A stretch of DNA of 64,000 nucleotides, from the NCBI RefSeq assembly GCF_008728635.1, contig NZ_CP044285.1, positions 4,340,001 through 4,404,000 of the forward strand, given 5' to 3'. The first letter of the stretch is position 1. Each line of letters begins with the position of its first letter. A program made the translations under genes and the position numbers. Origin of the DNA: Hymenobacter baengnokdamensis. Its GTDB lineage: Bacteria; Bacteroidota; Bacteroidia; Cytophagales; Hymenobacteraceae. A model generated the notes under the pieces. It searched no databases and was not told the origin of the DNA. It saw nothing but the letters and a program-made list of their open reading frames with translations. Positions 1 to 64,000 of this stretch are shown here, in pieces.

Positions 1-138
1 CTCTTTCATCATCAGCAGTACCTTCTGCCGCACTTCCTCCGAAACCCGGCCCCGATTGTGCAAAACCCGGTCTACGGTTCCGACCGAAACGTTTGCTTTG
101 GCTGCTATATCCTTGAGGCGCACCGCAGTTTTACTCAT
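1..138 (-). CDS. LacI-family transcriptional regulator, N-terminal part (runs off the window)
   Basis: Only the first 46 codons are inside the window. They begin at an ATG (minus strand, 138) and read MSKTAVRLKDIAAKANVSVG, then TVDRVLHNRG and RVSEEVRQKV. This is the LacI-type DNA-binding helix-turn-helix with its hinge-proximal part (the family pattern is xxDIAxxAxVSxxTVSRVLN). The effector-binding periplasmic-binding-protein-like domain lies outside. The gene diverges from a nagB/permease/chitinase locus, so a role in sensing an amino sugar is a reasonable inference but is not shown. A -7 box and a perfect palindrome lie just upstream and suggest negative autoregulation. The family assignment is firm; the effector is unknown. 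Confidence 0.9.
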   Translation of the reverse strand, partial: MSKTAVRLKDIAAKANVSVGTVDRVLHNRGRVSEEVRQKVLLMMKE

Positions 139-146
139 GTGTATGC

Positions 147-156
147 TAAGCGCTTA
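147..156. promoter_or_regulatory. Candidate LacI-type operator in the regulator's own leader
   Basis: TAAGCGCTTA is a perfect 10-bp palindrome with the central CG step typical of LacI/GalR operators. It sits 9 bases upstream of the regulator's ATG and about 10-20 bases downstream of the start point predicted from the -7 box at 171-178, where a bound repressor would block transcription. No second exact copy was seen before nagB or susC, so this may be an autoregulatory site only. Confidence 0.5.
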
Positions 157-170
157 CTTGAAAAATTTAA

Positions 171-178
171 CAAAGTTA
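171..178 (-). promoter_or_regulatory. Bacteroidota -7 box for the LacI-family regulator
   Basis: Read on the minus strand this is TAACTTTG, a full match to the Bacteroidota -7 consensus TAnnTTTG. It lies 33 bases before the regulator's ATG. No clean TTTG box is visible 19-21 bases further upstream. Confidence 0.5.
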
Positions 179-607
179 TCACTTAGAGCGGCTTTGGAAC
201 AGGTAAATAGTAGTGCAAATTTTGTCGTTCGCATTCCCGCGCCACCGCAACGGGTGTGCATCGCGGACGCGAGCTGAACTATAAAGCCAGCGCTACCTAC
301 GCTGGCCATACTCTCCAAAAGTAGCAGCACGCCCGATAGCAATGCCAGAGCGGTTTGCAAGTGAGTGTACAGGTTGAAAGGGGCGGGCTATGAAACTGCT
401 TTAGCTGGCAACAGGGAGCGAGCCGAGCATTGGCAACCACTCCATCAGTGTTCCTTGACCATACCCGGCTGCCGGTTGCCAGCTTCCTTTTTTCAGTTGC
501 TACCAGCCAACTGCCGGAGCATAAAAGTAGTCTGGGCTACCAGCATACGTCGGAAAGGCTCTTGCATTAGTTATACACTTTCCTTTTTTCGGAATACGAG
601 AGAGCGC
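179..607. other. Intergenic stretch between divergent regulator and nagB, no gene seen
   Basis: This stretch holds only short, compositionally unconvincing open frames on both strands. It is the distal part of the divergent control region. I see no RNA gene, transposon remnant or strong hairpin in it. Confidence 0.5.
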
Positions 608-670
608 AAAAATATTTTTTTCGCGTGTGCGGGCACTCATAGAAAATATTTTTGCGTGTGCGCGCACATT
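608..670. promoter_or_regulatory. Paired regulatory elements upstream of nagB
   Basis: Two related elements lie in tandem, about 35 bases apart. The distal copy (608-637) has an A/T tract followed by CGTGTGCGGGCACT. The proximal copy (643-670) has AAAATATTTTTGCGTGTGCG, which runs into the perfect palindrome TGTGCGCGCACA (657-668). The same pair occurs upstream of susC (5261-5318), and in both places the proximal palindrome starts 29 bases before the -33 box when counted from GTGT. A position upstream of the promoter suits an activator. The binding protein is not known from the sequence. Confidence 0.65.
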
Positions 671-684
671 TTTTTATTCCAGGG

Positions 685-716
685 TTTGCTTTGCTTAGGC
701 CAGGTGCTTAAGTTTG
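685..716 (+). promoter_or_regulatory. nagB promoter (-33 TTTG, -7 TAAGTTTG)
   Basis: TTTG at 685-688 and TAAGTTTG at 709-716 are separated by 20 bases, matching the Bacteroidota sigma-ABfr consensus TTTG-N19-20-TAnnTTTG. Transcription should start near 722, leaving a leader of about 145 nucleotides before nagB. It lies just downstream of the paired operator elements. Confidence 0.65.
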
Positions 717-867
717 GGCAGAATTAGTTGTATCTGCTACGAAAAATCCTATTATCAGTCTCTGCTGCAAGATTCTTATGCCAGCCCTGCGGCCGTTGTA
801 AGCGGCTTGCGTCGGCCGCCTCACTCTGCTTACCCCAACTCTCATTTTTTACATTTTAAAATTTGAC

Positions 868-2784
868 ATGGAAGTTCTTAACTATCCCGAGACTACGTTT
901 GAGAAGCTTCCGGTAGTCATTTTCGAGCACGCGGCGCAGGGAGCTATCCGTATTGCCCAGGAGATTGCGGGCATTATCCGTCACAAGCAGCAGAAAGGCA
1001 AAAAAGCCGTGCTGGGCCTGGCCACCGGCTCGTCGCCCATTGGGGTGTACCAGGAGCTGATTCGCCTGCACCAGCAGGAAGGCCTCAGCTTTGCGAACGT
1101 CGTCACGTTTAACCTCGACGAGTACTATCCCATGCAGCCCGACGAGCTGCAGAGCTACGTCTATTTCATGCACGAGCAGCTGTTCGACCATGTCGACATT
1201 TTGCCCGAAAACATTCACATTCCCGATGGCACGCTGGCCATAGAGCAGGTAAAAGAATACTGCCAGGCGTACGAGCAGCAGATTAAGGACTGCGGAGGGC
1301 TGGATTTGCAGCTGCTTGGCATAGGCCGCACCGGGCACATTGGCTTCAACGAGCCGGGCTCGGCCAGTACCTCGGTTACGCGCCTGGTAAAGCTCGACCC
1401 GCTGACGATTACGGACGCGGCAAAAGACTTTATTAAGGAAGAGTTTGTGCCGCTCCGGGCCCTGACCATGGGCGTGGGCACTATCATGAAGGCCCGCCGG
1501 ATTATCCTCATGGCGTGGGGTGAAAGCAAGGCCCGCATTTTGCAGCAAACTGTGGAGGGACGGATTTCGGATGAGGTGCCCGCTTCCTTTTTGCAAAACC
1601 ATCCGAATGTGAGCGTGGTAGTAGACCAGTGGGCGGCCCTGGAGCTGACTCGCATTAAAACGCCGTGGCTGGTGGGCATGTGCTCGTGGGACGACAACCT
1701 GATTCGGCGGGCCGTCATCTGGCTGAGCTTAAAAATGCAGAAGCCCATTCTGAAGCTTACCGATGAAGACTACAAAGACGGTAGCCTGAGCGACTTGCTG
1801 GTGGAGGCCGGCAATGCGTATAATCTTAACATAAAGGTATTTAACGCCATTCAGCATACAATTACGGGTTGGCCGGGCGGCAAGCCCAACTCAAACGATG
1901 CGCAGCGCCCCGAGCGGGCAGTGCCCGCGAGTAAGCGCTCGCTCGTTTTCAGCCCGCACCCCGACGACGACGTGATTTCCATGGGCGGTACGCTGCTGCG
2001 CCTGGTAGACCAGGGGCACGAGGTGCACGTGGCTTACCAGACCTCGGGCAACCTAGCGGTATTTGACGACGACGCGCGGCGCTTTGCCGACTTCGCCCTT
2101 GACTTTGCCGAAAAGCAGCAGCTAGGCGTAGCGCAAATGCGCCAGGAACACGCAGCGGTAGTGGAGTTTCTGAAGCACAAAAAGCTCGGCGAAGAAGACA
2201 GCCTGCTGGTACAGGATATTAAGGCGCTTATTCGTAAAGGCGAGGCTATGGCGGCCTGCCGCTTTTGCGGAGTGCAGGAGCAGCATATCCATTTTATGAA
2301 TATGCCCTTTTACGAAACCGGCCAGGTAAAAAAGAAGCCGCTTGGCGAAGCCGATATCGAGGAAACCATTGCTATTCTACAGCAAATCAGGCCGCACCAG
2401 ATTTTTGCGGCCGGCGACCTGCGCGACCCGCACGGTACGCACCGCATTTGCCTGGATGCTATTTTTGCGGCACTTGCTCGCCTCAAAGGTCAGGAAGAAT
2501 GGGTGGAGGACTGCTACCTGTGGCTGTACCGAGGCGCCTGGCAGGAGTGGGACGTGCAGGAGATTGAGATGGCAGTGCCCATCAGCCCCGAAGAGCTGCT
2601 GCGGAAGCGAAAAGCTATTTTCAAGCATCAGTCGCAGAAAGACAGCGCCGTATTTCCGGGCAACGACAAGCGCGAGTTCTGGCAGCGCTCCGAAGACCGC
2701 AACCACGCAACAGCAAAGCTTTACGATAAGCTAGGACTAGCTGAATACGAGGCTATTGAAGCCTTTGTGAGGTATCGCTTTTAA
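868..2784 (+). CDS. nagB: Glucosamine-6-phosphate deaminase fused to a PIG-L/LmbE-type deacetylase
   Basis: The 638-residue protein has two parts. Residues about 15-270 are a NagB sugar-phosphate isomerase fold (GLATGSSP at 50-57, FNLDEYY at 81-87, GIGRTGHIGFNEP at 151-163), which converts glucosamine-6-phosphate to fructose-6-phosphate and ammonia. Residues about 356-600 are a PIG-L/LmbE zinc deacetylase with HPDDD (364-368) and PHGTHR (521-526). E. coli NagB has only the first part (about 266 residues); long NagB-LmbE fusions are common in Bacteroidota. At the position of E. coli Asp141 this protein has Thr155, while His157 and Glu162 are kept. The fusion could deacetylate and deaminate an amino-sugar phosphate in one polypeptide, but that substrate order is inference. 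It is first in the chitin/GlcNAc locus and has its own promoter. Confidence 0.9.
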   Translation: MEVLNYPETTFEKLPVVIFEHAAQGAIRIAQEIAGIIRHKQQKGKKAVLGLATGSSPIGVYQELIRLHQQEGLSFANVVTFNLDEYYPMQPDELQSYVYFMHEQLFDHVDILPENIHIPDGTLAIEQVKEYCQAYEQQIKDCGGLDLQLLGIGRTGHIGFNEPGSASTSVTRLVKLDPLTITDAAKDFIKEEFVPLRALTMGVGTIMKARRIILMAWGESKARILQQTVEGRISDEVPASFLQNHPNVSVVVDQWAALELTRIKTPWLVGMCSWDDNLIRRAVIWLSLKMQKPILKLTDEDYKDGSLSDLLVEAGNAYNLNIKVFNAIQHTITGWPGGKPNSNDAQRPERAVPASKRSLVFSPHPDDDVISMGGTLLRLVDQGHEVHVAYQTSGNLAVFDDDARRFADFALDFAEKQQLGVAQMRQEHAAVVEFLKHKKLGEEDSLLVQDIKALIRKGEAMAACRFCGVQEQHIHFMNMPFYETGQVKKKPLGEADIEETIAILQQIRPHQIFAAGDLRDPHGTHRICLDAIFAALARLKGQEEWVEDCYLWLYRGAWQEWDVQEIEMAVPISPEELLRKRKAIFKHQSQKDSAVFPGNDKREFWQRSEDRNHATAKLYDKLGLAEYEAIEAFVRYRF

Positions 2785-2888
2785 CTACTATCCTCCGCTG
2801 TACGGGTGTACGAGCAGCCCAGCGCCCGACTCCTACCCCTGACTGCTTTTTCCGGATACTATACCTCACTTATCTGCTTATCTGCTCA

Positions 2889-4175
2889 ATGGAAAGCTCC
2901 CGCAGGCACGTCGTTCCCCCTTTGGTTATTATTGGTGCGCTGTTTTTCATTTTCGGGTTTATCACCTGGCTCAACGGAACGCTGATTCCCTTTTTAAAGA
3001 TAGCTTGTGAGCTAACGTATTCGCAGGCGCTACTGGTGACGTTTGCCTTTTACATTGCCTACGTTTTCTTTGCGCTTCCTGCTTCGCTGCTGCTGAAAAG
3101 AACCGGGTTTAAAAATGGCATGGCCCTGGGCCTGGTCGTTATGGCGGTGGGAACGGCCGTATTTGTGCCCGCGGCGCAGGCCCGCTCCTTTAGCCTGTTT
3201 CTGGCCGGGTTGTTTGTACAAGGCGCGGGCCTGGCCCTGCTGCAAACGGCCTCCAACCCCTACGCCAGTATTCTGGGGCCGCTGGAGAGTGCGGCCCGTC
3301 GTATCAGCATCATGGGTATCTGCAGCAAAATAGCGGGTGCCCTGAGTCCGGTTATTATTGGCGCGGTAGTGCTGAAAGGCTCGGCCCAGCTGGAAAGCCA
3401 GCTGGCCGGCCCCCTGGCGGCAGCTCAAAAACAAGCTCTGTTGCAACAGCTGGCGCACCGGGTTATCGGGCCCTACCTGCTGATGACGGGCGGACTGCTC
3501 GTTTTGGCCGTGCTTATCAAGCTGTCGGGCCTGCCCGAAATAGGGTCTACCCCGCCGGCTGCAAGTGCCCTGCCACACCAGTCGGCTAAAAGCATCTGGC
3601 AATTTCCACATTTATGGCTGGGGGTGCTAGCCCTGTTTTGCTACGTGGGGGTCGAGGTCATTGCCGGCGACACCATCATTCAGTATGGCCGGTCGCAGGG
3701 AATCAGCCTCGATATTGCCCGCAACTTCACGTCTTGTACGCTGGTGGCCATGCTGGTAGGGTACCTTATCGGGGTAGCTACCATTCCCAGGCGGCTAAGC
3801 CAGCAAGCGGCGCTTCGCATCTGCGCGGTGGTAGGCATCTGCTTCACCATCGGCGCATTATTCACCCAGGGGTATATATCTGTTTTTTGCATTGCCATGC
3901 TGGGGCTCGCCAACTCGCTGATGTGGCCGGCCATCTTCCCACTCAGTATCCGTGGGCTGGGCAGCCTTACGGAGCAGGGCTCGGCCTTGCTGATAATGGG
4001 CATTGGAGGTGGCGCGGTACTGCCCTACCTGTATGGCAAAACCAGCGAAGTGCTGGGCCTGCAGCATGCCTATTTAATACTGCTTCCGTGCTACCTCTAC
4101 ATCCTGTTTTTTGCGCTGAAAGGCCATGCCAGCCAGGGTAAGGCCAGGATAACGTATGCTATTCCAACCATTTAG
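2889..4175 (+). CDS. nagP: MFS sugar permease, FucP/GluP/NagP type (likely N-acetylglucosamine uptake)
   Basis: This is a 428-residue, strongly hydrophobic protein with about 12 membrane segments. It opens with the family motif FGFITWLNGTLIPFLKIACE (residues 23-42) and the conserved QTASNPY stretch of the fucose/glucose/galactose:H+ symporter family. NagP members of this family carry GlcNAc across the inner membrane. Its place between the NagB fusion and a chitinase supports GlcNAc or a chito-oligosaccharide monomer as substrate; sequence alone does not separate GlcNAc from glucose or galactose. It starts at ATG 2889, 104 bases after nagB, and is followed after 15 bases by the GH18 gene, so the three genes are probably one operon. 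Confidence 0.8.
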   Translation: MESSRRHVVPPLVIIGALFFIFGFITWLNGTLIPFLKIACELTYSQALLVTFAFYIAYVFFALPASLLLKRTGFKNGMALGLVVMAVGTAVFVPAAQARSFSLFLAGLFVQGAGLALLQTASNPYASILGPLESAARRISIMGICSKIAGALSPVIIGAVVLKGSAQLESQLAGPLAAAQKQALLQQLAHRVIGPYLLMTGGLLVLAVLIKLSGLPEIGSTPPAASALPHQSAKSIWQFPHLWLGVLALFCYVGVEVIAGDTIIQYGRSQGISLDIARNFTSCTLVAMLVGYLIGVATIPRRLSQQAALRICAVVGICFTIGALFTQGYISVFCIAMLGLANSLMWPAIFPLSIRGLGSLTEQGSALLIMGIGGGAVLPYLYGKTSEVLGLQHAYLILLPCYLYILFFALKGHASQGKARITYAIPTI

Positions 4176-4190
4176 CCCACCCTATTATCT

Positions 4191-5126
4191 ATGAAAGCCA
4201 GCCAGTTAGCTCAGGTAATTTTGGTGGCGCTGCTGCTGGCCCCGGCGGCGGGCCGGGCCCAGTTTCGGGTGGTAGGCTACGTGCCGTCGTGGCACGGCAG
4301 CATAACCAACGCCCAGCTTGCCCAGCTCACCCACGTTAACTATGCCTTTTTGCAGCCTACCGCCACCGGCGGCCTGCACCCCATTGATAATCCTGCAAAG
4401 CTGCGGCAATTGGTAGCGGCCGCCCATGCTGCCCACGTCCGGGCCCTGGTATCGGTAGGCGGCTGGCACGACGGCGACCACAGCGCCTTTGACGCTATCG
4501 GGGCCAGTGCCCAGTACACCCGCGCGTTCGTCGCCAACCTGCTGCATTTTGCTGACGACTACCAGCTCGACGGGATAGATATTGATTGGGAATATCCGGA
4601 TACCTGCACGGCTCCCGGCTACGCGGCCCTTTTACAGCAGCTCGCCGCCCGGCTGCACAGCCAGGGCAAGCTCCTGACTGCCGCGGTGGCCGGCGGGGCC
4701 TGGGGCGGGCCGGGCATCGAGCGCGGCGTATTCGAAAGCGTTGATTTTCTGAATATTATGGCCTACGATGGCCCGCACCCGATGCATGCCACTTACGCCT
4801 CGGCGGTTCAAACGCTGGCCTACTGGAAGCTGCGCGGCTTACCAGCCAGCAAAGCCGTGCTCGGAGTGCCGTTTTACGCCCAGCCCGGCGGCATACCCTA
4901 TGCCAGCCTCCTGGCGCAGGGGGCCGACCCAAATGCTGATAGCTTTAAGAACCTGGGCTATAATGGTCTGGCCACTATAGCGAGCAAAACCACCCTTGCG
5001 CTCGACCAAGCCAGCGGTATTATGATTTGGGAATTGACGCAGGATGCGGCCGGGGCCAGCTCGCTGCTGGCCGCTATCAGCCGGCTGGTAGCGCAGCACG
5101 CCCAGGCACCTGCGGTCGGGCGCTGA
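4191..5126 (+). CDS. Secreted GH18 chitinase / endo-N-acetylglucosaminidase
   Basis: A signal peptide (hydrophobic core about residues 6-19, ending GRAQ) is followed by a single GH18 barrel. The catalytic DxxDxDxE motif is LDGIDIDWEYP, giving Asp127, Asp130, Asp132 and the acid Glu134. SVGGW (88-92) and MAYD (190-193) are the other GH18 landmarks. At 311 residues it is a bare catalytic domain with no visible chitin-binding or T9SS C-terminal sorting domain, so it is probably periplasmic. GH18 enzymes hydrolyse beta-1,4 GlcNAc linkages by substrate-assisted catalysis. Context (NagB, permease, SusCD, GH20) supports chito-oligosaccharide cleavage; endo-beta-N-acetylglucosaminidase action on glycans is the alternative. 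Confidence 0.9.
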   Translation: MKASQLAQVILVALLLAPAAGRAQFRVVGYVPSWHGSITNAQLAQLTHVNYAFLQPTATGGLHPIDNPAKLRQLVAAAHAAHVRALVSVGGWHDGDHSAFDAIGASAQYTRAFVANLLHFADDYQLDGIDIDWEYPDTCTAPGYAALLQQLAARLHSQGKLLTAAVAGGAWGGPGIERGVFESVDFLNIMAYDGPHPMHATYASAVQTLAYWKLRGLPASKAVLGVPFYAQPGGIPYASLLAQGADPNADSFKNLGYNGLATIASKTTLALDQASGIMIWELTQDAAGASSLLAAISRLVAQHAQAPAVGR

Positions 5127-5260
5127 CGGGCCACGTGCCGCTCTAACCCACGCCCTCCGAAAGTACGCGGCCTGCTTTATCCCTGCGGCTTGCGCCCCAG
5201 CATAATTACAAATTGTGCTGCCCGCTTCTCTATCGGGCAGAGGCAAACAAGGCAGAAAAG

Positions 5261-5318
5261 AAATATTTATGCGTGGGCGGGCACTTTAAACAAATATTTT
5301 TGCGTGTGCGCACACATT
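5261..5318. promoter_or_regulatory. Paired regulatory elements upstream of susC, same as those before nagB
   Basis: The distal copy (5261-5285) reads AAATATTTATGCGTGGGCGG then GCACT. The proximal copy (5292-5318) reads AAATATTTTTGCGTGTGCGC and contains the perfect 12-bp palindrome GTGTGCGCACAC (5304-5315). Spacing to the -33 box is the same as at nagB. The duplication of element, order and distance across two promoters 4.6 kb apart is the main evidence that this is a regulatory module. Confidence 0.65.
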
Positions 5319-5332
5319 TTTTTCATCATCTC

Positions 5333-5364
5333 CTTGTTTTGCTTAAGTTAAGCAGTTATGTTTG
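5333..5364 (+). promoter_or_regulatory. susC promoter (-33 CTTG, -7 TATGTTTG)
   Basis: TATGTTTG at 5357-5364 matches TAnnTTTG exactly. CTTG at 5333-5336 is 20 bases upstream. The predicted start near 5370 leaves an unusually long leader of about 405 nucleotides before the SusC ATG. Confidence 0.6.
5341..5353. promoter_or_regulatory. Palindrome inside the susC promoter spacer
   Basis: GCTTAAGTTAAGC has perfect 6-bp arms (GCTTAA/TTAAGC) around one central base and lies between the -33 and -7 boxes, where a bound protein would exclude RNA polymerase. The nagB promoter has no equal palindrome here, so this would be susC-specific. Confidence 0.35.
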
Positions 5365-5778
5365 AGGCAGATTATTTAGTAATAGTTCAAAAAGTCGCAT
5401 CTGACCAGCAGTAAGCTGCCCGCTGGGATAAGACTGGTAAGGCAACCCACTGCTGGCCGACGCGCTGCTCTAAAGCAGGCTCTCCGGCCAATTTTATTGA
5501 ACGTGCGTCCTCAGGCGAACGCATAGCGACGGGGCCAGCACTACCAGGCAATGCCTACTTTATACAAGTAAAAGATATTTCCTTTATAAGAATATCTTAA
5601 AGACCAGGCCGGCTATTGCTACCTGTCTTTTGCCTCCCTGGTTCCGGCCAGGCCTTACCGGACCTTTTCGGCCGGCTTCAGACTACCTGGCTGCTAGCCG
5701 TGGCCCAAGTCTTTCCACATTCTGCTTTTGACCTTGCTGCGCCCTCTTTTCCCATCACTAAACAATCTCCCGGACCCT
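5365..5778 (+). other. Long untranslated leader of susC, no gene seen
   Basis: About 400 bases without a convincing reading frame. A small hairpin (AAGATATT at 5572-5579 pairing with AATATCTT at 5591-5598) is the clearest structure. Long leaders before susC genes in Bacteroidota are often targets of antisense or post-transcriptional control; nothing here identifies which applies. Confidence 0.4.
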
Positions 5779-8700
5779 ATGAAAAAGATTACCTGGCTTA
5801 CTTTTTTACTGCTTTTGGGCCTGCAAGGCCTGGTGCAGGCTCAAACAAGGACAGTATCCGGCAAAGTGACCGATGTTAAGGGCGCAGGCATACCGGGGGT
5901 TACCATTATTGTGCGCGGCACCCACCAGGGCATTAGCTCCAATGGGGAGGGCAGCTTCTCTATTGCCGTGCCCGATACGGCAACGTTGGTTTTTTCGTCG
6001 GTCGGCTACGATTCCCAGACTGTCCACGTTCTGGCCCAGAACGTACTTACTATAACGCTCAAAGAGAACGCTCAGGCGCTGAATGAAGTCGTCGTAACTG
6101 CCCTGAACGTAACGCGCGAACGAAAAACCCTCGGCTATTCGGTAACCGAAATAAAAGGCGAGTCGCTGACCCAGGCACGGGAAACGAACATAACCAACTC
6201 GCTGGTAGGCAAGGTAGCCGGCCTCAACGTCAACTCCACGGCGGGCGGGCCGGGCTCGTCGAGCAACGTTATCATCCGGGGGGTGTCGAGTCTTAACCAG
6301 ACCAACCAGCCGCTGTATGTTATCAACGGCGTGCCCGTGGAAAGTCAGCCCAGCACGGCGAATAGCGGCTCGCAATACGATAACTCGCCGGACCTGGGCG
6401 ACCCTATTTCCAACATCAATCCTGACGACATCGAAACCATCTCGGTGTTGAAAGGGGCCGCGGCCTCGGCCCTGTACGGCTACCGGGCCAAGGCCGGCGT
6501 TATTCTGATAACGACCAAAAGTGCCCGGGGCAACGACGGTATTGAGCTCAACAGCAACTTTGTAGCTGAAAAAATATACAACCTTACCGACTGGCAGTAT
6601 GAGTACGGCCAGGGCGCTAACAATATGAAGCCCACGACGGCCGTCGGGGCCGCGCAGGTCGGCAACTCCAGCTGGGGCGGCAAGCTCGACGGCTCCAGCG
6701 TGGTGCAGTTTGACGGCACTTCGCGGCCCTACGTGGCTCAGAAAGACAACCTGCAAAACTTCTACCGCACGGGCAGCAGCCTTACCAATACCCTGGCCTT
6801 CAATAAGAGCTTCGACGGGGGCTCAATACGTTTTTCGGCCAGCGACCTCTCAAACCGAGCCGTAGTGCCCAACTCGGGCCTTGACCGGCAGACCTTCAAT
6901 TTTACGGGCACTTTCAACCCGTACAAGCACCTGAGCCTTGACGCGCGGGCCAACTACATTCTGGAGCAGGCCCACAACCGCCCCATCCTGGCCGACGGGG
7001 CCGGCAATGCCAACTTTAACGTCATCTTTCTGCCTACCAGCCTGGACGTGAGGACCCTGGCTCCGGGCACAAAACCCGATGGCACCGAGCTGGTGTACAA
7101 CACGGGCAACCCCTACAATACCAACCCCTACTTCGCGGCCCACAACTTCGTCAACAACACCACGCGCGAGCGCCTGCTTTCGAACGTAACCGCCCGCTAT
7201 ACTCTGGACAACGGCTTGTTTTTGCAGGGCCGGGTAGGCCGCGACAGTTACACCGACCGCTACACCAGCGTTACGCCGTCGGGGACGGGCTACCTGCCGG
7301 GCGGCAAAATTATCGAGCTTTCTACCGATTTTACCGACCTGAACGTGGACGGGCTGGTTGGCAAGTCGTTCAAGGTTGGTGACAGTTTCACCTTTACGCC
7401 CAACCTGGGGGCCAGCTACCGCCGCACCAGGTCGGAAACCCTCCAGAACATCGGCAACAACCTGGCCATCTTCGGGGTGAACTCGCTTAATAACGCGAAT
7501 GACAAATCGTCGCAGGTTTTCCCGAGCGACCAGGAAATTCAGTCCGTTTACGGCTCCCTGGACCTGTCTTACCGCGAATATTTGTTCGTCACGGCCACCA
7601 CCCGCCGCGACTGGTTCTCGACGCTGGCAACGCCGGGCCGGGACAACAACCTGGGTATTACGTACCCAGGGGTGAGCGCCTCGTTTGTGTTCTCTGAGCT
7701 TTGGAAACCGGATTTTCTGTCTTTCGGCAAAATTCGGGCGGGCTATTCGCGGGTCGGCCAGGCTACTATTCCTTACCAGACGCAGCTGAGCTACGCGCTG
7801 CTGCCCGTTACGCTCAACGGCCGCCCGCTGGGCACCCCCAGCAACGTCAACATCCCAAACAGCGACCTGCTGCCCTCCAGCGCTACCGAGCTTGAGGTAG
7901 GCACCGAGCTGGCCTTCGTGCAAAACCGGGTGCGCCTGGACCTGACCGTTTACAAGAAAAAATCGTCGAATGAGATTACGTTTGCCCCGGCTTCTATCAG
8001 CTCGGGCTACCAGGGCGCGGTGCTGAACGCGGGCGAGATGGAAAACAAAGGCGTGGAAATGCTGCTGACCGTGCTGCCGGTGAAAACGGCGGCCTTTACC
8101 TGGACCTCGTCGCTTAATGCCGCTTACAATAAAAACACCGTGCTCTCGCTGGCCGCCGGCCAAACGCAATCAGTGTATGCTACGTCGCGCTCGGGGGTAG
8201 GCTACATGGCGCAGATAGTGGGCAAGCCATTTGGGCAGGTAATGGCCTACGACAACAAGTATAATACCGATGGCAGCATTGCCACTACTACCAACGGCGT
8301 GCCCGCCCGCGGCGACCTGACCGCCTACGGCACGGCGTTTCACCCCCTGACCGGCGGCTGGAGCAACGACTTTACCATGGGCCACTTCAACCTGGGCGTG
8401 CTGATTGATGGAAAATTCGGGGGCAAGATTTTTTCGGCTACCGACTACTACGCCACTGTTTTTGGCCTGCGCAAGGAAACGCTGGTGAACCGTGAAGGCA
8501 CCTTCGGCACCGACAAGATTGACGCCGCGACTTACTACGGTACGCTGGCCAATAACGTGTCCAAAGACTTTGTGCAGGATGCCAGCTTTATCAAGCTGCG
8601 GCAGGTAACGCTGGGCTACTCCTTTCCCACCGCCATGTTTAACAACCACATTCAGCGCCTGACGCTGAGCCTAGTGGCCCGCAACCTGGCCTTTTTGATG

Positions 8701-8817
8701 CGCAAGACCGACAACATTGACCCTGAAGGCAGCTACAACGCCTTTTCGCAGGGCCTGGAGCTGGGTGGGGTGCCGCCGTCGAAAACGTACGGTCTTAACC
8801 TGAGCGCCAAATTCTAG
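5779..8817 (+). CDS. SusC/RagA-family TonB-linked outer-membrane receptor
   Basis: The chosen ATG gives MKKITWLTFLLLLGLQGLVQ, a clear signal peptide; an in-frame upstream ATG at 5728 would bury it. The mature protein (1012 residues in total) starts with a carboxypeptidase-regulatory-like domain (SGKVTDVKGAGIPGVTIIV), then a plug domain (ALNEVVVTALN, IRGVSSLNQTNQPLYVINGV, and SVLKGAAASALYG), then a long beta-barrel ending LNLSAKF. SusC proteins pull oligosaccharides through the outer membrane using TonB energy, paired with a SusD lid. Neighbouring GH18, GH20 and amino-sugar genes point to chito-oligosaccharides. SusD follows after 35 bases. Its own promoter carries the shared operator pair. 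Confidence 0.92.
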   Translation: MKKITWLTFLLLLGLQGLVQAQTRTVSGKVTDVKGAGIPGVTIIVRGTHQGISSNGEGSFSIAVPDTATLVFSSVGYDSQTVHVLAQNVLTITLKENAQALNEVVVTALNVTRERKTLGYSVTEIKGESLTQARETNITNSLVGKVAGLNVNSTAGGPGSSSNVIIRGVSSLNQTNQPLYVINGVPVESQPSTANSGSQYDNSPDLGDPISNINPDDIETISVLKGAAASALYGYRAKAGVILITTKSARGNDGIELNSNFVAEKIYNLTDWQYEYGQGANNMKPTTAVGAAQVGNSSWGGKLDGSSVVQFDGTSRPYVAQKDNLQNFYRTGSSLTNTLAFNKSFDGGSIRFSASDLSNRAVVPNSGLDRQTFNFTGTFNPYKHLSLDARANYILEQAHNRPILADGAGNANFNVIFLPTSLDVRTLAPGTKPDGTELVYNTGNPYNTNPYFAAHNFVNNTTRERLLSNVTARYTLDNGLFLQGRVGRDSYTDRYTSVTPSGTGYLPGGKIIELSTDFTDLNVDGLVGKSFKVGDSFTFTPNLGASYRRTRSETLQNIGNNLAIFGVNSLNNANDKSSQVFPSDQEIQSVYGSLDLSYREYLFVTATTRRDWFSTLATPGRDNNLGITYPGVSASFVFSELWKPDFLSFGKIRAGYSRVGQATIPYQTQLSYALLPVTLNGRPLGTPSNVNIPNSDLLPSSATELEVGTELAFVQNRVRLDLTVYKKKSSNEITFAPASISSGYQGAVLNAGEMENKGVEMLLTVLPVKTAAFTWTSSLNAAYNKNTVLSLAAGQTQSVYATSRSGVGYMAQIVGKPFGQVMAYDNKYNTDGSIATTTNGVPARGDLTAYGTAFHPLTGGWSNDFTMGHFNLGVLIDGKFGGKIFSATDYYATVFGLRKETLVNREGTFGTDKIDAATYYGTLANNVSKDFVQDASFIKLRQVTLGYSFPTAMFNNHIQRLTLSLVARNLAFLMRKTDNIDPEGSYNAFSQGLELGGVPPSKTYGLNLSAKF

Positions 8818-8852
8818 TGTTTTCAATCCGGCTATTTTTAACCAGCTCTCTT

Positions 8853-10442
8853 ATGAAACGCATTTTCCCCACCTATACCCTGCTGTCGGCCGCAATCCTG
8901 GCAGTAGCCAGTGGCTGCACCAAGAGCTTCGACGATATTAACACCAACCCCTCGACGTACAGCCAGGCAAACTTTGACGCCAACTACCTGCTGACGACGG
9001 CGCAGCTGGGGTATACCGGCAGCGCCGACTTTGCCTACGAAACCTGGCGCGCCAACCTGATTTACAGCTCCACCATGATTCAGGGGCTCTCGACCGTGGT
9101 CAGCTACTGGGCGGGCGATAAGTATCTGCTCAACGAGTCATACACGGCGGCTTACTGGGGCATTAATACCGACGGGGCCTACGCCGAGCAGGTAAAGCCG
9201 ATTACCGACTTAGTACAATCTACCGACGGCAAGGTCAAGTACAAAAACCTGCACCAGGTAGGTCGCATCATGCGGGCCCTGATTATGGAGCGTATTACGG
9301 ACCTCTACGGCGATGTGCCGTACTCGCAGGCCGGCATGGGCTACTACACGGGCGTCATCACCCCCAAATACGACAAGCAGCAGGACATTTACACCGACCT
9401 GCTAAAGGAAGTGTCGGAGGCCACGGCAGCCCTCGACCCCACGGCTGACATTCCTTCGGGCGATGTATTTTACAAAGGCAATATTCAGCAGTGGCAGCGC
9501 TTTGGCAACTCGCTGCTGCTGCGCATTGCCATGCGCCTGACTAAGGTAGACCCCGCCACGGCCCAGAAGTATGCTACTCAGGTGCAGGGCAAAACCATGC
9601 AGAGCGATGCCGACAATGCGTTTGTGCTGCACGACGTGTCGGGGGCCAGAGTCACGCAGAACCGCAACAGCCAGGTACTGCTCGGCGACGGCGGCCAGGA
9701 AAACTACTACGTGAAATGGTCGAAAACCTTTATTGATTTCCTAAAATCGACCAACGACCCGCGCTTGTCGAAAATCGCCGTCACGCAGCTCTACCTCAAA
9801 GACGTAAGCAAAGACCAGAATCCGGGGGCTATCGCTACGGCAGCCGTGCAGAAAGGCATGCCCAATGGCAAAGACCTGAGCGGCCGGGCCGGCTTCGATA
9901 TCTCGACCGACCCCACCTACACCTCGTTTCCCGATTACTCGTCGCCTAGCCCTGGCATGATAAAGCGCAACGGCCCCACGTTTATCCTCACCTACGGCGA
10001 GTCGGAGCTGCTGCTGGCTGAGGCAGCTCAGCGCTGGGGACTGGGCAGCGCCTCGCAGCACTATGCCGCCGGCGTTACCTCGGCCTGCAGCTACCTGAGC
10101 CAGTACGACCCCACCCTGACCGTAGCCGCCGCCGACATCAGTACCTACCTCACCGCTAACCCTTACAACGCGAGCCAGGGGCTACAACAGATTAACTCGC
10201 AGTACTGGGCCCTGACCAACACCATGCTCGATTTTTACGAGTCGTGGTCGAACTGGCGGCGTAGTGGCTATCCCACCCTCACGCCCGTGGTGTACCCCAA
10301 CAATGCGACCAACGGCCAGATTCCGCGCCGCTTCCCCTACCCCATCTCCGAGACCACGACCAACCCCGACAACTACAAAGCAGCCAGTGCCGCCGTGCCG
10401 GGCGGCGACAACCTGATGGGCCGCGTGTACTGGGATAAATAA
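8853..10442 (+). CDS. SusD/RagB-family outer-membrane lipoprotein
   Basis: The start at 8853 gives MKRIFPTYTLLSAAILAVAS then GC, a lipoprotein signal with the acceptor cysteine in AVASGC. The mature region begins KSFDDINTNPSTYSQANFDA, typical of the SusD-like subgroup whose members start TKxFDDINTNP. The upstream in-frame ATG at 8817 overlaps the susC stop and would break the signal. The length is 529 residues. SusD proteins sit on the cell surface over the SusC barrel and capture the glycan. Together with susC it forms one transcription unit ending at the hairpin at 10475-10517. Confidence 0.92.
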   Translation: MKRIFPTYTLLSAAILAVASGCTKSFDDINTNPSTYSQANFDANYLLTTAQLGYTGSADFAYETWRANLIYSSTMIQGLSTVVSYWAGDKYLLNESYTAAYWGINTDGAYAEQVKPITDLVQSTDGKVKYKNLHQVGRIMRALIMERITDLYGDVPYSQAGMGYYTGVITPKYDKQQDIYTDLLKEVSEATAALDPTADIPSGDVFYKGNIQQWQRFGNSLLLRIAMRLTKVDPATAQKYATQVQGKTMQSDADNAFVLHDVSGARVTQNRNSQVLLGDGGQENYYVKWSKTFIDFLKSTNDPRLSKIAVTQLYLKDVSKDQNPGAIATAAVQKGMPNGKDLSGRAGFDISTDPTYTSFPDYSSPSPGMIKRNGPTFILTYGESELLLAEAAQRWGLGSASQHYAAGVTSACSYLSQYDPTLTVAAADISTYLTANPYNASQGLQQINSQYWALTNTMLDFYESWSNWRRSGYPTLTPVVYPNNATNGQIPRRFPYPISETTTNPDNYKAASAAVPGGDNLMGRVYWDK

Positions 10443-10474
10443 CCACGCCTTTTACGCAGGTTATTATACCTCAA

Positions 10475-10517
10475 AATAGCACGTCATGCGCCGCCCGGCG
10501 AAGCATGACGTGCTATT
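10475..10517. repeat. REP-like hairpin after susD (copy 1 of 4)
   Basis: AATAGCACGTCATGC (10475-10489) is perfectly complementary to GCATGACGTGCTATT (10503-10517). It is followed by CTTTT and so may also end transcription. The CGTCATGC/GCATGACG core recurs at 16456-16495, 42223-42261 and, as CGTCATAC, at 58743-58793. Confidence 0.75.
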
Positions 10518-10568
10518 CTTTTAGTTGTCCAACTTACTTACGAACGCTTTTTTCGTCCTTAGCAGCTT

Positions 10569-12440
10569 ATGGTTTTCAGCTTTTCATTCATCCCCCGGCT
10601 TGTTGGTTTACTGGCAGTAAGCTTATTGGCAGCCGCGCCCGCGCGGGCGCAGCCGGCCGAGGTGCCCGCGCAAAGCCTGGGGTTGGTGCCGCTGCCCCGC
10701 CAGGTAAAAGCGTACGCCGCCACCTACGCGCTGCCTCAAAAAATCAGCCTCTACGCAGTGAGCAAGGACGAGCTGAACGTGGCAGGGCTGCTGAAAGAAA
10801 TGCTGGCGCCCCTGGGCAAAATCGTGACGCTGACCACCAACCGCCAGCAGGCGCAGATTAAGCTGCTCACGGCCCCTACTGCCCACCCTGAGGGCTATCA
10901 GCTGGTAGTAGACAAAGCCGGCGTGCGGATAACGGCGGCGGGCGGCGCGGGGCTTTTTTACGGCAGCCAAACCCTTCTTCAGCTGCTGCCAGCCCGGCCA
11001 ACGGCCACTGCGCGCGTGCCTTATGTACGTATTACCGACGAGCCGGCTTTTCGGTGGCGGGGCGGTATGCTCGATGTGTGCCGACACTTCTTTTCGGTGG
11101 GGTCTGTGAAAAAGTATATCGACTTCCTGGCGGCTTACAAGCTCAATACTTTTCATTGGCACCTCACCGACGACCAGGGCTGGCGTATCGAGATTAAAAA
11201 ATACCCTAAGCTGACCCAAATCAGTGCTTTTCGCAAGGAAACCCTGCTCGGTGCCCAACAATTATTTAAATCGCCGGCCGATTTTAAGTACGACGGCCAG
11301 CCCTACGGCGGCTTCTACACGCAGGCCGAAATCCGCGACGTGGTAGCTTATGCCGCGCGGCGCTACATCACCATAGTGCCCGAAATCGAGATGCCGGGCC
11401 ACTCGGTGGCCGTACTGGCTGCCTACCCCGAGCTGGCGTGCAGGCCCGGCCCCTACGAAACCTGGACCAAATGGGGCGTGAACGAGGATATCGTATGCCC
11501 CACTGAGCCCACAATTCATTTTTTTGAAGATGTACTAACGGAAGTAACCACTTTATTTCCGGGCAAATACGTGCACATTGGGGGCGACGAAGCACCCAAA
11601 ACCCGCTGGCAGGAAAGCGCCGCCGTGCAGGAGCTTATGAAGCGTGAAGGACTCGCCGACGTAGAAAAAGTGCAGGGCTGGTTCAACCGGCGCATCGAAG
11701 CGTTTTTGGCGAGTAAGGGCAAAAAGCTCATTGGCTGGGATGAGATTCTGGACGGCGGCATCACGCCGGGCGCTACTATCATGAGCTGGCGCGGCGAAAA
11801 AGCCGGCATAGAGGCCGCCCGGCATGGCAACGACGTAGTGATGGCGCCGAGCGGCTACCTCTACCTCGACGCCGGCCAGAACCCGGTACCGCACAGCCCC
11901 AACGAGCCGCTGATGATTGGCGGCTACCTGCCGCTGGCCAAAGTATATAACTACAACCCCCTGTCCCCCACCCTCACGCCCGAGCAGCAAAAGCATATTC
12001 TGGGGCCTCAGGCCAACCTGTGGACCGAATACATCACGACGCCCCAAAAAGCCGAGTACATGCTGTTTCCGAGGCTGCTGGCCGTGGCGGAGGTGGCCTG
12101 GACGCCGGCGGCCAGTAAAAGCTACGTCGATTTTTTGCCGCGCATGAGTCAGCAGTTCGCCCGGCTCGACGCTAAAAAAATCAATTATCGCGTGCCCGAG
12201 CCGCTGGGCCTGGACAGCACCAGCCTGGTGAGGCAGGGCGGCAAAGCAGTAGTTACGCTCCGCTCGCTGGTGCCCGGCAGCCAGATTCGCTATACCCTGG
12301 ATGGCACACTACCCGACGAGACTACCGAGCTGTATAGCAAGCCATTGGCCGTGCCCCTCAACCGCCAGCTCACTGTTCGGGCCGTAACCATCGCGCCCAA
12401 TGGCCGCAAAAGCCCGCCGGCGGATTTATTTATAAGATAA
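10569..12440 (+). CDS. Secreted GH20 beta-N-acetylhexosaminidase
   Basis: The 623-residue protein has a signal peptide ending in APARAQ (about residue 28), then a GH20b alpha/beta N-terminal domain (LGLVPLPRQVK from residue 38), then the GH20 barrel (FRWRGGMLDVCRHFF at 161-175, HWHLTDDQGWRIEIKKYP at 196-213). The catalytic pair is Asp340-Glu341 in HIGGDEAPKTRW. A chitobiase C-terminal-like segment (IRYTLDGTLPD) closes the protein. GH20 enzymes release terminal GlcNAc or GalNAc from the non-reducing end. Here it would convert chito-oligosaccharides taken in by SusCD to GlcNAc for the permease and NagB. It lies 126 bases after susD, past the hairpin, and probably depends on read-through or a promoter not recognised here. 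Confidence 0.93.
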   Translation: MVFSFSFIPRLVGLLAVSLLAAAPARAQPAEVPAQSLGLVPLPRQVKAYAATYALPQKISLYAVSKDELNVAGLLKEMLAPLGKIVTLTTNRQQAQIKLLTAPTAHPEGYQLVVDKAGVRITAAGGAGLFYGSQTLLQLLPARPTATARVPYVRITDEPAFRWRGGMLDVCRHFFSVGSVKKYIDFLAAYKLNTFHWHLTDDQGWRIEIKKYPKLTQISAFRKETLLGAQQLFKSPADFKYDGQPYGGFYTQAEIRDVVAYAARRYITIVPEIEMPGHSVAVLAAYPELACRPGPYETWTKWGVNEDIVCPTEPTIHFFEDVLTEVTTLFPGKYVHIGGDEAPKTRWQESAAVQELMKREGLADVEKVQGWFNRRIEAFLASKGKKLIGWDEILDGGITPGATIMSWRGEKAGIEAARHGNDVVMAPSGYLYLDAGQNPVPHSPNEPLMIGGYLPLAKVYNYNPLSPTLTPEQQKHILGPQANLWTEYITTPQKAEYMLFPRLLAVAEVAWTPAASKSYVDFLPRMSQQFARLDAKKINYRVPEPLGLDSTSLVRQGGKAVVTLRSLVPGSQIRYTLDGTLPDETTELYSKPLAVPLNRQLTVRAVTIAPNGRKSPPADLFIR

Positions 12441-12563
12441 TATATTTATAATATTCTATTTTATAATTTATTACCACAGTGCTCAGACCAAACCCGCTAT
12501 GAGCTCTGCGGCAAGCCAACGGCCGGCCAAAAGCCGGACACAGTACGCAACGCCAAAACCCGG

Positions 12564-14630
12564 CTAGCTATCCCGGCTCAGCACCAGAGCCGTGCGGCTG
12601 GGTACGTACAGCCGCAGGCGCGGCGCTTCGGCCGTGCCGCCCCCGCCCAGCGTGTCGTACACCACCGCCTCGTCGAGACGGTCGAAGCCCCCAAACTCCG
12701 GCTTGTCGGAAGTAAATATCAGGTGGTAGCAACCCGCTGCCGACACGGGAACGGCATAATCGAAGAAGCTTTCGCTTACCTGAAAGCTGAATACGAATAT
12801 CAATCCGGCCCGCTCAAACGCAATGATGCTATTACCGTGGTCGAGGTTGAGCAGCCGGGCCGGCCCGTGTACCAGCAGCTGCCGCTCGCGGGCCAGCGCC
12901 AGCATGCCCTTATCAAAGGCCAGGAGCTGGGCGTAGCGCAGGTCGGGGTTGTCGGCCAGGCTCCACTGCCGGCGGGCGTAGTGGTAGCTCCAGTCGTTGC
13001 CGGCGCGGGGGAAGTCAATCCATTCGGGGTGGCCAAACTCGTTGCCCATAAAGTTGAGGTAGGCCTCGCCGCCCGCGCTCAGCGTAAGGAGCCGGATGAG
13101 CTTGTGCAGCGCCGTGGCCCGCGCCGCGCCACCGTCGCTGTCCTCTACGTGCATGTGCTGGTAAATAGCATCGCCGTAGAGCCACTGGGCCAGCGTCTTA
13201 TCGCCTACCAGCGCCTGGTCGTGGCTTTCGGCGTAAGCCACGGTTTTTTCGCTTTGGCGGCGGTTTACCAGCTGATGCCAGAGCTCGCCGAGGTCCCAGT
13301 CTTCATCGCGCTTGTGCTTAAGGGTTTTAATCCAGAAATCGGGCAGCCCCATGCCCAGCCGGTAGTCGAAGCCCACCCCGCCGTCGGCAATGGGGCGGCA
13401 CAGGCCGGGCAGGCCGCTCATGTCCTCGGCGATGAGCAGGGCCGACTTTTTCAGCTCGCGCACCAGCGTGGTAGCCAGCATAAGGTAAAGTATGGCGTCG
13501 TCGTCGGCATCGGAGCCAAAATAGCTGTCGTAGCCCCCAAAAGCGTGGCCCTCGCCGTGGTGGTGGTAGAGCATCGACGTAACGCCATCGAAGCGAAAGC
13601 CATCGAAGTGAAACTCTTCGAGCCAGTAGCGCAGGTTGCTAAGCAAAAACTGCTGCACTTCGGGCCGGCCGTAGTCGAACAGCTTCGAGTCCCAGCCGGG
13701 GTGGTTGCCCCGCTCGCCCTTGTGAAAATACAGATTGCCCGAGCCGTCGAAATCGGCCAGGCCCTCAGCCTCATTCTTCACGGCGTGCGAATGCACCAAA
13801 TCCAGCAAAACCACTATATTACGCCGATGCGCCTCGTTTACCAGATATTTTAAGTCTTCGGGCGTGCCGAAGCGCGAGGAGGGCGCAAAGAAATTGGCTA
13901 CGTGGTAGCCAAAGGAGCCATAATACGGATGCTCCAGCACGGCCATCAGCTGCACGCAGTTGTAGCCTTCGGCCTGAATGCGGGGCAATATATAGTCGGC
14001 AAACTCGCGGTAGCTGCCCACCCGGCCTTCCTCCTGGGCCATGCCGGGGTGCGCCTCGTAAATGAGCGGCTGGCCCTTGGTGGCGTTAGCGACGCGGAAG
14101 GCTTTATCCGTCCACTTAAACGGCGCTTCGGGCACCCAGAGCTGGGCAGCATAATCCTTGGTCTGCTCGTCCTGCACCGCACGCCGCAAATAAGCCGGCA
14201 GCCGGTCTTTACCCTGGCCGTGCGCCACTACGTGCAGCTTGTAGCGTGAGCCGGCGGCCGGGCGGCGGCCGTTCGCGTCGTCCGCAATAAAGCCCTCCCA
14301 GATGCCGCTGGCTTCGTCTTTTTGCAGTGGGTCGGCCTGCCGGTTCCAGAAATTAAAGTCGCCGACCAGGCTCACTGCCTCGGCGCCGGGGGCCCACTCC
14401 CGCACCACGTAGCCCCGCCGGCGGGCATCGTAGTGCAGCCCCAGCTGCTCGTGCGCGGTGGCAAACTTGCTGAGCGAGCCATAGGCCTGCTTGATGGCAG
14501 CCAGGCGGGCGGCCAGCCGCTGCTGGCGGGCCAGCAGCACCGGCTCGTAGGGCTGCAGCCAGACGTCTTCCTGGGTAAGTGTCAGCACGGGAACATAAGC
14601 AGCGGCCGGAACCTGGGTTTTGGCAGACAT
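12564..14630 (-). CDS. glgB: 1,4-alpha-glucan (glycogen) branching enzyme, eukaryote-like GH13 subfamily
   Basis: The 688-residue protein has an N-terminal helical segment, a CBM48-type domain (YVVREWAPGAEAVSLVGDFN, residues 74-93), then the GH13 barrel. Catalytic residues are the nucleophile Asp348 in FDGFRFDGV, acid Glu402 in LIAEDMSG, and His470-Asp471 in AESHDQA. YGSFGYHVANFFAPSSRFGT is characteristic of branching enzymes. Architecture and motifs match the eukaryotic/GH13_8 type rather than the E. coli type. The enzyme transfers alpha-1,4 glucan segments to 6-OH groups in the cytoplasm. It is convergent with the GH20 gene and divergent from ggt, with a TACCTTTG -7 box at 14653-14660. No other glycogen gene is next to it. 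Confidence 0.92.
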   Translation of the reverse strand: MSAKTQVPAAAYVPVLTLTQEDVWLQPYEPVLLARQQRLAARLAAIKQAYGSLSKFATAHEQLGLHYDARRRGYVVREWAPGAEAVSLVGDFNFWNRQADPLQKDEASGIWEGFIADDANGRRPAAGSRYKLHVVAHGQGKDRLPAYLRRAVQDEQTKDYAAQLWVPEAPFKWTDKAFRVANATKGQPLIYEAHPGMAQEEGRVGSYREFADYILPRIQAEGYNCVQLMAVLEHPYYGSFGYHVANFFAPSSRFGTPEDLKYLVNEAHRRNIVVLLDLVHSHAVKNEAEGLADFDGSGNLYFHKGERGNHPGWDSKLFDYGRPEVQQFLLSNLRYWLEEFHFDGFRFDGVTSMLYHHHGEGHAFGGYDSYFGSDADDDAILYLMLATTLVRELKKSALLIAEDMSGLPGLCRPIADGGVGFDYRLGMGLPDFWIKTLKHKRDEDWDLGELWHQLVNRRQSEKTVAYAESHDQALVGDKTLAQWLYGDAIYQHMHVEDSDGGAARATALHKLIRLLTLSAGGEAYLNFMGNEFGHPEWIDFPRAGNDWSYHYARRQWSLADNPDLRYAQLLAFDKGMLALARERQLLVHGPARLLNLDHGNSIIAFERAGLIFVFSFQVSESFFDYAVPVSAAGCYHLIFTSDKPEFGGFDRLDEAVVYDTLGGGGTAEAPRLRLYVPSRTALVLSRDS

Positions 14631-14652
14631 AAGGCAAGAGAAATTAGCTTTT

Positions 14653-14660
14653 CAAAGGTA
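14653..14660 (-). promoter_or_regulatory. -7 box for glgB
   Basis: On the minus strand this reads TACCTTTG, a full TAnnTTTG match, 22 bases before the glgB ATG. No obvious -33 box is present. On the plus strand the divergent ggt has only the weaker TACTTTG directly before its ATG. Confidence 0.5.
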
Positions 14661-14702
14661 GGTAGCTGACCAGTTGCGACGCGGCGATGCCTACTTTGCA
14701 GC

Positions 14703-16454
14703 ATGCATACGTTTTCGCGTTTTTCTTCGGCTGCTTTGCTGCTGGCTGCGTTGGCCGGGCCAGCGCTGGGCCAGCACACCGCTCCCCACCCCCCTAAGCC
14801 AGCTATTGCCGACCAGCTGCCGCCAGCCGCCGCGCCCGTGGTGGCTCGCCATGCACTGGTGGTGTCGGCCCACCCGGTAGCGTCTAAGGTAGGCCGCGAC
14901 GTTATGCAGCAGGGCGGCAACGCGTATGACGCAGCCGTAGCCGTACAGTTTGCGCTGGCCGTGGTGCTGCCGGTAGCCGGCAACGTGGGCGGCGGTGGCT
15001 TTATCGTATACCGCGACCACGCGGGCCCGGCCGGCACGCTCGACTTCCGCGAAACTGCCCCGGCCGCTGCCAGCCGCGATATGTACCTCGACGCGAGCGG
15101 CAATGTGGTGCCCGGCCGCAGCACAGCGGGCGTGCTGGCCGTGGGCACGCCCGGCACCGTGGCCGGCATGGAAGCTTTACATAAAAAGCTCGGTAAGCTG
15201 CCCTGGGCTAGCCTGGTAGCGCCGGCCGTGCGCCTGGCTGCCAGGGGCGTGGCGCTCACCCAGAAAGAGGCCGCTGGCCTGAACCACAACCGCGAAGAGT
15301 TTATCAGGAATAACCCCGGCTCCCCGCCCCTCTTCGTACGGGCGGCGGCCTGGCAAAAAGGCGATACCCTAAAGCAGCCCGAGCTGGCCGCGGTGCTTGA
15401 GCGTATTCAGCACCAGGGGCGCGCGGGCTTTTACCAGGGCCGCACCGCCGAGCTGCTGCTGGCGGAAATGAAAAAAGGCGGCGGCTTGCTTACGCAAAAA
15501 GACCTGGATACCTACCAGCCCAAGTGGCGCGCCGCGCTGCGCGGCACCTACCGGGGCTACGACGTGCTTACGATGCCGCCGCCCAGCAGCGGCGGCGTGG
15601 CGCTGCTGCAAATTCTGCAAACGCTGGAGCCGCATAATCTGGGCCGGCTCGGCTATCACACGCCGGCTGCGGTAGCGCTCATTACGGAGGCCGAGCGCCG
15701 CGCCTATGCCGACCGCGCCACCTACCTCGGCGACCCCGATTTTGGCAAGGTGCCCGTGGCGCAACTATTAGCAAAAAACTATATTAAGCAGCGCGCCAGC
15801 ACCATCCGCCCCGATGGCCAGGCCACGCCCAGCGCCCAGGTTGCGGCCGGCCCCGGCCTGCCGCGCTACGAAAGCGACCAGACCACCCACTACAGCATCG
15901 TCGATGCCCAGGGAAACGCCGTGAGCTGCACCACTACCCTCAACGGCGCCTACGGCAGCAAAGTAGTAGTGGCCGGCGCGGGCTTTCTACTTAATAATGA
16001 GATGGATGACTTCAGCGCCAAGGCCGGCGTGCCCAACGCCTACGGCCTCGTGGGGGGCGTGGCCAATGCTATTGCGCCCGGCAAGCGCATGCTCAGCAGC
16101 ATGACGCCTGCCATCCTGGTCAAGAATGGCAAGCTGGCGCTGGTTACGGGCACGCCGGGCGGCAGCACCATTATTACCAGCGTGCTGCAAAGCATTTTAG
16201 CCGTAGTCGACTACGGGGCCGATGCCGAGCAGGCGGTGGCGGCCCCGCGCCTGCACCACCAGTGGCTGCCCGACCAGCTCGACGTGGAAGCCGGCGCCCT
16301 CACGCCCGCCGCCGAGAAAGTATTGCAGGAAAAAGGCTTTAACCCCCAGCCCCGCCCGGCATGGGGCCGGCTCGACATCATCCGGGTGCTGCCCGATGGC
16401 CGCCTCGAAGGCGGCGCCGACCCGCGCGGCGACGATGCGGCGGTGGGGTATTAA
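14703..16454 (+). CDS. ggt: Gamma-glutamyltransferase
   Basis: This is a 583-residue Ntn hydrolase precursor with a signal peptide (SSAALLLAALAGPALGQ). It cleaves gamma-glutamyl bonds of glutathione and related peptides in the periplasm. The precursor cuts itself before the catalytic threonine, here Thr395 in QTTHYSIVD, giving a large (about 370) and a small (about 190) subunit. Family landmarks include GGNAYDAAVA (71-80), FRETAP (115-120), PPPSSGGVALLQ, and TPGGSTI near the C-terminus. All expected catalytic surroundings are intact. The ATG is almost directly after a TACTTTG box, so the message may have a very short or no leader. No functional link to its neighbours is evident. Confidence 0.93.
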   Translation: MHTFSRFSSAALLLAALAGPALGQHTAPHPPKPAIADQLPPAAAPVVARHALVVSAHPVASKVGRDVMQQGGNAYDAAVAVQFALAVVLPVAGNVGGGGFIVYRDHAGPAGTLDFRETAPAAASRDMYLDASGNVVPGRSTAGVLAVGTPGTVAGMEALHKKLGKLPWASLVAPAVRLAARGVALTQKEAAGLNHNREEFIRNNPGSPPLFVRAAAWQKGDTLKQPELAAVLERIQHQGRAGFYQGRTAELLLAEMKKGGGLLTQKDLDTYQPKWRAALRGTYRGYDVLTMPPPSSGGVALLQILQTLEPHNLGRLGYHTPAAVALITEAERRAYADRATYLGDPDFGKVPVAQLLAKNYIKQRASTIRPDGQATPSAQVAAGPGLPRYESDQTTHYSIVDAQGNAVSCTTTLNGAYGSKVVVAGAGFLLNNEMDDFSAKAGVPNAYGLVGGVANAIAPGKRMLSSMTPAILVKNGKLALVTGTPGGSTIITSVLQSILAVVDYGADAEQAVAAPRLHHQWLPDQLDVEAGALTPAAEKVLQEKGFNPQPRPAWGRLDIIRVLPDGRLEGGADPRGDDAAVGY

Positions 16455-16455
16455 A

Positions 16456-16495
16456 ATCGCCCGTCATGCTTCGCAGGCTCCGCATGACGGGCGAT
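16456..16495. repeat. REP-like hairpin after ggt (copy 2 of 4)
   Basis: ATCGCCCGTCATGC (16456-16469) pairs perfectly with GCATGACGGGCGAT (16482-16495). There is no T-run after it. Its last base touches the -33 box of the rimP promoter. It shares the GTCATGC/GCATGAC core with the other copies. Confidence 0.75.
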
Positions 16496-16526
16496 TGCAG
16501 TAACCTCGAAAAATTGCGTATCTTTG
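16495..16526 (+). promoter_or_regulatory. Promoter of the rimP-nusA-infB cluster
   Basis: TATCTTTG at 16519-16526 is a full -7 match, and TTG at 16495-16497 is 21 bases upstream. Transcription would start near 16532, about 70 nucleotides before rimP. Confidence 0.6.
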
Positions 16527-16551
16527 CCCCAGAAATTGGTATTCAATCTGA

Positions 16552-16582
16552 AAAGAGGGGACGCGCAGTCCCCTCTTTTTTT
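16552..16582 (+). terminator. Terminator-like hairpin in the rimP leader (possible attenuator)
   Basis: AAAGAGGGGAC (16552-16562) pairs with GTCCCCTCTTT (16568-16578) around the loop GCGCA, and the T-run continues to 16582. It has the form of an intrinsic terminator but lies between the promoter and the rimP start at 16602. That position suggests conditional termination controlling the translation/transcription operon. The alternative is a terminator for an unseen short leader RNA. Confidence 0.6.
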
Positions 16583-16601
16583 GCCCTAGCCCCCGCCTGT
16601 C

Positions 16602-17075
16602 ATGGCTCAATTTGACCGCCACCGCATTCAGCAATTGCTCGCCGACGCCCTCGGCGACAGCGGCTTATATGTGGTTGACCTCACCGTGTCGGACTCGGTG
16701 ATGCCTAAAATCACCGCGACCCTCGACGGCCCCAACGGCCTCGGCATCCAGGAGTGCGCCCAGGTAACGCGCCGCCTCAACCGGGGCCTCGAAGAGGCTT
16801 ACGGAGAAGACGCAGCTTACTCACTCGAAGTGACCTCGCCGGGCGCCGACCAGCCCCTCACCGACCCGCGTCAGTATACGCGCCACGTGGGCCGTAGCCT
16901 GGCCCTGAAAATGCAGGACGGCACCACCAAAACCGGCCCGCTCACCGCCGTTACGCCCGAAGGTATTGAACTGGAAGAAGTTATTAAAGTCAAAACCAAG
17001 AAAACCACGTTGCCCGCCGTCTTTATTCCTTTCGGGGACATTCAGGAGGCTACCGTTGTTATCTCTTTCAAATAA
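16602..17075 (+). CDS. rimP: Ribosome maturation factor RimP
   Basis: This 157-residue cytoplasmic protein acts in 30S subunit maturation. It has the RimP N-terminal domain with GLYVVDLTVSDS (residues 20-31), then the conserved SLEVTSPGADQPLTDPRQY (residues about 80-98; the family pattern is LEVSSPGLDRPL), then the SH3-like C-terminal domain ending in IPFGDIQEATVVISFK. Length is normal. It is first in the widely conserved rimP-nusA-infB order, 78 bases before the nusA start. Confidence 0.95.
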   Translation: MAQFDRHRIQQLLADALGDSGLYVVDLTVSDSVMPKITATLDGPNGLGIQECAQVTRRLNRGLEEAYGEDAAYSLEVTSPGADQPLTDPRQYTRHVGRSLALKMQDGTTKTGPLTAVTPEGIELEEVIKVKTKKTTLPAVFIPFGDIQEATVVISFK

Positions 17076-17153
17076 GACTGAGTAAGGGGTTTGCCCGCCG
17101 AGCGCGCTACGCGCCGGAGACGCTACCCTACCAGCCGGAAACCATTCACTCTT

Positions 17154-18551
17154 ATGGCTAAAAAAACCACTCCCAGCCCCCAGGAAGTAGCCTCCGCCCA
17201 GGCCGACCTAAATGCCCGGATGCTCATCGAGAACTTCCAGGAGTTCGCCAAAAGCCGCAACATCGACCGGCCCACGATGATGTCGATTCTCGACGACGTG
17301 TTCCGGACGATGATTCGCAAGAAGTTTGAGGACGACTCCAACTTCGACGTTATCATTAACCCCGACAACGGGGACCTCGAAATCTGGCGCAACCGCGAAA
17401 TCGTGGACGACGACTCGGAGGATATCTGGGATTTGGACAAGATTCCGCTGGCCGAGGCCCAGAAGATTGAGCCCGACTTCGAGATTGGCGAGTCGGTAGC
17501 TGAGCCGATTAAGATTGAGGACTTTGGCCGCCGGGCCGTGCTGCTGGCCCGCCAGACGCTCATCCAGCGCGTCAAGGATATGGAGCGCGACAATCTTTAC
17601 CAGAAATACAAAGACCTGGTGGGCGAGATTATCACCGGCGAAGTATATCAGGTATGGAGCCGCGAAGCGCTCATTCTGGATAAGGATGAGAACGAGCTGG
17701 TGCTGCCCAAGAGCGAGCAAATCCCCAAGGACCGCTACCGCAAGGGCGACACCGTGCGCGCCGTGGTGCACCGCGTCGACGTCGTAAACGGCTCGCCGAA
17801 AGTGATTCTGAGCCGCGCCGCGCCGGCCTTCCTGGAGCGCTTGTTCGAGCAGGAAGTGCCCGAGATTTACGATGGCCTCATCAGCATCAAGAACGTGGTG
17901 CGCGAGCCCGGCGAGCGCGCCAAGGTAGCCGTGGAGAGCTACGACGAGCGCATCGACCCGGTAGGTGCCTGCGTGGGCATGAAAGGCTCCCGCATTCACC
18001 CGGTAGTGCGCGAGCTGATGAACGAGAATATCGACATTATCAACTATACCGACAACCTGGAGCTGTTCATCTCGCGGGCCTTGTCGCCGGCCAAGGTTGG
18101 CTCGATGAAAATCAGTGAACAAACCGGCCGGGTTTCGGTGTTTATGAAGCCCGACCAGGTAAGCCTGGCCATTGGCCGGGGCGGGGCCAACATCAAGCTG
18201 GCCTCGCGGCTGGTGGGTATGGAAATCGACGTTTTCCGCGAAGCCACTGACTACGAAGAGGATATCTCCCTCGACGAGTTCAGCGACGAGATTGAGCCCT
18301 GGATTATTGCTGAGCTCAAGAAAATCGGCCTCGACACCGGCCGGGCAGTGCTCGCCGTGAAGAAAGACGATATCGTACGCCGCACCGAGCTGGAAGAAGA
18401 AACTGTGGACGACCTGTACCGCGTCATCCGGCAGGAATTTGCCGATGATGACAATCTGCCGACCGACGACGTTGTTGTAGCGCCGGCTTCCAGCGCAGAA
18501 GCAGCCGCCGCACCAGACACTGACACCGAAAGCGCCCCGGCCGCCCAATGA
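17154..18551 (+). CDS. nusA: Transcription termination/antitermination factor NusA
   Basis: NusA binds RNA polymerase and modulates pausing, termination and antitermination. The ATG at 17154 (MAKKTTPSPQEV) is preferred to the in-frame ATG at 17091, whose added arginine-rich stretch is not seen in the family. In order, the 465-residue protein has an N-terminal RNAP-binding domain (FAKSRNIDRPTMMSILDDVF), an S1 domain, a first KH domain (VGACVGMKGSRIHPVVRELM) and a second KH domain (SLAIGRGGANIKLASRLVG). The acidic and alanine-rich C-terminal tail resembles other Bacteroidota NusA proteins and lacks the long C-terminal repeats of proteobacterial NusA. Confidence 0.95.
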   Translation: MAKKTTPSPQEVASAQADLNARMLIENFQEFAKSRNIDRPTMMSILDDVFRTMIRKKFEDDSNFDVIINPDNGDLEIWRNREIVDDDSEDIWDLDKIPLAEAQKIEPDFEIGESVAEPIKIEDFGRRAVLLARQTLIQRVKDMERDNLYQKYKDLVGEIITGEVYQVWSREALILDKDENELVLPKSEQIPKDRYRKGDTVRAVVHRVDVVNGSPKVILSRAAPAFLERLFEQEVPEIYDGLISIKNVVREPGERAKVAVESYDERIDPVGACVGMKGSRIHPVVRELMNENIDIINYTDNLELFISRALSPAKVGSMKISEQTGRVSVFMKPDQVSLAIGRGGANIKLASRLVGMEIDVFREATDYEEDISLDEFSDEIEPWIIAELKKIGLDTGRAVLAVKKDDIVRRTELEEETVDDLYRVIRQEFADDDNLPTDDVVVAPASSAEAAAAPDTDTESAPAAQ

Positions 18552-18582
18552 GGGCCGGGGCCGACCGCCAGCGGGTAGTATA

Positions 18583-18630
18583 TTAAATCAAGCCAGTAGG
18601 CTTGACTTATAGCCTGCTGGCCAGATTTAA
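18583..18630 (+). other. Large hairpin between nusA and infB
   Basis: TTAAATC (18583-18589) pairs with GATTTAA (18624-18630), and GCCAGTAGGCT pairs with AGCCTGCTGGC with one G-U, around the loop TGACTTAT and a two-base internal loop on each side. It could be a processing site, a partial terminator or a REP-like element. A -7 box for infB follows directly. Confidence 0.55.
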
Positions 18631-18634
18631 TCTT

Positions 18635-18642
18635 TACCTTTG
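18635..18642 (+). promoter_or_regulatory. -7 box for infB
   Basis: TACCTTTG matches the consensus exactly, 33 bases before the infB ATG, and suggests that infB can be transcribed apart from nusA. No convincing -33 box was found. Confidence 0.45.
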
Positions 18643-18675
18643 CACCCTGAACGTAATCGTTCGCGACATATTAGA

Positions 18676-21600
18676 ATGGCGGAAGCAACCCCGAAACGGC
18701 TACTACAGGCGGCCAAAGACCTGAATATTGGCATCGACCGGGCCGTCGAGGCCCTTTCCCGCAAAGGGATTGCGGTAGAGAATAAGCCTACTACCAAGCT
18801 CACCAGTGAGCAGGTAGGGCTACTGGAAAAAGAATTTGCAGCTTCCGCCCAGGATAAGCAGGAAGCCCAGCGCCACACGCAGGCCCGTCGTCAAAGCGAG
18901 CTGAACGCGCAGGCCCAGGCCGTTGTGCCCAAGCCCGCGCCGGTAGCCCCGCCGGTACCCAAGCCCGCGCCGGTAGCGGCTCCTGTTGCCGCCCCTGTGG
19001 CCGTGGCAGCCCCCGTATCGCCGGTACCGGCAGCTGCTCCGGCCCCATCACCCGCCCCCGTAGTAGCAGCACCGGTACCAGTAGCAACCCCGGCACAACC
19101 CGCACCGGTAGCGCCCGAGGCTCCTAAAACACCCGGCCTCAAAGTAATGGGGAAGATTGAGCTGGACAAGAAAGGCCGGGTTATCCCGGTCCGCCCTCCG
19201 GCTCCCGTTCCGGCTCCGACCCCGGCTGCCGCACCAGCTCCGGTTGCCGAGGTAAAGCCTGCGCCAGCCCCACAACCTGCTCCTACTCCGGTAGCGGCGC
19301 CGGTTGCCGCTGCTCCGGCACCAACCCCCGCACCGGTGGCCGCCGCTGCGCCAGCACCGGCTGTTGCTGCTGCCAGCGCACCGGCACCCGTTGCAGCAGC
19401 TCCGGCACCTGCGCCAGAAGCACCAGCTACCCCCGATGCGCCCGCTGGCGAAGAAGGCACTATTGTAGCCAAGGCCGACCAGCTCAAAGGCCTGACGGTA
19501 CTTGGCAAGATTCAGCTCCCGCTCGATTCGAGCCGGCGCGGACCGGGCGGCCGTGGCCCCCGGCCCGTGGCTTCGTCCGACGTCCGCAAGAGTGGCGTGG
19601 GTACCAACAACCAGAAAAAGCGCCAGCGCCTGCCGGCCCCTGGCCAGCCAGGCGGCAACACCGCGGGCGCCGGGCAGCAAAGTGGTGGCTACCAGGGCAA
19701 CCGGCCCGGCGGCCCCGGTCAGGGTGGCAATCGCCCCGGTGGGCCCGGCCAGGGCAACCGGCCTGGCGGACCGGGCCAGGGTGGCAATCGCCCCGGTGGG
19801 CCCGGCCAGGGCAACAATCGCCCCAGCACCCCGCAGCCCGCGCTTACGCCTGAGCAGAACGACAAGCAGATTCAGGAGCAAATCAAGGCTACGCTGGCGA
19901 AGCTGAGCGGTGGCAAAAACAACGCCGCCGCTAACCGCGCCAAGTATCGTCGCGACAAGCGAGGCATGGCCGCCGAAGAGCGCGAAGCCCTGCGGGCGCA
20001 GAATGAGCTTGATGCTAAAACCCTGAAGCTCACCGAATTCATCTCCGCCAACGACCTTGCGTCGTTGATGGACGTGAACGTGAACGAGGTTATCAAAGTG
20101 TGCCTGGGTATGGGGATGTTCGTCTCCATCAACCAGCGCCTCGATGCCGAAGCCATTACGGTGATTGCCGACGAGTTTGGCTACGACGTCGAGTTCCTGT
20201 CGGCCGAAGAGGACGAGGAGCCCATCGACATGACCGATGCGCCCGAGGATTTGCAGCCCCGTGCCCCCATCGTGACTATCATGGGCCACGTCGACCACGG
20301 CAAAACATCGCTTCTGGACTATATTCGAGAAGCAAGCGTGGCCAAAGGCGAAGCCGGCGGCATTACGCAGCACATTGGGGCCTATGAGGTACGCACCAAG
20401 TCGGGCAACCCGATTACCTTCCTCGATACGCCGGGTCACGAGGCCTTTACCGCCATGCGGGCCCGTGGCGCCAAGGTCACTGACATCGCGATTATCGTTA
20501 TCGCGGCCGACGACTCGGTGATGCCCCAGACCAAGGAGGCCATCAACCACGCGCAGGCAGCAGGGGTACCGATTATCATTGCCATCAACAAGATTGATAA
20601 GCCCGCTGCTAACTCGGAGAAAATCCGCGAAGAGCTTTCGCAGATGAATATTCTGGTGGAAGAGTGGGGTGGCAAATACCAGAGCCAGGAAGTATCGGCC
20701 AAGTCGGGTATCGGCGTGGACGACCTGCTGGAAAAAATATTGCTCGAAGCCGAGTTGCTCGACCTCAAGGCCAACCCCGACCGCAACGCGGTAGGAACGG
20801 TTATTGAAGCCGAGCTCGACAAAGGCCGGGGCTACGTCACCACCGTGCTGGTGCAAACCGGCACGCTCAACGTGGGCGACATCGTACTGGCGGGCCCGCA
20901 CTACGGCCGCGTCAAAGCGATGACCGACTACCGCGGCAAGAAGAAGAAAGTAGCCGGCCCGGCCACGCCGGTACAGGTGCTTGGCCTAACCGGCGCACCG
21001 CAGGCCGGCGACCGCATTCAGGTGATGGAAACGGAGCGCGAAGCCCGCGAGCTGGCTACCCAGCGCCAGCAGCTGGCCCGCGAGCAGAGCATTCGTACCA
21101 AAAAGCACATCACGCTGGACGAGATTGGTCGCCGCCTGGCTATCGGCTCGTTTAAGGAGCTCAATATCCTGGTAAAAGGCGATGTGGATGGCTCGGTAGA
21201 AGCCCTATCCGACTCGCTGCTCAAGCTGAGCACGCCCGAAGTGAAGGTGAACATCCTGAGCAAAGGCGTAGGTGCCATCTCCGAAAGCGACGTGCTGCTG
21301 GCCTCGGCCTCCGATGCCATCATTATCGGCTTCCAGGTGCGGCCCTCGCAAAGTGCGCGGCGCCTGGCCGAGCAGGAGCAGATTGACGTACGCCTGTATT
21401 CCATCATCTACAACGCCATCAATGAGGTGAAGGACGCGATGGAAGGCATGCTGGCGCCTACCGTGCAGGAGATGGTGGTGGCCAACGCCGAAGTGCGGCA
21501 GGTATTCAACATCACCAAAGTCGGCGTCATTGCCGGCTGCATGGTTACGGACGGCACGTTTACCCGCAAAACCCGCGTGCGGGTGGTGCGCAATGGTATC

Positions 21601-21765
21601 GTACAGTACACGGGAGAGATTCAGGACCTCAAGCGCTTCAAGGACGATGTTTCGGAAGTACGCCAGGGTTACGAATGCGGCATCTCAGTCAAAAACTTCC
21701 ACGACTTGCAGGAAGGCGACAACATCGAAGGCTTCGAAGAGCAGGAAATCAAGCGCAAGCTGTAA
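18676..21765 (+). CDS. infB: Translation initiation factor IF-2
   Basis: IF-2 is the GTPase that places fMet-tRNA on the 30S subunit and promotes subunit joining. The ATG at 18676 ([17 protein letters not shown]) matches the usual N-terminal IF2_N domain; an in-frame ATG at 18640 adds 12 unlike residues. After it comes a Pro/Ala-rich stretch of about 190 residues, then a Gly/Arg/Asn-rich tandem repeat, then a second IF2_N-like region. The G domain has GHVDHGKTS near residue 537, DTPGHEAF, and NKID. Domains 2-4 follow, ending [12 protein letters not shown]. At 1029 residues it is longer than E. coli IF-2 (890) because of the low-complexity linker. Confidence 0.96.
19697..19815 (+). repeat. 57-bp tandem repeat inside infB
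   Basis: About two copies of a 57-bp unit encode [19 protein letters not shown] (19 residues), and the DNA is nearly identical between copies. It keeps frame, so copy-number change would only lengthen or shorten the IF-2 linker. Confidence 0.7.
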
Positions 21766-21800
21766 TCCTGGATTTCAGCCAGCGCTTTCGGGCCGCTCCT

Positions 21801-21848
21801 ATCCCACCAAAAAGGCCACTCGCATGCGAGTGGCCTTTTTGGTGGGAT
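21801..21848. terminator. Perfect 48-bp palindrome, bidirectional terminator
   Basis: The 24-base half beginning ATCCCACCAAAAAGGCCACT is followed by its exact reverse complement. With its A-tract and T-tract it can form an intrinsic terminator on either strand. It lies between infB (plus) and the convergent small secreted-protein gene (minus), which suits termination from both sides. Confidence 0.85.
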
Positions 21849-21920
21849 AAAGGTTGGGAACACACTTACAGCAAGCGGGGGGCATTGCTGGCTGGGGCTG
21901 CTGAATGCCCGGTTGAAATG

Positions 21921-22349
21921 CTAGAAGAAGAGAAACTTCTTTTTGCGCCCGTGGTCGTGCACCAACGGCTTGCCGGTGGTATGAGCGCCCATTACCACGC
22001 GGCGCGAAACGCCTTTCTCCTGCTCCTGGCCCGGCAGGGCCTTGAACTTGCGCACGGTAAACGACCCGTTGGTTTTATCAAGCTGCCGATACGGGCCGCC
22101 TTTCTCAACGCCAAAGCTGGTGTTGCCGGTACGGGCCTCCAGCACTTGCAGCTGCTGGTCGCGGGCAGCATCTTCGGGGCTCATCTGCTGCTGGCGGCGG
22201 GTACGGGCCGCATCGGGGCTGCTGGCCGAAGCTGGCCGCGCCGGTGTGCCAGGAGCCGGAAAGTTGGGCGCGGCCGATTGTGCCTGCGCGGGGGCCGCCA
22301 GCAGCAACGCCATTATAGCCAGTGGCGCGGAAACAACTAGTTTTTTCAC
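21921..22349 (-). CDS. Small secreted protein of unknown function
   Basis: The 142-residue protein has a clear signal peptide (MKKLVVSAPLAIMALLLAAP, cleavage after AQAQ). The mature part is basic and polar: a Pro/Ala/Ser-rich start, then DAARDQQLQVLEARTGNTSF, a central GGPYRQLDKTNGSFTVRKFK, and a C-terminal RRVVMGAHTTGKPLVHDHGR that ends KKKFLFF. I recognise no domain. The signal peptide and the compact length without internal stops make it a likely real gene. It is convergent with infB and lies upstream of mscL on the same strand, 92 bases away. Confidence 0.7.
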   Translation of the reverse strand: MKKLVVSAPLAIMALLLAAPAQAQSAAPNFPAPGTPARPASASSPDAARTRRQQQMSPEDAARDQQLQVLEARTGNTSFGVEKGGPYRQLDKTNGSFTVRKFKALPGQEQEKGVSRRVVMGAHTTGKPLVHDHGRKKKFLFF

Positions 22350-22440
22350 GGATTAGGAAAGAATAGCCAAAGAAGCGGGTAGCAATAGGATATAAATGCC
22401 GGGCTGGAAAGGGAAGTTCCGGCCCGGCTTGGCTAAGCAG

Positions 22441-22863
22441 TTAGCGCGTGCGGAGCGCGGCCAGAATTTCGGTCAGCAGTTCCTGGTCGCGCGTAACGAC
22501 CGGAGCAGCTGCAACTACTACCGGCGCGGGCTTTTTGAAGCGGTTAGCCATTTTCACTACCCAAAAAATGACGAAGGCAATGATGAGGAAGTAAATAACG
22601 GCGTTGAGGAAGTTGCCATAGCTTATTACGGCGGCTTTCGCATCCTGGGCGGCCTTCAGCGTGTCGTAATGCTTACCGTTAAGAGCGAAAAACTTCTCTT
22701 TGAAGTCGATACCGCTTGTGAAGACGCTCAGAATAGGCATGATGATATCGTCGGTCAGCGAGGTGACGATTTTGCCGAAGGCGCCACCGATGATAACGCC
22801 AACGGCGAGGTCGAGCACATTTCCCTTGGAAATAAACTCTTTGAACTCAGAGACAAAGCTCAT
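22441..22863 (-). CDS. mscL: Large-conductance mechanosensitive channel MscL
   Basis: The 140-residue protein starts [20 protein letters not shown], the conserved amphipathic helix and start of TM1. It continues [20 protein letters not shown], a periplasmic loop, TM2 ([18 protein letters not shown]) and a cytoplasmic C-terminal helix ([15 protein letters not shown]). MscL opens under membrane tension to release solutes during hypo-osmotic shock, as a homopentamer in the inner membrane. An in-frame ATG at 22947 would add 28 non-conserved residues and is rejected as the start. Confidence 0.96.
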
Positions 22864-23029
22864 AGGCTTGGTGAGAAAAGGTGAAAAGAATAGCATTGCG
22901 TCGACTGATAAGCCTGACTTAAGCGAGCCAATATAGCTGGCTGCCACAAAGTTTGGTGCAATACGCCAGCGATTAGCCAGTATTTCGCCCTATGCGTGCT
23001 TTCAGCCCACGAAACAGGGCTGCGAGAGG

Positions 23030-23048
23030 GCCAGCCCGACGGGCTGGC
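23030..23048. repeat. Short palindrome before the crotonase gene
   Basis: GCCAGCCC and GGGCTGGC are perfect arms around GAC. It lies between the divergent mscL and crotonase genes, 9 bases before a -7 box, and may be an operator or a small structural repeat. Confidence 0.35.
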
Positions 23049-23057
23049 TACCTGCCG

Positions 23058-23065
23058 TACCTTTG
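23058..23065 (+). promoter_or_regulatory. -7 box for the crotonase gene
   Basis: TACCTTTG, a full consensus match, 34 bases before the ATG at 23100. No clear -33 element is seen. Confidence 0.5.
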
Positions 23066-23099
23066 GCAACTCCGCTTTTTGCCAACCTACTGCTACTTT

Positions 23100-23894
23100 A
23101 TGGCGACTTCGTTTGAAAACCTACTGTATGAACTGGACACTGATTCCGGTATTCTAACTATTACGCTTAACCGCCCGGCCAAGCTAAACGCCCTGAACGC
23201 GGCCACAATCGGCGAGCTGGGGGTGGCGATTGAGCAGGGCCGGGCCGATGCGGCGGTGCGCGGCATTCTGCTTACGGGCAGCGGCGAGAAGGCTTTTGTC
23301 GCGGGGGCCGATATTCCCGAGCTGGCCGCCCTTAGCGGCCCGGACGCACAAGCCGCGGCTGCCCGGGGCCAGGCCGTTTTCCGGCGCTTCGAAACCAGCC
23401 CCAAGCCCGTGGTAGCCGCCGTAAATGGCTTTGCGCTGGGTGGTGGCTGCGAGCTGGCCATGGCCTGCCACATTCGGGTAGCTTCCGAAAATGCCCGCTT
23501 CGGCCAGCCCGAGGTAAACCTGGGCTTGCTGCCCGGCTACGGCGGCACCCAGCGCCTGGTGCAGCTGGTGGGCAAGGGTAAGGCCCTGGAGCTGCTGCTC
23601 ACGGCCGACCAGCTAAAAGCCGAGGAGGCCCTGCGCCTGGGCCTGGCCAACCACGTTGTGCCACTGGCCGAGCTGCTGGCGTTCAGTAAAAACCTGCTGC
23701 TCAAAATTCTAGGCAAAGCACCCGTGGCAGTTGGCCTGACAATAGACTGCGTCAATACCTTTTTTGAGGAGGGAGGCCAGGCCGGCTACGCAGCCGAAGC
23801 CAGTGCCTTTGGCCAGGCATTTGGCACGGCCGACTTTAAGGAAGGCACGGCGGCCTTCCTGGAAAAGCGCCCGGCAGTGTTCAAGGGGAATTAA
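23100..23894 (+). CDS. Enoyl-CoA hydratase/isomerase (crotonase family)
   Basis: The 264-residue cytoplasmic enzyme starts MATSFENLLYELDTDSGILT; the upstream in-frame ATG at 22992 adds unlike sequence. Crotonase marks are TLNRPAKLNALN, the CoA/oxyanion-hole segment FVAGADIPELA, the second oxyanion stretch FALGGGCELAMACHIR and FGQPEVNLGLLPGYGGTQRL. Glutamates in GGGCELA and GQPEVNLG fit the two catalytic acids of hydratases. The family hydrates trans-2-enoyl-CoA in beta-oxidation or the butanoyl-CoA pathway. It stands alone here with no neighbouring beta-oxidation genes, so short- versus long-chain preference cannot be judged. Confidence 0.88.
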   Translation: MATSFENLLYELDTDSGILTITLNRPAKLNALNAATIGELGVAIEQGRADAAVRGILLTGSGEKAFVAGADIPELAALSGPDAQAAAARGQAVFRRFETSPKPVVAAVNGFALGGGCELAMACHIRVASENARFGQPEVNLGLLPGYGGTQRLVQLVGKGKALELLLTADQLKAEEALRLGLANHVVPLAELLAFSKNLLLKILGKAPVAVGLTIDCVNTFFEEGGQAGYAAEASAFGQAFGTADFKEGTAAFLEKRPAVFKGN

Positions 23895-23900
23895 AAGCTA

Positions 23901-23968
23901 TGAATTAAAAATTAAGAATTGACTTGTGACAGTTCAGAGCAACTGACTGATTATCAATTTTTAATTCA
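23901..23968. terminator. AT-rich inverted repeat after the crotonase gene
   Basis: TGAATTAAAAATT (23901-23913) is the exact reverse complement of AATTTTTAATTCA (23956-23968), separated by 42 bases. An AT-only stem makes it a weak terminator at best; it may instead be a scattered intergenic repeat. Confidence 0.4.
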
Positions 23969-23993
23969 TATTTAGATTTTTAATTCGACCTGG

Positions 23994-25508
23994 ATGAGTA
24001 TTGCGAAAAAGCTGGCCTCCCAAACGGCCATCTACGGCGTCAGCAGCATTGTGGGGCGGGTACTTAGCTACCTGCTGGTGCCCATTTATACCGGGCACTT
24101 TGCAGCGGCCGAATACGGCATCGTGACGGGGCTTTACGCCTACGTGTCGTTTCTGAACGTGGTATTCACGTACGGGCTCGAAACCACGTTTTTTCGCTTT
24201 GCCAACCGGCCGGGTGAAGACCAGCGCACCCTCTATAACCGAACCCTCAGCCTACTGCTGCTCAGCAGTGCCGTGCTCACGCTGGTGCTGGCGCTGCTGG
24301 CCCGGCCCCTGCTGGCGCTGCTGCACCTGCCGCCCGGCCACGAAGAGTACGCAGTTTGGATAGCGCTTATCCTGGGCATGGATGCGGTGGCAGCGCTACC
24401 CTTCGCTCGCCTGCGCCTCGAAAACAAAGCCCGCAAGTTTGCCACTATCCGCCTCACCAACATCTTATTGTATGTCGGGCTCAACCTGTTTTTCATAGTG
24501 CTATGCCCGGCGGTAGTAAAAAGCGCGCCTGGTAGTGCACTAGGGGCGCTACGACCTTTGGTAGCAGCAGTTTACAACCCGAACCTGGGAGTTGGCTACG
24601 TATTTTTGTCCAACCTGGCGGCCTCGGCGCTTACCCTGCTGCTGCTGGGCTACGAGCTGCTCGATTTCCGCTTCCAGTGGCCCCGGCTCGCTTTTCTACA
24701 ACCCCTGCTAGCCTATGCGCTGCCCCTTATGCTGATGGGCCTCGCCGGAATGGTCAACGAAACCCTCGACCGCATCCTGCTGCCGGCCTGGCTACCCGAA
24801 GGCTTTTATACTGGCCAGAGCCGGCTGGCCGCCGTGGGTGTATACGGGGCCTGCTACAAGCTCAGCATATTCATGTCTCTTATTATTCAGGCATTCAGAT
24901 ATGCAGCTGAGCCTTTTTTCTTTGCTCAAAGCACGGAGAAGAACTCGCCGGCCACCTTCGCGCTGGTGCTGAAATGGTTTACCCTTTGCTGCACCTTTAT
25001 TTTTGTAGGCATTAGCCTGAATCTCAGCTGGATTGGCCCCTTGTTTCTGCGGCGCCCGGAATACTTGGCCGGCCTGGGCGTTGTGCCTGTTCTGCTACTG
25101 GCTAACCTGTTTTTGGGCGTGTACTACAACCTATCGGTCTGGTTTAAGCTAACCGATAAAACTTATTTTGGCACCTACATCGGGGCGGCCGGGGCGGTGC
25201 TCACCATCGTGCTCAATTTCATTCTGATACCGGTATTTGGCTATACAGGCAGTGCCTGGGCTACGCTGGCGTGCTATTTTATGATGGCCGGCATTTGCTG
25301 GTGGCTGGGCGAGCGGCATTTCCCGGTGCCTTACCCGGTGGGGCGGCTCCTGCTGTGGCTGCTGGGCGCGGTGGCCCTGGTAGTGGCGGGCCAGCCGCTT
25401 GTGCGGGCGCTACCCGGCAGCGGCGGCTACGCGCTGGGCCTGGGGCTTCCCTTGCTCTTTGCCACACTGGTATATGCGCTGGAGGCACGGCGCAGCTTAC
25501 GGGAGTGA
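23994..25508 (+). CDS. Polysaccharide/lipopolysaccharide flippase (Wzx-like, MOP superfamily)
   Basis: This is a 504-residue inner-membrane protein with about 14 hydrophobic segments. It starts with the typical motif KKLASQTAIYGVSSIVGRVL (residues 5-24) and continues LVPIYTGHFAAAEYGIVTGL. The central ALPLMLMGLAGMVNETLDRI and later FTLCCTFIFVGISLNLSWIG are characteristic of Bacteroidota O-antigen/lipid-linked oligosaccharide translocases. Such proteins move undecaprenyl-linked sugars across the membrane. No glycan biosynthesis genes are adjacent; the nearest are a glycosyltransferase at 51.8 kb and a sugar-phosphate transferase at 58 kb, so its partner pathway is unknown. A hairpin terminator follows. 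Confidence 0.85.
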   Translation: MSIAKKLASQTAIYGVSSIVGRVLSYLLVPIYTGHFAAAEYGIVTGLYAYVSFLNVVFTYGLETTFFRFANRPGEDQRTLYNRTLSLLLLSSAVLTLVLALLARPLLALLHLPPGHEEYAVWIALILGMDAVAALPFARLRLENKARKFATIRLTNILLYVGLNLFFIVLCPAVVKSAPGSALGALRPLVAAVYNPNLGVGYVFLSNLAASALTLLLLGYELLDFRFQWPRLAFLQPLLAYALPLMLMGLAGMVNETLDRILLPAWLPEGFYTGQSRLAAVGVYGACYKLSIFMSLIIQAFRYAAEPFFFAQSTEKNSPATFALVLKWFTLCCTFIFVGISLNLSWIGPLFLRRPEYLAGLGVVPVLLLANLFLGVYYNLSVWFKLTDKTYFGTYIGAAGAVLTIVLNFILIPVFGYTGSAWATLACYFMMAGICWWLGERHFPVPYPVGRLLLWLLGAVALVVAGQPLVRALPGSGGYALGLGLPLLFATLVYALEARRSLRE

Positions 25509-25516
25509 GCGGATAA

Positions 25517-25548
25517 AAAAAAGCATCGAACAACGTCCGATGCCTTTC
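25517..25548 (+). terminator. Terminator after the flippase gene
   Basis: GCATCG (25523-25528) pairs with CGATGC (25538-25543), preceded by an A-run and followed by CTTTCT. It is a short but well-placed intrinsic terminator. Confidence 0.55.
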
Positions 25549-25899
25549 TGAGCTATGAAAACAAACTTAGCCAACTTCCTCTGCCTCGGCAGGCTGTTAA
25601 GACAGCGCTACTCCGGTTAAGGCTGCTAACCACTACAAAGGTGCATCAACTTTGAGTAATACCAGAGATTTCTCGATGAAAATGGCTGGCGACCGGCTTA
25701 ACACTACCATAATCTGGCCGACGGCCGGTCAGAGTCCAACTTTCCACATTAAACCTGCGTGGCACGCGGCGCTCTACTTGGTAAGGCAGCCTGGCCTAAA
25801 GCCATTAGCCGACCAGCCGGTACCTTTGCCCGTCCAAAGCCTTCGTTTTTACGTATCTTCGTTTTCAACCATTTTTACGGCTTTGCAGCCGGCACGCCC
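25549..25899. other. Intergenic region before the tatA pair, no gene seen
   Basis: About 350 bases without a supported gene. An in-frame ATG at 25759 could extend the following TatA protein by 47 residues, but those residues are unlike any TatA and would hide the membrane segment. A near-consensus -7 box (TATCTTCG) lies at about 25854-25861. Confidence 0.45.
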
Positions 25900-26259
25900 A
25901 TGCTCCTTTCCTTGCCCTTATTGTTTCTGAGCAACCCCAGAACCATTATATTCATCATCTTTATTCTGGTGCTGTTTTTTGGGGCCAAGCGTATTCCGGA
26001 ATTGTTTCGGGGCGTAGGCCAGGGGGTGCGCGAGTTTAAGGATGCCAGCAACCCTGAGCCCCAGCGGCCTGCTAACCCGAATTATAACCAGCAGCCCGGC
26101 TACAACCAGGGTGGCTATCCGCAGCAGCCCCAGCAAGGCTATGCGCAGCAGCCCGGCTACAACCAGAACGGCTATCCGCAACAGCCGCCGCAGTATGGTC
26201 CCCCCGCGCAGGGCCAGATGCCCCAAGCTCCTTATAACCCTAACACCCCGGCCAGCTAG
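25900..26259 (+). CDS. tatA: TatA/E-type twin-arginine translocase subunit (first copy)
   Basis: Starting at 25900, the 119-residue protein has a short N-terminus, one membrane helix (RTIIFIIFILVLFFGAKRIP) and the TatA hinge plus amphipathic helix (ELFRGVGQGVREFKDASN). FGxKRIPEL and the FKD end are family hallmarks. TatA oligomers form the pore for folded Tat substrates in the inner membrane. The tail after residue 50 is unusual: about 70 residues of Gln, Pro, Tyr, Asn and Gly built from a repeat containing QQPGYNQ, with a 57-bp DNA repeat at 26089 and 26146. A second tatA follows after 41 bases. No tatC is in the window. Confidence 0.85.
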   Translation: MLLSLPLLFLSNPRTIIFIIFILVLFFGAKRIPELFRGVGQGVREFKDASNPEPQRPANPNYNQQPGYNQGGYPQQPQQGYAQQPGYNQNGYPQQPPQYGPPAQGQMPQAPYNPNTPAS

Positions 26260-26300
26260 GTAGCCAGCCTTATCCGTCTCCGCTTTTATTTTTTGTACGT

Positions 26301-26777
26301 ATGAACTCCCCCCTGCTTTTCTTAGGCGACATCGGCGGCTCCGAGCTGATTCTGATAATGGTCGTCATTCTCATCTTTTTTGGCGCAAATAAAATTCCGG
26401 AGCTGGCCCGGGGCTTGGGCAAGGGCATCCGCGAGTTTAAGGATGCCAGCAGCGAAATCCGGAACGAGTTTGAGCGGGCCGGCCAGCCGAACCCGAATCA
26501 GCCCTATAATAACCAGGGCTACAACCCCAATCAGCCCTATCAGCCGCAAAACCCGGCTTATGGCCAGCAGCCTGCGCCCTATCAGCCGGCCCCCGGAGCG
26601 CCTACTCCCCTGGCCGGCGACTACGTAGCGCCGGTAGCGGGCTATACCGCGCCGGGCGCCGTAGATTTGCCGACGGCGGGCCAGCCGACCTTTCACCAAA
26701 GCACCCCCATTCCGCCCACGGCGGATGCGGTGCCTGGTGCGCAGCCCCGCCTCGACCAGCCATCAACCGACGTTTAA
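26301..26777 (+). CDS. tatA: TatA/E-type twin-arginine translocase subunit (second copy)
   Basis: The 158-residue paralogue has the same plan: a membrane helix (ELILIMVVILIFFGANKIPE), the amphipathic helix (LARGLGKGIREFKDASSEIR) and a long polar tail. The tail is rich in Asn, Gln, Pro and Tyr (NPNQPYNNQGYNPNQPYQPQ) and ends in a Pro/Ala/Thr segment. It is probably co-transcribed with the first copy. The two could play TatA and TatB/TatE roles, but neither is clearly TatB-like. gatA begins only 3 bases after its stop, which suggests translational coupling. Confidence 0.88.
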   Translation: MNSPLLFLGDIGGSELILIMVVILIFFGANKIPELARGLGKGIREFKDASSEIRNEFERAGQPNPNQPYNNQGYNPNQPYQPQNPAYGQQPAPYQPAPGAPTPLAGDYVAPVAGYTAPGAVDLPTAGQPTFHQSTPIPPTADAVPGAQPRLDQPSTDV

Positions 26778-26780
26778 GAT

Positions 26781-28217
26781 TTGAAACCTCTGTTTTCTTC
26801 CCTTTCGGAAATTCAGCGCGAGCTGGCGGCGGGCACTACGTCCTGCCGCCAGCTCGTTGAGTATTACCTTGATAACATCAGCCAGCGCAACGCCGAGCTG
26901 AATGTATTTCTGGAGGTATGGGCCGATGAGGCCCGCCAGCAGGCTGTTGCCGTAGATGAAAAGCTGGCCCAGGGTACGGCGGGTAAACTTGCCGGCATGG
27001 TTATCGGGCTGAAAGACGTACTGGCCTATCAGGGGCATTCGCTGCAAAGCAGCAGCCGCATTCTCGACGGATTCAAGTCGCTCTTCACCGGCACTGCCGT
27101 GCAGCGACTGCTGGCCGAGGATGCCATTTTTATTGGTCGCCAGAACTGCGACGAGTTTGCCATGGGCGGCTCAAACGAAAACTCCGCTTTCGGCCCGGTA
27201 CGCAATGCGCAGGACCCCAGCCGGGTACCGGGCGGCTCGTCGGGCGGCTCGGCCGTAGCCGTCCAGGCCGATATGTGCCTGGCTTCCATTGGCTCCGATA
27301 CGGGCGGCTCGGTGCGTCAGCCGGCCGCGTTTTGCGGTGTTATCGGGCTCAAGCCTACCTACTCGCGCATTTCGCGCTACGGATTGGTAGCATTTGCGTC
27401 ATCTTTCGACCAGATTGGGCCTATTACGCACTCGGTAGAAGACGCAGCCCGCCTGCTGGAGGTAATGGCCGGGGCCGATGGCTACGACAGTACTGCCAGC
27501 CAGGAGCCGGTGCCTGCCTACAGCGAGCTGCTTAATCCGGCTACTCAATACCGTATCGGCTATATAGCAAACGCCATAGGCCGCCCAGGTTTGCAGGCCG
27601 AAGTGCACGAGGCGCTGCAGCAAACGCTCGATACGCTGCGTAGCCACGGCCACGCGGTAGAGGCCGTGGAGTTTCCGCTGCTGGAGGAGATGATTCCGAC
27701 CTACTATATTCTTACCACGGCCGAGGCCAGTTCCAACCTCTCGCGCTTCGATGGGGTGAAGTATGGGTTCCGGGCACCCGACGTGACGGACCTGGAATCG
27801 CTCTATAAAAAGACCCGCGCCCAAGGCTTCGGCCCCGAAGTGCAGCGGCGTATTATGCTGGGCACCTTTGTGTTGAGCGCCAGCTATTACGATGCGTACT
27901 ATACCAAGGCGCAGCGCGTGCGGCGGCTTATTAAAGAAAAAACCGACGAGCTGCTGCGGCAGTACGACTTTCTGGTGCTGCCTACTACGCCGACTACGGC
28001 TTTCAGGCTTGGCGAAAAGCAAGACCCGGTTTCGATGTACCTGGCCGATATTTTTACGGTGCAGGCTTCGCTGGCCGGAGTGCCTGCCATTTCGATACCC
28101 GCCGGCCAGGACCACGCGGGCATGCCCATTGGCTTACAGATACTAAGCGGGGCATTTCGGGAAGCTGATTTACTGGCTTTTGCCAATACGCTGACCACAG
28201 TAGAAGCAGCCAACTAG
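26781..28217 (+). CDS. gatA: Asp-tRNA(Asn)/Glu-tRNA(Gln) amidotransferase subunit A
   Basis: The 478-residue amidase-signature enzyme releases ammonia from glutamine for conversion of Glu-tRNA(Gln) or Asp-tRNA(Asn) by the GatCAB complex. By alignment with S. aureus GatA, the Ser-cisSer-Lys triad is Lys78 (IGLKDVL), Ser153 (VPGGSSGGSA) and Ser177 (GSDTGGSVRQP). The start is a TTG at 26781, giving MKPLFSSLSEIQRELAAGTT, which agrees with the family N-terminus; no ATG lies nearer. It follows tatA after 3 bases. gatB and gatC are not in the window. A strong hairpin at 28240-28294 ends the unit. Confidence 0.94.
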   Translation: MKPLFSSLSEIQRELAAGTTSCRQLVEYYLDNISQRNAELNVFLEVWADEARQQAVAVDEKLAQGTAGKLAGMVIGLKDVLAYQGHSLQSSSRILDGFKSLFTGTAVQRLLAEDAIFIGRQNCDEFAMGGSNENSAFGPVRNAQDPSRVPGGSSGGSAVAVQADMCLASIGSDTGGSVRQPAAFCGVIGLKPTYSRISRYGLVAFASSFDQIGPITHSVEDAARLLEVMAGADGYDSTASQEPVPAYSELLNPATQYRIGYIANAIGRPGLQAEVHEALQQTLDTLRSHGHAVEAVEFPLLEEMIPTYYILTTAEASSNLSRFDGVKYGFRAPDVTDLESLYKKTRAQGFGPEVQRRIMLGTFVLSASYYDAYYTKAQRVRRLIKEKTDELLRQYDFLVLPTTPTTAFRLGEKQDPVSMYLADIFTVQASLAGVPAISIPAGQDHAGMPIGLQILSGAFREADLLAFANTLTTVEAAN

Positions 28218-28239
28218 ATTAGCCAGCGGCTTTAGCATT

Positions 28240-28294
28240 AAGCGAGGCGCGCAACAGTACTGGCAACCCCGCCGTATTGTTGCGCGCCTCGCTT
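28240..28294. terminator. Strong hairpin after gatA
   Basis: AAGCGAGGCGCGCAACA (28240-28256) is perfectly complementary to TGTTGCGCGCCTCGCTT (28278-28294) around a 21-base loop. There is no long T-run, so it may be a terminator or a repeat-type hairpin. Confidence 0.6.
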
Positions 28295-28333
28295 CGGTTA
28301 GGTAGTTCAGTAATTGTCATTTACCTTAGCCTT

Positions 28334-30565
28334 ATGAAAGTTTTACAGCAACCGTCCGCGCCCTTTACCGGCCCGCGTAGGCCGCATCTGGCGCGGCGAC
28401 TGTTGCTGCTGGCCCTTACGCTGGGGGCGGTTCCGGCCTTGGCGCAGCGGGCACCTCGGAGCCACGAAGCCCCCCGCCCGCCCCAATCCAGCCTTATTCC
28501 GGGTGATACCATCCGGCAGGTGGTAGAGCTGCCTGCCGCCACGCTCGACTCGCTGGCGGCCGAGCCGCTGACCGAGCCGGCCGTTGACTCGGCCCGCCTG
28601 GTGTGGCTCCAAACGCCGCCGACGCTCTACGAGCTGGTGAACGACCGCATGAATTGCATCGAAACCGATGCGCCTCATCAATTTAACGCGGCAGTACTGG
28701 CTTATGTGCGGCTGTTTACTGAGCGGCAGCGCGGCTACACGCAGCGGGTGCTGGAGCGCGAGCAGTTTTATTTCCCGACGTTTGAAAAATACCTGGCTCA
28801 GTATAACCTGCCCACTGACCTGAAGTACTTATCGGTAGTAGAGTCGGCGCTGATACCCACGGCGAAGTCGCCGGTAGGCGCGGTAGGATTATGGCAGTTT
28901 ATGCCGCCTACCGCCAGCGACCTGCGCCTGAAGCGCGACGAATGGGTAGATGAGCGCATGCACCCCGAAAAAGCCACCGAAGCCGCGTGCAAGCATCTGC
29001 GCTATCTGTACGGGGTATTTCACGACTGGGAGCTGGTGCTGGCGGCCTACAACTGGGGGGCGGGTAATATGCAGCGGGTTATTCGCAAAACCGGCAAGCA
29101 TACGTTTTGGGAGCTCTATCCGCACCTACCAGCCGAAACGCGCAATTATGTACCCACCTTCACGGCCATTATGTATGCCATGAAGTATGCCAGCGAGCAC
29201 GGCCTGAACGACCCGGCGCTGCGCTACCAGCGTTATGAGCCCCTCGATACCTTGGGCGTGCGCGGCCAGGCCCTCGACCTGCGCCGCCTGAGCCGGGCGC
29301 TGGGCTATGCCGACTCGCTGACGCTGGGCCGCTACAATCCCGAAGTGCGTCATGGCGGCCTGCCCGCCGGCTACCGGCCCTACGTGTTGCGCTTCCCCAG
29401 CGCGGCCCGCGAGCACCTTGGCGAGGTAGACCGTGCTACGCTGCTGGCTTATTGCCAGCCGCTTACCGACCTGCCGCAGCTGCTAGCTCCCCGCCCGGTG
29501 CGGCTGGCGGGCGTTGCGCCCTGGCCAACCCGCGATGAGCTGGCTGCCAGCAGCGGCCCCCGCGCCGAAACCAGCGAAACTACGCCGCGCTACCGCCGCT
29601 TGCACTACACTGTGCGCCGGGGCCAGACAGTAGCAACCGTGGCCGAAAAATTTGAGGTGAGCCCGGCGCAGGTACGCCGCTGGAACGAGCTGCCCAAGCA
29701 CGCCACCCTGAAGCCCGGCCGCGAGCTGGTCGTGTTTGTGCCCATGCCAGCCGCCCCGGCACCTGCTCCCGTAGCAAGTGCTTTACCCGCTACGCTGGTA
29801 CCGCACCGGATTGCTCAGGCTGATAGTGCGATGCAGGCTCTGGCTGCCGCCAATGCGCGCTACGCCCGTGAGGCCCAGCTACTGGCGCAGCGCGAGGCCA
29901 CTCAGGCGCAGGAGCTGCTGCGTATTCAGAAACAGCAGGCGGCCCGCGTGGCGGCGCAACAGCGCCAGGCTATTTTCCGGGCGGCAGCCTTGGCAAAAGC
30001 AGCGGCAGCTGAAGAAAAGGCCCAGCAGCTGGCTAACACCAAAGCCCAGGCTCCCACCGCCCCCGACGACCTCGTGGCCAGCGCCGATAGCAGCGCGGCT
30101 CCAGCTCACCCCCGCCGCAGCCGCCCGAAGCCACTGGCTGCTGCACTGGCGCAGCCCCGCGAAGCAGCCGAGCCTTCACTGGCTTCAAAGGCTGGTAGCA
30201 GGCCAGTCCACAAAGCAGATACATATATCGTGCGGCCCGGCGACAACCTGACTAAGCTGGCCCAGGAGCATGGCGTGACGGTAGCGCAGGTGCGGGAATG
30301 GAATGAGCTGCCGGGTGAAAGTGTGCTGGTAGGCCAGCGGCTGCGCTTTGGCGCCGCCCCCGATGCGCTGGCCACCCACGCCGACGGCCAGCGCAAGCCT
30401 GAGCGTGCCGAGCCCCGCCTGAGTACGCATACGGTGCAGGCCGGCGATACGCTCTACAATATCTCGCGCCGCTTTGGCGTAAGCGTGGAAGAGCTGCGCC
30501 GCCTCAATCACCTCACTACCGATGCCGTGAAGCTGGGGCAAAAGCTGGTAGTGCAGGCTGGCTAG
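28334..30565 (+). CDS. mltD: Membrane-bound lytic murein transglycosylase D-like protein with three LysM domains
   Basis: The start at 28334 (MKVLQQPSAPFTGPRRPHLA) leads into a signal peptide (LLLLALTLGAVPALAQ); the in-frame ATG at 28277 lies inside the preceding hairpin and is rejected. The 743-residue protein has an SLT lysozyme-like domain with the catalytic Glu170 in SVVESALIP and SPVGAVGLWQFMPPTA. Three LysM peptidoglycan-binding repeats follow: HYTVRRGQTVATVAEKF, YIVRPGDNLTKLAQEHGV and THTVQAGDTLYNISRRFGV at the C-terminus. Between the first and second LysM is an Ala/Gln-rich coiled segment. It cleaves peptidoglycan glycan strands to 1,6-anhydro ends in the periplasm. The gene appears to be transcribed alone. 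Confidence 0.9.
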   Translation: MKVLQQPSAPFTGPRRPHLARRLLLLALTLGAVPALAQRAPRSHEAPRPPQSSLIPGDTIRQVVELPAATLDSLAAEPLTEPAVDSARLVWLQTPPTLYELVNDRMNCIETDAPHQFNAAVLAYVRLFTERQRGYTQRVLEREQFYFPTFEKYLAQYNLPTDLKYLSVVESALIPTAKSPVGAVGLWQFMPPTASDLRLKRDEWVDERMHPEKATEAACKHLRYLYGVFHDWELVLAAYNWGAGNMQRVIRKTGKHTFWELYPHLPAETRNYVPTFTAIMYAMKYASEHGLNDPALRYQRYEPLDTLGVRGQALDLRRLSRALGYADSLTLGRYNPEVRHGGLPAGYRPYVLRFPSAAREHLGEVDRATLLAYCQPLTDLPQLLAPRPVRLAGVAPWPTRDELAASSGPRAETSETTPRYRRLHYTVRRGQTVATVAEKFEVSPAQVRRWNELPKHATLKPGRELVVFVPMPAAPAPAPVASALPATLVPHRIAQADSAMQALAAANARYAREAQLLAQREATQAQELLRIQKQQAARVAAQQRQAIFRAAALAKAAAAEEKAQQLANTKAQAPTAPDDLVASADSSAAPAHPRRSRPKPLAAALAQPREAAEPSLASKAGSRPVHKADTYIVRPGDNLTKLAQEHGVTVAQVREWNELPGESVLVGQRLRFGAAPDALATHADGQRKPERAEPRLSTHTVQAGDTLYNISRRFGVSVEELRRLNHLTTDAVKLGQKLVVQAG

Positions 30566-30671
30566 ATTTACAGCAAGCTATTCCGCTCTTATTCCTGACC
30601 AAGCAGCACGCAAGACGGGGGCTGCTTCCTGCACCTGCTTATCTCAGGCCGACAACTTTACTTGCCCACCG

Positions 30672-30707
30672 GCGCCCGGCGTAGTGTATGCCGGGCGCTG
30701 TTTTTTT
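30672..30707 (+). terminator. Intrinsic terminator after the lytic transglycosylase
   Basis: GCGCCCGGC (30672-30680) pairs with GCCGGGCGC (30690-30698), followed by TGTTTTTTT. Stem and T-run are both strong. Confidence 0.85.
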
Positions 30708-30789
30708 GGATAAGCCCGGCCGGTATAACCAAATGTACCCGAACTTGCGGCCTGGAATTCCGCCCTGCCCAGTAACCTATACGATTGCG

Positions 30790-33060
30790 ATGCTTAAGAT
30801 AAACCGCGAAGATGCCCTGGCCTACCACGAGCAAAGCCCGCAGGGGAAGATTGAAGTTGTTCCCACTAAGCCCGTCAGCACCCAGCTCGACCTGGCGCTG
30901 GCTTACTCGCCGGGCGTGGCCGAGCCGTGCAAGGAAATCGCTAAAAACCCCGACGACGTGTATAAATACACGGCGAAAGGCAACCTGGTAGCCGTTATCT
31001 CAAACGGCACAGCGGTGCTGGGCCTGGGCAACATCGGGCCCGCCGCCAGCAAGCCTGTGATGGAAGGCAAAGGCGTACTATTCAAGAAGTTTGCCGGTAT
31101 CGACTGCTTTGATATCGAGATTGATGCCAACGACCCCGACGAGTTTATCCGCATCGTGAAAGCGCTGGAGCCCACGTTTGGCGGCATCAACCTGGAAGAT
31201 ATTAAGGCTCCCGAATGCTTCCGTATTGAAACGGAGCTGAAGGCGCTGATGAAGATTCCGGTGATGCACGACGACCAGCACGGCACGGCCATTATTTCAT
31301 CGGCCGCGCTGCTGAATGCGCTCGAAGTAGTGGGCAAAAAGATTGAGAATATCCGCCTGGTAGTGAGTGGCGCGGGCGCGGCCGCCATTTCCTGCCTGCG
31401 GCTGTACGTGGCGCTGGGCCTGAAGATAGAGAACGTGGTTGTCTTTGATAAAGACGGGGTTATCAATACCCAGCGGACCAACCTTGCTCCGATTCAGATG
31501 CAGTTTGCCACCACGCGGCCGATTTCGACGCTCGACGAGGCAATGGAGGGCGCCGATGTATTTCTGGGTCTTTCGGCCGCCAAGGTGCTGCCGGCCGGCC
31601 TGCTGCTGCGCATGGCCGACAACCCCATCGTGTTTGCGCTGGCCAACCCCGAGCCCGAAATCAGCTACGAGCTGGCCACCAGTACCCGGCCCGACCTGAT
31701 TATGGCCACTGGCCGCTCGGACCATCCGAACCAGGTGAATAATGTATTAGGATTTCCCTATATATTCAGGGGTGCCCTGGATGTGCGGGCTACCGAAATA
31801 AACGAGGCTATGAAACTGGCGGCCGTGCGCGCCCTGGCCGAGCTAAGCAAGGAGCCGGTGCCCGATATGGTGAACAACGCTTATGGCGACAACACGCTGG
31901 CGTTTGGGCGCACGTATCTCATTCCCAAGCCCCTGGACCCGAGGTTGATTACCAGTCTGTCGCCGGCCGTGGCGCGGGCCGCCATGGAAAGCGGCGTGGC
32001 CCGCCGGCCCATCACCGACTGGCAGGCCTACGAAGACGAGCTACGGGCGCGCCTGGGCCTCGACCGCAAGCTGATGAACCGCATCACGTCGGCGGCCCGC
32101 GCCAACCCCAAGCGCGTGGTCTTTGCGGAGGCCGATAACTACAAAATTCTCAAGGCCGCGCAGCTCGTGCGCGACGAAGGCATTGCCCACCCCATTTTGC
32201 TGGGGCCGCACGCCAAGATTCAGGCCATTGCCCAAGCCAATAATATTGACCTGGATGGCTGCGAAATCCTTGATATTCTGCAGGATGAAGCCACGCGCAC
32301 CGAGTACGCCGAGCTGCTGTACGAGAAGCGGCAGCGCCGGGGCATTACCCTGTACGAGGGCAAGCGCTTGCTGCGCGAGCGCAACTATTATGCGGCTATG
32401 ATGGTGGAAACCGGGGCCGCCGACGCCTGCATTACGGGCCTTACCAAGGATTATGGCAAGAGCCTCATCCCGTCGCTGCAGGTTATCGGGCCGGCCGACG
32501 GCATCAAGCGGGTATCGTCGATGTACATTATCCAGAACAAGAAAGGGCCGTACTTTTTCGCCGACACTACGGTGAACATTAATCCGACGGCAGAGGAAAT
32601 GGTGGAGATTATCGGCCTCACGGCGCGGGCGGTGCGCTTCTTCGACTCGGAGCCGCGCGTGGCGGTTATTAGCTACTCCAACTTTGGCTCGAATGCCGGC
32701 CCGCTGCCCGAAAAAACCCGCCGGGCCACCGAGCTGGCCAAGCAGCGCTACCCCGACCTGCTCCTCGACGGCGAAATGCAGGCCAACGTGGCCCTGAACC
32801 TCCAGCTGCTGCAGGAAAACTACGGGTTTTCGCCTTTGGCGGCCAAAGGAGCTAACACGCTGATTTTCCCGAATGTAGAGTCGGGCAACATTGCCTACAA
32901 GGTGCTTCAGGAAATTGGCGGCTCCGAGGTAATCGGGCCGGTGCTGATGGGTATGCGCAAGCCGGTGCATATTCTACAGCTCGGCGCTAGCGTGCGCGAC
33001 ATCGTGAACATGACCGCCATTGCGGTAGTGGATGCGCAGCGCGACGGCAAAGCACTGTAG
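30790..33060 (+). CDS. maeB: NADP-dependent malic enzyme with phosphotransacetylase-like C-terminal domain
   Basis: The start at 30790 ([20 protein letters not shown]) matches the family; the in-frame ATG at 30688 begins inside the previous terminator. Residues about 1-420 are the malic enzyme domain ([66 protein letters not shown]). Residues about 430-756 resemble phosphate acetyltransferase ([30 protein letters not shown]), which in MaeB proteins is regulatory rather than catalytic. The 756-residue enzyme oxidatively decarboxylates malate to pyruvate with NADP in the cytoplasm. The order malic enzyme, ruvA, sprA, gcvH recurs in other Bacteroidota as I recall it. Confidence 0.93.
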
Positions 33061-33239
33061 CGTAGAGCTTGAGGGATGAAGATTCAATGTTATTTTTGAT
33101 AGATTGAATGTGCTGGGCGAGCGGCCGGAAGTTGTTTTTCGGCCGCCCCTACCACTTATTCAACCAAACGGCCTTGCACTGGCTGGGGCAATCGGCCCCG
33201 CCGCTGGTTGCTGGCTGGCTTCACCTCCATCCCACCCCT

Positions 33240-33845
33240 ATGATTGCCTACCTCGACGGTAAACTCGCCTATAAAGACCCTACCCAAGCCATTATTGATA
33301 CTGGTGGCGTGGGCTATGAGGTAAAGATTTCACTGGCAACTTACTCCAAGCTGCCCGTCGAGCTGGAGAAAGTAAAGGTGTACACTTACCAGCACGTGAA
33401 GGAAGACGGGCAAACGCTCTACGGCTTCCTGGACCCGAACGAAAAAGCGCTGTTTCTGCACCTGATTTCGGTTTCGGGCATTGGGCCGGGCACGGGCATC
33501 AACATGGTGAGCAGCATGGGCGTGGGCGAGATTCGCCAGGCCATTGTAAACGAAGACGTGCGGGCTATCCAGAGTATTAAAGGTGTGGGACCCAAAACGG
33601 CTCAACGTGTGATTCTGGAGCTGAAAGACAAGCTGCGCAAAGACGAGCTGCTGGCCAAAGCGGGGGTTGATACTGTGCCGTTGGCGCGCCAGCACAATAC
33701 GCAGCGCCAGGAAGCGTTGCAGGCATTAGTCATGCTGGGCTTTGCCCGTGCTGCCGCTGAAAAAAATCTTGACCAGATTCAGCACAAGCACGGCAACGAC
33801 CTGAGCGTGGAAGAGCTCATTAAGTTTGCCCTGAAATCACATTAG
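33240..33845 (+). CDS. ruvA: Holliday junction DNA helicase subunit RuvA
   Basis: The ATG at 33240 gives the canonical start MIAYLDGKLAYKDPTQAIID; the ORF extends in frame to 33108 but that part is not RuvA-like. The 201-residue protein has the OB-fold domain I, two helix-hairpin-helix motifs (VSGIGPGTGINMVSSMGVGE and IKGVGPKTAQRVILELKDKL) and the C-terminal RuvB-contacting domain (RQEALQALVMLGFARAAAEK). Tetramers bind four-way junctions and load RuvB for branch migration. It lies between maeB and sprA. Confidence 0.96.
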   Translation: MIAYLDGKLAYKDPTQAIIDTGGVGYEVKISLATYSKLPVELEKVKVYTYQHVKEDGQTLYGFLDPNEKALFLHLISVSGIGPGTGINMVSSMGVGEIRQAIVNEDVRAIQSIKGVGPKTAQRVILELKDKLRKDELLAKAGVDTVPLARQHNTQRQEALQALVMLGFARAAAEKNLDQIQHKHGNDLSVEELIKFALKSH

Positions 33846-34036
33846 GGTTTTAAGCCACTATCTTCTGCTTCCTGTAAGCACCATGCGCTAGCGCACGGCC
33901 TCCGGCGAGCTGCCGGGGGCGCTCCGCTGCCAGCGCCTGGCAAAGCCTACCAGGTTGCCAGCAAGGTTTTGGCCAGCTACTCAACATTGTCTAAATCCGG
34001 TCCCGCTTTGCGGCGGCGGCCGCACCTGCCATCTGC

Positions 34037-37000
34037 TTGAAGTCTCTACTGTCTGTCGGTTCTAAATTCGTTACCTCGGGTACGCTACTGGCGGTGGCTG
34101 TGGTATCGTCGGTGTTGGTGGCTGTGTGGGCGGCTCCGGCAGGGGCAGCCGGGCGCCGCTACCCAACTACCTGGAATACGTGGGTAAGCCGGTTAGGGTT
34201 GCCGCTCCAGGGCCTGCCGGCCCAGACTACGCCGGCCGATACCAGCCGCTACCGGCCCAGCCGCCGCCCGCGCCTGCGTACCGTGCGCGACCGCCCGGGC
34301 AGCCACTTTTCGCCACGGGGCCGCCGCTCGCCGCTGATTTTGCCGCTGCCCAAGACCGTGAAGCTGGTGGTAACGCCCGACGACAGCCTGAAGAACTACA
34401 ACGTGCGCGAAACGGTGGGCTCGCAGATAGACTACCGCGACCCGACTACCATCTCGCAGCAAGACCTGCTGAAGTACCAGGAGCGGCAGGCCATCAACGA
34501 CTACTACCGGCAAAAGGCCATGGGCGGCATTGCCGGGGCGCCCGCCGCGCCGGGCAGCCCGCAGGCCCAGCGCCTGATTCCGAAAATATACCTCGGGCCG
34601 GTGGCCGACCGCATTTTTGGGGGTTCCTACATCGATATCCGGCCCGCCGGCTCGCTCACCTTTAAGGCGGGCGCGAAGTTTAACGTGAACCGCAACCCGG
34701 CCCTGACCCTGCGCCAGCAAAGCGTGGGCGACTTCATATTTGAGCAAAACATGAACCTGAGCCTGAGCGGGCAGGTCGGTACCAAGCTCAAGCTGACGTT
34801 TAACTACGACACCAAGGCGGCATTCGACTTCGACAACCAGATGAAGTTTGACTACGCCGGGCAGCCCACCGACATTCTGCGCAAGCTGGACCTGGGCAAC
34901 GTGAGCATGCCCCTGAACAACTCGCTGATAACGGGCGGCTCCAACCTGTTCGGCATCAAGACGCAGCTGCAATTTGGCCGGCTGGGCGTTACGGCGGTGG
35001 CCGCCACGCTCCGCGGCTCACAAGACGAGGTGCGGGTGCAGAACGGGGCGCAAAGCCGCACGTTTGAGCTGAAAGCCAGCCAGTACGAGAAAGACCGGCA
35101 CTACTTTCTGTCGCAGTATTTCCGCGACAACTATGACCAGGCGCTGCGCGGACTGCCTACGGTGCAGAGCGGCTTCGAGATTCGCCGCCTCGAAGTGTGG
35201 GTAACCAACGACAACCGCACCACCGACAACCTGCGCAACGTAGTAGCCCTGATGGACCTGGGCGAGCCCCGGCAGGAGCGCCTCTACCGGCAGCAGTTTT
35301 TCAACCGGGCCAGCACGCCCTCGGTAAAGACGCCACCGAAGAACCAGGCCAACTATCTCTACCAGTCGCTGCCGAGCGCCACCGATGCCAACCGCAACAA
35401 CCTCAACGTAGAGACTTTCCTCAACAACCTCCCGACGCCGGGCGGGAGCGTGGCACTGGTCAAAAACCTGGACTACGAACGTATGCGGGCCCGCAAGCTC
35501 ACGCCCAGCGAGTACACCTTCAACGCCCAGCTTGGCTATGTAAACCTGAATACGGCCCTGCTGCCGGACCAGGTGTTGGGCGTGAGCTACGAGCTGCTCT
35601 ACAATGGCAAGTCTTACACCGTGGGGGAGACGCAGACGGAGTACACCAACGTGGGGGCCGACCAGGTTATCTTCCTCAAGATGCTGAAGGCTACCAACCC
35701 GGGCGTTGGCATTGCTGACCCAAGCGTGAACCCGGCCAACCCCAACCTGCTGACGCACAACACGCCGACCTGGGATTTGATGATGAAAAACATCTATTCC
35801 CTGAATACCTCGCAGGTGAACCGCGACAATTTTCAGCTTCAGCTTATCTACAAGGACGACATCACGGGCGTTGACCTGATTTCGCTGAAGGAGGGGGCTA
35901 AGATTCAGAACATTCCGCTGATACAGGTCATGGGCCTCGACCGCGTAAATGCCAACAACGACCGCAACCCGGATGGCAACTTCGACTTCTTCCCCGGTAT
36001 CACCATCGATACGGAGCTGGGCAAGATAATCTTCCCCAGTGTGCAGCCATTCGGCTCGTACCTGAAGGCGCAGTTCGATACCACGGGCACCACGCCCGGC
36101 ATCAACACGGCCAATGAGCGGCTGCTGGCCCAGAAATACGTGTACCAGGCGCTGTATAACCAGACGCAGAGCGACGCGCAGCAGCAGCAGACCAAGGACA
36201 AGTTTGTGCTGCGGGGGCGCTTTCAGGGCACGAGCACCGATGAGATAAACCTGCCGGGCATCGGGGTGGCGCAGGGCTCGGTAAAAGTGTACTCGGGCAG
36301 CACGCTGCTTACCGAAGGGGTTGACTACCAGGTTTTCTATGACCAGGCCAAGGTTAAGATTCTCAATCCCTCGTACCTGAACTCGGCCAACGAGCTGCGG
36401 GTCGACTTTGAGAAGAGCGCCCTGGTGCAGGTGCAGCCGCGCAAGCTGCTGGGGGCCCGCTTCGACTACGCGCTAAACAAGGATATTACGCTGGGGGCCA
36501 CGGCCATGCACATTCTGGAAAACCAGGCGCCCGGCATCAACCGCGTGAACGTAGGCGACGAGCCGGCCAACAACACCATTCTGGGGGCCGATATCAGCCT
36601 GCGCAAAGACAGCCGGGTGCTCACCAAGCTGGTGGATTACCTGCCCTTTGTGTCGACCAAAGAAGTATCGACGGTGGCCTTTACCGGCGAGGTAGCCAAG
36701 CTCATTGCCGGGCAGTCGCAGCTGGGCAACGGAGAAAACGGCGTGAGCTACCTCGACGACTTCGAGAATGCCCGTACGCCCTACACGCTGGGGGGCCTGG
36801 CGGCCATTCCGTCCTGGCGCCTGGCGGCTACGCCCGCGCCCATTGCGGGCAGCAACATTGATGGCCTGGTCAATGGCTACCACCGCGCCAAGCTGGCCTG
36901 GTACACCATCGACCAGACGTACTACACCGGTGGCCCCAGCGTGCCGACCGGCATCACCACCCAAACATTAAATAATCACTATACTCGCGGCGTTCCGCGC

Positions 37001-40000
37001 AACGAGATTTTCCCGAATAAAGACCTCGGGGCAACCGGCAATGGCTACGAGTATACGTTTGACATGGCCTACTACCCCGAGGAGCGCGGCCCCTACAACT
37101 ATACGCCCAACATTCAGGGCACGAACGGCCGGTTGTTCTCGCCGGCCGCCGGCCTGCCCGACAATAAGTTTGGCGGCATTGCGCGCGGCATCACCTTCGA
37201 TACTGACTTCGACAACGCCAACATCGAATACCTCGAATTCTGGCTGCTCGACCCTTTCATCAAGGGCAAGAATGGGCTGGTAGCGGCGCTCAACAGCGAC
37301 CCTACCAGCCCACGGCAATACGTGGACGATACCAGGGGCGGCGACCTGTTTATCAACCTGGGCAACATCAGCGAGGACGTGCTGCGCGACCAGGGCCAGC
37401 ACGAGTTTGAGAACGGCCTGCCCGTGCCGGGCCAGGATACTACCGGCGTACTGCGCACCACGCCCTACGGCCGCGTCACGACCCAGCAATTTCTGCTCGA
37501 TGCCTTTAATGCTACGCCCGGCGCCCGCGCCAGCCAGGACGTAGGCCTGGATGGCCTGAATGATACCGACGAGCAGGCCTTCTTCAAATCGACGCTGGCT
37601 GACCCCTCGGGCGATGACTTCCACCACCACCTCGACCCGATTTACGACGCCAACAACACCCAGCTTCTGGGCCGCTACAAAGACTACGACAACTACGAAG
37701 GCAACTCGCCCGAAAACTCGCAGCTCAGCTCCACGGCTTACCCCGACAAGGAAGACCTGAACCGCGACAACGTTATCCAGACCACCGAGCAGTACTACGA
37801 ATACCCCATTCACCTGGTACCCGGCCAGCTCACGGTAGGCCAGAACTACATCACCGACAAGGTAATAGCCACGGCCCCCAGCGCCACGGGCGGCAGCGGC
37901 GAAAACGTAACGTGGTACCAGTTCCGGGTGCCGATACGCCAGTACCAGCGCGTAGAAGGCAATGGCGGCCAGCCATTTGGCTTTAAAAACATTCGCTTTG
38001 TGCGCATGTATATGACCGGCTGGCAGCAGCCGGTGGTACTGCGCATGGTGCAGCCGCAGTTTGTGGCCAACCAGTGGCGCGAATACCTGAGCCGCATCTC
38101 GGACCCCAAGGCCGGGCCCATTGCCGGCATTGCCACCGATGCCGACGCGTTTACCATTTCGACGGTGAGCGTGGAGGAAAACGGCTTAACGCAGGGCAGC
38201 ACCGGCTCTAATGCGGCTATTCCGTACGTGGTGCCGCCCAATATTACCCGCGACGTGGAGTATGGCTCCACGGCCGTATCGCGGCAGCAAAATGAGCAAA
38301 GCCTGCGCTTGTGCGTGGATAACCTGCGCGACGGCTACGCCAAGGCTTCTTACAAAAACCTCACGACCAACCTGCTGCGCTACAAGCGCCTGCGCATGTA
38401 CCTGCACGCCGAGTCCAGCAACGCCGGCGTTACGGTTGCCGACAGCAGCGTGCGGGCATTCATTCGCATCGGCACCGATTACAGCCAGAACTACTATGAA
38501 TACTCCCTGCCGCTGGTTATCACCAAACCTGGCTCTACGGCCCAAACCGACGTGTGGCCTGTTGCCAACAACGTAGACCTGGCCTTGCAGGACTTTATCG
38601 ATGCCAAGGCCGCCCGCAACGCCCAAGCAGTAGTAAACTACACTATCCCCTTTACGTATCGGCGGCCCAACGGAGTTATCATCACGGTAATCGGCAACCC
38701 CGACCTGTCGGCGGTGCAGGGCTGCATGATTGGTATTCTGAACCCGGCGGCTACTGCTACCAACTCCGATGCCAGTGAGAAAAGCGTGTGCCTGTGGGCC
38801 GATGAGTTCCGGGTATTTGACTTCGACAGCCAGGGCGGCTGGGCCGCCAACGCCCGCCTGAACGTGAAACTGGCCGACCTGGCCAACATCACGGCTACCG
38901 GCTCGTTTATCGGGGTGGGCTTCGGGGGCTTGCAGGACAAAGCTCAGCAGCGCTCGACCAGCGACGTGCTGCGCGGCGACCTCAACGCCACGGTGGCGGC
39001 CGAGAAGTTTTTGCCCGCCCAGCTGCACCTGAAAGTGCCGGTGCTGGTGCAGGCCGGCCGCCAGACCATCACGCCGCAGTACGACCCGCTCGACCCCGAT
39101 ACCAAGCTCGACCAAAGCCTGCTGAAATTTAAGGATGCGGCTGCCGCGACCGAATATAGAAATCTGGTAGTAGACCGCACAACCACGCGCAGCATCTCGG
39201 TGCTGAACGTGCGCAAGGACCGGGTGCCCACCAAAACCAAGCAGCACCCCTGGGACATTGAGAACGTGGCCGTCAGCTACGCCATCACCGAGCGCCTGCA
39301 CACCGACATTAATACCCAGCGCGACTATACGCAGTCGTACACCGCCGCGCTGGCCTACGTGTACCAGACCCAGCCGCGCAACTTTACGCCCCTGGCCAAG
39401 CTCAAGGCACTTGACAATCCTTATTTAAAGATATTTCAGCAAATTAACTTTACGCCGCTGCCCTCGCGCTTCTCGTTCCGCACCGACCTCGACCGGCGCT
39501 ACAACGAGCGCTTTTTGCAGCGCGTAACCGAGCCCGGCACCCTGCCCAGCACGGCCGGTATCGACGGCGTTTTTTATAAGTCGTTCTACATCAGCCGGAT
39601 TTACGACCTGAAGTGGGACCTGACCAAGGCACTTATTTTCGATTACACGGCCAACAACCGGGGCGTAATTGACGAAGGCGCGGGCCAGAGCATCGGCAAT
39701 AGCGCCGATGCTATTAACAACCGCGCGCTGCTCTGGGACCATCTAAAAACTGGCGGCCGTACTACCAATTTCACTCAGACGGCCGCTCTCACCTATCGCC
39801 TGCCCCTCGACAAGTTTCCGCTCACCGACTGGCTCTCAGCCGATGCGCGCTACTCGGCCCACTATAGCTGGCAGGCGGCCTCCACGGCGTTGCGGGCGGG
39901 CGTCATTGACCCGATTCGCCGCAGCGATGGCAGCCTCGACACTACCACGACCGTACTCAACCTCGGCAATACCATTCAGAACAATGCCGAAATGAGCGCC

Positions 40001-41722
40001 AATGGCAAGATTGACCTGGTAAAGCTCTACAACAAGGTTAAATTCCTGAATATTATCAACAACGCCCCGCCGCCGGCCCGGCCCCCGGTCGTGGCCATTG
40101 ACCCCAACAACCCGACCCGGCCCAAGCCGGCCGCGCCCGACACGGCCCGCAAAGACCCTTTGCGCCTCGTAAAAGCGGTACTGAGGGCCGTGATGACGGC
40201 GCGTAATCTCAACTTCACCTACACTCGCTCCTCTGGCACGCTGCTGCCGGGCTACCTGCCCAAGACCAACTTTCTGGGCTTGCAGCAGGGCTCGCTCGCG
40301 CCGGGCATTCCCTTCATCCTGGGCAAGCAGTATGACCCCGGCGAGCTGTATGGCTACGCCAACGCGCGGCGCTGGTACACCGACCAAAGCCAGTACCTGA
40401 ACACGCCGCTGTCGAATATTCTGACCGAAAACCTCACCGCCCGCACCGCGCTGGAACCCTTCCGGGGCTTTAATATTCAGCTCGACCTGCGCCGACAGAA
40501 GGTGCGCAACAACGAGGCCTACTACCGCCGCGCCATCGATACCGTCAGCGCCGCCTACAAGGAGCTGGGCACGCTGGTTCCCGTGCAGGGCCAGCCTGGT
40601 CAGCCTAATCAGCCTTACATAATGGCCCCGACCCAGGCGCTGGGCACCGGCACGTACAGCGCGACTACCATCACCATCCAGACCTTATTTAACGACCTGG
40701 GGGCCAATGGCGAAACCAGCAAGGCCTTCGACCGTTTTGTCCAGAACCGGGGTATTGTGCAGCAGCGCCTGCAGGCGGCCAACCCGAACACGACCATCAC
40801 GACCACTACGGGCGGCATCACGACTACACAGGTGGTGCCCGGATACTACAGCTACAACTCGCAGGATGTACTGCTCCAGAGTTTCCTCGATGCCTACCAC
40901 GGCAAGTCGTCGGATGGCTACCAGGCCAAGCAGTTTGACCCTTTCGGGGTGATTCCGCTGCCCAACTGGCGCATCGACTACAACGGGTTATCCGACCTGC
41001 CGGCCATTCGCAACGTCTTCCGCTCATTTACCCTCAACCACGCCTACTCGTCGGTGTACAACATGGGCGGCTACACCACCTCCACCAACTACGCCTCGGA
41101 GCCCGGCTTTTTTAACAGCAGCGCCGGCGATATTCTGCCCTACGTACTAAACTCGACCGGCCAGTACGTGCCCTACTACGTTATCGGGCAGGTGAGTATT
41201 GTGGAAAGCCTCACCCCATTTATCGGTGTCAATTTCCAGACCGTGAACAACGTAACCGGCCGCGTGCAGTACAATACCAGCCGCGCCGTGGCCCTGAACG
41301 TAACCAACGCCCAGATAACCGAGCTGCATACTACCGAGTTGGTTATCGGCCTGGGCTACGCCGCCACCGGCTTTAAGCTGCCCTTCCGGGTGGGGGGCGA
41401 GCAGCGCACCCTTAAAAACAACCTCACTGCCCGCCTCGACCTCAGCATCCGCGACAACGCAACCATCCAGCGCAGCATCATCAACTCGGTAGACCCGCAG
41501 GATGCGACCGCTACTAACCCGAGCTTCGTGGGAACGTCGAGCAGCCAGATTACTAACGGCTCGCTGCAAGTGCAGCTGCGCCCCACCATCGATTACCTGC
41601 TCAATACCCGGCTCAACCTCCAGTTCTACTTCACCCAGACCATCACCCAGCCCCGCGTGAGCAATGCCTTCCGCAATGCCACCACCGAAGGCGGCATTCA
41701 GCTGCGCTACAGCCTCCAGTAG
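34037..41722 (+). CDS. sprA: SprA, giant outer-membrane translocon of the type 9 secretion system
   Basis: This 2561-residue protein has a TTG start (MKSLLSVGSKFVTSGTLLAV), an N-terminal membrane/signal segment and an Ala/Arg/Pro-rich linker. The SprA core follows with YLGPVADRIFGGSYIDIRPA, GNVSMPLNNSLITGGSNLFG, and ERLYRQQFFNRAS. The protein ends as a strand-rich barrel (LRPTIDYLLNTRLNLQFYFT). SprA is the 36-strand barrel through which T9SS cargo crosses the outer membrane; in Flavobacterium it is also needed for gliding. The size agrees with other SprA/Sov proteins (about 2400-2500). It lies between ruvA and gcvH. No ATG near the N-terminus gives a better signal, so the TTG is accepted with moderate confidence. 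No other por/gld gene is in the window. Confidence 0.93.
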   Translation: MKSLLSVGSKFVTSGTLLAVAVVSSVLVAVWAAPAGAAGRRYPTTWNTWVSRLGLPLQGLPAQTTPADTSRYRPSRRPRLRTVRDRPGSHFSPRGRRSPLILPLPKTVKLVVTPDDSLKNYNVRETVGSQIDYRDPTTISQQDLLKYQERQAINDYYRQKAMGGIAGAPAAPGSPQAQRLIPKIYLGPVADRIFGGSYIDIRPAGSLTFKAGAKFNVNRNPALTLRQQSVGDFIFEQNMNLSLSGQVGTKLKLTFNYDTKAAFDFDNQMKFDYAGQPTDILRKLDLGNVSMPLNNSLITGGSNLFGIKTQLQFGRLGVTAVAATLRGSQDEVRVQNGAQSRTFELKASQYEKDRHYFLSQYFRDNYDQALRGLPTVQSGFEIRRLEVWVTNDNRTTDNLRNVVALMDLGEPRQERLYRQQFFNRASTPSVKTPPKNQANYLYQSLPSATDANRNNLNVETFLNNLPTPGGSVALVKNLDYERMRARKLTPSEYTFNAQLGYVNLNTALLPDQVLGVSYELLYNGKSYTVGETQTEYTNVGADQVIFLKMLKATNPGVGIADPSVNPANPNLLTHNTPTWDLMMKNIYSLNTSQVNRDNFQLQLIYKDDITGVDLISLKEGAKIQNIPLIQVMGLDRVNANNDRNPDGNFDFFPGITIDTELGKIIFPSVQPFGSYLKAQFDTTGTTPGINTANERLLAQKYVYQALYNQTQSDAQQQQTKDKFVLRGRFQGTSTDEINLPGIGVAQGSVKVYSGSTLLTEGVDYQVFYDQAKVKILNPSYLNSANELRVDFEKSALVQVQPRKLLGARFDYALNKDITLGATAMHILENQAPGINRVNVGDEPANNTILGADISLRKDSRVLTKLVDYLPFVSTKEVSTVAFTGEVAKLIAGQSQLGNGENGVSYLDDFENARTPYTLGGLAAIPSWRLAATPAPIAGSNIDGLVNGYHRAKLAWYTIDQTYYTGGPSVPTGITTQTLNNHYTRGVPRNEIFPNKDLGATGNGYEYTFDMAYYPEERGPYNYTPNIQGTNGRLFSPAAGLPDNKFGGIARGITFDTDFDNANIEYLEFWLLDPFIKGKNGLVAALNSDPTSPRQYVDDTRGGDLFINLGNISEDVLRDQGQHEFENGLPVPGQDTTGVLRTTPYGRVTTQQFLLDAFNATPGARASQDVGLDGLNDTDEQAFFKSTLADPSGDDFHHHLDPIYDANNTQLLGRYKDYDNYEGNSPENSQLSSTAYPDKEDLNRDNVIQTTEQYYEYPIHLVPGQLTVGQNYITDKVIATAPSATGGSGENVTWYQFRVPIRQYQRVEGNGGQPFGFKNIRFVRMYMTGWQQPVVLRMVQPQFVANQWREYLSRISDPKAGPIAGIATDADAFTISTVSVEENGLTQGSTGSNAAIPYVVPPNITRDVEYGSTAVSRQQNEQSLRLCVDNLRDGYAKASYKNLTTNLLRYKRLRMYLHAESSNAGVTVADSSVRAFIRIGTDYSQNYYEYSLPLVITKPGSTAQTDVWPVANNVDLALQDFIDAKAARNAQAVVNYTIPFTYRRPNGVIITVIGNPDLSAVQGCMIGILNPAATATNSDASEKSVCLWADEFRVFDFDSQGGWAANARLNVKLADLANITATGSFIGVGFGGLQDKAQQRSTSDVLRGDLNATVAAEKFLPAQLHLKVPVLVQAGRQTITPQYDPLDPDTKLDQSLLKFKDAAAATEYRNLVVDRTTTRSISVLNVRKDRVPTKTKQHPWDIENVAVSYAITERLHTDINTQRDYTQSYTAALAYVYQTQPRNFTPLAKLKALDNPYLKIFQQINFTPLPSRFSFRTDLDRRYNERFLQRVTEPGTLPSTAGIDGVFYKSFYISRIYDLKWDLTKALIFDYTANNRGVIDEGAGQSIGNSADAINNRALLWDHLKTGGRTTNFTQTAALTYRLPLDKFPLTDWLSADARYSAHYSWQAASTALRAGVIDPIRRSDGSLDTTTTVLNLGNTIQNNAEMSANGKIDLVKLYNKVKFLNIINNAPPPARPPVVAIDPNNPTRPKPAAPDTARKDPLRLVKAVLRAVMTARNLNFTYTRSSGTLLPGYLPKTNFLGLQQGSLAPGIPFILGKQYDPGELYGYANARRWYTDQSQYLNTPLSNILTENLTARTALEPFRGFNIQLDLRRQKVRNNEAYYRRAIDTVSAAYKELGTLVPVQGQPGQPNQPYIMAPTQALGTGTYSATTITIQTLFNDLGANGETSKAFDRFVQNRGIVQQRLQAANPNTTITTTTGGITTTQVVPGYYSYNSQDVLLQSFLDAYHGKSSDGYQAKQFDPFGVIPLPNWRIDYNGLSDLPAIRNVFRSFTLNHAYSSVYNMGGYTTSTNYASEPGFFNSSAGDILPYVLNSTGQYVPYYVIGQVSIVESLTPFIGVNFQTVNNVTGRVQYNTSRAVALNVTNAQITELHTTELVIGLGYAATGFKLPFRVGGEQRTLKNNLTARLDLSIRDNATIQRSIINSVDPQDATATNPSFVGTSSSQITNGSLQVQLRPTIDYLLNTRLNLQFYFTQTITQPRVSNAFRNATTEGGIQLRYSLQ

Positions 41723-41771
41723 CGGGGCCGGTACCGGGCTTCGGATTCTCTGGCCTTCGGCGGGCTGCCCT

Positions 41772-41779
41772 TACTTTTG
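41772..41779 (+). promoter_or_regulatory. -7 box for gcvH
   Basis: TACTTTTG matches TAnnTTTG exactly, 36 bases before the gcvH ATG. No -33 box was recognised. Confidence 0.45.
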
Positions 41780-41814
41780 CCGCAGGTTTCTCTCTTACTT
41801 CTCCCCCATTCAGT

Positions 41815-42195
41815 ATGAATATCCCCGCCACCCTGCACTACACCAAAGACCACGAATGGATTAGCGTGGACGGTGACACGGCCACCATCGGCATTACCGA
41901 CCACGCGCAGCATGAACTGGGCGACATTGTGTATGTTGATATCGACACGGTCGATAAAGACGTTGCGCAGCACGACGTATTCGGTACGGTAGAGGCCGTA
42001 AAAACGGTTTCCGACTTGTTCAGCCCCATCAGCGGCACCGTACTCGAAGTAAACCCCAAGCTGGCCGACGCGCCCGAAACCGTAAACTCGGACCCTTACG
42101 GCGACGGCTGGATTATTAAGATGAAGATAGCCAACCCCGGCGAGGTAGCGGCCTTGCTGTCGGCCCAGGCCTACGGCGAGCTGATTGGCGCGTAG
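41815..42195 (+). CDS. gcvH: Glycine cleavage system H protein
   Basis: The 126-residue lipoyl carrier shuttles the aminomethyl group between the P, T and L proteins of glycine cleavage. Lys63 in GTVEAVKTVSDLFSPISG is the lipoylation site. The start NIPATLHYTKDHEWISVDGD and the end DPYGDGWIIKMKIANPGE are canonical. The other gcv genes are not in the window. It is followed by a REP-like hairpin and then a VanZ-domain gene. Confidence 0.96.
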   Translation: MNIPATLHYTKDHEWISVDGDTATIGITDHAQHELGDIVYVDIDTVDKDVAQHDVFGTVEAVKTVSDLFSPISGTVLEVNPKLADAPETVNSDPYGDGWIIKMKIANPGEVAALLSAQAYGELIGA

Positions 42196-42222
42196 CGCGG
42201 CCCGTCGGCCTTACCTTACCAC

Positions 42223-42268
42223 ACGTCATGCGAAGCGGCTTCGGCCCGCTGCGCATGACGTTCTTTTT
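42223..42268. repeat. REP-like hairpin after gcvH (copy 3 of 4), also a likely terminator
   Basis: ACGTCATGCG (42223-42232) pairs with CGCATGACGT (42252-42261), with a second inner stem AGCGG/CCGCT. A T-run (42261-42268, TTCTTTTT) follows. It shares the CGTCATGC core with the other family members. Confidence 0.75.
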
Positions 42269-42281
42269 TGCTTACCCCGCC

Positions 42282-43991
42282 ATGAAAACGCTTACCCGAC
42301 GCTTCTACGGCCGTCTGGCCCTCGCCTGGGTCGCCGTGATGCTGGTCCTGACCCTGACCCCGGCGCAGGACATGCCCCGCACGCCCGAGTGGAAGCTGCT
42401 TTCGTTTGATACGGCCGCCCACGCCGGGGTATTTGCCGTGCTGGCCGGCCTGGGCTGGCTGTGGGCACGGTGCGTGCCCCGGCTGGCGCGCTACGCCGGC
42501 GGCTGGGTGCTGCTGGGATGCGTGCTATTTGGCGGCTTAATTGAGCTACTTCAATATATAATGAACATGGGCCGCCACGCCGAGTGGACCGACCTGCTGG
42601 GCGATACCATTGGGGCAGCACTGGTGCTGGCCGGGGCGGGCCTGGCCGGCCGCGGCCGGCGCCGGTCGGCGCTACCCCTGGCCTTCTTGCTAGTGCTACC
42701 CGACTACGCCCACGCCCAGGCTGCCGAGCCCGATTTAGCCCGCGCCCGCCGCACCATCGAAGAGTTAGCTTCCCCCAAAATGCACGGGCGGGGCTACGTG
42801 CAGCAGGGCGAGCACCTGGCCGCCGCTTACCTGCGCAACCGGCTGCGGCAGCTGGGCTTGCAGCCGCTGGCCCCCGATTACACGCAGCCGTTTACCCTGG
42901 ATGTAAATACGTTTCCGGGGAAGGTGGACTTAACCCTCGCGCCCAACTACGGCGCCCTGCCCAGCCCAAGTACCAGACTTATTGCCGGCACCGATTTCAT
43001 TGCGGCCCCGGCATCCGGCCCGGCTCATCTGCAGGCGGAGGTTATACCGTTCGACACCCTGGTTTTTCAGGATTCTACCAGGGCCCGGCGGTACTTGCTG
43101 CCCCAGCCCGGCCCTGTCAGCAAGCCCTGCCCAAGCTGCCCGCTTCTGCTGCGGGCCCGCGACTACGAGCGCCTGGCCAGCCTGCCCGCCGCTACCAAGG
43201 CGCGCATTAGCCAGCGCCCGCAAGTGATGCTGGTTCCTAAGCTGACGGCCTCACTGGCTGATGACCAGGAACCAGCTGCGCGGCTAGAGGTTCTGGCGGC
43301 TAAATGGCCCGCCCCTGCCAGCACTCCTTATGCCAAGATAGACCTCGATGCTCAGCTCCTGCACAACTACCAAACCCAGAACCTTGCTTCCATCGTGCGC
43401 GGCAGCGCTCAGCCAGATAGCTTTCTAGTCGTTTCGGCCCACTACGACCACCTGGGCATGATGGGCCGCAACGTTTATTTTCCGGGGGCCAACGACAATG
43501 CCAGCGGCGTGGCGCTGCTGCTGGAGCTGGCTGCCTATTACGCCCGGCCCGAAAACCGCCCCGCCTGCTCGGTGGTGTTTCTGCTTTTTGGGGCCGAAGA
43601 AGCGGGGCTGGTGGGCTCTACCTATTTCGTGCAGCACCCGCTGATACCGCTGGCCCGTATCAAATTCCTGCTCAACCTCGACCTGCTGGGCACCGGGGAG
43701 GAAGGCGCCACCGTAGTAAATGGCCGGGTGCACGAAGCGGCTTTTCGTCGGCTCACGTTCTTCAACGAGGCCCACCACTACCTGCCGCGCCTCACCGCCC
43801 GGGGCCCGGCCGCCAACTCCGACCACTTCCCGTTTTCGCAAGCCGGGGTGCCGGCATTTTTCCTCTACACACGCGGCGGCAGCCTGGCTTACCACAACGT
43901 AAACGACCAGCCGGCCGCGCTTTCGCTGGCGGGCTTCGCGGGTGCCTTCGGGCTGGCCCGCGACTTTCTGAATGAGCTAGCCAGCAATTGA
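42282..43991 (+). CDS. VanZ-like membrane domain fused to an M28-family metallopeptidase
   Basis: The start at 42282 (MKTLTRRFYGRLALAWVAVM) avoids an in-frame ATG at 42228 inside the preceding hairpin. Residues 1 to about 130 are VanZ-like, with four membrane segments and FDTAAHAGVFAVLAGLGWLW and GGLIELLQYI. A basic linker (GRGRRRSALP) then meets what looks like a former signal peptide (LAFLLVLPDYAHAQA). An M28 Zn-aminopeptidase domain follows (HGRGYVQQGEHLAAAYLRNR). Zinc ligands are present: SAHYDHLG (His387), GANDNASG, FGAEEAGLVG, NLDLLG and NSDHFPF. Topology would put the peptidase in the periplasm, anchored by the VanZ bundle. Total 569 residues. The peptide substrate is unknown. Confidence 0.85.
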   Translation: MKTLTRRFYGRLALAWVAVMLVLTLTPAQDMPRTPEWKLLSFDTAAHAGVFAVLAGLGWLWARCVPRLARYAGGWVLLGCVLFGGLIELLQYIMNMGRHAEWTDLLGDTIGAALVLAGAGLAGRGRRRSALPLAFLLVLPDYAHAQAAEPDLARARRTIEELASPKMHGRGYVQQGEHLAAAYLRNRLRQLGLQPLAPDYTQPFTLDVNTFPGKVDLTLAPNYGALPSPSTRLIAGTDFIAAPASGPAHLQAEVIPFDTLVFQDSTRARRYLLPQPGPVSKPCPSCPLLLRARDYERLASLPAATKARISQRPQVMLVPKLTASLADDQEPAARLEVLAAKWPAPASTPYAKIDLDAQLLHNYQTQNLASIVRGSAQPDSFLVVSAHYDHLGMMGRNVYFPGANDNASGVALLLELAAYYARPENRPACSVVFLLFGAEEAGLVGSTYFVQHPLIPLARIKFLLNLDLLGTGEEGATVVNGRVHEAAFRRLTFFNEAHHYLPRLTARGPAANSDHFPFSQAGVPAFFLYTRGGSLAYHNVNDQPAALSLAGFAGAFGLARDFLNELASN

Positions 43992-43993
43992 GC

Positions 43994-44027
43994 ATTCCTT
44001 ATATTAATTATTTCTAATATAAGGAAT
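43994..44027 (+). terminator. Hairpin after the VanZ-M28 gene
   Basis: ATTCCTTATATTA (43994-44006) is perfectly complementary to TAATATAAGGAAT (44015-44027) around an 8-base loop. It lies immediately after the stop codon and between convergent genes, so a bidirectional terminator is likely despite the AT-rich stem. Confidence 0.6.
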
Positions 44028-44140
44028 ATCCGCTCCACCGCTGCCCCATGCTATAAAGATTGTATAAACGCAAAAAACCCCAGCCTAGTGGCCGGGGAGT
44101 TCTGCGTCTGGCGCTGCAAGTACAGCTTAAACTGGTGGGC

Positions 44141-44683
44141 CTAGCCGTTGGCTTTGAGTGAGTTCAGGATACGCTTGGCCAGGGGCTCCCATTCGGGCTT
44201 CTGGCGGTCGGCACAGTTAAATGTGCAGATGAGCAACTTACCCTGCACGTCGGTGAAGAACACGAGCGTGTACACTTCGTGGCCCATCTCGGGCTTCATG
44301 AATTCGAGGTAGCCTACCTTACGGTTGCCTACTTCCTTCACGCCTTCGCCAAACCAGGTGGTCTGTTTATACTGCTTGTGGTAAGCCTTGGCAAAGTTAT
44401 CCTGGTACACCTGCACCATGTCCTGGTCGGCGTCGTTGTCAGAATAGTTGAAGGCCAGCGATACCAGGTTGTTATTGGTGAATACTACGCTGGGGCGGCT
44501 GCTGGCGTGGGCGTAGGCGAAATCCATCTGCTGCTCGGTCATAACCTCGAAGCCCTTGGGAATCAGCACTTCTACGCGCTCGCTTAGCACGCGCTTCTTT
44601 ACCAGTTCAATCTCAGAAGCGGGGCGCGCTGCCATGAGTAGGCTTGCGCAGGAAGTGAGCAGCAAGAGTACTAGTTTTTTCAT
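44141..44683 (-). CDS. Exported protein of unknown function (PsbP/DcrB-like appearance)
   Basis: The 180-residue protein begins MKKLVLLLLTSCASLLMAAR, which can be read as a lipoprotein signal (LLTSC) or an ordinary signal peptide. The mature part has RVEVLIPKGFEVMTEQQMDF, FNYSDNDADQDMVQVYQDNF, KVGYLEFMKPEMGHEVYTLV and KLLICTFNCADRQKPEWEPL. This layout of a surface-strand domain ending in a C-terminal helix (LAKRILNSLKANG) recalls PsbP/DUF1795-type proteins, a resemblance in pattern only. Function is unknown. It is convergent with the VanZ-M28 gene and is followed upstream by a long AT-rich gap. Confidence 0.75.
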   Translation of the reverse strand: MKKLVLLLLTSCASLLMAARPASEIELVKKRVLSERVEVLIPKGFEVMTEQQMDFAYAHASSRPSVVFTNNNLVSLAFNYSDNDADQDMVQVYQDNFAKAYHKQYKQTTWFGEGVKEVGNRKVGYLEFMKPEMGHEVYTLVFFTDVQGKLLICTFNCADRQKPEWEPLAKRILNSLKANG

Positions 44684-45050
44684 GGGAGTAGAGTGGTAAA
44701 AGGTAGTAGTAGAAGTAAAATAAAATTTATCCGGTTTTGATTGGCTTTCGATTCGGAATCTAAGTTACACACAAAATGCAAGTTCTGTTCCAAAAACACC
44801 TCAACGGCTAGCAGGTGCGAAAATAGTTTTTGCCGCCCCTGCGTTACTTGGCTTAACATACTGATTATGTGAGCAAAAACAAGTTCCTTTAAAAGAGAAG
44901 GTTTCGTGAAAATTCGTTAAACCGCGCCTGTAACCGCTTCATTTTTCTTCTATAAATCCAAAAAAGGACTGGAAAGATACAGAGGTTTTTTTCAGTTTCA
45001 GTAAGTGGAACCTTTTTTACTATACGTGAAACCCTGGGCCCTGGATTTAG
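44684..45050. other. AT-rich intergenic region, no gene seen
   Basis: About 367 bases between two minus-strand genes, clearly lower in GC than the flanks. It holds poly-A/T tracts but no convincing frame, consensus promoter or stable hairpin that I can support. It must contain the promoter of the exported-protein gene at 44683. Confidence 0.45.
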
Positions 45051-45959
45051 TTACAGGATATTATTAAGCTGCTCTTTGATTTTTTCCAGTTCTTCTTTCA
45101 TCCCTACCACCAGATGCTGAACGGTGGCATCATTTGCTTTTGAGCCTATCGTATTGATTTCCCGGCCTATTTCCTGAGCCAGGAAGCCGAGCTTTTTGCC
45201 CACCGCCTCGTCGGGCTGCCGGGTAGCCAGCTCAAAGTAGTCGAGGTGAGCCGCCAGGCGAACTTTTTCTTCGGCAATGTCCAGCTTCTCGATGTAGTAC
45301 AATACTTCCTGCTCGAAGCGGGTAGCATTAAACTGCTCGTGCTGGGTGAGTTCGGCCAGGTGCGCGGTCAGGCGCTGGCGCACGTGCGCCACGCGCTGCG
45401 GGTCGTGCAGCTCCACGGCCGCCAGCTGCTGCCGAATGGTAGCCAGGTAGCCCAGAATTTCCTGCTGCAGCGTCTGGCCCTCGTCTTGCCGAAACTGCTG
45501 CATGGCTGCCAGCGCCTCGGTGAGCAGCGGTTGCAGCTCGGCCCAGACTGGGTCTTCGGCTCCGGTTTCGGCCTGGCTGGTCTGGGCTGCTTCGGAAGCC
45601 GTGGGCACCACGCCGGGCAGGCGCAGGGCGGCCAGCAGGGTTTCTTCGGTAGCGGCCAGGCCCAGGCTTTGGGCTACAGCTTGCAGCTCGTGAAAGGCGG
45701 CCAGCAGAGCCGGGCGGTTGAGCGCCGTGGCGGCCGCCGCGCTGGCCGGACGGTTAAAGTCAAGATTGAAATTAACCTTGCCGCGTAGCAGGGCCTTGGT
45801 GATTTGCTGGCGGATTTCGAGCTCGTGCGCTTGCAGAAAGCGCGGCAGGCGCAGGGTCAGGTCGAGGGTTTTGGAATTGAGCGAGCGCAGCTCGGCCGTC
45901 GCGGTATAGCGGTCTGTATCGCGGTGGGCCTGGCCGAAGCCCGTCATGGAAAGCAACAT
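45051..45959 (-). CDS. yicC: YicC-family endoribonuclease
   Basis: The 302-residue protein opens with the family signature MLLSMTGFGQAHRDTDRYTA, continues ELRSLNSKTLDLTLRLPRFL and closes with the strongly conserved AQEIGREINTIGSKANDATV then VVGMKEELEKIKEQLNNIL. YicC proteins act on RNA in the cytoplasm (RyhB turnover in E. coli; a hexameric endoribonuclease fold). The length is normal. It stands alone on the minus strand, divergent from the Oar-like receptor gene. Confidence 0.92.
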   Translation of the reverse strand: MLLSMTGFGQAHRDTDRYTATAELRSLNSKTLDLTLRLPRFLQAHELEIRQQITKALLRGKVNFNLDFNRPASAAAATALNRPALLAAFHELQAVAQSLGLAATEETLLAALRLPGVVPTASEAAQTSQAETGAEDPVWAELQPLLTEALAAMQQFRQDEGQTLQQEILGYLATIRQQLAAVELHDPQRVAHVRQRLTAHLAELTQHEQFNATRFEQEVLYYIEKLDIAEEKVRLAAHLDYFELATRQPDEAVGKKLGFLAQEIGREINTIGSKANDATVQHLVVGMKEELEKIKEQLNNIL

Positions 45960-46108
45960 AAACGAAGAAGTAAGCGCGGGGCATCGGCTGGTTGAGCATA
46001 CAATATTACGGCGTAAGCAGCCCTTTGACCCTTCGCGAAATACCCTTTCCGGACCTTTGGGCGATTACCGACCTCAATTGCTCGCCGACTGCCGGGTATT
46101 ACTCGCTG

Positions 46109-46170
46109 AATACTATGAGATATAGTATTTGGGAGCTATTCGGGCGCCGCCCCAGCCCGAGTAGCTCCCA
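46109..46170. other. Two adjacent hairpins upstream of the Oar-like receptor
   Basis: Hairpin one is AATACTAT (46109-46116) with ATAGTATT (46122-46129). Hairpin two starts at the next base: TGGGAGCTA (46130-46138) with TAGCTCCCA (46162-46170), enclosing CGGGC/GCCCG. They lie in a 334-base gap between divergent genes that shows no reading frame. They could be an operator cluster, a structured 5' leader or a small RNA. Confidence 0.5.
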
Positions 46171-46293
46171 CTACCCGTGTTACGGCAGTATTACGAGTAG
46201 CGCTGATTACCAATGATTTGATAAACACCGGGCTGACCGATAGCCCACAATGCCGGGGGACCTTTGCGTTCGCATTGGCCTAACCCCCTTTTT

Positions 46294-49200
46294 ATGCGCA
46301 CTCTTACTATCGGTCGGACCGCCACGCGGCTGACAATTCTCCTTCTACTGCTGCTGCTGGCTAAGCTGGCCTCGGCGCAGGTCACCACTTCGGCCATTAG
46401 CGGCAAGATTAGCTCCGACAAAAACGAGGACCTGATTGGCGTAACGGTAGTGGCTACCAACGCGCCCACCGGTACCAAGCGCGGCACCGCCACTGAGCCC
46501 GACGGCCGCTTTACCATCCCCAACCTGGCGCCCGGCGGGCCTTATACCGTGACGGTAACCTACGTTGGCTATAAGGAACAGACCATCAGCAATGTGTTTC
46601 TGACCCTGGGCAATACCACCCGCCTCAACTTTACGCTGGCCGCCGAGGCCCAGGCGCTGAACGAGGTAGTGGTAGTAGGCAACACCCAGGCCACCAAAAC
46701 CGGGGCCGGCACCAACGTAAGCAGCGCCCAGCTCCAGCAGCTGCCGACCATCTCGCGCAGCATCCAGGACTTTACCCGCCTCGACCCGCGCAACTCGAAC
46801 AACTCGTTTGCGGGCAGCTCGTTTCGCTACAACAACATTACCCTGGATGGCGCCGTGAACAACGACGCCATTGGTTTTTCGCCCTCGCTGGGCGGCACCA
46901 GCGGCACCAGCGGCCTGCCGGGCAGCTCGGCCCGCGCCAACCCGATTTCGCTCGATGCCATTCAGGAGATTCAGGCCTCAGTGGCGCCGTTTGACGTGAA
47001 GCTGGGCAACTTTACGGGCGGCTCGATAAACGCCGTGACGCGCTCGGGCTCTAACGAGTTTCACGGCTCGGTGTATGGCTTTGGCCGCAACCAGAACATT
47101 ACGGGCAAGAGCATCGACGGCACCAACTCGAAAATCGGCTCGTCGTACCACGACTACCAGACCGGCTTCCGCCTGGGCGGGCCAATCATTAAGAATAAGC
47201 TATTCTTCTTCACCAACGCCGAGATTGCCCGCCGCCAGGAGCCGCAGTTTTACGCGGCCGGCGCACCGGGCTCGCCCGTGTCGCTGGACCTGGCCAAGCT
47301 GATTGCCGACAAGCTGCAAACCACTTACAACTATAATGTGGGCGCTTACGGCGACTATAACATCCACGCCAACAGCGACAAGATTTTTGCCCGCCTCGAC
47401 TGGAACCTGGACGACAAGACCAGCATTGCGCTGCGTCACAACTACGTGAAATCGGACGCCACCAACCTGGAGCGCTCGGGCAGCTTATTTAAGTTTGGCT
47501 CGCAGGACTATACGCAGAACAACCTCCAGAACTCGACGGTGCTGGAAGTGAAGTCGAACTTCTCAAACCAGCTGGCCAACAACCTGATTCTGGGCTATAC
47601 TAATATTCACGACTACCGCACGCTGCTGGACGGCCCGGCCAGCGTGTTTCCGTACGTGCAGATTAACAACGTAGGTGCCAGCGCCGGCGATGGCGTGCTG
47701 GGCTCGAAAAGCTACTTCACCGGCTCGAACCAGATTCTGCTGGGCTCGGACCGCGAGGCCAGCATCTTCAACACCCGCACCAAGACGTTTGAGATTACCG
47801 ACAACGTGACCTTCTTTGCCGGCAACCACACCCTTACGCTGGGCACCCACAATGAGCTGTATAAGATTGACTACGGCTTTATCAACTCCTGGAACGGCCG
47901 CATCGAGTACAACAACGTGAGCGACTTTCTCAAGGACCAGCCCAACCGCATCCGGGGCACGTACCACCTCGGCGACAACAGCTACGACTACAACTACAAC
48001 AACCCGTCGGCCTCGTTCAACATCAACCTCTACTCGGCTTACCTGCAGGACGAGTGGAACGTGACCGACCGCCTGAAAGTGTCGCCCGGCATTCGCCTTG
48101 ACCTCACTTCGCTGCCCAGCGGGCCGCCCCTGAACTCGACGCTGGTAAACAACCCCGCCAACGACGCCCGCACCCTGAACCAGACCTACTCGCACGTGAG
48201 CTGGGCTGACATGAATAACAAGCTGCTCGGCAACGTGCAGGTATCGCCCCGCCTGGGCTTCAACTACGACGTGAACGGCGACCAGAGTGTGGTGCTGCGC
48301 GGCGGTACGGGCCTCTTCACGGGCCGCATTCCTTATGCTTGGCTGGGCTACGCCTTCTACAACAACGGCGTAAACTATAACTCGGTCGATTTGAACAATA
48401 TTCAGAAAGGCGTTATCGGAGCCGCCGGCCAGCCGGCCGGCACCGGGGCGGGCTCGGTGTATAAGCTCAACCAGGACCCGAACGTGGTTTATGCCAGCCT
48501 GCCGGCCAGCAACAAAGCCACCACGGAAGTGGACATGATTGACCCCAACTTCAAGATGCCCCAAATCTGGCGCTCGTCGCTGGCCGTGGACTTCAGGTCG
48601 CCTACCGGCTTCCGCGCCTCGCTGGAAGGCCTGTACACCCAGGTGATTCAGGACGTGAAGTTTGAAAACATCAACCTTTACGACAACGCCGTGTACTTTG
48701 CCCAGGGCCCCACGCAGTTGCCCTACTACCCCAACAGCGGCAGCGCTGCCAAGGTGAACTCGCAGTTTTCAAACGCCTACCTGCTCACCAATACCAACCA
48801 GGGCTACCGCTACCAGCTGACCGGCTCGGTAGGCCAGACGGTGAGCAACCTGCTCGACCTGAGCGTGGCCTATACCTACGGCGTGAGCAAGGACATCAGC
48901 AACGGCATCCGCAACTCGCCCGAGTCGAACTGGCAGCTCAACCCCGCCCTGAATGCCAACAACCCCGCCCTGGCGTATTCAAACTTCGATTTGCGCAACC
49001 GCGTGGTAGCTTCCATCAACCTGCACAAGAGCTTTGCGCAGCGCTTTACGGGCTACTTCACTTCGGTGCTGACCTACTCGACCGGCGCACCGTTTACCTG
49101 GGTGTATAACAACAACTTCTTCAACAACGGTGGTCAGCAGCCTGTGCAGCTCGCCTACATTCCGGCCTCGGCTACTGACATCTCGCTGGTAACGGCCTCG

Positions 49201-49704
49201 GGCTCTACTTATACTTCGGATGCTTCGGGGGTGCAGTACGCTGCCCTGAGCAACTTCATCGACAATGACCCCTACCTCAAGAACCGCCGCGGGGCTTATG
49301 CCGAGCGCAACGCCGCTCATACGCCCTGGAACAACCAAGCCGACGTGCGCTTCATGGTGGAAGCCAAGCTGGGCAAGCTCGACGCCGACGTGACCGGCGC
49401 CGTGCCCACCGGCCACACCATCCAGATTTCGTTTGATATTATCAATGTCGGCAACCTGCTCAGCAACAGCTGGGGCCGCCAGTACTTCGTGCCCAATACG
49501 TTTAACTCGACGCTGGGCACCGGCCTCACCCAGGTGGGATTCGTGAACTCGGCGGGGGCTTTTTCTTCCTCCTACAGCGCCAGCACGGCTACTGTACAGG
49601 GCTACGACCGGCCGGCCTTCACCTTTGGGCAGCCTGCCACCTACTCCATCGACCAGCTGGCCTCGCGCTGGCAGGGGCAGCTGGGCGTGCGGTATTCGTT
49701 CTAG
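46294..49704 (+). CDS. Oar-like TonB-dependent outer-membrane receptor with carboxypeptidase-regulatory domain
   Basis: The ATG at 46294 gives MRTLTIGRTATRLTILLLLL and a signal peptide ending SAQ; an in-frame ATG at 46264 is weaker. Of its 1136 residues, the first 100 after the signal are a carboxypeptidase-regulatory-like domain (SGKISSDKNEDLIGVTVVAT). A plug follows (LNEVVVVGNTQATKTGAGTN, PTISRSIQDFTRLDPRNSN, and ASVAPFDVKLGNFTGGSINA), then a barrel ending LGVRYSF. The plug pattern matches the Oar group rather than SusC, and no SusD gene is next to it. Oar-type receptors have been tied to adhesion, protease or signal export and import; the ligand here is unknown. It is transcribed alone and ends at a strong terminator. 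Confidence 0.88.
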   Translation: MRTLTIGRTATRLTILLLLLLLAKLASAQVTTSAISGKISSDKNEDLIGVTVVATNAPTGTKRGTATEPDGRFTIPNLAPGGPYTVTVTYVGYKEQTISNVFLTLGNTTRLNFTLAAEAQALNEVVVVGNTQATKTGAGTNVSSAQLQQLPTISRSIQDFTRLDPRNSNNSFAGSSFRYNNITLDGAVNNDAIGFSPSLGGTSGTSGLPGSSARANPISLDAIQEIQASVAPFDVKLGNFTGGSINAVTRSGSNEFHGSVYGFGRNQNITGKSIDGTNSKIGSSYHDYQTGFRLGGPIIKNKLFFFTNAEIARRQEPQFYAAGAPGSPVSLDLAKLIADKLQTTYNYNVGAYGDYNIHANSDKIFARLDWNLDDKTSIALRHNYVKSDATNLERSGSLFKFGSQDYTQNNLQNSTVLEVKSNFSNQLANNLILGYTNIHDYRTLLDGPASVFPYVQINNVGASAGDGVLGSKSYFTGSNQILLGSDREASIFNTRTKTFEITDNVTFFAGNHTLTLGTHNELYKIDYGFINSWNGRIEYNNVSDFLKDQPNRIRGTYHLGDNSYDYNYNNPSASFNINLYSAYLQDEWNVTDRLKVSPGIRLDLTSLPSGPPLNSTLVNNPANDARTLNQTYSHVSWADMNNKLLGNVQVSPRLGFNYDVNGDQSVVLRGGTGLFTGRIPYAWLGYAFYNNGVNYNSVDLNNIQKGVIGAAGQPAGTGAGSVYKLNQDPNVVYASLPASNKATTEVDMIDPNFKMPQIWRSSLAVDFRSPTGFRASLEGLYTQVIQDVKFENINLYDNAVYFAQGPTQLPYYPNSGSAAKVNSQFSNAYLLTNTNQGYRYQLTGSVGQTVSNLLDLSVAYTYGVSKDISNGIRNSPESNWQLNPALNANNPALAYSNFDLRNRVVASINLHKSFAQRFTGYFTSVLTYSTGAPFTWVYNNNFFNNGGQQPVQLAYIPASATDISLVTASGSTYTSDASGVQYAALSNFIDNDPYLKNRRGAYAERNAAHTPWNNQADVRFMVEAKLGKLDADVTGAVPTGHTIQISFDIINVGNLLSNSWGRQYFVPNTFNSTLGTGLTQVGFVNSAGAFSSSYSASTATVQGYDRPAFTFGQPATYSIDQLASRWQGQLGVRYSF

Positions 49705-49725
49705 CGCTCGCTGCAGCGGCTGGCC

Positions 49726-49763
49726 AAAGCCCCGGTTCCGCGCTAGCGGGGCCGGGGCTTTTT
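49726..49763 (+). terminator. Terminator after the Oar-like receptor
   Basis: AAAGCCCCGG (49726-49735) pairs with CCGGGGCTTT (49752-49761), with an inner CGCTAG-type stem and a T-run. This is a strong intrinsic terminator that isolates the following ATPase/HNH module. Confidence 0.85.
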
Positions 49764-49790
49764 ATAGACCATCGGGCCGTAGGCGCCGTT

Positions 49791-49798
49791 TATCTTTG
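49791..49798 (+). promoter_or_regulatory. -7 box for the ATPase/HNH module
   Basis: TATCTTTG matches the consensus exactly and lies 26 bases before the ATG at 49825. No clear -33 box. With the terminator just upstream, it suggests the module is its own transcription unit. Confidence 0.5.
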
Positions 49799-49824
49799 CC
49801 AGCATCTTCAATTGCCTCTACCTT

Positions 49825-51057
49825 ATGATTACGCGCCAGGAATTTCCTTATCTGCAAGAGTTACTCATCAACGACGCTTACGCCGTAAAGGGCCTGCGCG
49901 TGTCGGTTTTTGAGCCGGGGCAGGAGTTCAAACATCTGGTGCTGACTGGAAGGAATGGGTCGGGGAAGACGACGGTATTGCGAGGGATTATGGAAGCAAT
50001 ACAATATGACGCTAACAATGAAGAAAGCGCAGCTGAGCATAGTAGCTGGCTACTATCAGTACTTAAACGTGGAGGTCACTCTAAAAGGAAAACCGATTCT
50101 TTTCAGAGGCAGCTTAACGAGATTGGTAGAGTAACACTGTCTTATTTAAGTTTACCACAGAAGTTGCTACAATTCCAGTTTGGTACTATCCTTACGTTTT
50201 TTGAAGCTACTCGCAAAGTTCAAGTCAGAGATGTGGCAACAATTGCTCGCGAAGACGAGCTAGAAAAGCAGCTTTTACAACCACAGCCCAATCAATCCCC
50301 AGCCGAATTATTCAAACAGTATTTAGTCAACAAAAAAGTCTTCCAGGTCTTCGACACTATGGAAGGCAAATCGGAAGGCGCGAAGCAACAGGAGCAATTT
50401 TTTGCCAATCTCGAAGAAACCCTCGCCAAAATATTCGAAGACCCCAGTACCAAGCTTGAATTTGTCCGGGAAAACTTCGAATTCTACATTAACCTTTCCG
50501 ACGGGCGGCGCTTCACCTTCAACCAGCTTTCGGCTGGCTTTTCCGCGTTTTTAAGCATTCTGACCGAATTATTGATGCGCGTCGACCTGCTGCGCAAGCA
50601 GGCCAACGACTACACCTACGACCCCTGCGGCTTTGTGCTCATTGATGAGCCCGAAACGCATCTGCACCTGGAAATGCAGTACCAGATACTTCCGCTGCTC
50701 ACTGGCCTCTTTCCGAACCTGCAATTCATTGTGGCTACCCACTCGCCGGCGGTAGCGTCGAGCATTAAAAACGCTACGGTGTTTGACCTGAGCACCGGGC
50801 AGACGCTAGGCGACACGGCCGCCGGCTCCTCGTTTTCGGAGTTGATGCAGACACACTTTGGGTTGGCAAATGAGTATTCCAACGTGGCCGACAAGATTCT
50901 GGAAGAGGTAGCTGAGATAAGTGGAATGGCCGACCGGCCCGCCGCCCTGGCGCGCCTGAAGCAGTTGCTGGAGCAGCAGGGCCGCTATATGTCGCCTGTA
51001 CTGCGGCTCGATGTGCACGCCCATTTACTGCATTTGCAGCGCGAGCAGGCCGCATGA
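49825..51057 (+). CDS. AAA/ABC-type ATPase of a Septu-like defence module (PtuA-like)
   Basis: The 410-residue protein has an SMC/Rad50-type ATPase head. The P-loop is GRNGSGKTT (42-50); a helical insert spans about 75-215; a signature-like LSAGFSAFL starts at 235; Walker B is GFVLIDEPETHLH (269-281); the switch histidine lies in ATHSPAVASS (304-313). This is the layout of OLD-like/PtuA ATPases that pair with nucleases in anti-phage systems. The stop overlaps the next gene's start by 4 bases (ATGA), and that gene encodes an HNH protein, as in Septu. The insert-coding part (about 49950-50400) is visibly richer in A/T and in codons such as AAA, GAA and TTA than its neighbours, a sign of horizontal transfer. 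Assignment to Septu is inference from gene pairing. Confidence 0.8.
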   Translation: MITRQEFPYLQELLINDAYAVKGLRVSVFEPGQEFKHLVLTGRNGSGKTTVLRGIMEAIQYDANNEESAAEHSSWLLSVLKRGGHSKRKTDSFQRQLNEIGRVTLSYLSLPQKLLQFQFGTILTFFEATRKVQVRDVATIAREDELEKQLLQPQPNQSPAELFKQYLVNKKVFQVFDTMEGKSEGAKQQEQFFANLEETLAKIFEDPSTKLEFVRENFEFYINLSDGRRFTFNQLSAGFSAFLSILTELLMRVDLLRKQANDYTYDPCGFVLIDEPETHLHLEMQYQILPLLTGLFPNLQFIVATHSPAVASSIKNATVFDLSTGQTLGDTAAGSSFSELMQTHFGLANEYSNVADKILEEVAEISGMADRPAALARLKQLLEQQGRYMSPVLRLDVHAHLLHLQREQAA

Positions 51058-51806
51058 TTGAACTGACGCGCCCGCCCGTGCCGGCTTCGCTCAACGCGCC
51101 GGAAATGCAGCAGTACGTAGCCGATTGCGCCGCTTATGCGACGGCCTGCGCCACCGCGCCCGCCCCGGCCGTAGTACCTGTGCCGGCCAAGCCCGGCAGC
51201 TACCGGACCTCCGACGTGCTACAGGCATTCGATACTTATTTTTTCAGCAAGTGCTACCTCACCGAGCAGTGGCACGGCAGCTCTTACGAGATGGATGTGG
51301 ACCATTTCGTCCCTGTCAGCCAAGACCCAACGCTAAAATTTGATTGGAATAACCTGTTTCCGGCCGCTCATAAGGCCAACATGATGCGCCCGCGCAAGTG
51401 GCCCGCTGGCGGCTTGCTCGACCCCTGCCGCGATGCCATAGCCACCCGGCTACTGGCGACCATCGGTGTTAATGGCCGCGAGCCGCGCTTTGAAGCCGCT
51501 GACTATACTGACCAAGCGGCTGCCAACACGGCGGCCCTACTAAACCTGCTCCATAATGGGCGCGCCGGTGAGGAAGAGTCGCAATTGAATACGCGCCATT
51601 TGCGCGTGACAACCCGGGAGCGCTATGACCAGGTATTGCACGCTATTTTGAATTTCCAACGGGCCGAAAGGAACGGCAATGCTCAACAGTTAGCCAATGC
51701 TCGCCGCAACTTGGGTGCTCTATTATCGCGGCGGGCGCCCTTTACCCAGCTAATGCGGGCGATGTATGCAGTCCAAGAATACGTGCCGGTGGATTTACTG
51801 GATTAA
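51054..51806 (+). CDS. HNH endonuclease of a Septu-like defence module (PtuB-like)
   Basis: The 250-residue protein has the HNH core KCYLTEQWHGSSYEMDVDHF (residues 66-85), then VPVSQDPTLKFDWNNLFPAA and HKANMMRPRKWPAGGLLDPC. Asp83-His84 start the beta-beta-alpha metal motif, Asn100 is central, and the third position is His106 or Asn109 (HNH versus HNN). Zinc-knuckle cysteine pairs common in HNH proteins are missing. The C-terminal half is helical (NAAL-type, FQRAERNGNAQQLANARRNL) and may contact the ATPase. Four-base overlap with the ATPase gene means they are translationally coupled. In Septu the HNH protein degrades nucleic acid when the ATPase senses infection. The target is unknown here. 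Confidence 0.78.
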   Translation: MIELTRPPVPASLNAPEMQQYVADCAAYATACATAPAPAVVPVPAKPGSYRTSDVLQAFDTYFFSKCYLTEQWHGSSYEMDVDHFVPVSQDPTLKFDWNNLFPAAHKANMMRPRKWPAGGLLDPCRDAIATRLLATIGVNGREPRFEAADYTDQAAANTAALLNLLHNGRAGEEESQLNTRHLRVTTRERYDQVLHAILNFQRAERNGNAQQLANARRNLGALLSRRAPFTQLMRAMYAVQEYVPVDLLD

Positions 51807-51827
51807 TGCCCTTTAACTAGCGCTCCC

Positions 51828-53024
51828 TTGCACATTCTGCACCTGCCCAAGTGGTACCCGCACCGCTACGACGACCAGGATGGCGACTTCGTGGCCCGGC
51901 ACGTGGCGGCCATCGCGGCGCAGCCGGGCATCGAGTCGGCGGTGGTGTTTGCGGCCGTGGCGCGCGGGCCGCTGCCCCAGCTCATCGACGCGGAGGTTGA
52001 CCTGGCCGGCCCGGTACCCACCTGGCGCTACTACTACCGTGCCCGGCCCACCGGCTTGGCCCCACTCGATAAGCTGCTGAAGCTGCTGCTGTGGCTGTGG
52101 TGCCAGCGGCGCGGGCTGCGGGCCGTGCGCCGCCACTGGGCCGGCCGGCGGCCCGAGGTGGTGCACGCCCACGTACTGCTGCGGCCGGCCGCGCTGGCGT
52201 GGTGGCTGCGGGCGTGGCATGGCATCCCGTACGTGCTCACCGAACACCAGACGGCCCTGCTACCCGCCAATGCGGCGCGCTTGGGCCGAGCGCGCCGCTG
52301 GCTGGTGGGGCAGCTGGTGCGGCGGGCGGCGGCCAGCCTGCCCGTTTCGCACGACCTGGCGCGGGCGCTGGCGGCGCTGGGCGGGGCCAATCCGCGCACG
52401 GTGGTGATTCCCAACGTGGTCGATACGCAGCTTTTTTACCCACCCACCGCGCCTAGCGAGCCGCGCTACGGCCTGCTGCACGTGGCGGCTTTCAATGAAA
52501 AAGCCAAAAACCTGAGCGGCCTGCTGCGCACCCTGGCCCACTTGCGGGCTGCTGCCCCGCCCCTGCCGGGCCTGCACCTGCGCATTGCGGGCTATGGCCC
52601 CGACGAGGCGCAGCTGCACCAGCTGGCCGCCACGCTCGGCCTGTTGGCCGATGGCACCGTGGAGTTTCTGGGCAAGCTAACACCGGCCCAGGTAGCCACC
52701 GAGATGCGCCGGGCGGCGGCCCTGGTCCTTTTTTCCAATTACGAGAACCTGCCCTGCGTGCTCATCGAGGCGCAGGCCAGCGGGCTGCCCGCCGTGGCTA
52801 CCCGCGTGGGCGGCGTGCCCGAGTTATTGCCCTCCGACCGCCTGGGCCTGCTGGTGCCGCCCACCGACGAGGCGGCCCTGGCCGAGGCCCTGCGCACGGT
52901 ACTTACGGCTCCGGCCGGGCGCTTCGACACCGCCTCACTACGGGCGCGGGCGGTGGCCGAGTTCAGCTACCCGGCGGTGGGCCGGGCCTTCGCGGCGGTA
53001 TATGCCCGTATTTTGGGGCTATGA
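51828..53024 (+). CDS. GT4-family glycosyltransferase
   Basis: The 398-residue GT-B enzyme has a TTG start (MHILHLPKWYPHRYDDQDGD). The N-terminal Rossmann half includes VVHAHVLLRPA and PYVLTEHQTALL. The C-terminal GT1-type nucleotide-sugar half includes VVIPNVVDTQLFYP, LLHVAAFNEKAKNLSGLLRT, RIAGYGPDEAQLHQLA, and the donor-binding stretch NYENLPCVLIEAQASGLPAV (the E-x7-E type motif). It retains stereochemistry and uses a nucleotide sugar on a lipid-linked or glycan acceptor. The gene begins 21 bases after the HNH gene and its stop overlaps the next small membrane-protein gene by 4 bases. Acceptor and donor are unknown. Confidence 0.88.
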   Translation: MHILHLPKWYPHRYDDQDGDFVARHVAAIAAQPGIESAVVFAAVARGPLPQLIDAEVDLAGPVPTWRYYYRARPTGLAPLDKLLKLLLWLWCQRRGLRAVRRHWAGRRPEVVHAHVLLRPAALAWWLRAWHGIPYVLTEHQTALLPANAARLGRARRWLVGQLVRRAAASLPVSHDLARALAALGGANPRTVVIPNVVDTQLFYPPTAPSEPRYGLLHVAAFNEKAKNLSGLLRTLAHLRAAAPPLPGLHLRIAGYGPDEAQLHQLAATLGLLADGTVEFLGKLTPAQVATEMRRAAALVLFSNYENLPCVLIEAQASGLPAVATRVGGVPELLPSDRLGLLVPPTDEAALAEALRTVLTAPAGRFDTASLRARAVAEFSYPAVGRAFAAVYARILGL

Positions 53025-53617
53025 ACCTTACCCGCTCGCTGCTCGAAGCCACCGTAACCCTGGTTGTGCTGATGGGCCTGTCCCGTTGGGTGTTAGGAAT
53101 TTTTGGCAAGAAAACAACTGTCTTTCATGCCACCGCGACCCGGCAGCTAGTGCTGCTTACCTGGCCGCTGCTGGCCGTGGGCACAGGCTTTGCCGCCGCC
53201 GGGCCGGGCCTGCTGGCTCCCACCGCCGCCGAGCGCGGGCTGGCCTGGGCGCTGCTGGCCGCTATTTTGGCGCTGGCAGTGCCGGCGCTGGTGCTGCACC
53301 TGCGCTACTATACGCTCAACGCCGCTACTACGCTGGTATTTGACCCGCTGGGGGGACGGCTGCAGGTAGCTTTGGACGACGTATTAGCCTACGACCCGGC
53401 CCGGCAAGGCTGGCCAGGGCCGGGCCCCGTAGAGTGGAGCCGCTGCCGCTGGTCGGGCGTTTTCTGGCGGCGCTACGAGTACCTGCGGCTGCCACTGCCT
53501 CAGGGTGATATCATTCTGACTACCTTGATGCTATCAGACATTCAGCCCCTGGTGCGCTACCTGCGTCATTTCGGCGTAGAGGTGCAGGAGCGTCGCCGCG
53601 CCTGGGCGTGGGTGTAA
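53021..53617 (+). CDS. Small integral membrane protein of unknown function
   Basis: The 198-residue protein overlaps the glycosyltransferase stop (ATGA). It has about three hydrophobic stretches (TLVVLMGLSRWVLGIF, LVLLTWPLLAVGTGFAAAGP, and LAWALLAAILALAVPALVLH) and then a soluble C-terminal half with aromatic residues (WSRCRWSGVFWRRYEYLRLP). The soluble part resembles a PH-like or bPH domain in pattern (TLVFDPLGGRLQVALDD, then GDIILTTLMLSD), but I cannot assign it. Coupling to the glycosyltransferase suggests a shared envelope role. Confidence 0.65.
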   Translation: MNLTRSLLEATVTLVVLMGLSRWVLGIFGKKTTVFHATATRQLVLLTWPLLAVGTGFAAAGPGLLAPTAAERGLAWALLAAILALAVPALVLHLRYYTLNAATTLVFDPLGGRLQVALDDVLAYDPARQGWPGPGPVEWSRCRWSGVFWRRYEYLRLPLPQGDIILTTLMLSDIQPLVRYLRHFGVEVQERRRAWAWV

Positions 53618-53687
53618 GGAAAGCCGGGAAAATAAAACTGCTTGCTTCGGCCGCGCCCATCTCCCGGCTGGCCCCGACCTTTGTGGC

Positions 53688-54506
53688 ATGGCTGATTTTT
53701 CTGCTTCAACCCCTCCGCTGCTGCATTTTCTTGACCAGGGCAACCCGGCAGCTACCCCGCTGGTGATTCTCCACGGCTTGTTTGGCACCCTCGACAACTG
53801 GCATACGCTGGCCCGGCGCTGGGCCGACGAGGCCGGCCTGCGCGTAGTGTCGGTCGATTTACGCAACCACGGGCGCTCGTTTCACTCGCCCGAGCACAGC
53901 TACGCCCTCATGGCGCGGGACGTGCTCGCCCTGCTCGACCACCTACACCTTGACCCAGCCCGCCTCACCGTATTGGGGCACAGCATGGGCGGCAAGGTGG
54001 CCATGTGCCTGGCCCTGGGCTACCCCACTCGCCTGGCCCAACTAGTAGTGCTTGACATTGCGCCGCGCTTTTCTAATATGGAGCACCAGGATGCCATTAT
54101 TGCCGGCTTGCAGGCGGTAGACCTCCGCACCATTCAAACCCGGCAGCAGGCCGAGGCTATACTGGCCCAACGCATTCCGCAGGTAGGCGTGCGCCAGTTC
54201 TTACTCAAGAATCTGTATCGTCGTGAAGACAATTCGTTTGCCTGGCGCATCAACTTACCGGTGCTGGTAAGCCAGCTGGCCGCTATTGGTGAAGAAATCG
54301 GGGCCGCGCAGCCGTTCCTGAAGCCCACTCTGTTTGTGCGCGGTGGCAAGTCCGACTACATCACGCCCGACGATAAGCTGCACGGCATTCCGGCTCTGTT
54401 TCCCAACTCGCAGGTGGTGACCGTGCCCGACGCCGGGCACTGGCTGCACGCCGAAAAGCCGGAGGAGGTGTTTGCGCTGGTGAAAAGTTTTGTAGGTCAC
54501 CTATAG
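53688..54506 (+). CDS. Alpha/beta-hydrolase, YbfF-like esterase
   Basis: The 272-residue cytoplasmic hydrolase has the oxyanion HGLFGTLDNW (residues about 29-38), VSVDLRNHGRS, the nucleophile elbow LGHSMGGKVAM (Ser in GHSMG) and a late His in DAGHWLHAEKPEEV. This pattern (HGLFG...DLRNHGRS...GHSMGGK) matches YbfF/ABHD11 esterases acting on short acyl esters or acyl-CoA. All triad positions are intact. It starts at ATG 53688 after a GACCTTTG box that resembles a -7 element. The next gene begins 6 bases after its stop. Confidence 0.88.
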   Translation: MADFSASTPPLLHFLDQGNPAATPLVILHGLFGTLDNWHTLARRWADEAGLRVVSVDLRNHGRSFHSPEHSYALMARDVLALLDHLHLDPARLTVLGHSMGGKVAMCLALGYPTRLAQLVVLDIAPRFSNMEHQDAIIAGLQAVDLRTIQTRQQAEAILAQRIPQVGVRQFLLKNLYRREDNSFAWRINLPVLVSQLAAIGEEIGAAQPFLKPTLFVRGGKSDYITPDDKLHGIPALFPNSQVVTVPDAGHWLHAEKPEEVFALVKSFVGHL

Positions 54507-54511
54507 CTGTC

Positions 54512-55456
54512 ATGCTAAACTTTCACCCCTCTTGGTATGACACTCTGCCTCGACGGGGGCGTACCCTTCTGTTACCTTATCTGCAAGCCTTAGCCGTTTT
54601 CTTAGTGGTTTTCGGAGGGGCTACTGCTCTACTCCGACCATGGTCATGGGGATACAGGTGGTCATTGTGGGGGCCGCTAGCAATAGGCTTTGCTCTGTGC
54701 TGGTGGCTGTGGCGCCCTTGGGCGCTGTTAGCTACAAATATAAAGGGCGAAAGCAGGCGAGTACCTCTGCTATTTGTATGGGCGCTATTCGTAGCTCTGG
54801 GCTGGAACTTGCGCAACTACCTTCGCTACCGTGTGGGCGAAGTGCGCGACCTGCGTAGCGTGCGCGAACTAGCACAGCCGGGCGAAGCGGTATTTTTCAG
54901 GTTGCATAGCTCCTATTATGCCGATAGACCTCACCTGGGGCGCTACGCAGCCCCGCACATCTTCATATTGAAAGGCGGCAGCAAGCGCTTCGAAGCTTCC
55001 GTAGCCTACGCCTGCCCCTTGCTAGCCGCCGAAGCCGATACTGCCACAGCCCGGTTAGTCCCGCAAGCTCGGCTGCTACCGCCCGCCTGGCTAGTTTATT
55101 CGTACCAAAAGACGCTGGGCGACAACCTAGCGCCCGGTGAAGCTAATTGGCGCTTCGTCAACTTCGCTGCTCGCACCGATGCTCATTTCGATTCGCTGAA
55201 TTTAGCCGATTTCACTTACCTAATGCGGCTTGAGGGTCCTGCATACGACCAATACCGGGCTGTGCGCGCCAGCGCACTAGCCCCTTACTGGGGCTCACCG
55301 CTGCTTCTACAGCCTATTCGGAGGCCATTCGCCGAACGCGGCTCCAGTACGGGGCATTTGCTGCTTTGGCTTATGCTGGCAGGTAGCTCTTTTATTTGTT
55401 TTCTGCTTCTGGTTATGCCGCTTCGCCCCGATGAGCTGGCCGCTGACCAACCCTAG
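54512..55456 (+). CDS. Membrane protein of unknown function
   Basis: The 314-residue protein has two or three N-terminal membrane segments (LLPYLQALAVFLVVFGGATA, WGPLAIGFALCWWLWRPWAL, and LLFVWALFVALGWNLRNYLR), a soluble periplasmic-type domain (FFRLHSSYYADRPHLGRYAA, SVAYACPLLAAEADTATARL, then WLVYSYQKTLGDNLAPGEAN) and one C-terminal segment (LLLWLMLAGSSFICFLLLVM). The soluble domain recalls, from memory, a domain in some large Bacteroidota rhomboid proteins, but no rhomboid GxS core is present; this is weak. Codon use is somewhat less GC-biased than in neighbouring genes. It lies 6 bases after the esterase gene and just before the RsmI-like gene. Confidence 0.65.
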   Translation: MLNFHPSWYDTLPRRGRTLLLPYLQALAVFLVVFGGATALLRPWSWGYRWSLWGPLAIGFALCWWLWRPWALLATNIKGESRRVPLLFVWALFVALGWNLRNYLRYRVGEVRDLRSVRELAQPGEAVFFRLHSSYYADRPHLGRYAAPHIFILKGGSKRFEASVAYACPLLAAEADTATARLVPQARLLPPAWLVYSYQKTLGDNLAPGEANWRFVNFAARTDAHFDSLNLADFTYLMRLEGPAYDQYRAVRASALAPYWGSPLLLQPIRRPFAERGSSTGHLLLWLMLAGSSFICFLLLVMPLRPDELAADQP

Positions 55457-55484
55457 CTGCTACCTCGCTATTCTACTTTCTCCT

Positions 55485-56189
55485 TTGCTTTACCTCCTTC
55501 CTACTCCGCTGGCCGAGGGCACGGCCCCGCAGGTGCTGCCGCCGCAGGTGGTGGCCGCCGTGACCTGGCTGCCCTATTTCCTGGTCGAAAATCTGCGCAC
55601 CGCCCGCCGCTTTGTGAAGGAGGTAGCCCCGCACCGCGTTATTGAGGATATTCGGTTTGTGCTTATCGATAAGGATAGCACAGCCGCTCAGGTAAAGGCG
55701 GCCCTCGAACCATTACTAAAAGAAAATATAGCGGCCGGGGTATTATCCGAAGCGGGCTGCCCTGGCATCGCCGACCCCGGCGCGGCGCTGGCCCAGGAAG
55801 CGCACCGGCTGGGGCTGGCCGTGCGCCCGCTGGTGGGGCCGTCGTCGATTTTATTAACCCTGATGGGCTCGGGGCTCAATGGGCAGCGGTTTGCCTTTCA
55901 TGGCTACCTGCCCATCGAGAAGGCCGCCCGCATCGCGGCTATCAAAGCCTTGGATAAAGAGGCGGCCCAGCGCGACCAAAGCCAGCTGTGCATCGAAACG
56001 CCCTACCGCAATGACCAGTTATTGAGCGATTTGCTGGCTCACCTCTCGCCCAGCACCCGCCTCTGCGTGGCTGCCGACCTCACCGCGCCTACCGAGTACC
56101 TGCGTACGCTGCCCGTAGCCGAGTGGCGCCGTCTGCCCGCGCTGCCACCGCTGCATAAGCGCCCGGCAGTATTTGCCTGGGGCAAGTAG
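55485..56189 (+). CDS. RsmI-like SAM-dependent methyltransferase (tetrapyrrole methylase fold)
   Basis: The family N-terminus LLYLLPTPLAEGTAPQVLPP fits a TTG start at 55485; an in-frame ATG at 55431 overlaps the preceding gene and adds 18 residues. The roughly 234-residue protein shows LSEAGCPGIADPGAALAQEA and RPLVGPSSILLTLMGSGLNG, then FAFHGYLPIE, and later QLCIETPYRN. These match the RsmI/YraL group that 2'-O-methylates C1402 of 16S rRNA. Bacteroidota often have this shorter version annotated only as a SAM-dependent methyltransferase, so the substrate is uncertain. Cytoplasmic. Confidence 0.82.
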   Translation: MLYLLPTPLAEGTAPQVLPPQVVAAVTWLPYFLVENLRTARRFVKEVAPHRVIEDIRFVLIDKDSTAAQVKAALEPLLKENIAAGVLSEAGCPGIADPGAALAQEAHRLGLAVRPLVGPSSILLTLMGSGLNGQRFAFHGYLPIEKAARIAAIKALDKEAAQRDQSQLCIETPYRNDQLLSDLLAHLSPSTRLCVAADLTAPTEYLRTLPVAEWRRLPALPPLHKRPAVFAWGK

Positions 56190-56272
56190 CCGGCGGGTGC
56201 TCTGTGTAGCTGGCCGCTACACTACTGCTTACGCGTGGGCGATTGACTTAGCGCAGCTTCCAGGTAGGCTGC

Positions 56273-56986
56273 TTATTTACCGCTGACGCTGCCGCCGCCA
56301 CTCACGTTTTTGGTGAGCTTGGGCGAGCCCAGGTAACGGATGCTGGCCCCGCCGCTGGCCTCGGCCAGCAGCACTTCGCGCACGGCCAGCGTGGCACTGC
56401 TGCCGCTGCCGGCCTCTATCTGGCTGCGGTTGGTTTGCAGCTCTTTGCCGTCAAACGTAGCCCCGCTACTGATATTGAGGTCAAAGCGCGGCGCCTGGCC
56501 GCTGACGGACACGACACTACCGCTGTTTTGGCGCACAATGAGCACCGCCACGTTGAGCGCGGCCTTGAAGCTGGCCCCCGACGAGATATCGAGCTGAAAA
56601 TCGGGCGTGGCGAAGCTGCCAGTGCCCGTTACCTTAGCCCCGCTGCCGGCCGTGATGGCCGTGAGCTGGTCGGCCGTAACGGCCACGTGCAGCTTTTTAT
56701 TGATGCGCGCGAGCTTACGGTTGTCGCGCTCATCGGGGTTGTCGTAATGAATATTGAGCACGCCGCTGGTAACGGTGGTCAGAATATGCTCGCGAAACTC
56801 GGCCGAGATGGCACTCACTTCCACACGTTGCGGGTGCCCGGCCGTTAGCTCCAGCTCGATACCCGTGCCAATATTGATGGCATGAAAGGCTTCCAGGGGT
56901 CGCACCTGAGTCGATAGCTCAGTTTGAGCCAGGGCCGGTACCAGAGTCAGCACCCACAGCAGGGCAGGCAGAAAATACTTTTTCAT
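56273..56986 (-). CDS. Head-GIN-domain (DUF2807) secreted protein, copy 1
   Basis: The start at 56986 (MKKYFLPALLWVLTLVPALA) gives a signal peptide; an in-frame ATG at 57055 is rejected. The 237-residue protein is a right-handed beta-helix-like auto-transporter adhesin head (DUF2807): FHAINIGTGIELELTAG, DFQLDISSGASFKAALN, RFDLNISSGATFDGKEL and the final GGGSVSGK. Such proteins are widespread in Bacteroidota, exported, and of uncertain function, with an adhesive or envelope role suspected. It is 133 bases downstream of a close paralogue on the same strand. Confidence 0.85.
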   Translation of the reverse strand: MKKYFLPALLWVLTLVPALAQTELSTQVRPLEAFHAINIGTGIELELTAGHPQRVEVSAISAEFREHILTTVTSGVLNIHYDNPDERDNRKLARINKKLHVAVTADQLTAITAGSGAKVTGTGSFATPDFQLDISSGASFKAALNVAVLIVRQNSGSVVSVSGQAPRFDLNISSGATFDGKELQTNRSQIEAGSGSSATLAVREVLLAEASGGASIRYLGSPKLTKNVSGGGSVSGK

Positions 56987-57119
56987 ATATATATTAGGAC
57001 CAATAATCTTTACCGAGCAGGCTATGCCTGGCAATCTGCAACAAGCGACTGCCACTCAAAGAAAGGACAAAGAAAGGCAGTTTGGGCCTGCCGCTAGCGC
57101 TTACTGATGCCTGAGTATG

Positions 57120-57824
57120 TTACCGGCCACTCACGCTGCCGCCGCTGCTGGTGTGCTTCGATACCTGAGGCGCCCCGCCGTAGGTAACGCTGCCGCCGCT
57201 GCTGGCCCGCGCCGAAAGGGTTTTCTGCACCTCCACAGCTACGCTGCCGCCACTGCTGGCTTCGGCCTCACAGTCGCTGGTACGCAGGTTTTTGCCGTTA
57301 AAGCTGCCGCCGCCGCTGGTGCGCACGCCCAGGCGCTGGGTGGTGCCGCTCACCACGGCCTCGGCGCCGCTGCTAAGCTCAGCCTGAATGGAAGCTGCTG
57401 CAAAGTCGCCTTTGAGCGAAGCCCCCGACGACACGGACAGGCGCAGGTCGGCGGTGGCATAGGCAGTGCTTTTTACCTGTAGCTCGGAGCCGCTGCTGGC
57501 CGACAGCCCGGTAAGCCGGGCCGCGGTAACATTCACGCGCAGCTTGTTGTGGCGGTTGTTGCGCCACAGGTCCGACGCCTGCATGTCGAATTTTACCCGC
57601 AGCACCCCATCCTCCACGGTGGTTTTGATACGGGCGCGGTTTTCGGGCGTGTCGGCCGTTACCTCCACGCGCTGGGGCGTGCCCGCCGTTACGTACAGCT
57701 CGATGCCGCTACTCACCTCCACCGCGTGGAAGCTAGACACGGCCCGAACCTCGGAGGACGTCTGGGCCAGGGCGGGCACCAGGGCCAGCAGCCAGAGCAA
57801 AACCGGGAAGAACAGATTTTTCAT
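57120..57824 (-). CDS. Head-GIN-domain (DUF2807) secreted protein, copy 2
   Basis: The 234-residue protein starts MKNLFFPVLLWLLALVPALA with cleavage after AQ, then FHAVEVSSGIELYVTAGTPQ, LRLSVSSGASLKGDFAAASI, VRTSGGGSFNGKNLRTSDCE and the terminal TSSGGSVSGR. It has the same signal, fold and ending as copy 1, clear evidence of tandem duplication followed by divergence. Repeated SSG(G/A)S turns mark successive beta-helix coils. A CATCTTTG box (near-consensus -7, minus strand about 57951-57958) lies upstream. Confidence 0.85.
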   Translation of the reverse strand: MKNLFFPVLLWLLALVPALAQTSSEVRAVSSFHAVEVSSGIELYVTAGTPQRVEVTADTPENRARIKTTVEDGVLRVKFDMQASDLWRNNRHNKLRVNVTAARLTGLSASSGSELQVKSTAYATADLRLSVSSGASLKGDFAAASIQAELSSGAEAVVSGTTQRLGVRTSGGGSFNGKNLRTSDCEAEASSGGSVAVEVQKTLSARASSGGSVTYGGAPQVSKHTSSGGSVSGR

Positions 57825-58018
57825 GCGCAAAAAGGGAGAAAGAAGAGGAAAATTGAGATGCTGGCCGGGTTACCAGCCCAGCGGCGAGTTCGTTACAAGC
57901 TGTTGGCTAAAAAGCTGCGCTTGTACTTGCCTGGCCTACGAGATGCGGCAAAGATGAGCGCCGTTGCCTGGCTCTTCAAGAGAATTATCCCAATCAACCT
58001 ACCCCCTATACCAACTAC

Positions 58019-58705
58019 CTATTCTTCGCGCCGAAGGCCAGAATGACTGATAGCCCGCTGCTTCGCAACCGGCTCAGTAGCAGCTGACGCGCCGTCGGCT
58101 ACGCGCGCATTGCCTTTAAAGGCCGCTATCGTGGCTTCGCCCTGGGCCGCGATGCCGCGCCGGCCCAGCACCCGGCCCACCGTGCGCCACAAAATACTCA
58201 TATCGAGCCAAAAGCTTTGATGCGCCACGTACCACACGTCAAACTCGAATTTTTCTTCCCACGAGATAGCGTTACGCCCATTTACCTGCGCCCAGCCCGT
58301 GAGGCCGGGGCGCACGAGGTGCCGCCGCGCCTGCCGGGGCGAGTACAGCGGCAAATACTCGGGCAGCAGCGGGCGCGGGCCTACCAGACTCATATCACCG
58401 CGCACGATATTCCAAAGCTGCGGCAGCTCATCGAGCGAAGTAGCTCGCAGCCAGCGCCCAATGGCCGGCAGGCGCTGGGCATCGGGCAGCAGCTGGCCAG
58501 TGGCGGGGTCGCGGGCGCTGGTCATGGTTTGCAGCTTATACAAAGTGAAAAGCTGCCCGCCCAGCCCCGGCCGCCGCTGCCGAAACAGCCAGGCACCGCC
58601 GTTCTGGCCGGCCGCCAGCGCGGCTCCTGCTGCCATCAGCGGCAGCGTGAGCACCACCAGCGGCAGGGCCACGGCCAAGTCGAGCAGGCGCTTACCAGGG
58701 TACAT
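58019..58705 (-). CDS. Undecaprenyl-phosphate sugar phosphotransferase (bacterial sugar transferase)
   Basis: The 228-residue protein begins MYPGKRLLDLAVALPLVVLT. It has one N-terminal hydrophobic (re-entrant) helix, then LFTLYKLQTMTSARDPATGQ, DELPQLWNIVRGDMSLVGPR, PGLTGWAQVNGRNAISWEEK and WLDMSILWRT. These are hallmarks of small monotopic phosphoglycosyl transferases (PglC/WcaJ catalytic domain), which start lipid-linked glycan synthesis. The Asp-Glu dyad lies in SLDELPQ. An in-frame upstream ATG at 58759 would add 18 residues encoded mostly by heptamer repeats (HYSLLITHYPLP), which is unlikely. It may supply the lipid-linked sugar for the flippase or GT4 in this window; that is inference. 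Confidence 0.9.
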   Translation of the reverse strand: MYPGKRLLDLAVALPLVVLTLPLMAAGAALAAGQNGGAWLFRQRRPGLGGQLFTLYKLQTMTSARDPATGQLLPDAQRLPAIGRWLRATSLDELPQLWNIVRGDMSLVGPRPLLPEYLPLYSPRQARRHLVRPGLTGWAQVNGRNAISWEEKFEFDVWYVAHQSFWLDMSILWRTVGRVLGRRGIAAQGEATIAAFKGNARVADGASAATEPVAKQRAISHSGLRREE

Positions 58706-58747
58706 GGGTAATGGGTAATGGGTAATGAGTAATGAGTAATGAGTAGT
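58706..58747. repeat. Six heptamer repeats touching the sugar-transferase start codon
   Basis: On the plus strand the units are GGGTAAT x3, GAGTAAT x2, GAGTAGT x1. On the minus strand they run directly into ATG at 58705. A 7-base unit is not a multiple of 3, so slipped-strand gain or loss would change frame or spacing relative to anything upstream. Confidence 0.8.
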
Positions 58748-58793
58748 AAAGAACGTCATACTTCATTGCGTTTAGTATGACGTTCTTTACTAC
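58743..58793. repeat. REP-like hairpin between the sugar transferase and ispE (copy 4 of 4)
   Basis: GTAGTAAAGAACGTCATACT (58743-58762) pairs perfectly with AGTATGACGTTCTTTACTAC (58774-58793). With one mismatch the arms extend about 4 more bases each side into the heptamers. It has CGTCATAC in place of CGTCATGC in the other copies. Confidence 0.75.
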
Positions 58794-58817
58794 CCATTAC
58801 CCACTATCCCATTCCCT

Positions 58818-59645
58818 TTGCTTTCCTTTCCCAACGCTAAGCTCAACCTGGGCCTTTACGTAACGGCCCGGCGGCCCGATGGCTACCACGAGCTGGAAAC
58901 TGTATTCTTGCCCCTGCCCTGGACCGACGTGCTCGAAGTACTGCCCGCGCCCAAAGGCCAGGTCGCCGCCAACCTTACCCTCACGGGCCGGCCCATTCCG
59001 GGCGAGGCCGCTACCAACCTGTGCCTGAGGGCTTATGAGCTGCTGAAGGCCGATTTTGCGGCGCTGCCGGCCGTGCAGCTGCACCTGCACAAAATAGTGC
59101 CCATCGGCGCGGGCCTGGGGGGCGGCTCGGCCGATGCCGCATTTGCCTTACGAGCCATAGCCGAGCTATTTGGGCTGCCGCTAACGACGGCGCAGCTCGA
59201 AAGCTACGCGCGAAGGCTTGGCGCTGACTGTGCTTTTTTTATGGAGAACACCCCTCGGCTGGCGCGCGGCAAAGGCGATATTTTCGAGCCTATTGACCTG
59301 GATATGCGCGGCATTGCCTGCGTGGTGGTGTACCCCAACCTGAACATCAGCACGGCGCAGGCCTTTGCGGGCATTGTGCCACAAGCGCCGGCCTACCCCC
59401 TGCGCGAGGCCCTGGCCCAACCCATGAGCAGCTGGCGCGCCACGGTCAGCAACGACTTTGAAGCCTCACTGGCCCCGACATTTCCGGCACTGAATAATAT
59501 TAAGAATTTACTATATAATACTGGCGCGGTCTATGCCAGCCTCTCCGGCTCGGGCTCCGCGGTATACGGCTTATTTCCCGACAGGCCGGAGGCACCTGCC
59601 CTACCCTGGCCCGATGAATACCTGGTGTGGCGGGGCCGGCTTTGA
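58818..59645 (+). CDS. ispE: 4-diphosphocytidyl-2-C-methyl-D-erythritol kinase
   Basis: The 275-residue GHMP kinase phosphorylates CDP-methylerythritol in the MEP isoprenoid pathway. The TTG start gives MLSFPNAKLNLGLYVTARRP, with the catalytic-region Lys in NAKLNLGL and DGYHELETVFLPLPW following. The ATP loop is PIGAGLGGGSADAAFALRAI, and the C-terminal GHMP motif is YASLSGSGSAVYGLF. No ATG lies near this point. It is divergent from the sugar transferase and convergent with the DMT transporter, 4 bases apart at the stops. Confidence 0.94.
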   Translation: MLSFPNAKLNLGLYVTARRPDGYHELETVFLPLPWTDVLEVLPAPKGQVAANLTLTGRPIPGEAATNLCLRAYELLKADFAALPAVQLHLHKIVPIGAGLGGGSADAAFALRAIAELFGLPLTTAQLESYARRLGADCAFFMENTPRLARGKGDIFEPIDLDMRGIACVVVYPNLNISTAQAFAGIVPQAPAYPLREALAQPMSSWRATVSNDFEASLAPTFPALNNIKNLLYNTGAVYASLSGSGSAVYGLFPDRPEAPALPWPDEYLVWRGRL

Positions 59646-59649
59646 ATTT

Positions 59650-60579
59650 TTAATTTACAATTCCCACTGCTTCCTTGCGGGCGCGGCGCTGGTTCCACTG
59701 GTCGAGCACCGGATGCACCAGCACGCTGGCCAGAATAAGAAGAGTACCGATATAAAAGCCGCCCGACATTTTTTCCTGCCCGAAGCCCGGCACCCGCAGC
59801 ACAAAAAGTGCCTGCGCCAGCACGATGCCATACACCGGCTCCAGGTTGATGGTCAGGTTCACCACGAAGGCCGAAATCCGCTTCATCAGCTCGACTGAGG
59901 ACGAAAAGGCGTACACGGTGCACACGCCCGCCAGTAGCAGCAGCCACAGCCAGTCGTAGCCGTGCCAGCCCAGCCGCAGCCCCGCGCCCTGCGTGAAATA
60001 GCGGCTATAGACCGGAAAGAACAATACGATGCTCAGGCAAGCACCCAGCATCTCGTAAAACGTCAGCCGCACCGGCGCGTGGCGCTTCACCAGCTGCGAG
60101 TTGAGCACACTGAACAGCGCCGACAGCCCCGCCGAGGCCACTGCCACCAGCAGGCCGGTAAGCTGCGTAAACTCAGCCTGCGAAATCAGGTACAAACCCA
60201 CCATCGCCAGCAACCCCAGGCCAACCTCGTAGGGCCGTACCCGCCGCCACAGCAGCAGCGGCTCCAGCAGGGATGTCCACAAAGCCAGCGTGGCCATGCC
60301 CGCCAGGCACACGCTTACCGAGGAAAGGCGGGCCGCCAGAAAAAATGTTATCCAGTGTGCTGCCACCAGCGCGCCCACGCCCAGCAGCCGCAGGGCTTCG
60401 GCCGGGGCCAGGCGCCAGCCCGTGCGCCGCGCCACCAGCAGGCCCACCAGCCCGGTGCTGGCCAGCAGCGTGCGCCAAAACACCAGCTCGACCGGCGGCA
60501 CGGTAATCAGCTTGCCCAGAATGGCCGTAAAGCCCCACAGCAGGACGATAAAATGTAGCTTGAGGTAATCTTTGAGCAT
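59650..60579 (-). CDS. EamA/DMT-superfamily transporter
   Basis: The 309-residue protein has ten hydrophobic segments in two EamA repeats. It begins MLKDYLKLHFIVLLWGFTAI and has the typical FWRTLLASTGLVGLL and later VVNLTINLEPVYGIVLAQAL (EamA family pattern: NLxPVxA). It is an inner-membrane metabolite exporter or importer; the substrate cannot be told. It is convergent with ispE with only 4 bases between stop codons, and lies downstream of lptG on the same strand. Confidence 0.87.
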   Translation of the reverse strand: MLKDYLKLHFIVLLWGFTAILGKLITVPPVELVFWRTLLASTGLVGLLVARRTGWRLAPAEALRLLGVGALVAAHWITFFLAARLSSVSVCLAGMATLALWTSLLEPLLLWRRVRPYEVGLGLLAMVGLYLISQAEFTQLTGLLVAVASAGLSALFSVLNSQLVKRHAPVRLTFYEMLGACLSIVLFFPVYSRYFTQGAGLRLGWHGYDWLWLLLLAGVCTVYAFSSSVELMKRISAFVVNLTINLEPVYGIVLAQALFVLRVPGFGQEKMSGGFYIGTLLILASVLVHPVLDQWNQRRARKEAVGIVN

Positions 60580-60718
60580 CGTCTTTAATGGGAGGAATAC
60601 AAAAATGTGCTAATGAGAAAATGCTCCGACAACGCCTGGCAAGGTATCCGCTTCCCGAGCAAACCAACTTTTTAATCTCCGCATTTACCACATTCTCCCT
60701 TTTTCACATTCCTAAAAG

Positions 60719-61798
60719 CTACTTGGGCACCACCCGGTACAGAAACACCCCGATAACTGAGAATACCATCCCCGGCACCCAGGCCGCCAGCATGGGCGGC
60801 AGGCTGCCCACCGAAGCCAGGTTGCGCGAGAGCATCACGAAGATGATAAAGACAAACGCCAGCACGAAGCCCAGCGCAATTTGCCCGCCCACGCCGGCGC
60901 GGCTCTTGCGGGCGCTTAGCACCACGCCAATCATGGTAAGGATAATCGTATCGAAGGGGTAGGCATAGCGTTCGTACTTCACGCTCAGATACTGGGCCGT
61001 GTCGTTGGCGCCGCGCATGATTTTGGTGGCAATCAGGTCGTTGAGCTCGGGCGAAGTCAGCGTTTCGGCCAGGCGATAGGTGCTGGCAAAGTCCTTGGGG
61101 TACAGGTTGAGCGTGGTATCGCGGGCCGGAATAGTTTGCAGGGTTTCCCCGGTTTGGCCGTGAAAGGTGCGCACCGTCTGGGGCGTCATTTTCCATGCCT
61201 GCTTGGTCGAGTCCCACGTCAGGGCATCGGCCGTAAGGCGGCGGCGCAGAATGGTGCTGTCGATGGTTTCGAGCGCGAAACGGTAGCCGATGTTGTGCTC
61301 GGCATCGTAGCTTTCGAGGTAGGCGTAGCTGCGCGGCCCGATTTTGACGTGAATATTCCGCCCCTCAAACTTCCAGGGTTCCTGCACGTGCAGGTTTTCG
61401 AACTTCACTATCTCCTTGGTACCCTTCGGAATAACCCAGCTGATGAGCCCAAAGGTGAGTACCGCAATCACGCCCGCCCCCATGGCATAGGGCAGCAGTA
61501 GCCGCTCAAAGCTCATGCCGCTGGCCAGCATGGCCACCAGCTCGGTGCGCGCGGCCAGCCGCGACGTCACAAACACCACCGCGATAAAGATGGTGATGGG
61601 TGCCAGCAGATTGGCAAAATACGGAAAAAGGTAGATGTAGTAATGCGTAAAAACGTGCCAGAACGTGAGGTTGTGGTGCAGAAAGTCGTCGTTCTTCTCC
61701 GTGTAGTCAATCACGCAAATCACCGACACGAGCATCAGCACCGTGAAAAAAAACGCGGTGAGAAACTTGCCGATGATGTATTTGTCGAGGATTTTCAT
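60719..61798 (-). CDS. lptG: Lipopolysaccharide export permease, LptF/LptG (YjgP/YjgQ) family
   Basis: The 359-residue protein starts MKILDKYIIGKFLTAFFFTV. It has three N-terminal membrane segments, a periplasmic beta-jellyroll segment (residues about 130-260, with WKFEGRNIHVKIGPRSYAYL) and three C-terminal segments (TIILTMIGVVLSARKSRAGV, ALGFVLAFVFIIFVMLSRNL, and AAWVPGMVFSVIGVFLYRVV). LptF/LptG pair with LptB ATPase to extract LPS from the inner membrane. Whether this is F or G cannot be fixed; Bacteroidota usually annotate this type as LptG. The first base of its start codon is the end of the inverted repeat that flanks the GxxExxY gene upstream. Confidence 0.88.
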   Translation of the reverse strand: MKILDKYIIGKFLTAFFFTVLMLVSVICVIDYTEKNDDFLHHNLTFWHVFTHYYIYLFPYFANLLAPITIFIAVVFVTSRLAARTELVAMLASGMSFERLLLPYAMGAGVIAVLTFGLISWVIPKGTKEIVKFENLHVQEPWKFEGRNIHVKIGPRSYAYLESYDAEHNIGYRFALETIDSTILRRRLTADALTWDSTKQAWKMTPQTVRTFHGQTGETLQTIPARDTTLNLYPKDFASTYRLAETLTSPELNDLIATKIMRGANDTAQYLSVKYERYAYPFDTIILTMIGVVLSARKSRAGVGGQIALGFVLAFVFIIFVMLSRNLASVGSLPPMLAAWVPGMVFSVIGVFLYRVVPK

Positions 61799-61843
61799 GA
61801 CCGCAGATTTAACGGATTTAACGGATTTCGCGGATACGCCCGC
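61798..61843. repeat. Left arm of a perfect 46-bp inverted repeat
   Basis: The arm begins TGACCGCAGATTTAACGG and contains tandem 9-mers (GATTTAACG twice, then GATTTCGCG, then GAT). It is the exact reverse complement of 62400-62445, and a looser match continues about 11 bases further inward (CGGGCTGA). Its outer base is shared with the lptG start codon. Confidence 0.9.
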
Positions 61844-61869
61844 AAGCGGGCTGACTCGCGGGGCGGGAC

Positions 61870-62379
61870 TTAAATTTGGAAGGTGGATTTGACGAATCGG
61901 CGGTATTGCAGGGAAGTACTGCCGAAGTTTAAGAGGAGGCCTACGGGCAGGCGGTAGGCTTCGAGGTAGTTGATGATTTGAGCGAAGTGGCAGTCTGTCA
62001 GGTCGGTCGTTGCTTTTAGCTCCAGTAAGATTGGCTTTTCGGGCTGTGGGCCCTCTACCATGAGGTCAACGCGGCGGCTACCAATCTGCTGCCCCCGAAA
62101 ATAGATGGGCGTTTCGACCTCACGGCGGGCCTTCATGCCCTTGCGCTCCAGCTCAATCGCCAGCGCCCGCTGATAAATTATCTCCGGGAAGCCCGTACCC
62201 AATATGCTGTGCACCCGCATCGCACAGCCAATAGCGCGATGCGTAAATGGCGTGTAGCCCGCTAAATCTACCCCATAAGCGGTGCCCGGCTCCGCCGCCA
62301 AACTACCAGGCCCGGCACCTGCATCAACCTGCACCCAATCCTCAAAACCCTCTCGCATACCCAAAATCATCAAAGTCAA
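61870..62379 (-). CDS. GxxExxY protein (PD-(D/E)XK nuclease-like)
   Basis: The 169-residue protein carries the family signature ILGTGFPEIIYQRALAIELE, with Gly63, Glu66 and Tyr69 as the GxxExxY residues. A nuclease-like core follows: Asp105 in RRVDLMVEG and Glu120-Leu-Lys122 in LLELKATTDL, a D...ExK arrangement. The end is VGLLLNFGSTSLQYRRFVKS. Family members are short, of unknown activity, scattered and often multicopy in Bacteroidota and Planctomycetota. The N-terminus is about 40 residues longer than usual; starts at 62370 or 62358 are possible. It is enclosed by the 46-bp inverted repeat, on the same strand as tgt and lptG. Confidence 0.88.
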   Translation of the reverse strand: MTLMILGMREGFEDWVQVDAGAGPGSLAAEPGTAYGVDLAGYTPFTHRAIGCAMRVHSILGTGFPEIIYQRALAIELERKGMKARREVETPIYFRGQQIGSRRVDLMVEGPQPEKPILLELKATTDLTDCHFAQIINYLEAYRLPVGLLLNFGSTSLQYRRFVKSTFQI

Positions 62380-62399
62380 AACCCTAATCAGCCCGCCCA

Positions 62400-62445
62400 G
62401 CGGGCGTATCCGCGAAATCCGTTAAATCCGTTAAATCTGCGGTCA
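62400..62445. repeat. Right arm of the perfect 46-bp inverted repeat
   Basis: Reverse complement of 61798-61843, ending AAATCTGCGGTCA. Its last three bases (62443-62445) are the tgt stop codon when read on the minus strand. Confidence 0.9.
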
Positions 62446-63573
62446 AAGGCGGCGCATCAGCTTCTCCACCATCCCCTTTTTCCACTCGCCAAACGTGCCG
62501 GCCACGATTTGCTGGCGTGCTTCCTTCACCAGCCACAGATAAAAGGTGAGGTTGTGCTGCGAGGCAATCTGCGCCCCCAGCATTTCCTTGGCCTGAAAGA
62601 GGTGGCGCAGGTAGGCTTTGGTGTAGAATGTGCTGGCGTGGCCGCCCAGCGCCTCGTCGATGGGCGAGAAGTCCAGCTCCCACTTCTTGTTGGTGACGTT
62701 GATAATGCCCTGGGTAGTGAACAGCATGCCGTTGCGGGCATTACGGGTGGGCATCACGCAGTCGAACATATCTACCCCTAACGCTATATTTTCCAGGATA
62801 TTGGCCGGGGTGCCCACGCCCATAAGGTAGCGCGGCTTGTCGGGGGGCAGAATATCGCAGACCAGCTCGGTCATCTCGTACATCAGCTCGGCGGGCTCGC
62901 CCACGCTGAGGCCGCCGATGGCGTTGCCGGCGCGGCCCTGCCCGGCCACAAACTCGGCCGATTGCCGGCGCAAATCCTTAAAGGTGCTGCCCTGCACGAT
63001 GGGGAAAAGATTCTGCTCGTAGCCGTAGAGCGGCTCGGTGGTGTCGAGGCGCTGAATGCAGCGCGTGAGCCAGCGGTGCGTCATATCGAGCGAGCGGCGG
63101 GCGTAGTCGTACTCGCAGGGCCAGGGCGTGCACTCGTCGAAGGCCATGATGATATCGGCCCCGATGCGGCGCTGAATATCCATCACGCCCTCGGGCGAAA
63201 ACAGGTGCTTGGAGCCGTCGATGTGCGAGCGGAACGTAACGCCTTCCTCCTTAATCTTGCGGGTGCCGCTGAGCGAAAACACCTGGTAGCCGCCGCTATC
63301 GGTAAGAATGGGCCGGTCCCAGCCGTTGAATTTGTGCAGGCCGCCGGCAGCTTGCAGCACGTCGAGGCCGGGGCGCAGGTACAGATGGTAGGTATTGCCC
63401 AGAATAATCTGGGCCTGCACATCCTGCTTCAGCTCGCGCTGACCCACGGCCTTCACGGTGCCGGCCGTGCCAACGGGCATAAAAATGGGCGTCTCGATAA
63501 CCCCGTGCGCGGTAGTAAGGCGGCCGGCGCGGGCCTTGGTGCCCGGGTCGTGGGCTTGTAAGTCAAACGTCAT
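62443..63573 (-). CDS. tgt: tRNA-guanine(34) transglycosylase (queuine tRNA-ribosyltransferase)
   Basis: The 376-residue enzyme swaps guanine-34 for a queuosine precursor in Asp, Asn, His and Tyr tRNAs. The substrate-binding core is intact: TDSGGYQVFSLSGTRKIKEE, MAFDECTPWP, NAIGGLSVGE, YLMGVGTP and the nucleophile region ALGVDMFDCVMPTRNARNG. The C-terminal zinc site is altered: where E. coli has CDCYTC before the RAYL motif, this protein has LGGHAS before KAYLRHL, so all three cysteines are gone although the later His (SQHNL) stays. Loss of the cysteines is, as I recall, usual in Bacteroidota. The stop codon lies in an inverted-repeat arm. Confidence 0.93.
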   Translation of the reverse strand: MTFDLQAHDPGTKARAGRLTTAHGVIETPIFMPVGTAGTVKAVGQRELKQDVQAQIILGNTYHLYLRPGLDVLQAAGGLHKFNGWDRPILTDSGGYQVFSLSGTRKIKEEGVTFRSHIDGSKHLFSPEGVMDIQRRIGADIIMAFDECTPWPCEYDYARRSLDMTHRWLTRCIQRLDTTEPLYGYEQNLFPIVQGSTFKDLRRQSAEFVAGQGRAGNAIGGLSVGEPAELMYEMTELVCDILPPDKPRYLMGVGTPANILENIALGVDMFDCVMPTRNARNGMLFTTQGIINVTNKKWELDFSPIDEALGGHASTFYTKAYLRHLFQAKEMLGAQIASQHNLTFYLWLVKEARQQIVAGTFGEWKKGMVEKLMRRL

Positions 63574-63578
63574 TCTGA

Positions 63579-63586
63579 CAAAATTA
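63579..63586 (-). promoter_or_regulatory. -7 box for tgt
   Basis: Minus-strand TAATTTTG, a full consensus match, ends only 5 bases before the tgt ATG. Transcription would begin at or next to the start codon, giving a leaderless or nearly leaderless message. Confidence 0.5.
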
Positions 63587-63595
63587 CCGCCGACT

Positions 63596-63603
63596 TACCT
63601 TTG
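63596..63603 (+). promoter_or_regulatory. -7 box for the GT2 glycosyltransferase
   Basis: TACCTTTG, a full match, ends 12 bases before the proposed start at 63616. It is only 9 bases from the divergent tgt -7 box, so the two promoters should exclude each other. Confidence 0.5.
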
Positions 63604-63615
63604 CGGGCTAATCCT

Positions 63616-64000
63616 GTGTTGTTACCCTCGCTCCCCCACCTGCCTCCCGCCTTGCTGCTGCTGCCCTTGCTACTGGTGCAGGGGTGGTTTTGGGGCCGCT
63701 ATTTCCGGCCGTTTACGCGGCGGCCGGCCGAGGCGGCAGCCACTGAGCCGGGCCCCGATGCCCGGCCGGTCTCGATTATTCTTTGCGCACACAACGAGCT
63801 GGAAAACCTGCGCGAGCTGGTGCCGCTGCTGCTGCGGCAGGACTATGCGGCCGGCTTCGAGCTGGTGCTCATCGACGACCGTAGCCAGGACGATACGTAC
63901 CTGTATGCCCAGCAGCTGAGCCAGTATTACCCTGGCCGCTTCCGGCTCGTGACGGTGACGCACACGCCGGCCGGCTTTTCGCCCAAAAAATATGCGCTTA
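63616..64000 (+). CDS. GT2-family glycosyltransferase, N-terminal part (runs off the window)
   Basis: The frame is open to the window end. A GTG at 63616 (or TTG at 63619) starts a hydrophobic N-terminal segment (PPALLLLPLLLVQGWFWGRY), followed by a GT-A domain: PVSIILCAHNELENLRELVP (residues about 53-72) and FELVLIDDRSQDDTYLYAQQ, including the nucleotide-binding DDRS. This matches membrane-anchored GT2 enzymes of the cellulose-synthase-like type common in Bacteroidota. The catalytic ED/QxxRW part lies outside the window. Start codon and substrate are uncertain. Confidence 0.8.
   Translation, partial: MLLPSLPHLPPALLLLPLLLVQGWFWGRYFRPFTRRPAEAAATEPGPDARPVSIILCAHNELENLRELVPLLLRQDYAAGFELVLIDDRSQDDTYLYAQQLSQYYPGRFRLVTVTHTPAGFSPKKYAL

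Follow-up and report, generated by a model that had tools for sequence, protein, structure and literature searches.

A small GxxExxY gene of Hymenobacter baengnokdamensis, located between tgt and lptG, is enclosed by two inverted arms built of short tandem words. The same architecture recurs around GxxExxY genes in other genomes, and arms of this kind also occur alone between other genes. Together, the framing of the gene and the lone arms point to a type of small genetic element that has not been described. The pattern is strong, and the mechanism is what we infer from it. With moderate confidence we propose a two-part system consisting of a PD-(D/E)XK-type GxxExxY protein and its cognate foldback arms, with the cassette as the gene-bearing member. 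In the open-access papers searched we found neither a paper on arms flanking GxxExxY/PDDEXK_3 genes nor a function of GxxExxY proteins.

The window, i.e., the whole stretch of DNA analysed, is 64,000 nucleotides long; the cassette and its neighbours are listed in Table 1. The two arms are exact reverse complements of 46 nt each and are separated by 556 nt. They form the longest of four inverted repeats in the whole window, and the remaining three score 18.5 to 25.5 (exact 11-nt seeds, arms within 900 nt, score of at least 18). The first-pass annotation had described this perfect 46-bp repeat, its 9-nt words, and the lone GxxExxY gene inside, and all three were recovered at the same positions. 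It had also read the arm ends as overlapping the neighbouring codons. The overlap itself is real: the tgt stop codon is the arm end at 62443-62445, and base 61798 is common to the arm and the lptG start. Judged by eye, however, the ends of other arm copies share a boundary near CCGCAG, and the T and the G at the extremes of each 46-mer look like parts of codons that match by chance. The permease gene at 60719..61798 passes the Pfam cut-off and falls under the NCBIfam cut-off for LptG. Elsewhere in the window, a further foldback at 58730-58806 has TAATGAG-type words and an inner end resembling CGTCATACT, and the lptG-EamA gap (60585-60715) contains AATGTG-like words in both orientations, which were seen by eye and are absent from the inverted-repeat scan.

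Table 1. Features of the cassette and the adjacent genes (positions in the window).
Feature	Position	Strand	Remark
lptF/lptG-family permease gene, downstream neighbour	60719..61798	-	start codon flush with arm
Left arm of perfect inverted repeat	61798..61843	+	outer end has one base in common with lptG start codon
Left-arm tandem 9-nt words (three): GATTTAACG, GATTTAACG, GATTTCGCG	61806..61832	+	
Left-arm inner hairpin, stem CCCGC/GCGGG	61839..61850	+	stem covaries across copies
GxxExxY / PDDEXK_3 gene, clade B (LGxGFxE)	61870..62379	-	TTG start assumed
Right-arm inner hairpin, stem CCCGC/GCGGG	62392..62404	-	loop unlike that of left arm
Right arm of perfect inverted repeat	62400..62445	-	tgt stop codon in outer end
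Right-arm words, same three (GATTTAACG, GATTTAACG, GATTTCGCG)	62411..62437	-	mirrored
tgt, upstream neighbour	62443..63573	-	stop codon inside arm

The encoded protein matches PF13366 (PDDEXK_3; E 2.3e-33, 115.4 bits, cut-off 22) and TIGR04256 (GxxExxY; E 6.3e-34, 116.8 bits, cut-off 35). At E 0.001 no further Pfam or NCBIfam family was matched, including Y1_Tnp and S23/TIGR02436. In an alignment of 45 sequences (that of the window and 44 others), residues E66, E76, D105, E120, and K122 are invariant; the last three had already been singled out in the first reading of the DNA and are present in 45 of 45. A profile match combined with a conserved E, D, and E-x-K is the mark of the PD-(D/E)XK superfamily, and by family match and invariant residues the protein is a putative nuclease. 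A sequence search of the PDB yielded no relative, the one match (E 0.67) being unrelated. The family assignment made earlier thus holds, whereas the length of 169 residues given with it assumes a TTG start. Profile matches begin at residue 46 and alignments with homologues at about residue 36-46; the N-terminal ~40 residues are missing from the homologues, so that the true N-terminus is uncertain.

The window cassette is found at the same site in two relatives, G020 and G027, at dS >1, and dN/dS of the gene is 0.049 versus G020, 0.064 versus G027, and 0.035 between these two. The window gene is an old one that keeps its site and evolves under purifying selection; therefore it is not freely hopping, and the cassette is not a recent insertion. 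A phage or plasmid vehicle was rejected: no confirmed relative was found on viral contigs (one search used a single protein and reached close relatives only), and 8 of 72,556 plasmid records gave a match (clade B query only). PADLOC gave no match to a known defence protein.

Inverted arms of 9-11-nt words recur around GxxExxY genes well beyond the window. In a first set of 74 genes from 36 genomes (H. baengnokdamensis and relatives), such arms straddle 55 genes at a score of at least 19, compared with 0 of 85 control windows obtained by shifting the same loci by 800 nt. The 74 remained from 92 listed matches once the 15 weakest, chiefly fragments, had been removed along with a match at a contig end and two others. 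A cross-phylum set was drawn from a collection of 84,980 species and includes Cyanobacteria, Nitrospirae, Dojkabacteria, and others, as titled in the records. Among its best 80 of 543 confirmed places (clade B), arms score at least 19 in 28 and at least 17 in 38, versus 1 of 282 shifted windows. These 80 proteins, the best of the 543, are 70-92% identical to the query, and their arms are alike across phyla, often starting with TGTCTGAAC followed by TGATT words. A held-out Bacteroidota set consisted of 70 loci out of a longer match list; one locus at the edge of a contig (L271) was removed, and of the remaining 69, 19 score at least 19 and 31 at least 17 (shifted windows, 1 of 72). Scores below 19 were obtained for 19 of 74, 52 of the best 80 of 543, and 50 of 69 genes, respectively. 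The expectation that the arm goes with GxxExxY genes elsewhere is thus borne out in all three sets. Swapped flanks score high (99% quantile 30.5 in the first set, 90% quantile 20 in the cross-phylum set); since different loci share arm families or style, they are not a clean control, and shifted windows were therefore used.

The word class of the arms follows the protein clade, with four exceptions in the held-out set. At a score of at least 19 in the first set, clade B genes have 29 GAT arms, no RAG arms, and one tie, and clade A genes 23 RAG, no GAT, and one tie, with one gene unclassed (Fisher 2.8e-15, a value that ignores relatedness and uses a word rule made on the same data). The first 74 loci served to set both the cut-off of 19 and the GAT/RAG rule; the same rule was applied to the held-out set, read at 17 and 19. 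There, at a score of at least 17, clade A has 18 RAG and 4 GAT arms, clade B 4 GAT and 0 RAG, and five loci are without a clade call. The spacing of words in GxxExxY arms has a weak maximum at 9-10 nt (identity 0.35-0.46 vs 0.26-0.31 in shuffled arms).

That the number of arm copies depends strictly on the matching gene is unsupported. In favour of a link, three genomes have more than two exact copies of GATTNAACGGATTNAACG, and two of them, H. baengnokdamensis (20) and G027 (16), have the window-type gene. Against strict dependence, G033 carries 13 exact GATTNAACGG arrays without that gene, and G020 has the gene and no exact arm-word copy, only one with one mismatch. Copies of TCGGATTNNTCGGATT were found in two genomes without any GxxExxY match (13 in G023 and 6 in G011).

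In the H. baengnokdamensis genome (one 4.43-Mb contig), an 18-mer of two words matches 28 times at up to two mismatches, some of the matches being in overlapping registers; the arm is multicopy, in line with the first-pass annotation. Each of the three TIGR04256 genes found in this genome is enclosed by a long inverted repeat, and the three repeats differ in sequence: 46 bp in the window, 81 bp and perfect at 265 kb, and 54 bp at 91% identity at 725 kb. The arm family of the window also comprises gene-less pairs, which sit between genes, and apparent single arms. Among 26 arms, a start codon (open reading frame of at least 60 codons) lies within 12 nt of the outer end in 14, of which 12 are ATG, and a stop codon (same minimum) near or inside it in 18; 4.3 (ATG 1.2) and 2.1, respectively, are expected from random positions 100-900 nt from the arms. 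Either codon is present at the outer end of 24 arms, where about 6 (6.1) are expected, and this agrees with the earlier proposal that the element settles between genes without breaking them. In each arm of the window family the words are followed by an inner hairpin of varying sequence. Its stem covaries: 139 of 145 cells are standard pairs, whereas shuffles average 108 and do not exceed 120 (29 arms, 21 distinct; four of the 29 from two relatives).

The two arms of a pair are more alike than re-paired arms (0.88 vs 0.81; reached by 1 of 20000 permutations), and the interiors of ten pairs in this genome, that of the window included, have no mutual similarity. Because these interiors are unrelated, the gene-less copies are not simple deletion derivatives, and movement of a unit of arm, interior, and arm was not seen. 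A classical MITE arising by internal deletion was rejected on the same grounds. MITEs are likewise short inverted-repeat units scattered between genes; unlike them, the interiors between GxxExxY arms are not shared, and no transposase with matching ends was present among the RAYT-type genes examined. The minimal mobile cassette initially suggested thus survives in part: its arms are multicopy and associated with the family, whereas the window copy is not recent and the interiors of gene-less copies are unrelated.

Both outer flanks are common to 52 pairs of GxxExxY loci (32 loci). The gene is therefore mostly kept at fixed sites. Identical changes in the two arms of these pairs affect 401 columns, where 59 would be expected for independent arms; a further 234 columns changed on one side and 78 otherwise; the pairs are not independent, and the delimitation of arms by likeness favours concerted change. 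Two-sided changes outnumber one-sided ones in 32 of the 52 pairs and the reverse holds in 18, e.g., 0 two-sided against 10 one-sided for L032/L033 and L102/L103 (margins counted). L027 and L124 differ by two changes common to both arms and by a third at the outermost base of a single arm. Thus, both arms tend to change together. As a separate observation, the GxxExxY stretch of L102 (G026) and L103 (G016) is identical in DNA, with flanks about 90% identical, which suggests recent exchange or conversion.

At the 725-kb site, the whole cassette differs between H. baengnokdamensis and its sister genome G005. The flanks are 83-98% identical, mostly above 90%, and the gene and the arms are both different (55-69%). 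On the left the boundary of the difference is the upstream gene's stop codon and on the right it is the start codon; the downstream gene also differs in its first codons.

The tgt-lptG junction, to which the first-pass annotation had drawn attention, was compared in 30 of 58 matching genomes. The cassette is present in three (H. baengnokdamensis, G020, and G027) and absent from 27. An inverted repeat above all 100 shuffles nevertheless occupies 22 of the 30 gaps, in G021 and G031 only just, and these foldbacks were labelled in three classes: GAT arrays, 7-nt arrays, and TCATTGCGAG/TCATGCTGAG. The last class looks like two families; TCATTGCGAG and TCATGCTGAG foldbacks are frequent at this junction in relatives (L061, L065, L066, L067, L071, L075, L077, L086, and L088), where no associated gene was identified. 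In G014 the gap is 14 nt long and, by eye, resembles the outer end of an arm. For other copies in the own genome, 20 slot comparisons with three relatives were made by eye, covering slots with both flanks inside one analysed locus. In most of them the relative has a different foldback or GAT arms of a different dialect. G005 has copy e8 in conserved form and a nearly empty slot e4 of 31 nt; in two slots the interior, a terminator or promoter, is seemingly native and the arms are different. No target-site duplication was seen by eye in these 20 comparisons, in which the slots are usually filled by other foldbacks. The tgt-lptG slot, which holds different foldback families in different species, offers natural experiments.

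In the two-part system proposed here, each arm consists of 9-11-nt words in tandem and abuts a coding boundary on its outer side; arms of the window family have in addition a hairpin at the inner end. The GxxExxY protein would recognise the word array, probably as a DNA hairpin or cruciform, and cut it. Arms, and more rarely cassettes of arm, gene, and arm, might then be copied into or swapped at intergenic slots, and repair across the foldback would keep the two arms alike. The gene stays for long at a few fixed sites, and gene-less arm pairs are dispersed as a family in the same genome. RAYT genes are comparable in their fixed sites; PMC3116915 describes them as single-copy genes whose phylogeny largely follows that of the species. 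The REPIN/RAYT system also resembles the elements described here in having a gene between inverted hairpin repeats, dispersed gene-less inverted pairs in intergenic space, and a repeat type matched to the gene type, the latter with four held-out exceptions for GxxExxY (PMC3116915). In contrast, the window protein belongs to PF13366/TIGR04256 and has no match to the Y1 HUH transposase, and GxxExxY arms are tandem arrays of 9-11-nt words with an inner hairpin.

Alternatively, the foldback might act at the RNA level, with a stem that is cut from transcripts or protects them and lets the element sit between co-transcribed genes, the protein being secondary. We regard this as unlikely. The anatomy is the same as that of the Coxiella intervening sequence (IVS), which according to PMC4990558 contains a small ORF within terminal inverted repeats that form a stem and is excised by RNase III. 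The S23 protein (TIGR02436) of such elements is an unrelated four-helix bundle, however, and the site of the window element is the tgt-lptG junction instead of 23S rRNA. Among 30 TIGR02436 genes, one per genome, 14 lie between inverted arms at a score of at least 19 (shifted windows, 2 of 59), and in 21 arms the identity is 0.68 at lag 7, compared with 0.30 after shuffling. S23 four-helix-bundle genes thus form a parallel family with strict 7-nt words, as opposed to 9-11 nt for GxxExxY. The frequent inverted repeats in tgt-lptG gaps would also suit a role in RNA, as would the predicted fold of the window transcript, which lies far below 20 shuffles (z -13); this score is not specific, because any long inverted repeat folds well. 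No Rfam match was obtained in 60500-63700 up to E 0.1, and RNA structure alone leaves unexplained both the correspondence of clade and word class and the joint difference of gene and arms at the 725-kb site.

It is likewise improbable, in our estimate, that the arms are moved or rewritten by RAYT, by template switching during replication, or by ectopic gene conversion, and merely house the GxxExxY gene. Such a mover would account for arms that persist without GxxExxY genes, for unrelated interiors, and for arms that tend to change together, as template switching at palindromes would give; moreover, the genome has two Y1_Tnp matches. Yet RAYT-type Y1_Tnp genes, examined at 10 loci out of 12 places from seven genomes, are accompanied by other inverted repeats or none, and the GAT word array is absent at all 10 loci examined, which disfavours RAYT as the mover of GxxExxY arms. 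Neutral housing does not predict a match of clade and word class in two data sets, nor like arms across phyla around proteins of the identity found among the best 80 of 543. At about 2.33 Mb of the own genome, the inverted ends of a RAYT-type gene (L349) resemble, by eye, the foldback in the G005 slot that matches L021. Finally, that an ordinary operon gene lies among common intergenic repeats by coincidence is very improbable: the gene does keep fixed sites under purifying selection, and several foldback families are common in intergenic space here, but the scarcity of arms in shifted windows (0/85, 1/282, and 1/72 against 55/74, 28/80 for the best 80 of 543, and 19/69) and the site-specific cassette difference between H. 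baengnokdamensis and G005 speak against it.

The two-part system may belong to a general class, an idea that we advance tentatively. In bacteria, intergenic foldbacks would each be read by a small protein family through words of its own period (RAYT with REPs, S23 with 7-nt words, and GxxExxY with 9-11-nt words), and these systems would compete for the same slots, rewrite both arms together, and set a genome-specific dialect of words. GxxExxY, which occurs in several phyla, would be a PD-(D/E)XK representative of this class. If GxxExxY proteins act on their own arms, a widespread family gains a testable function, the intergenic repeat content of Bacteroidota becomes easier to explain, and S23/IVS, RAYT, and GxxExxY elements fall into one framework.

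In three loci (L308, L339, and L340 of G111, G084, and G096), the GxxExxY domain continues in frame through a stretch of GAT words into a helicase that we take to be RecQ-like. The likely usual start codon of the helicase directly follows this stretch, and these loci may represent either an element that lies flush before recQ and is read through or a working fusion.
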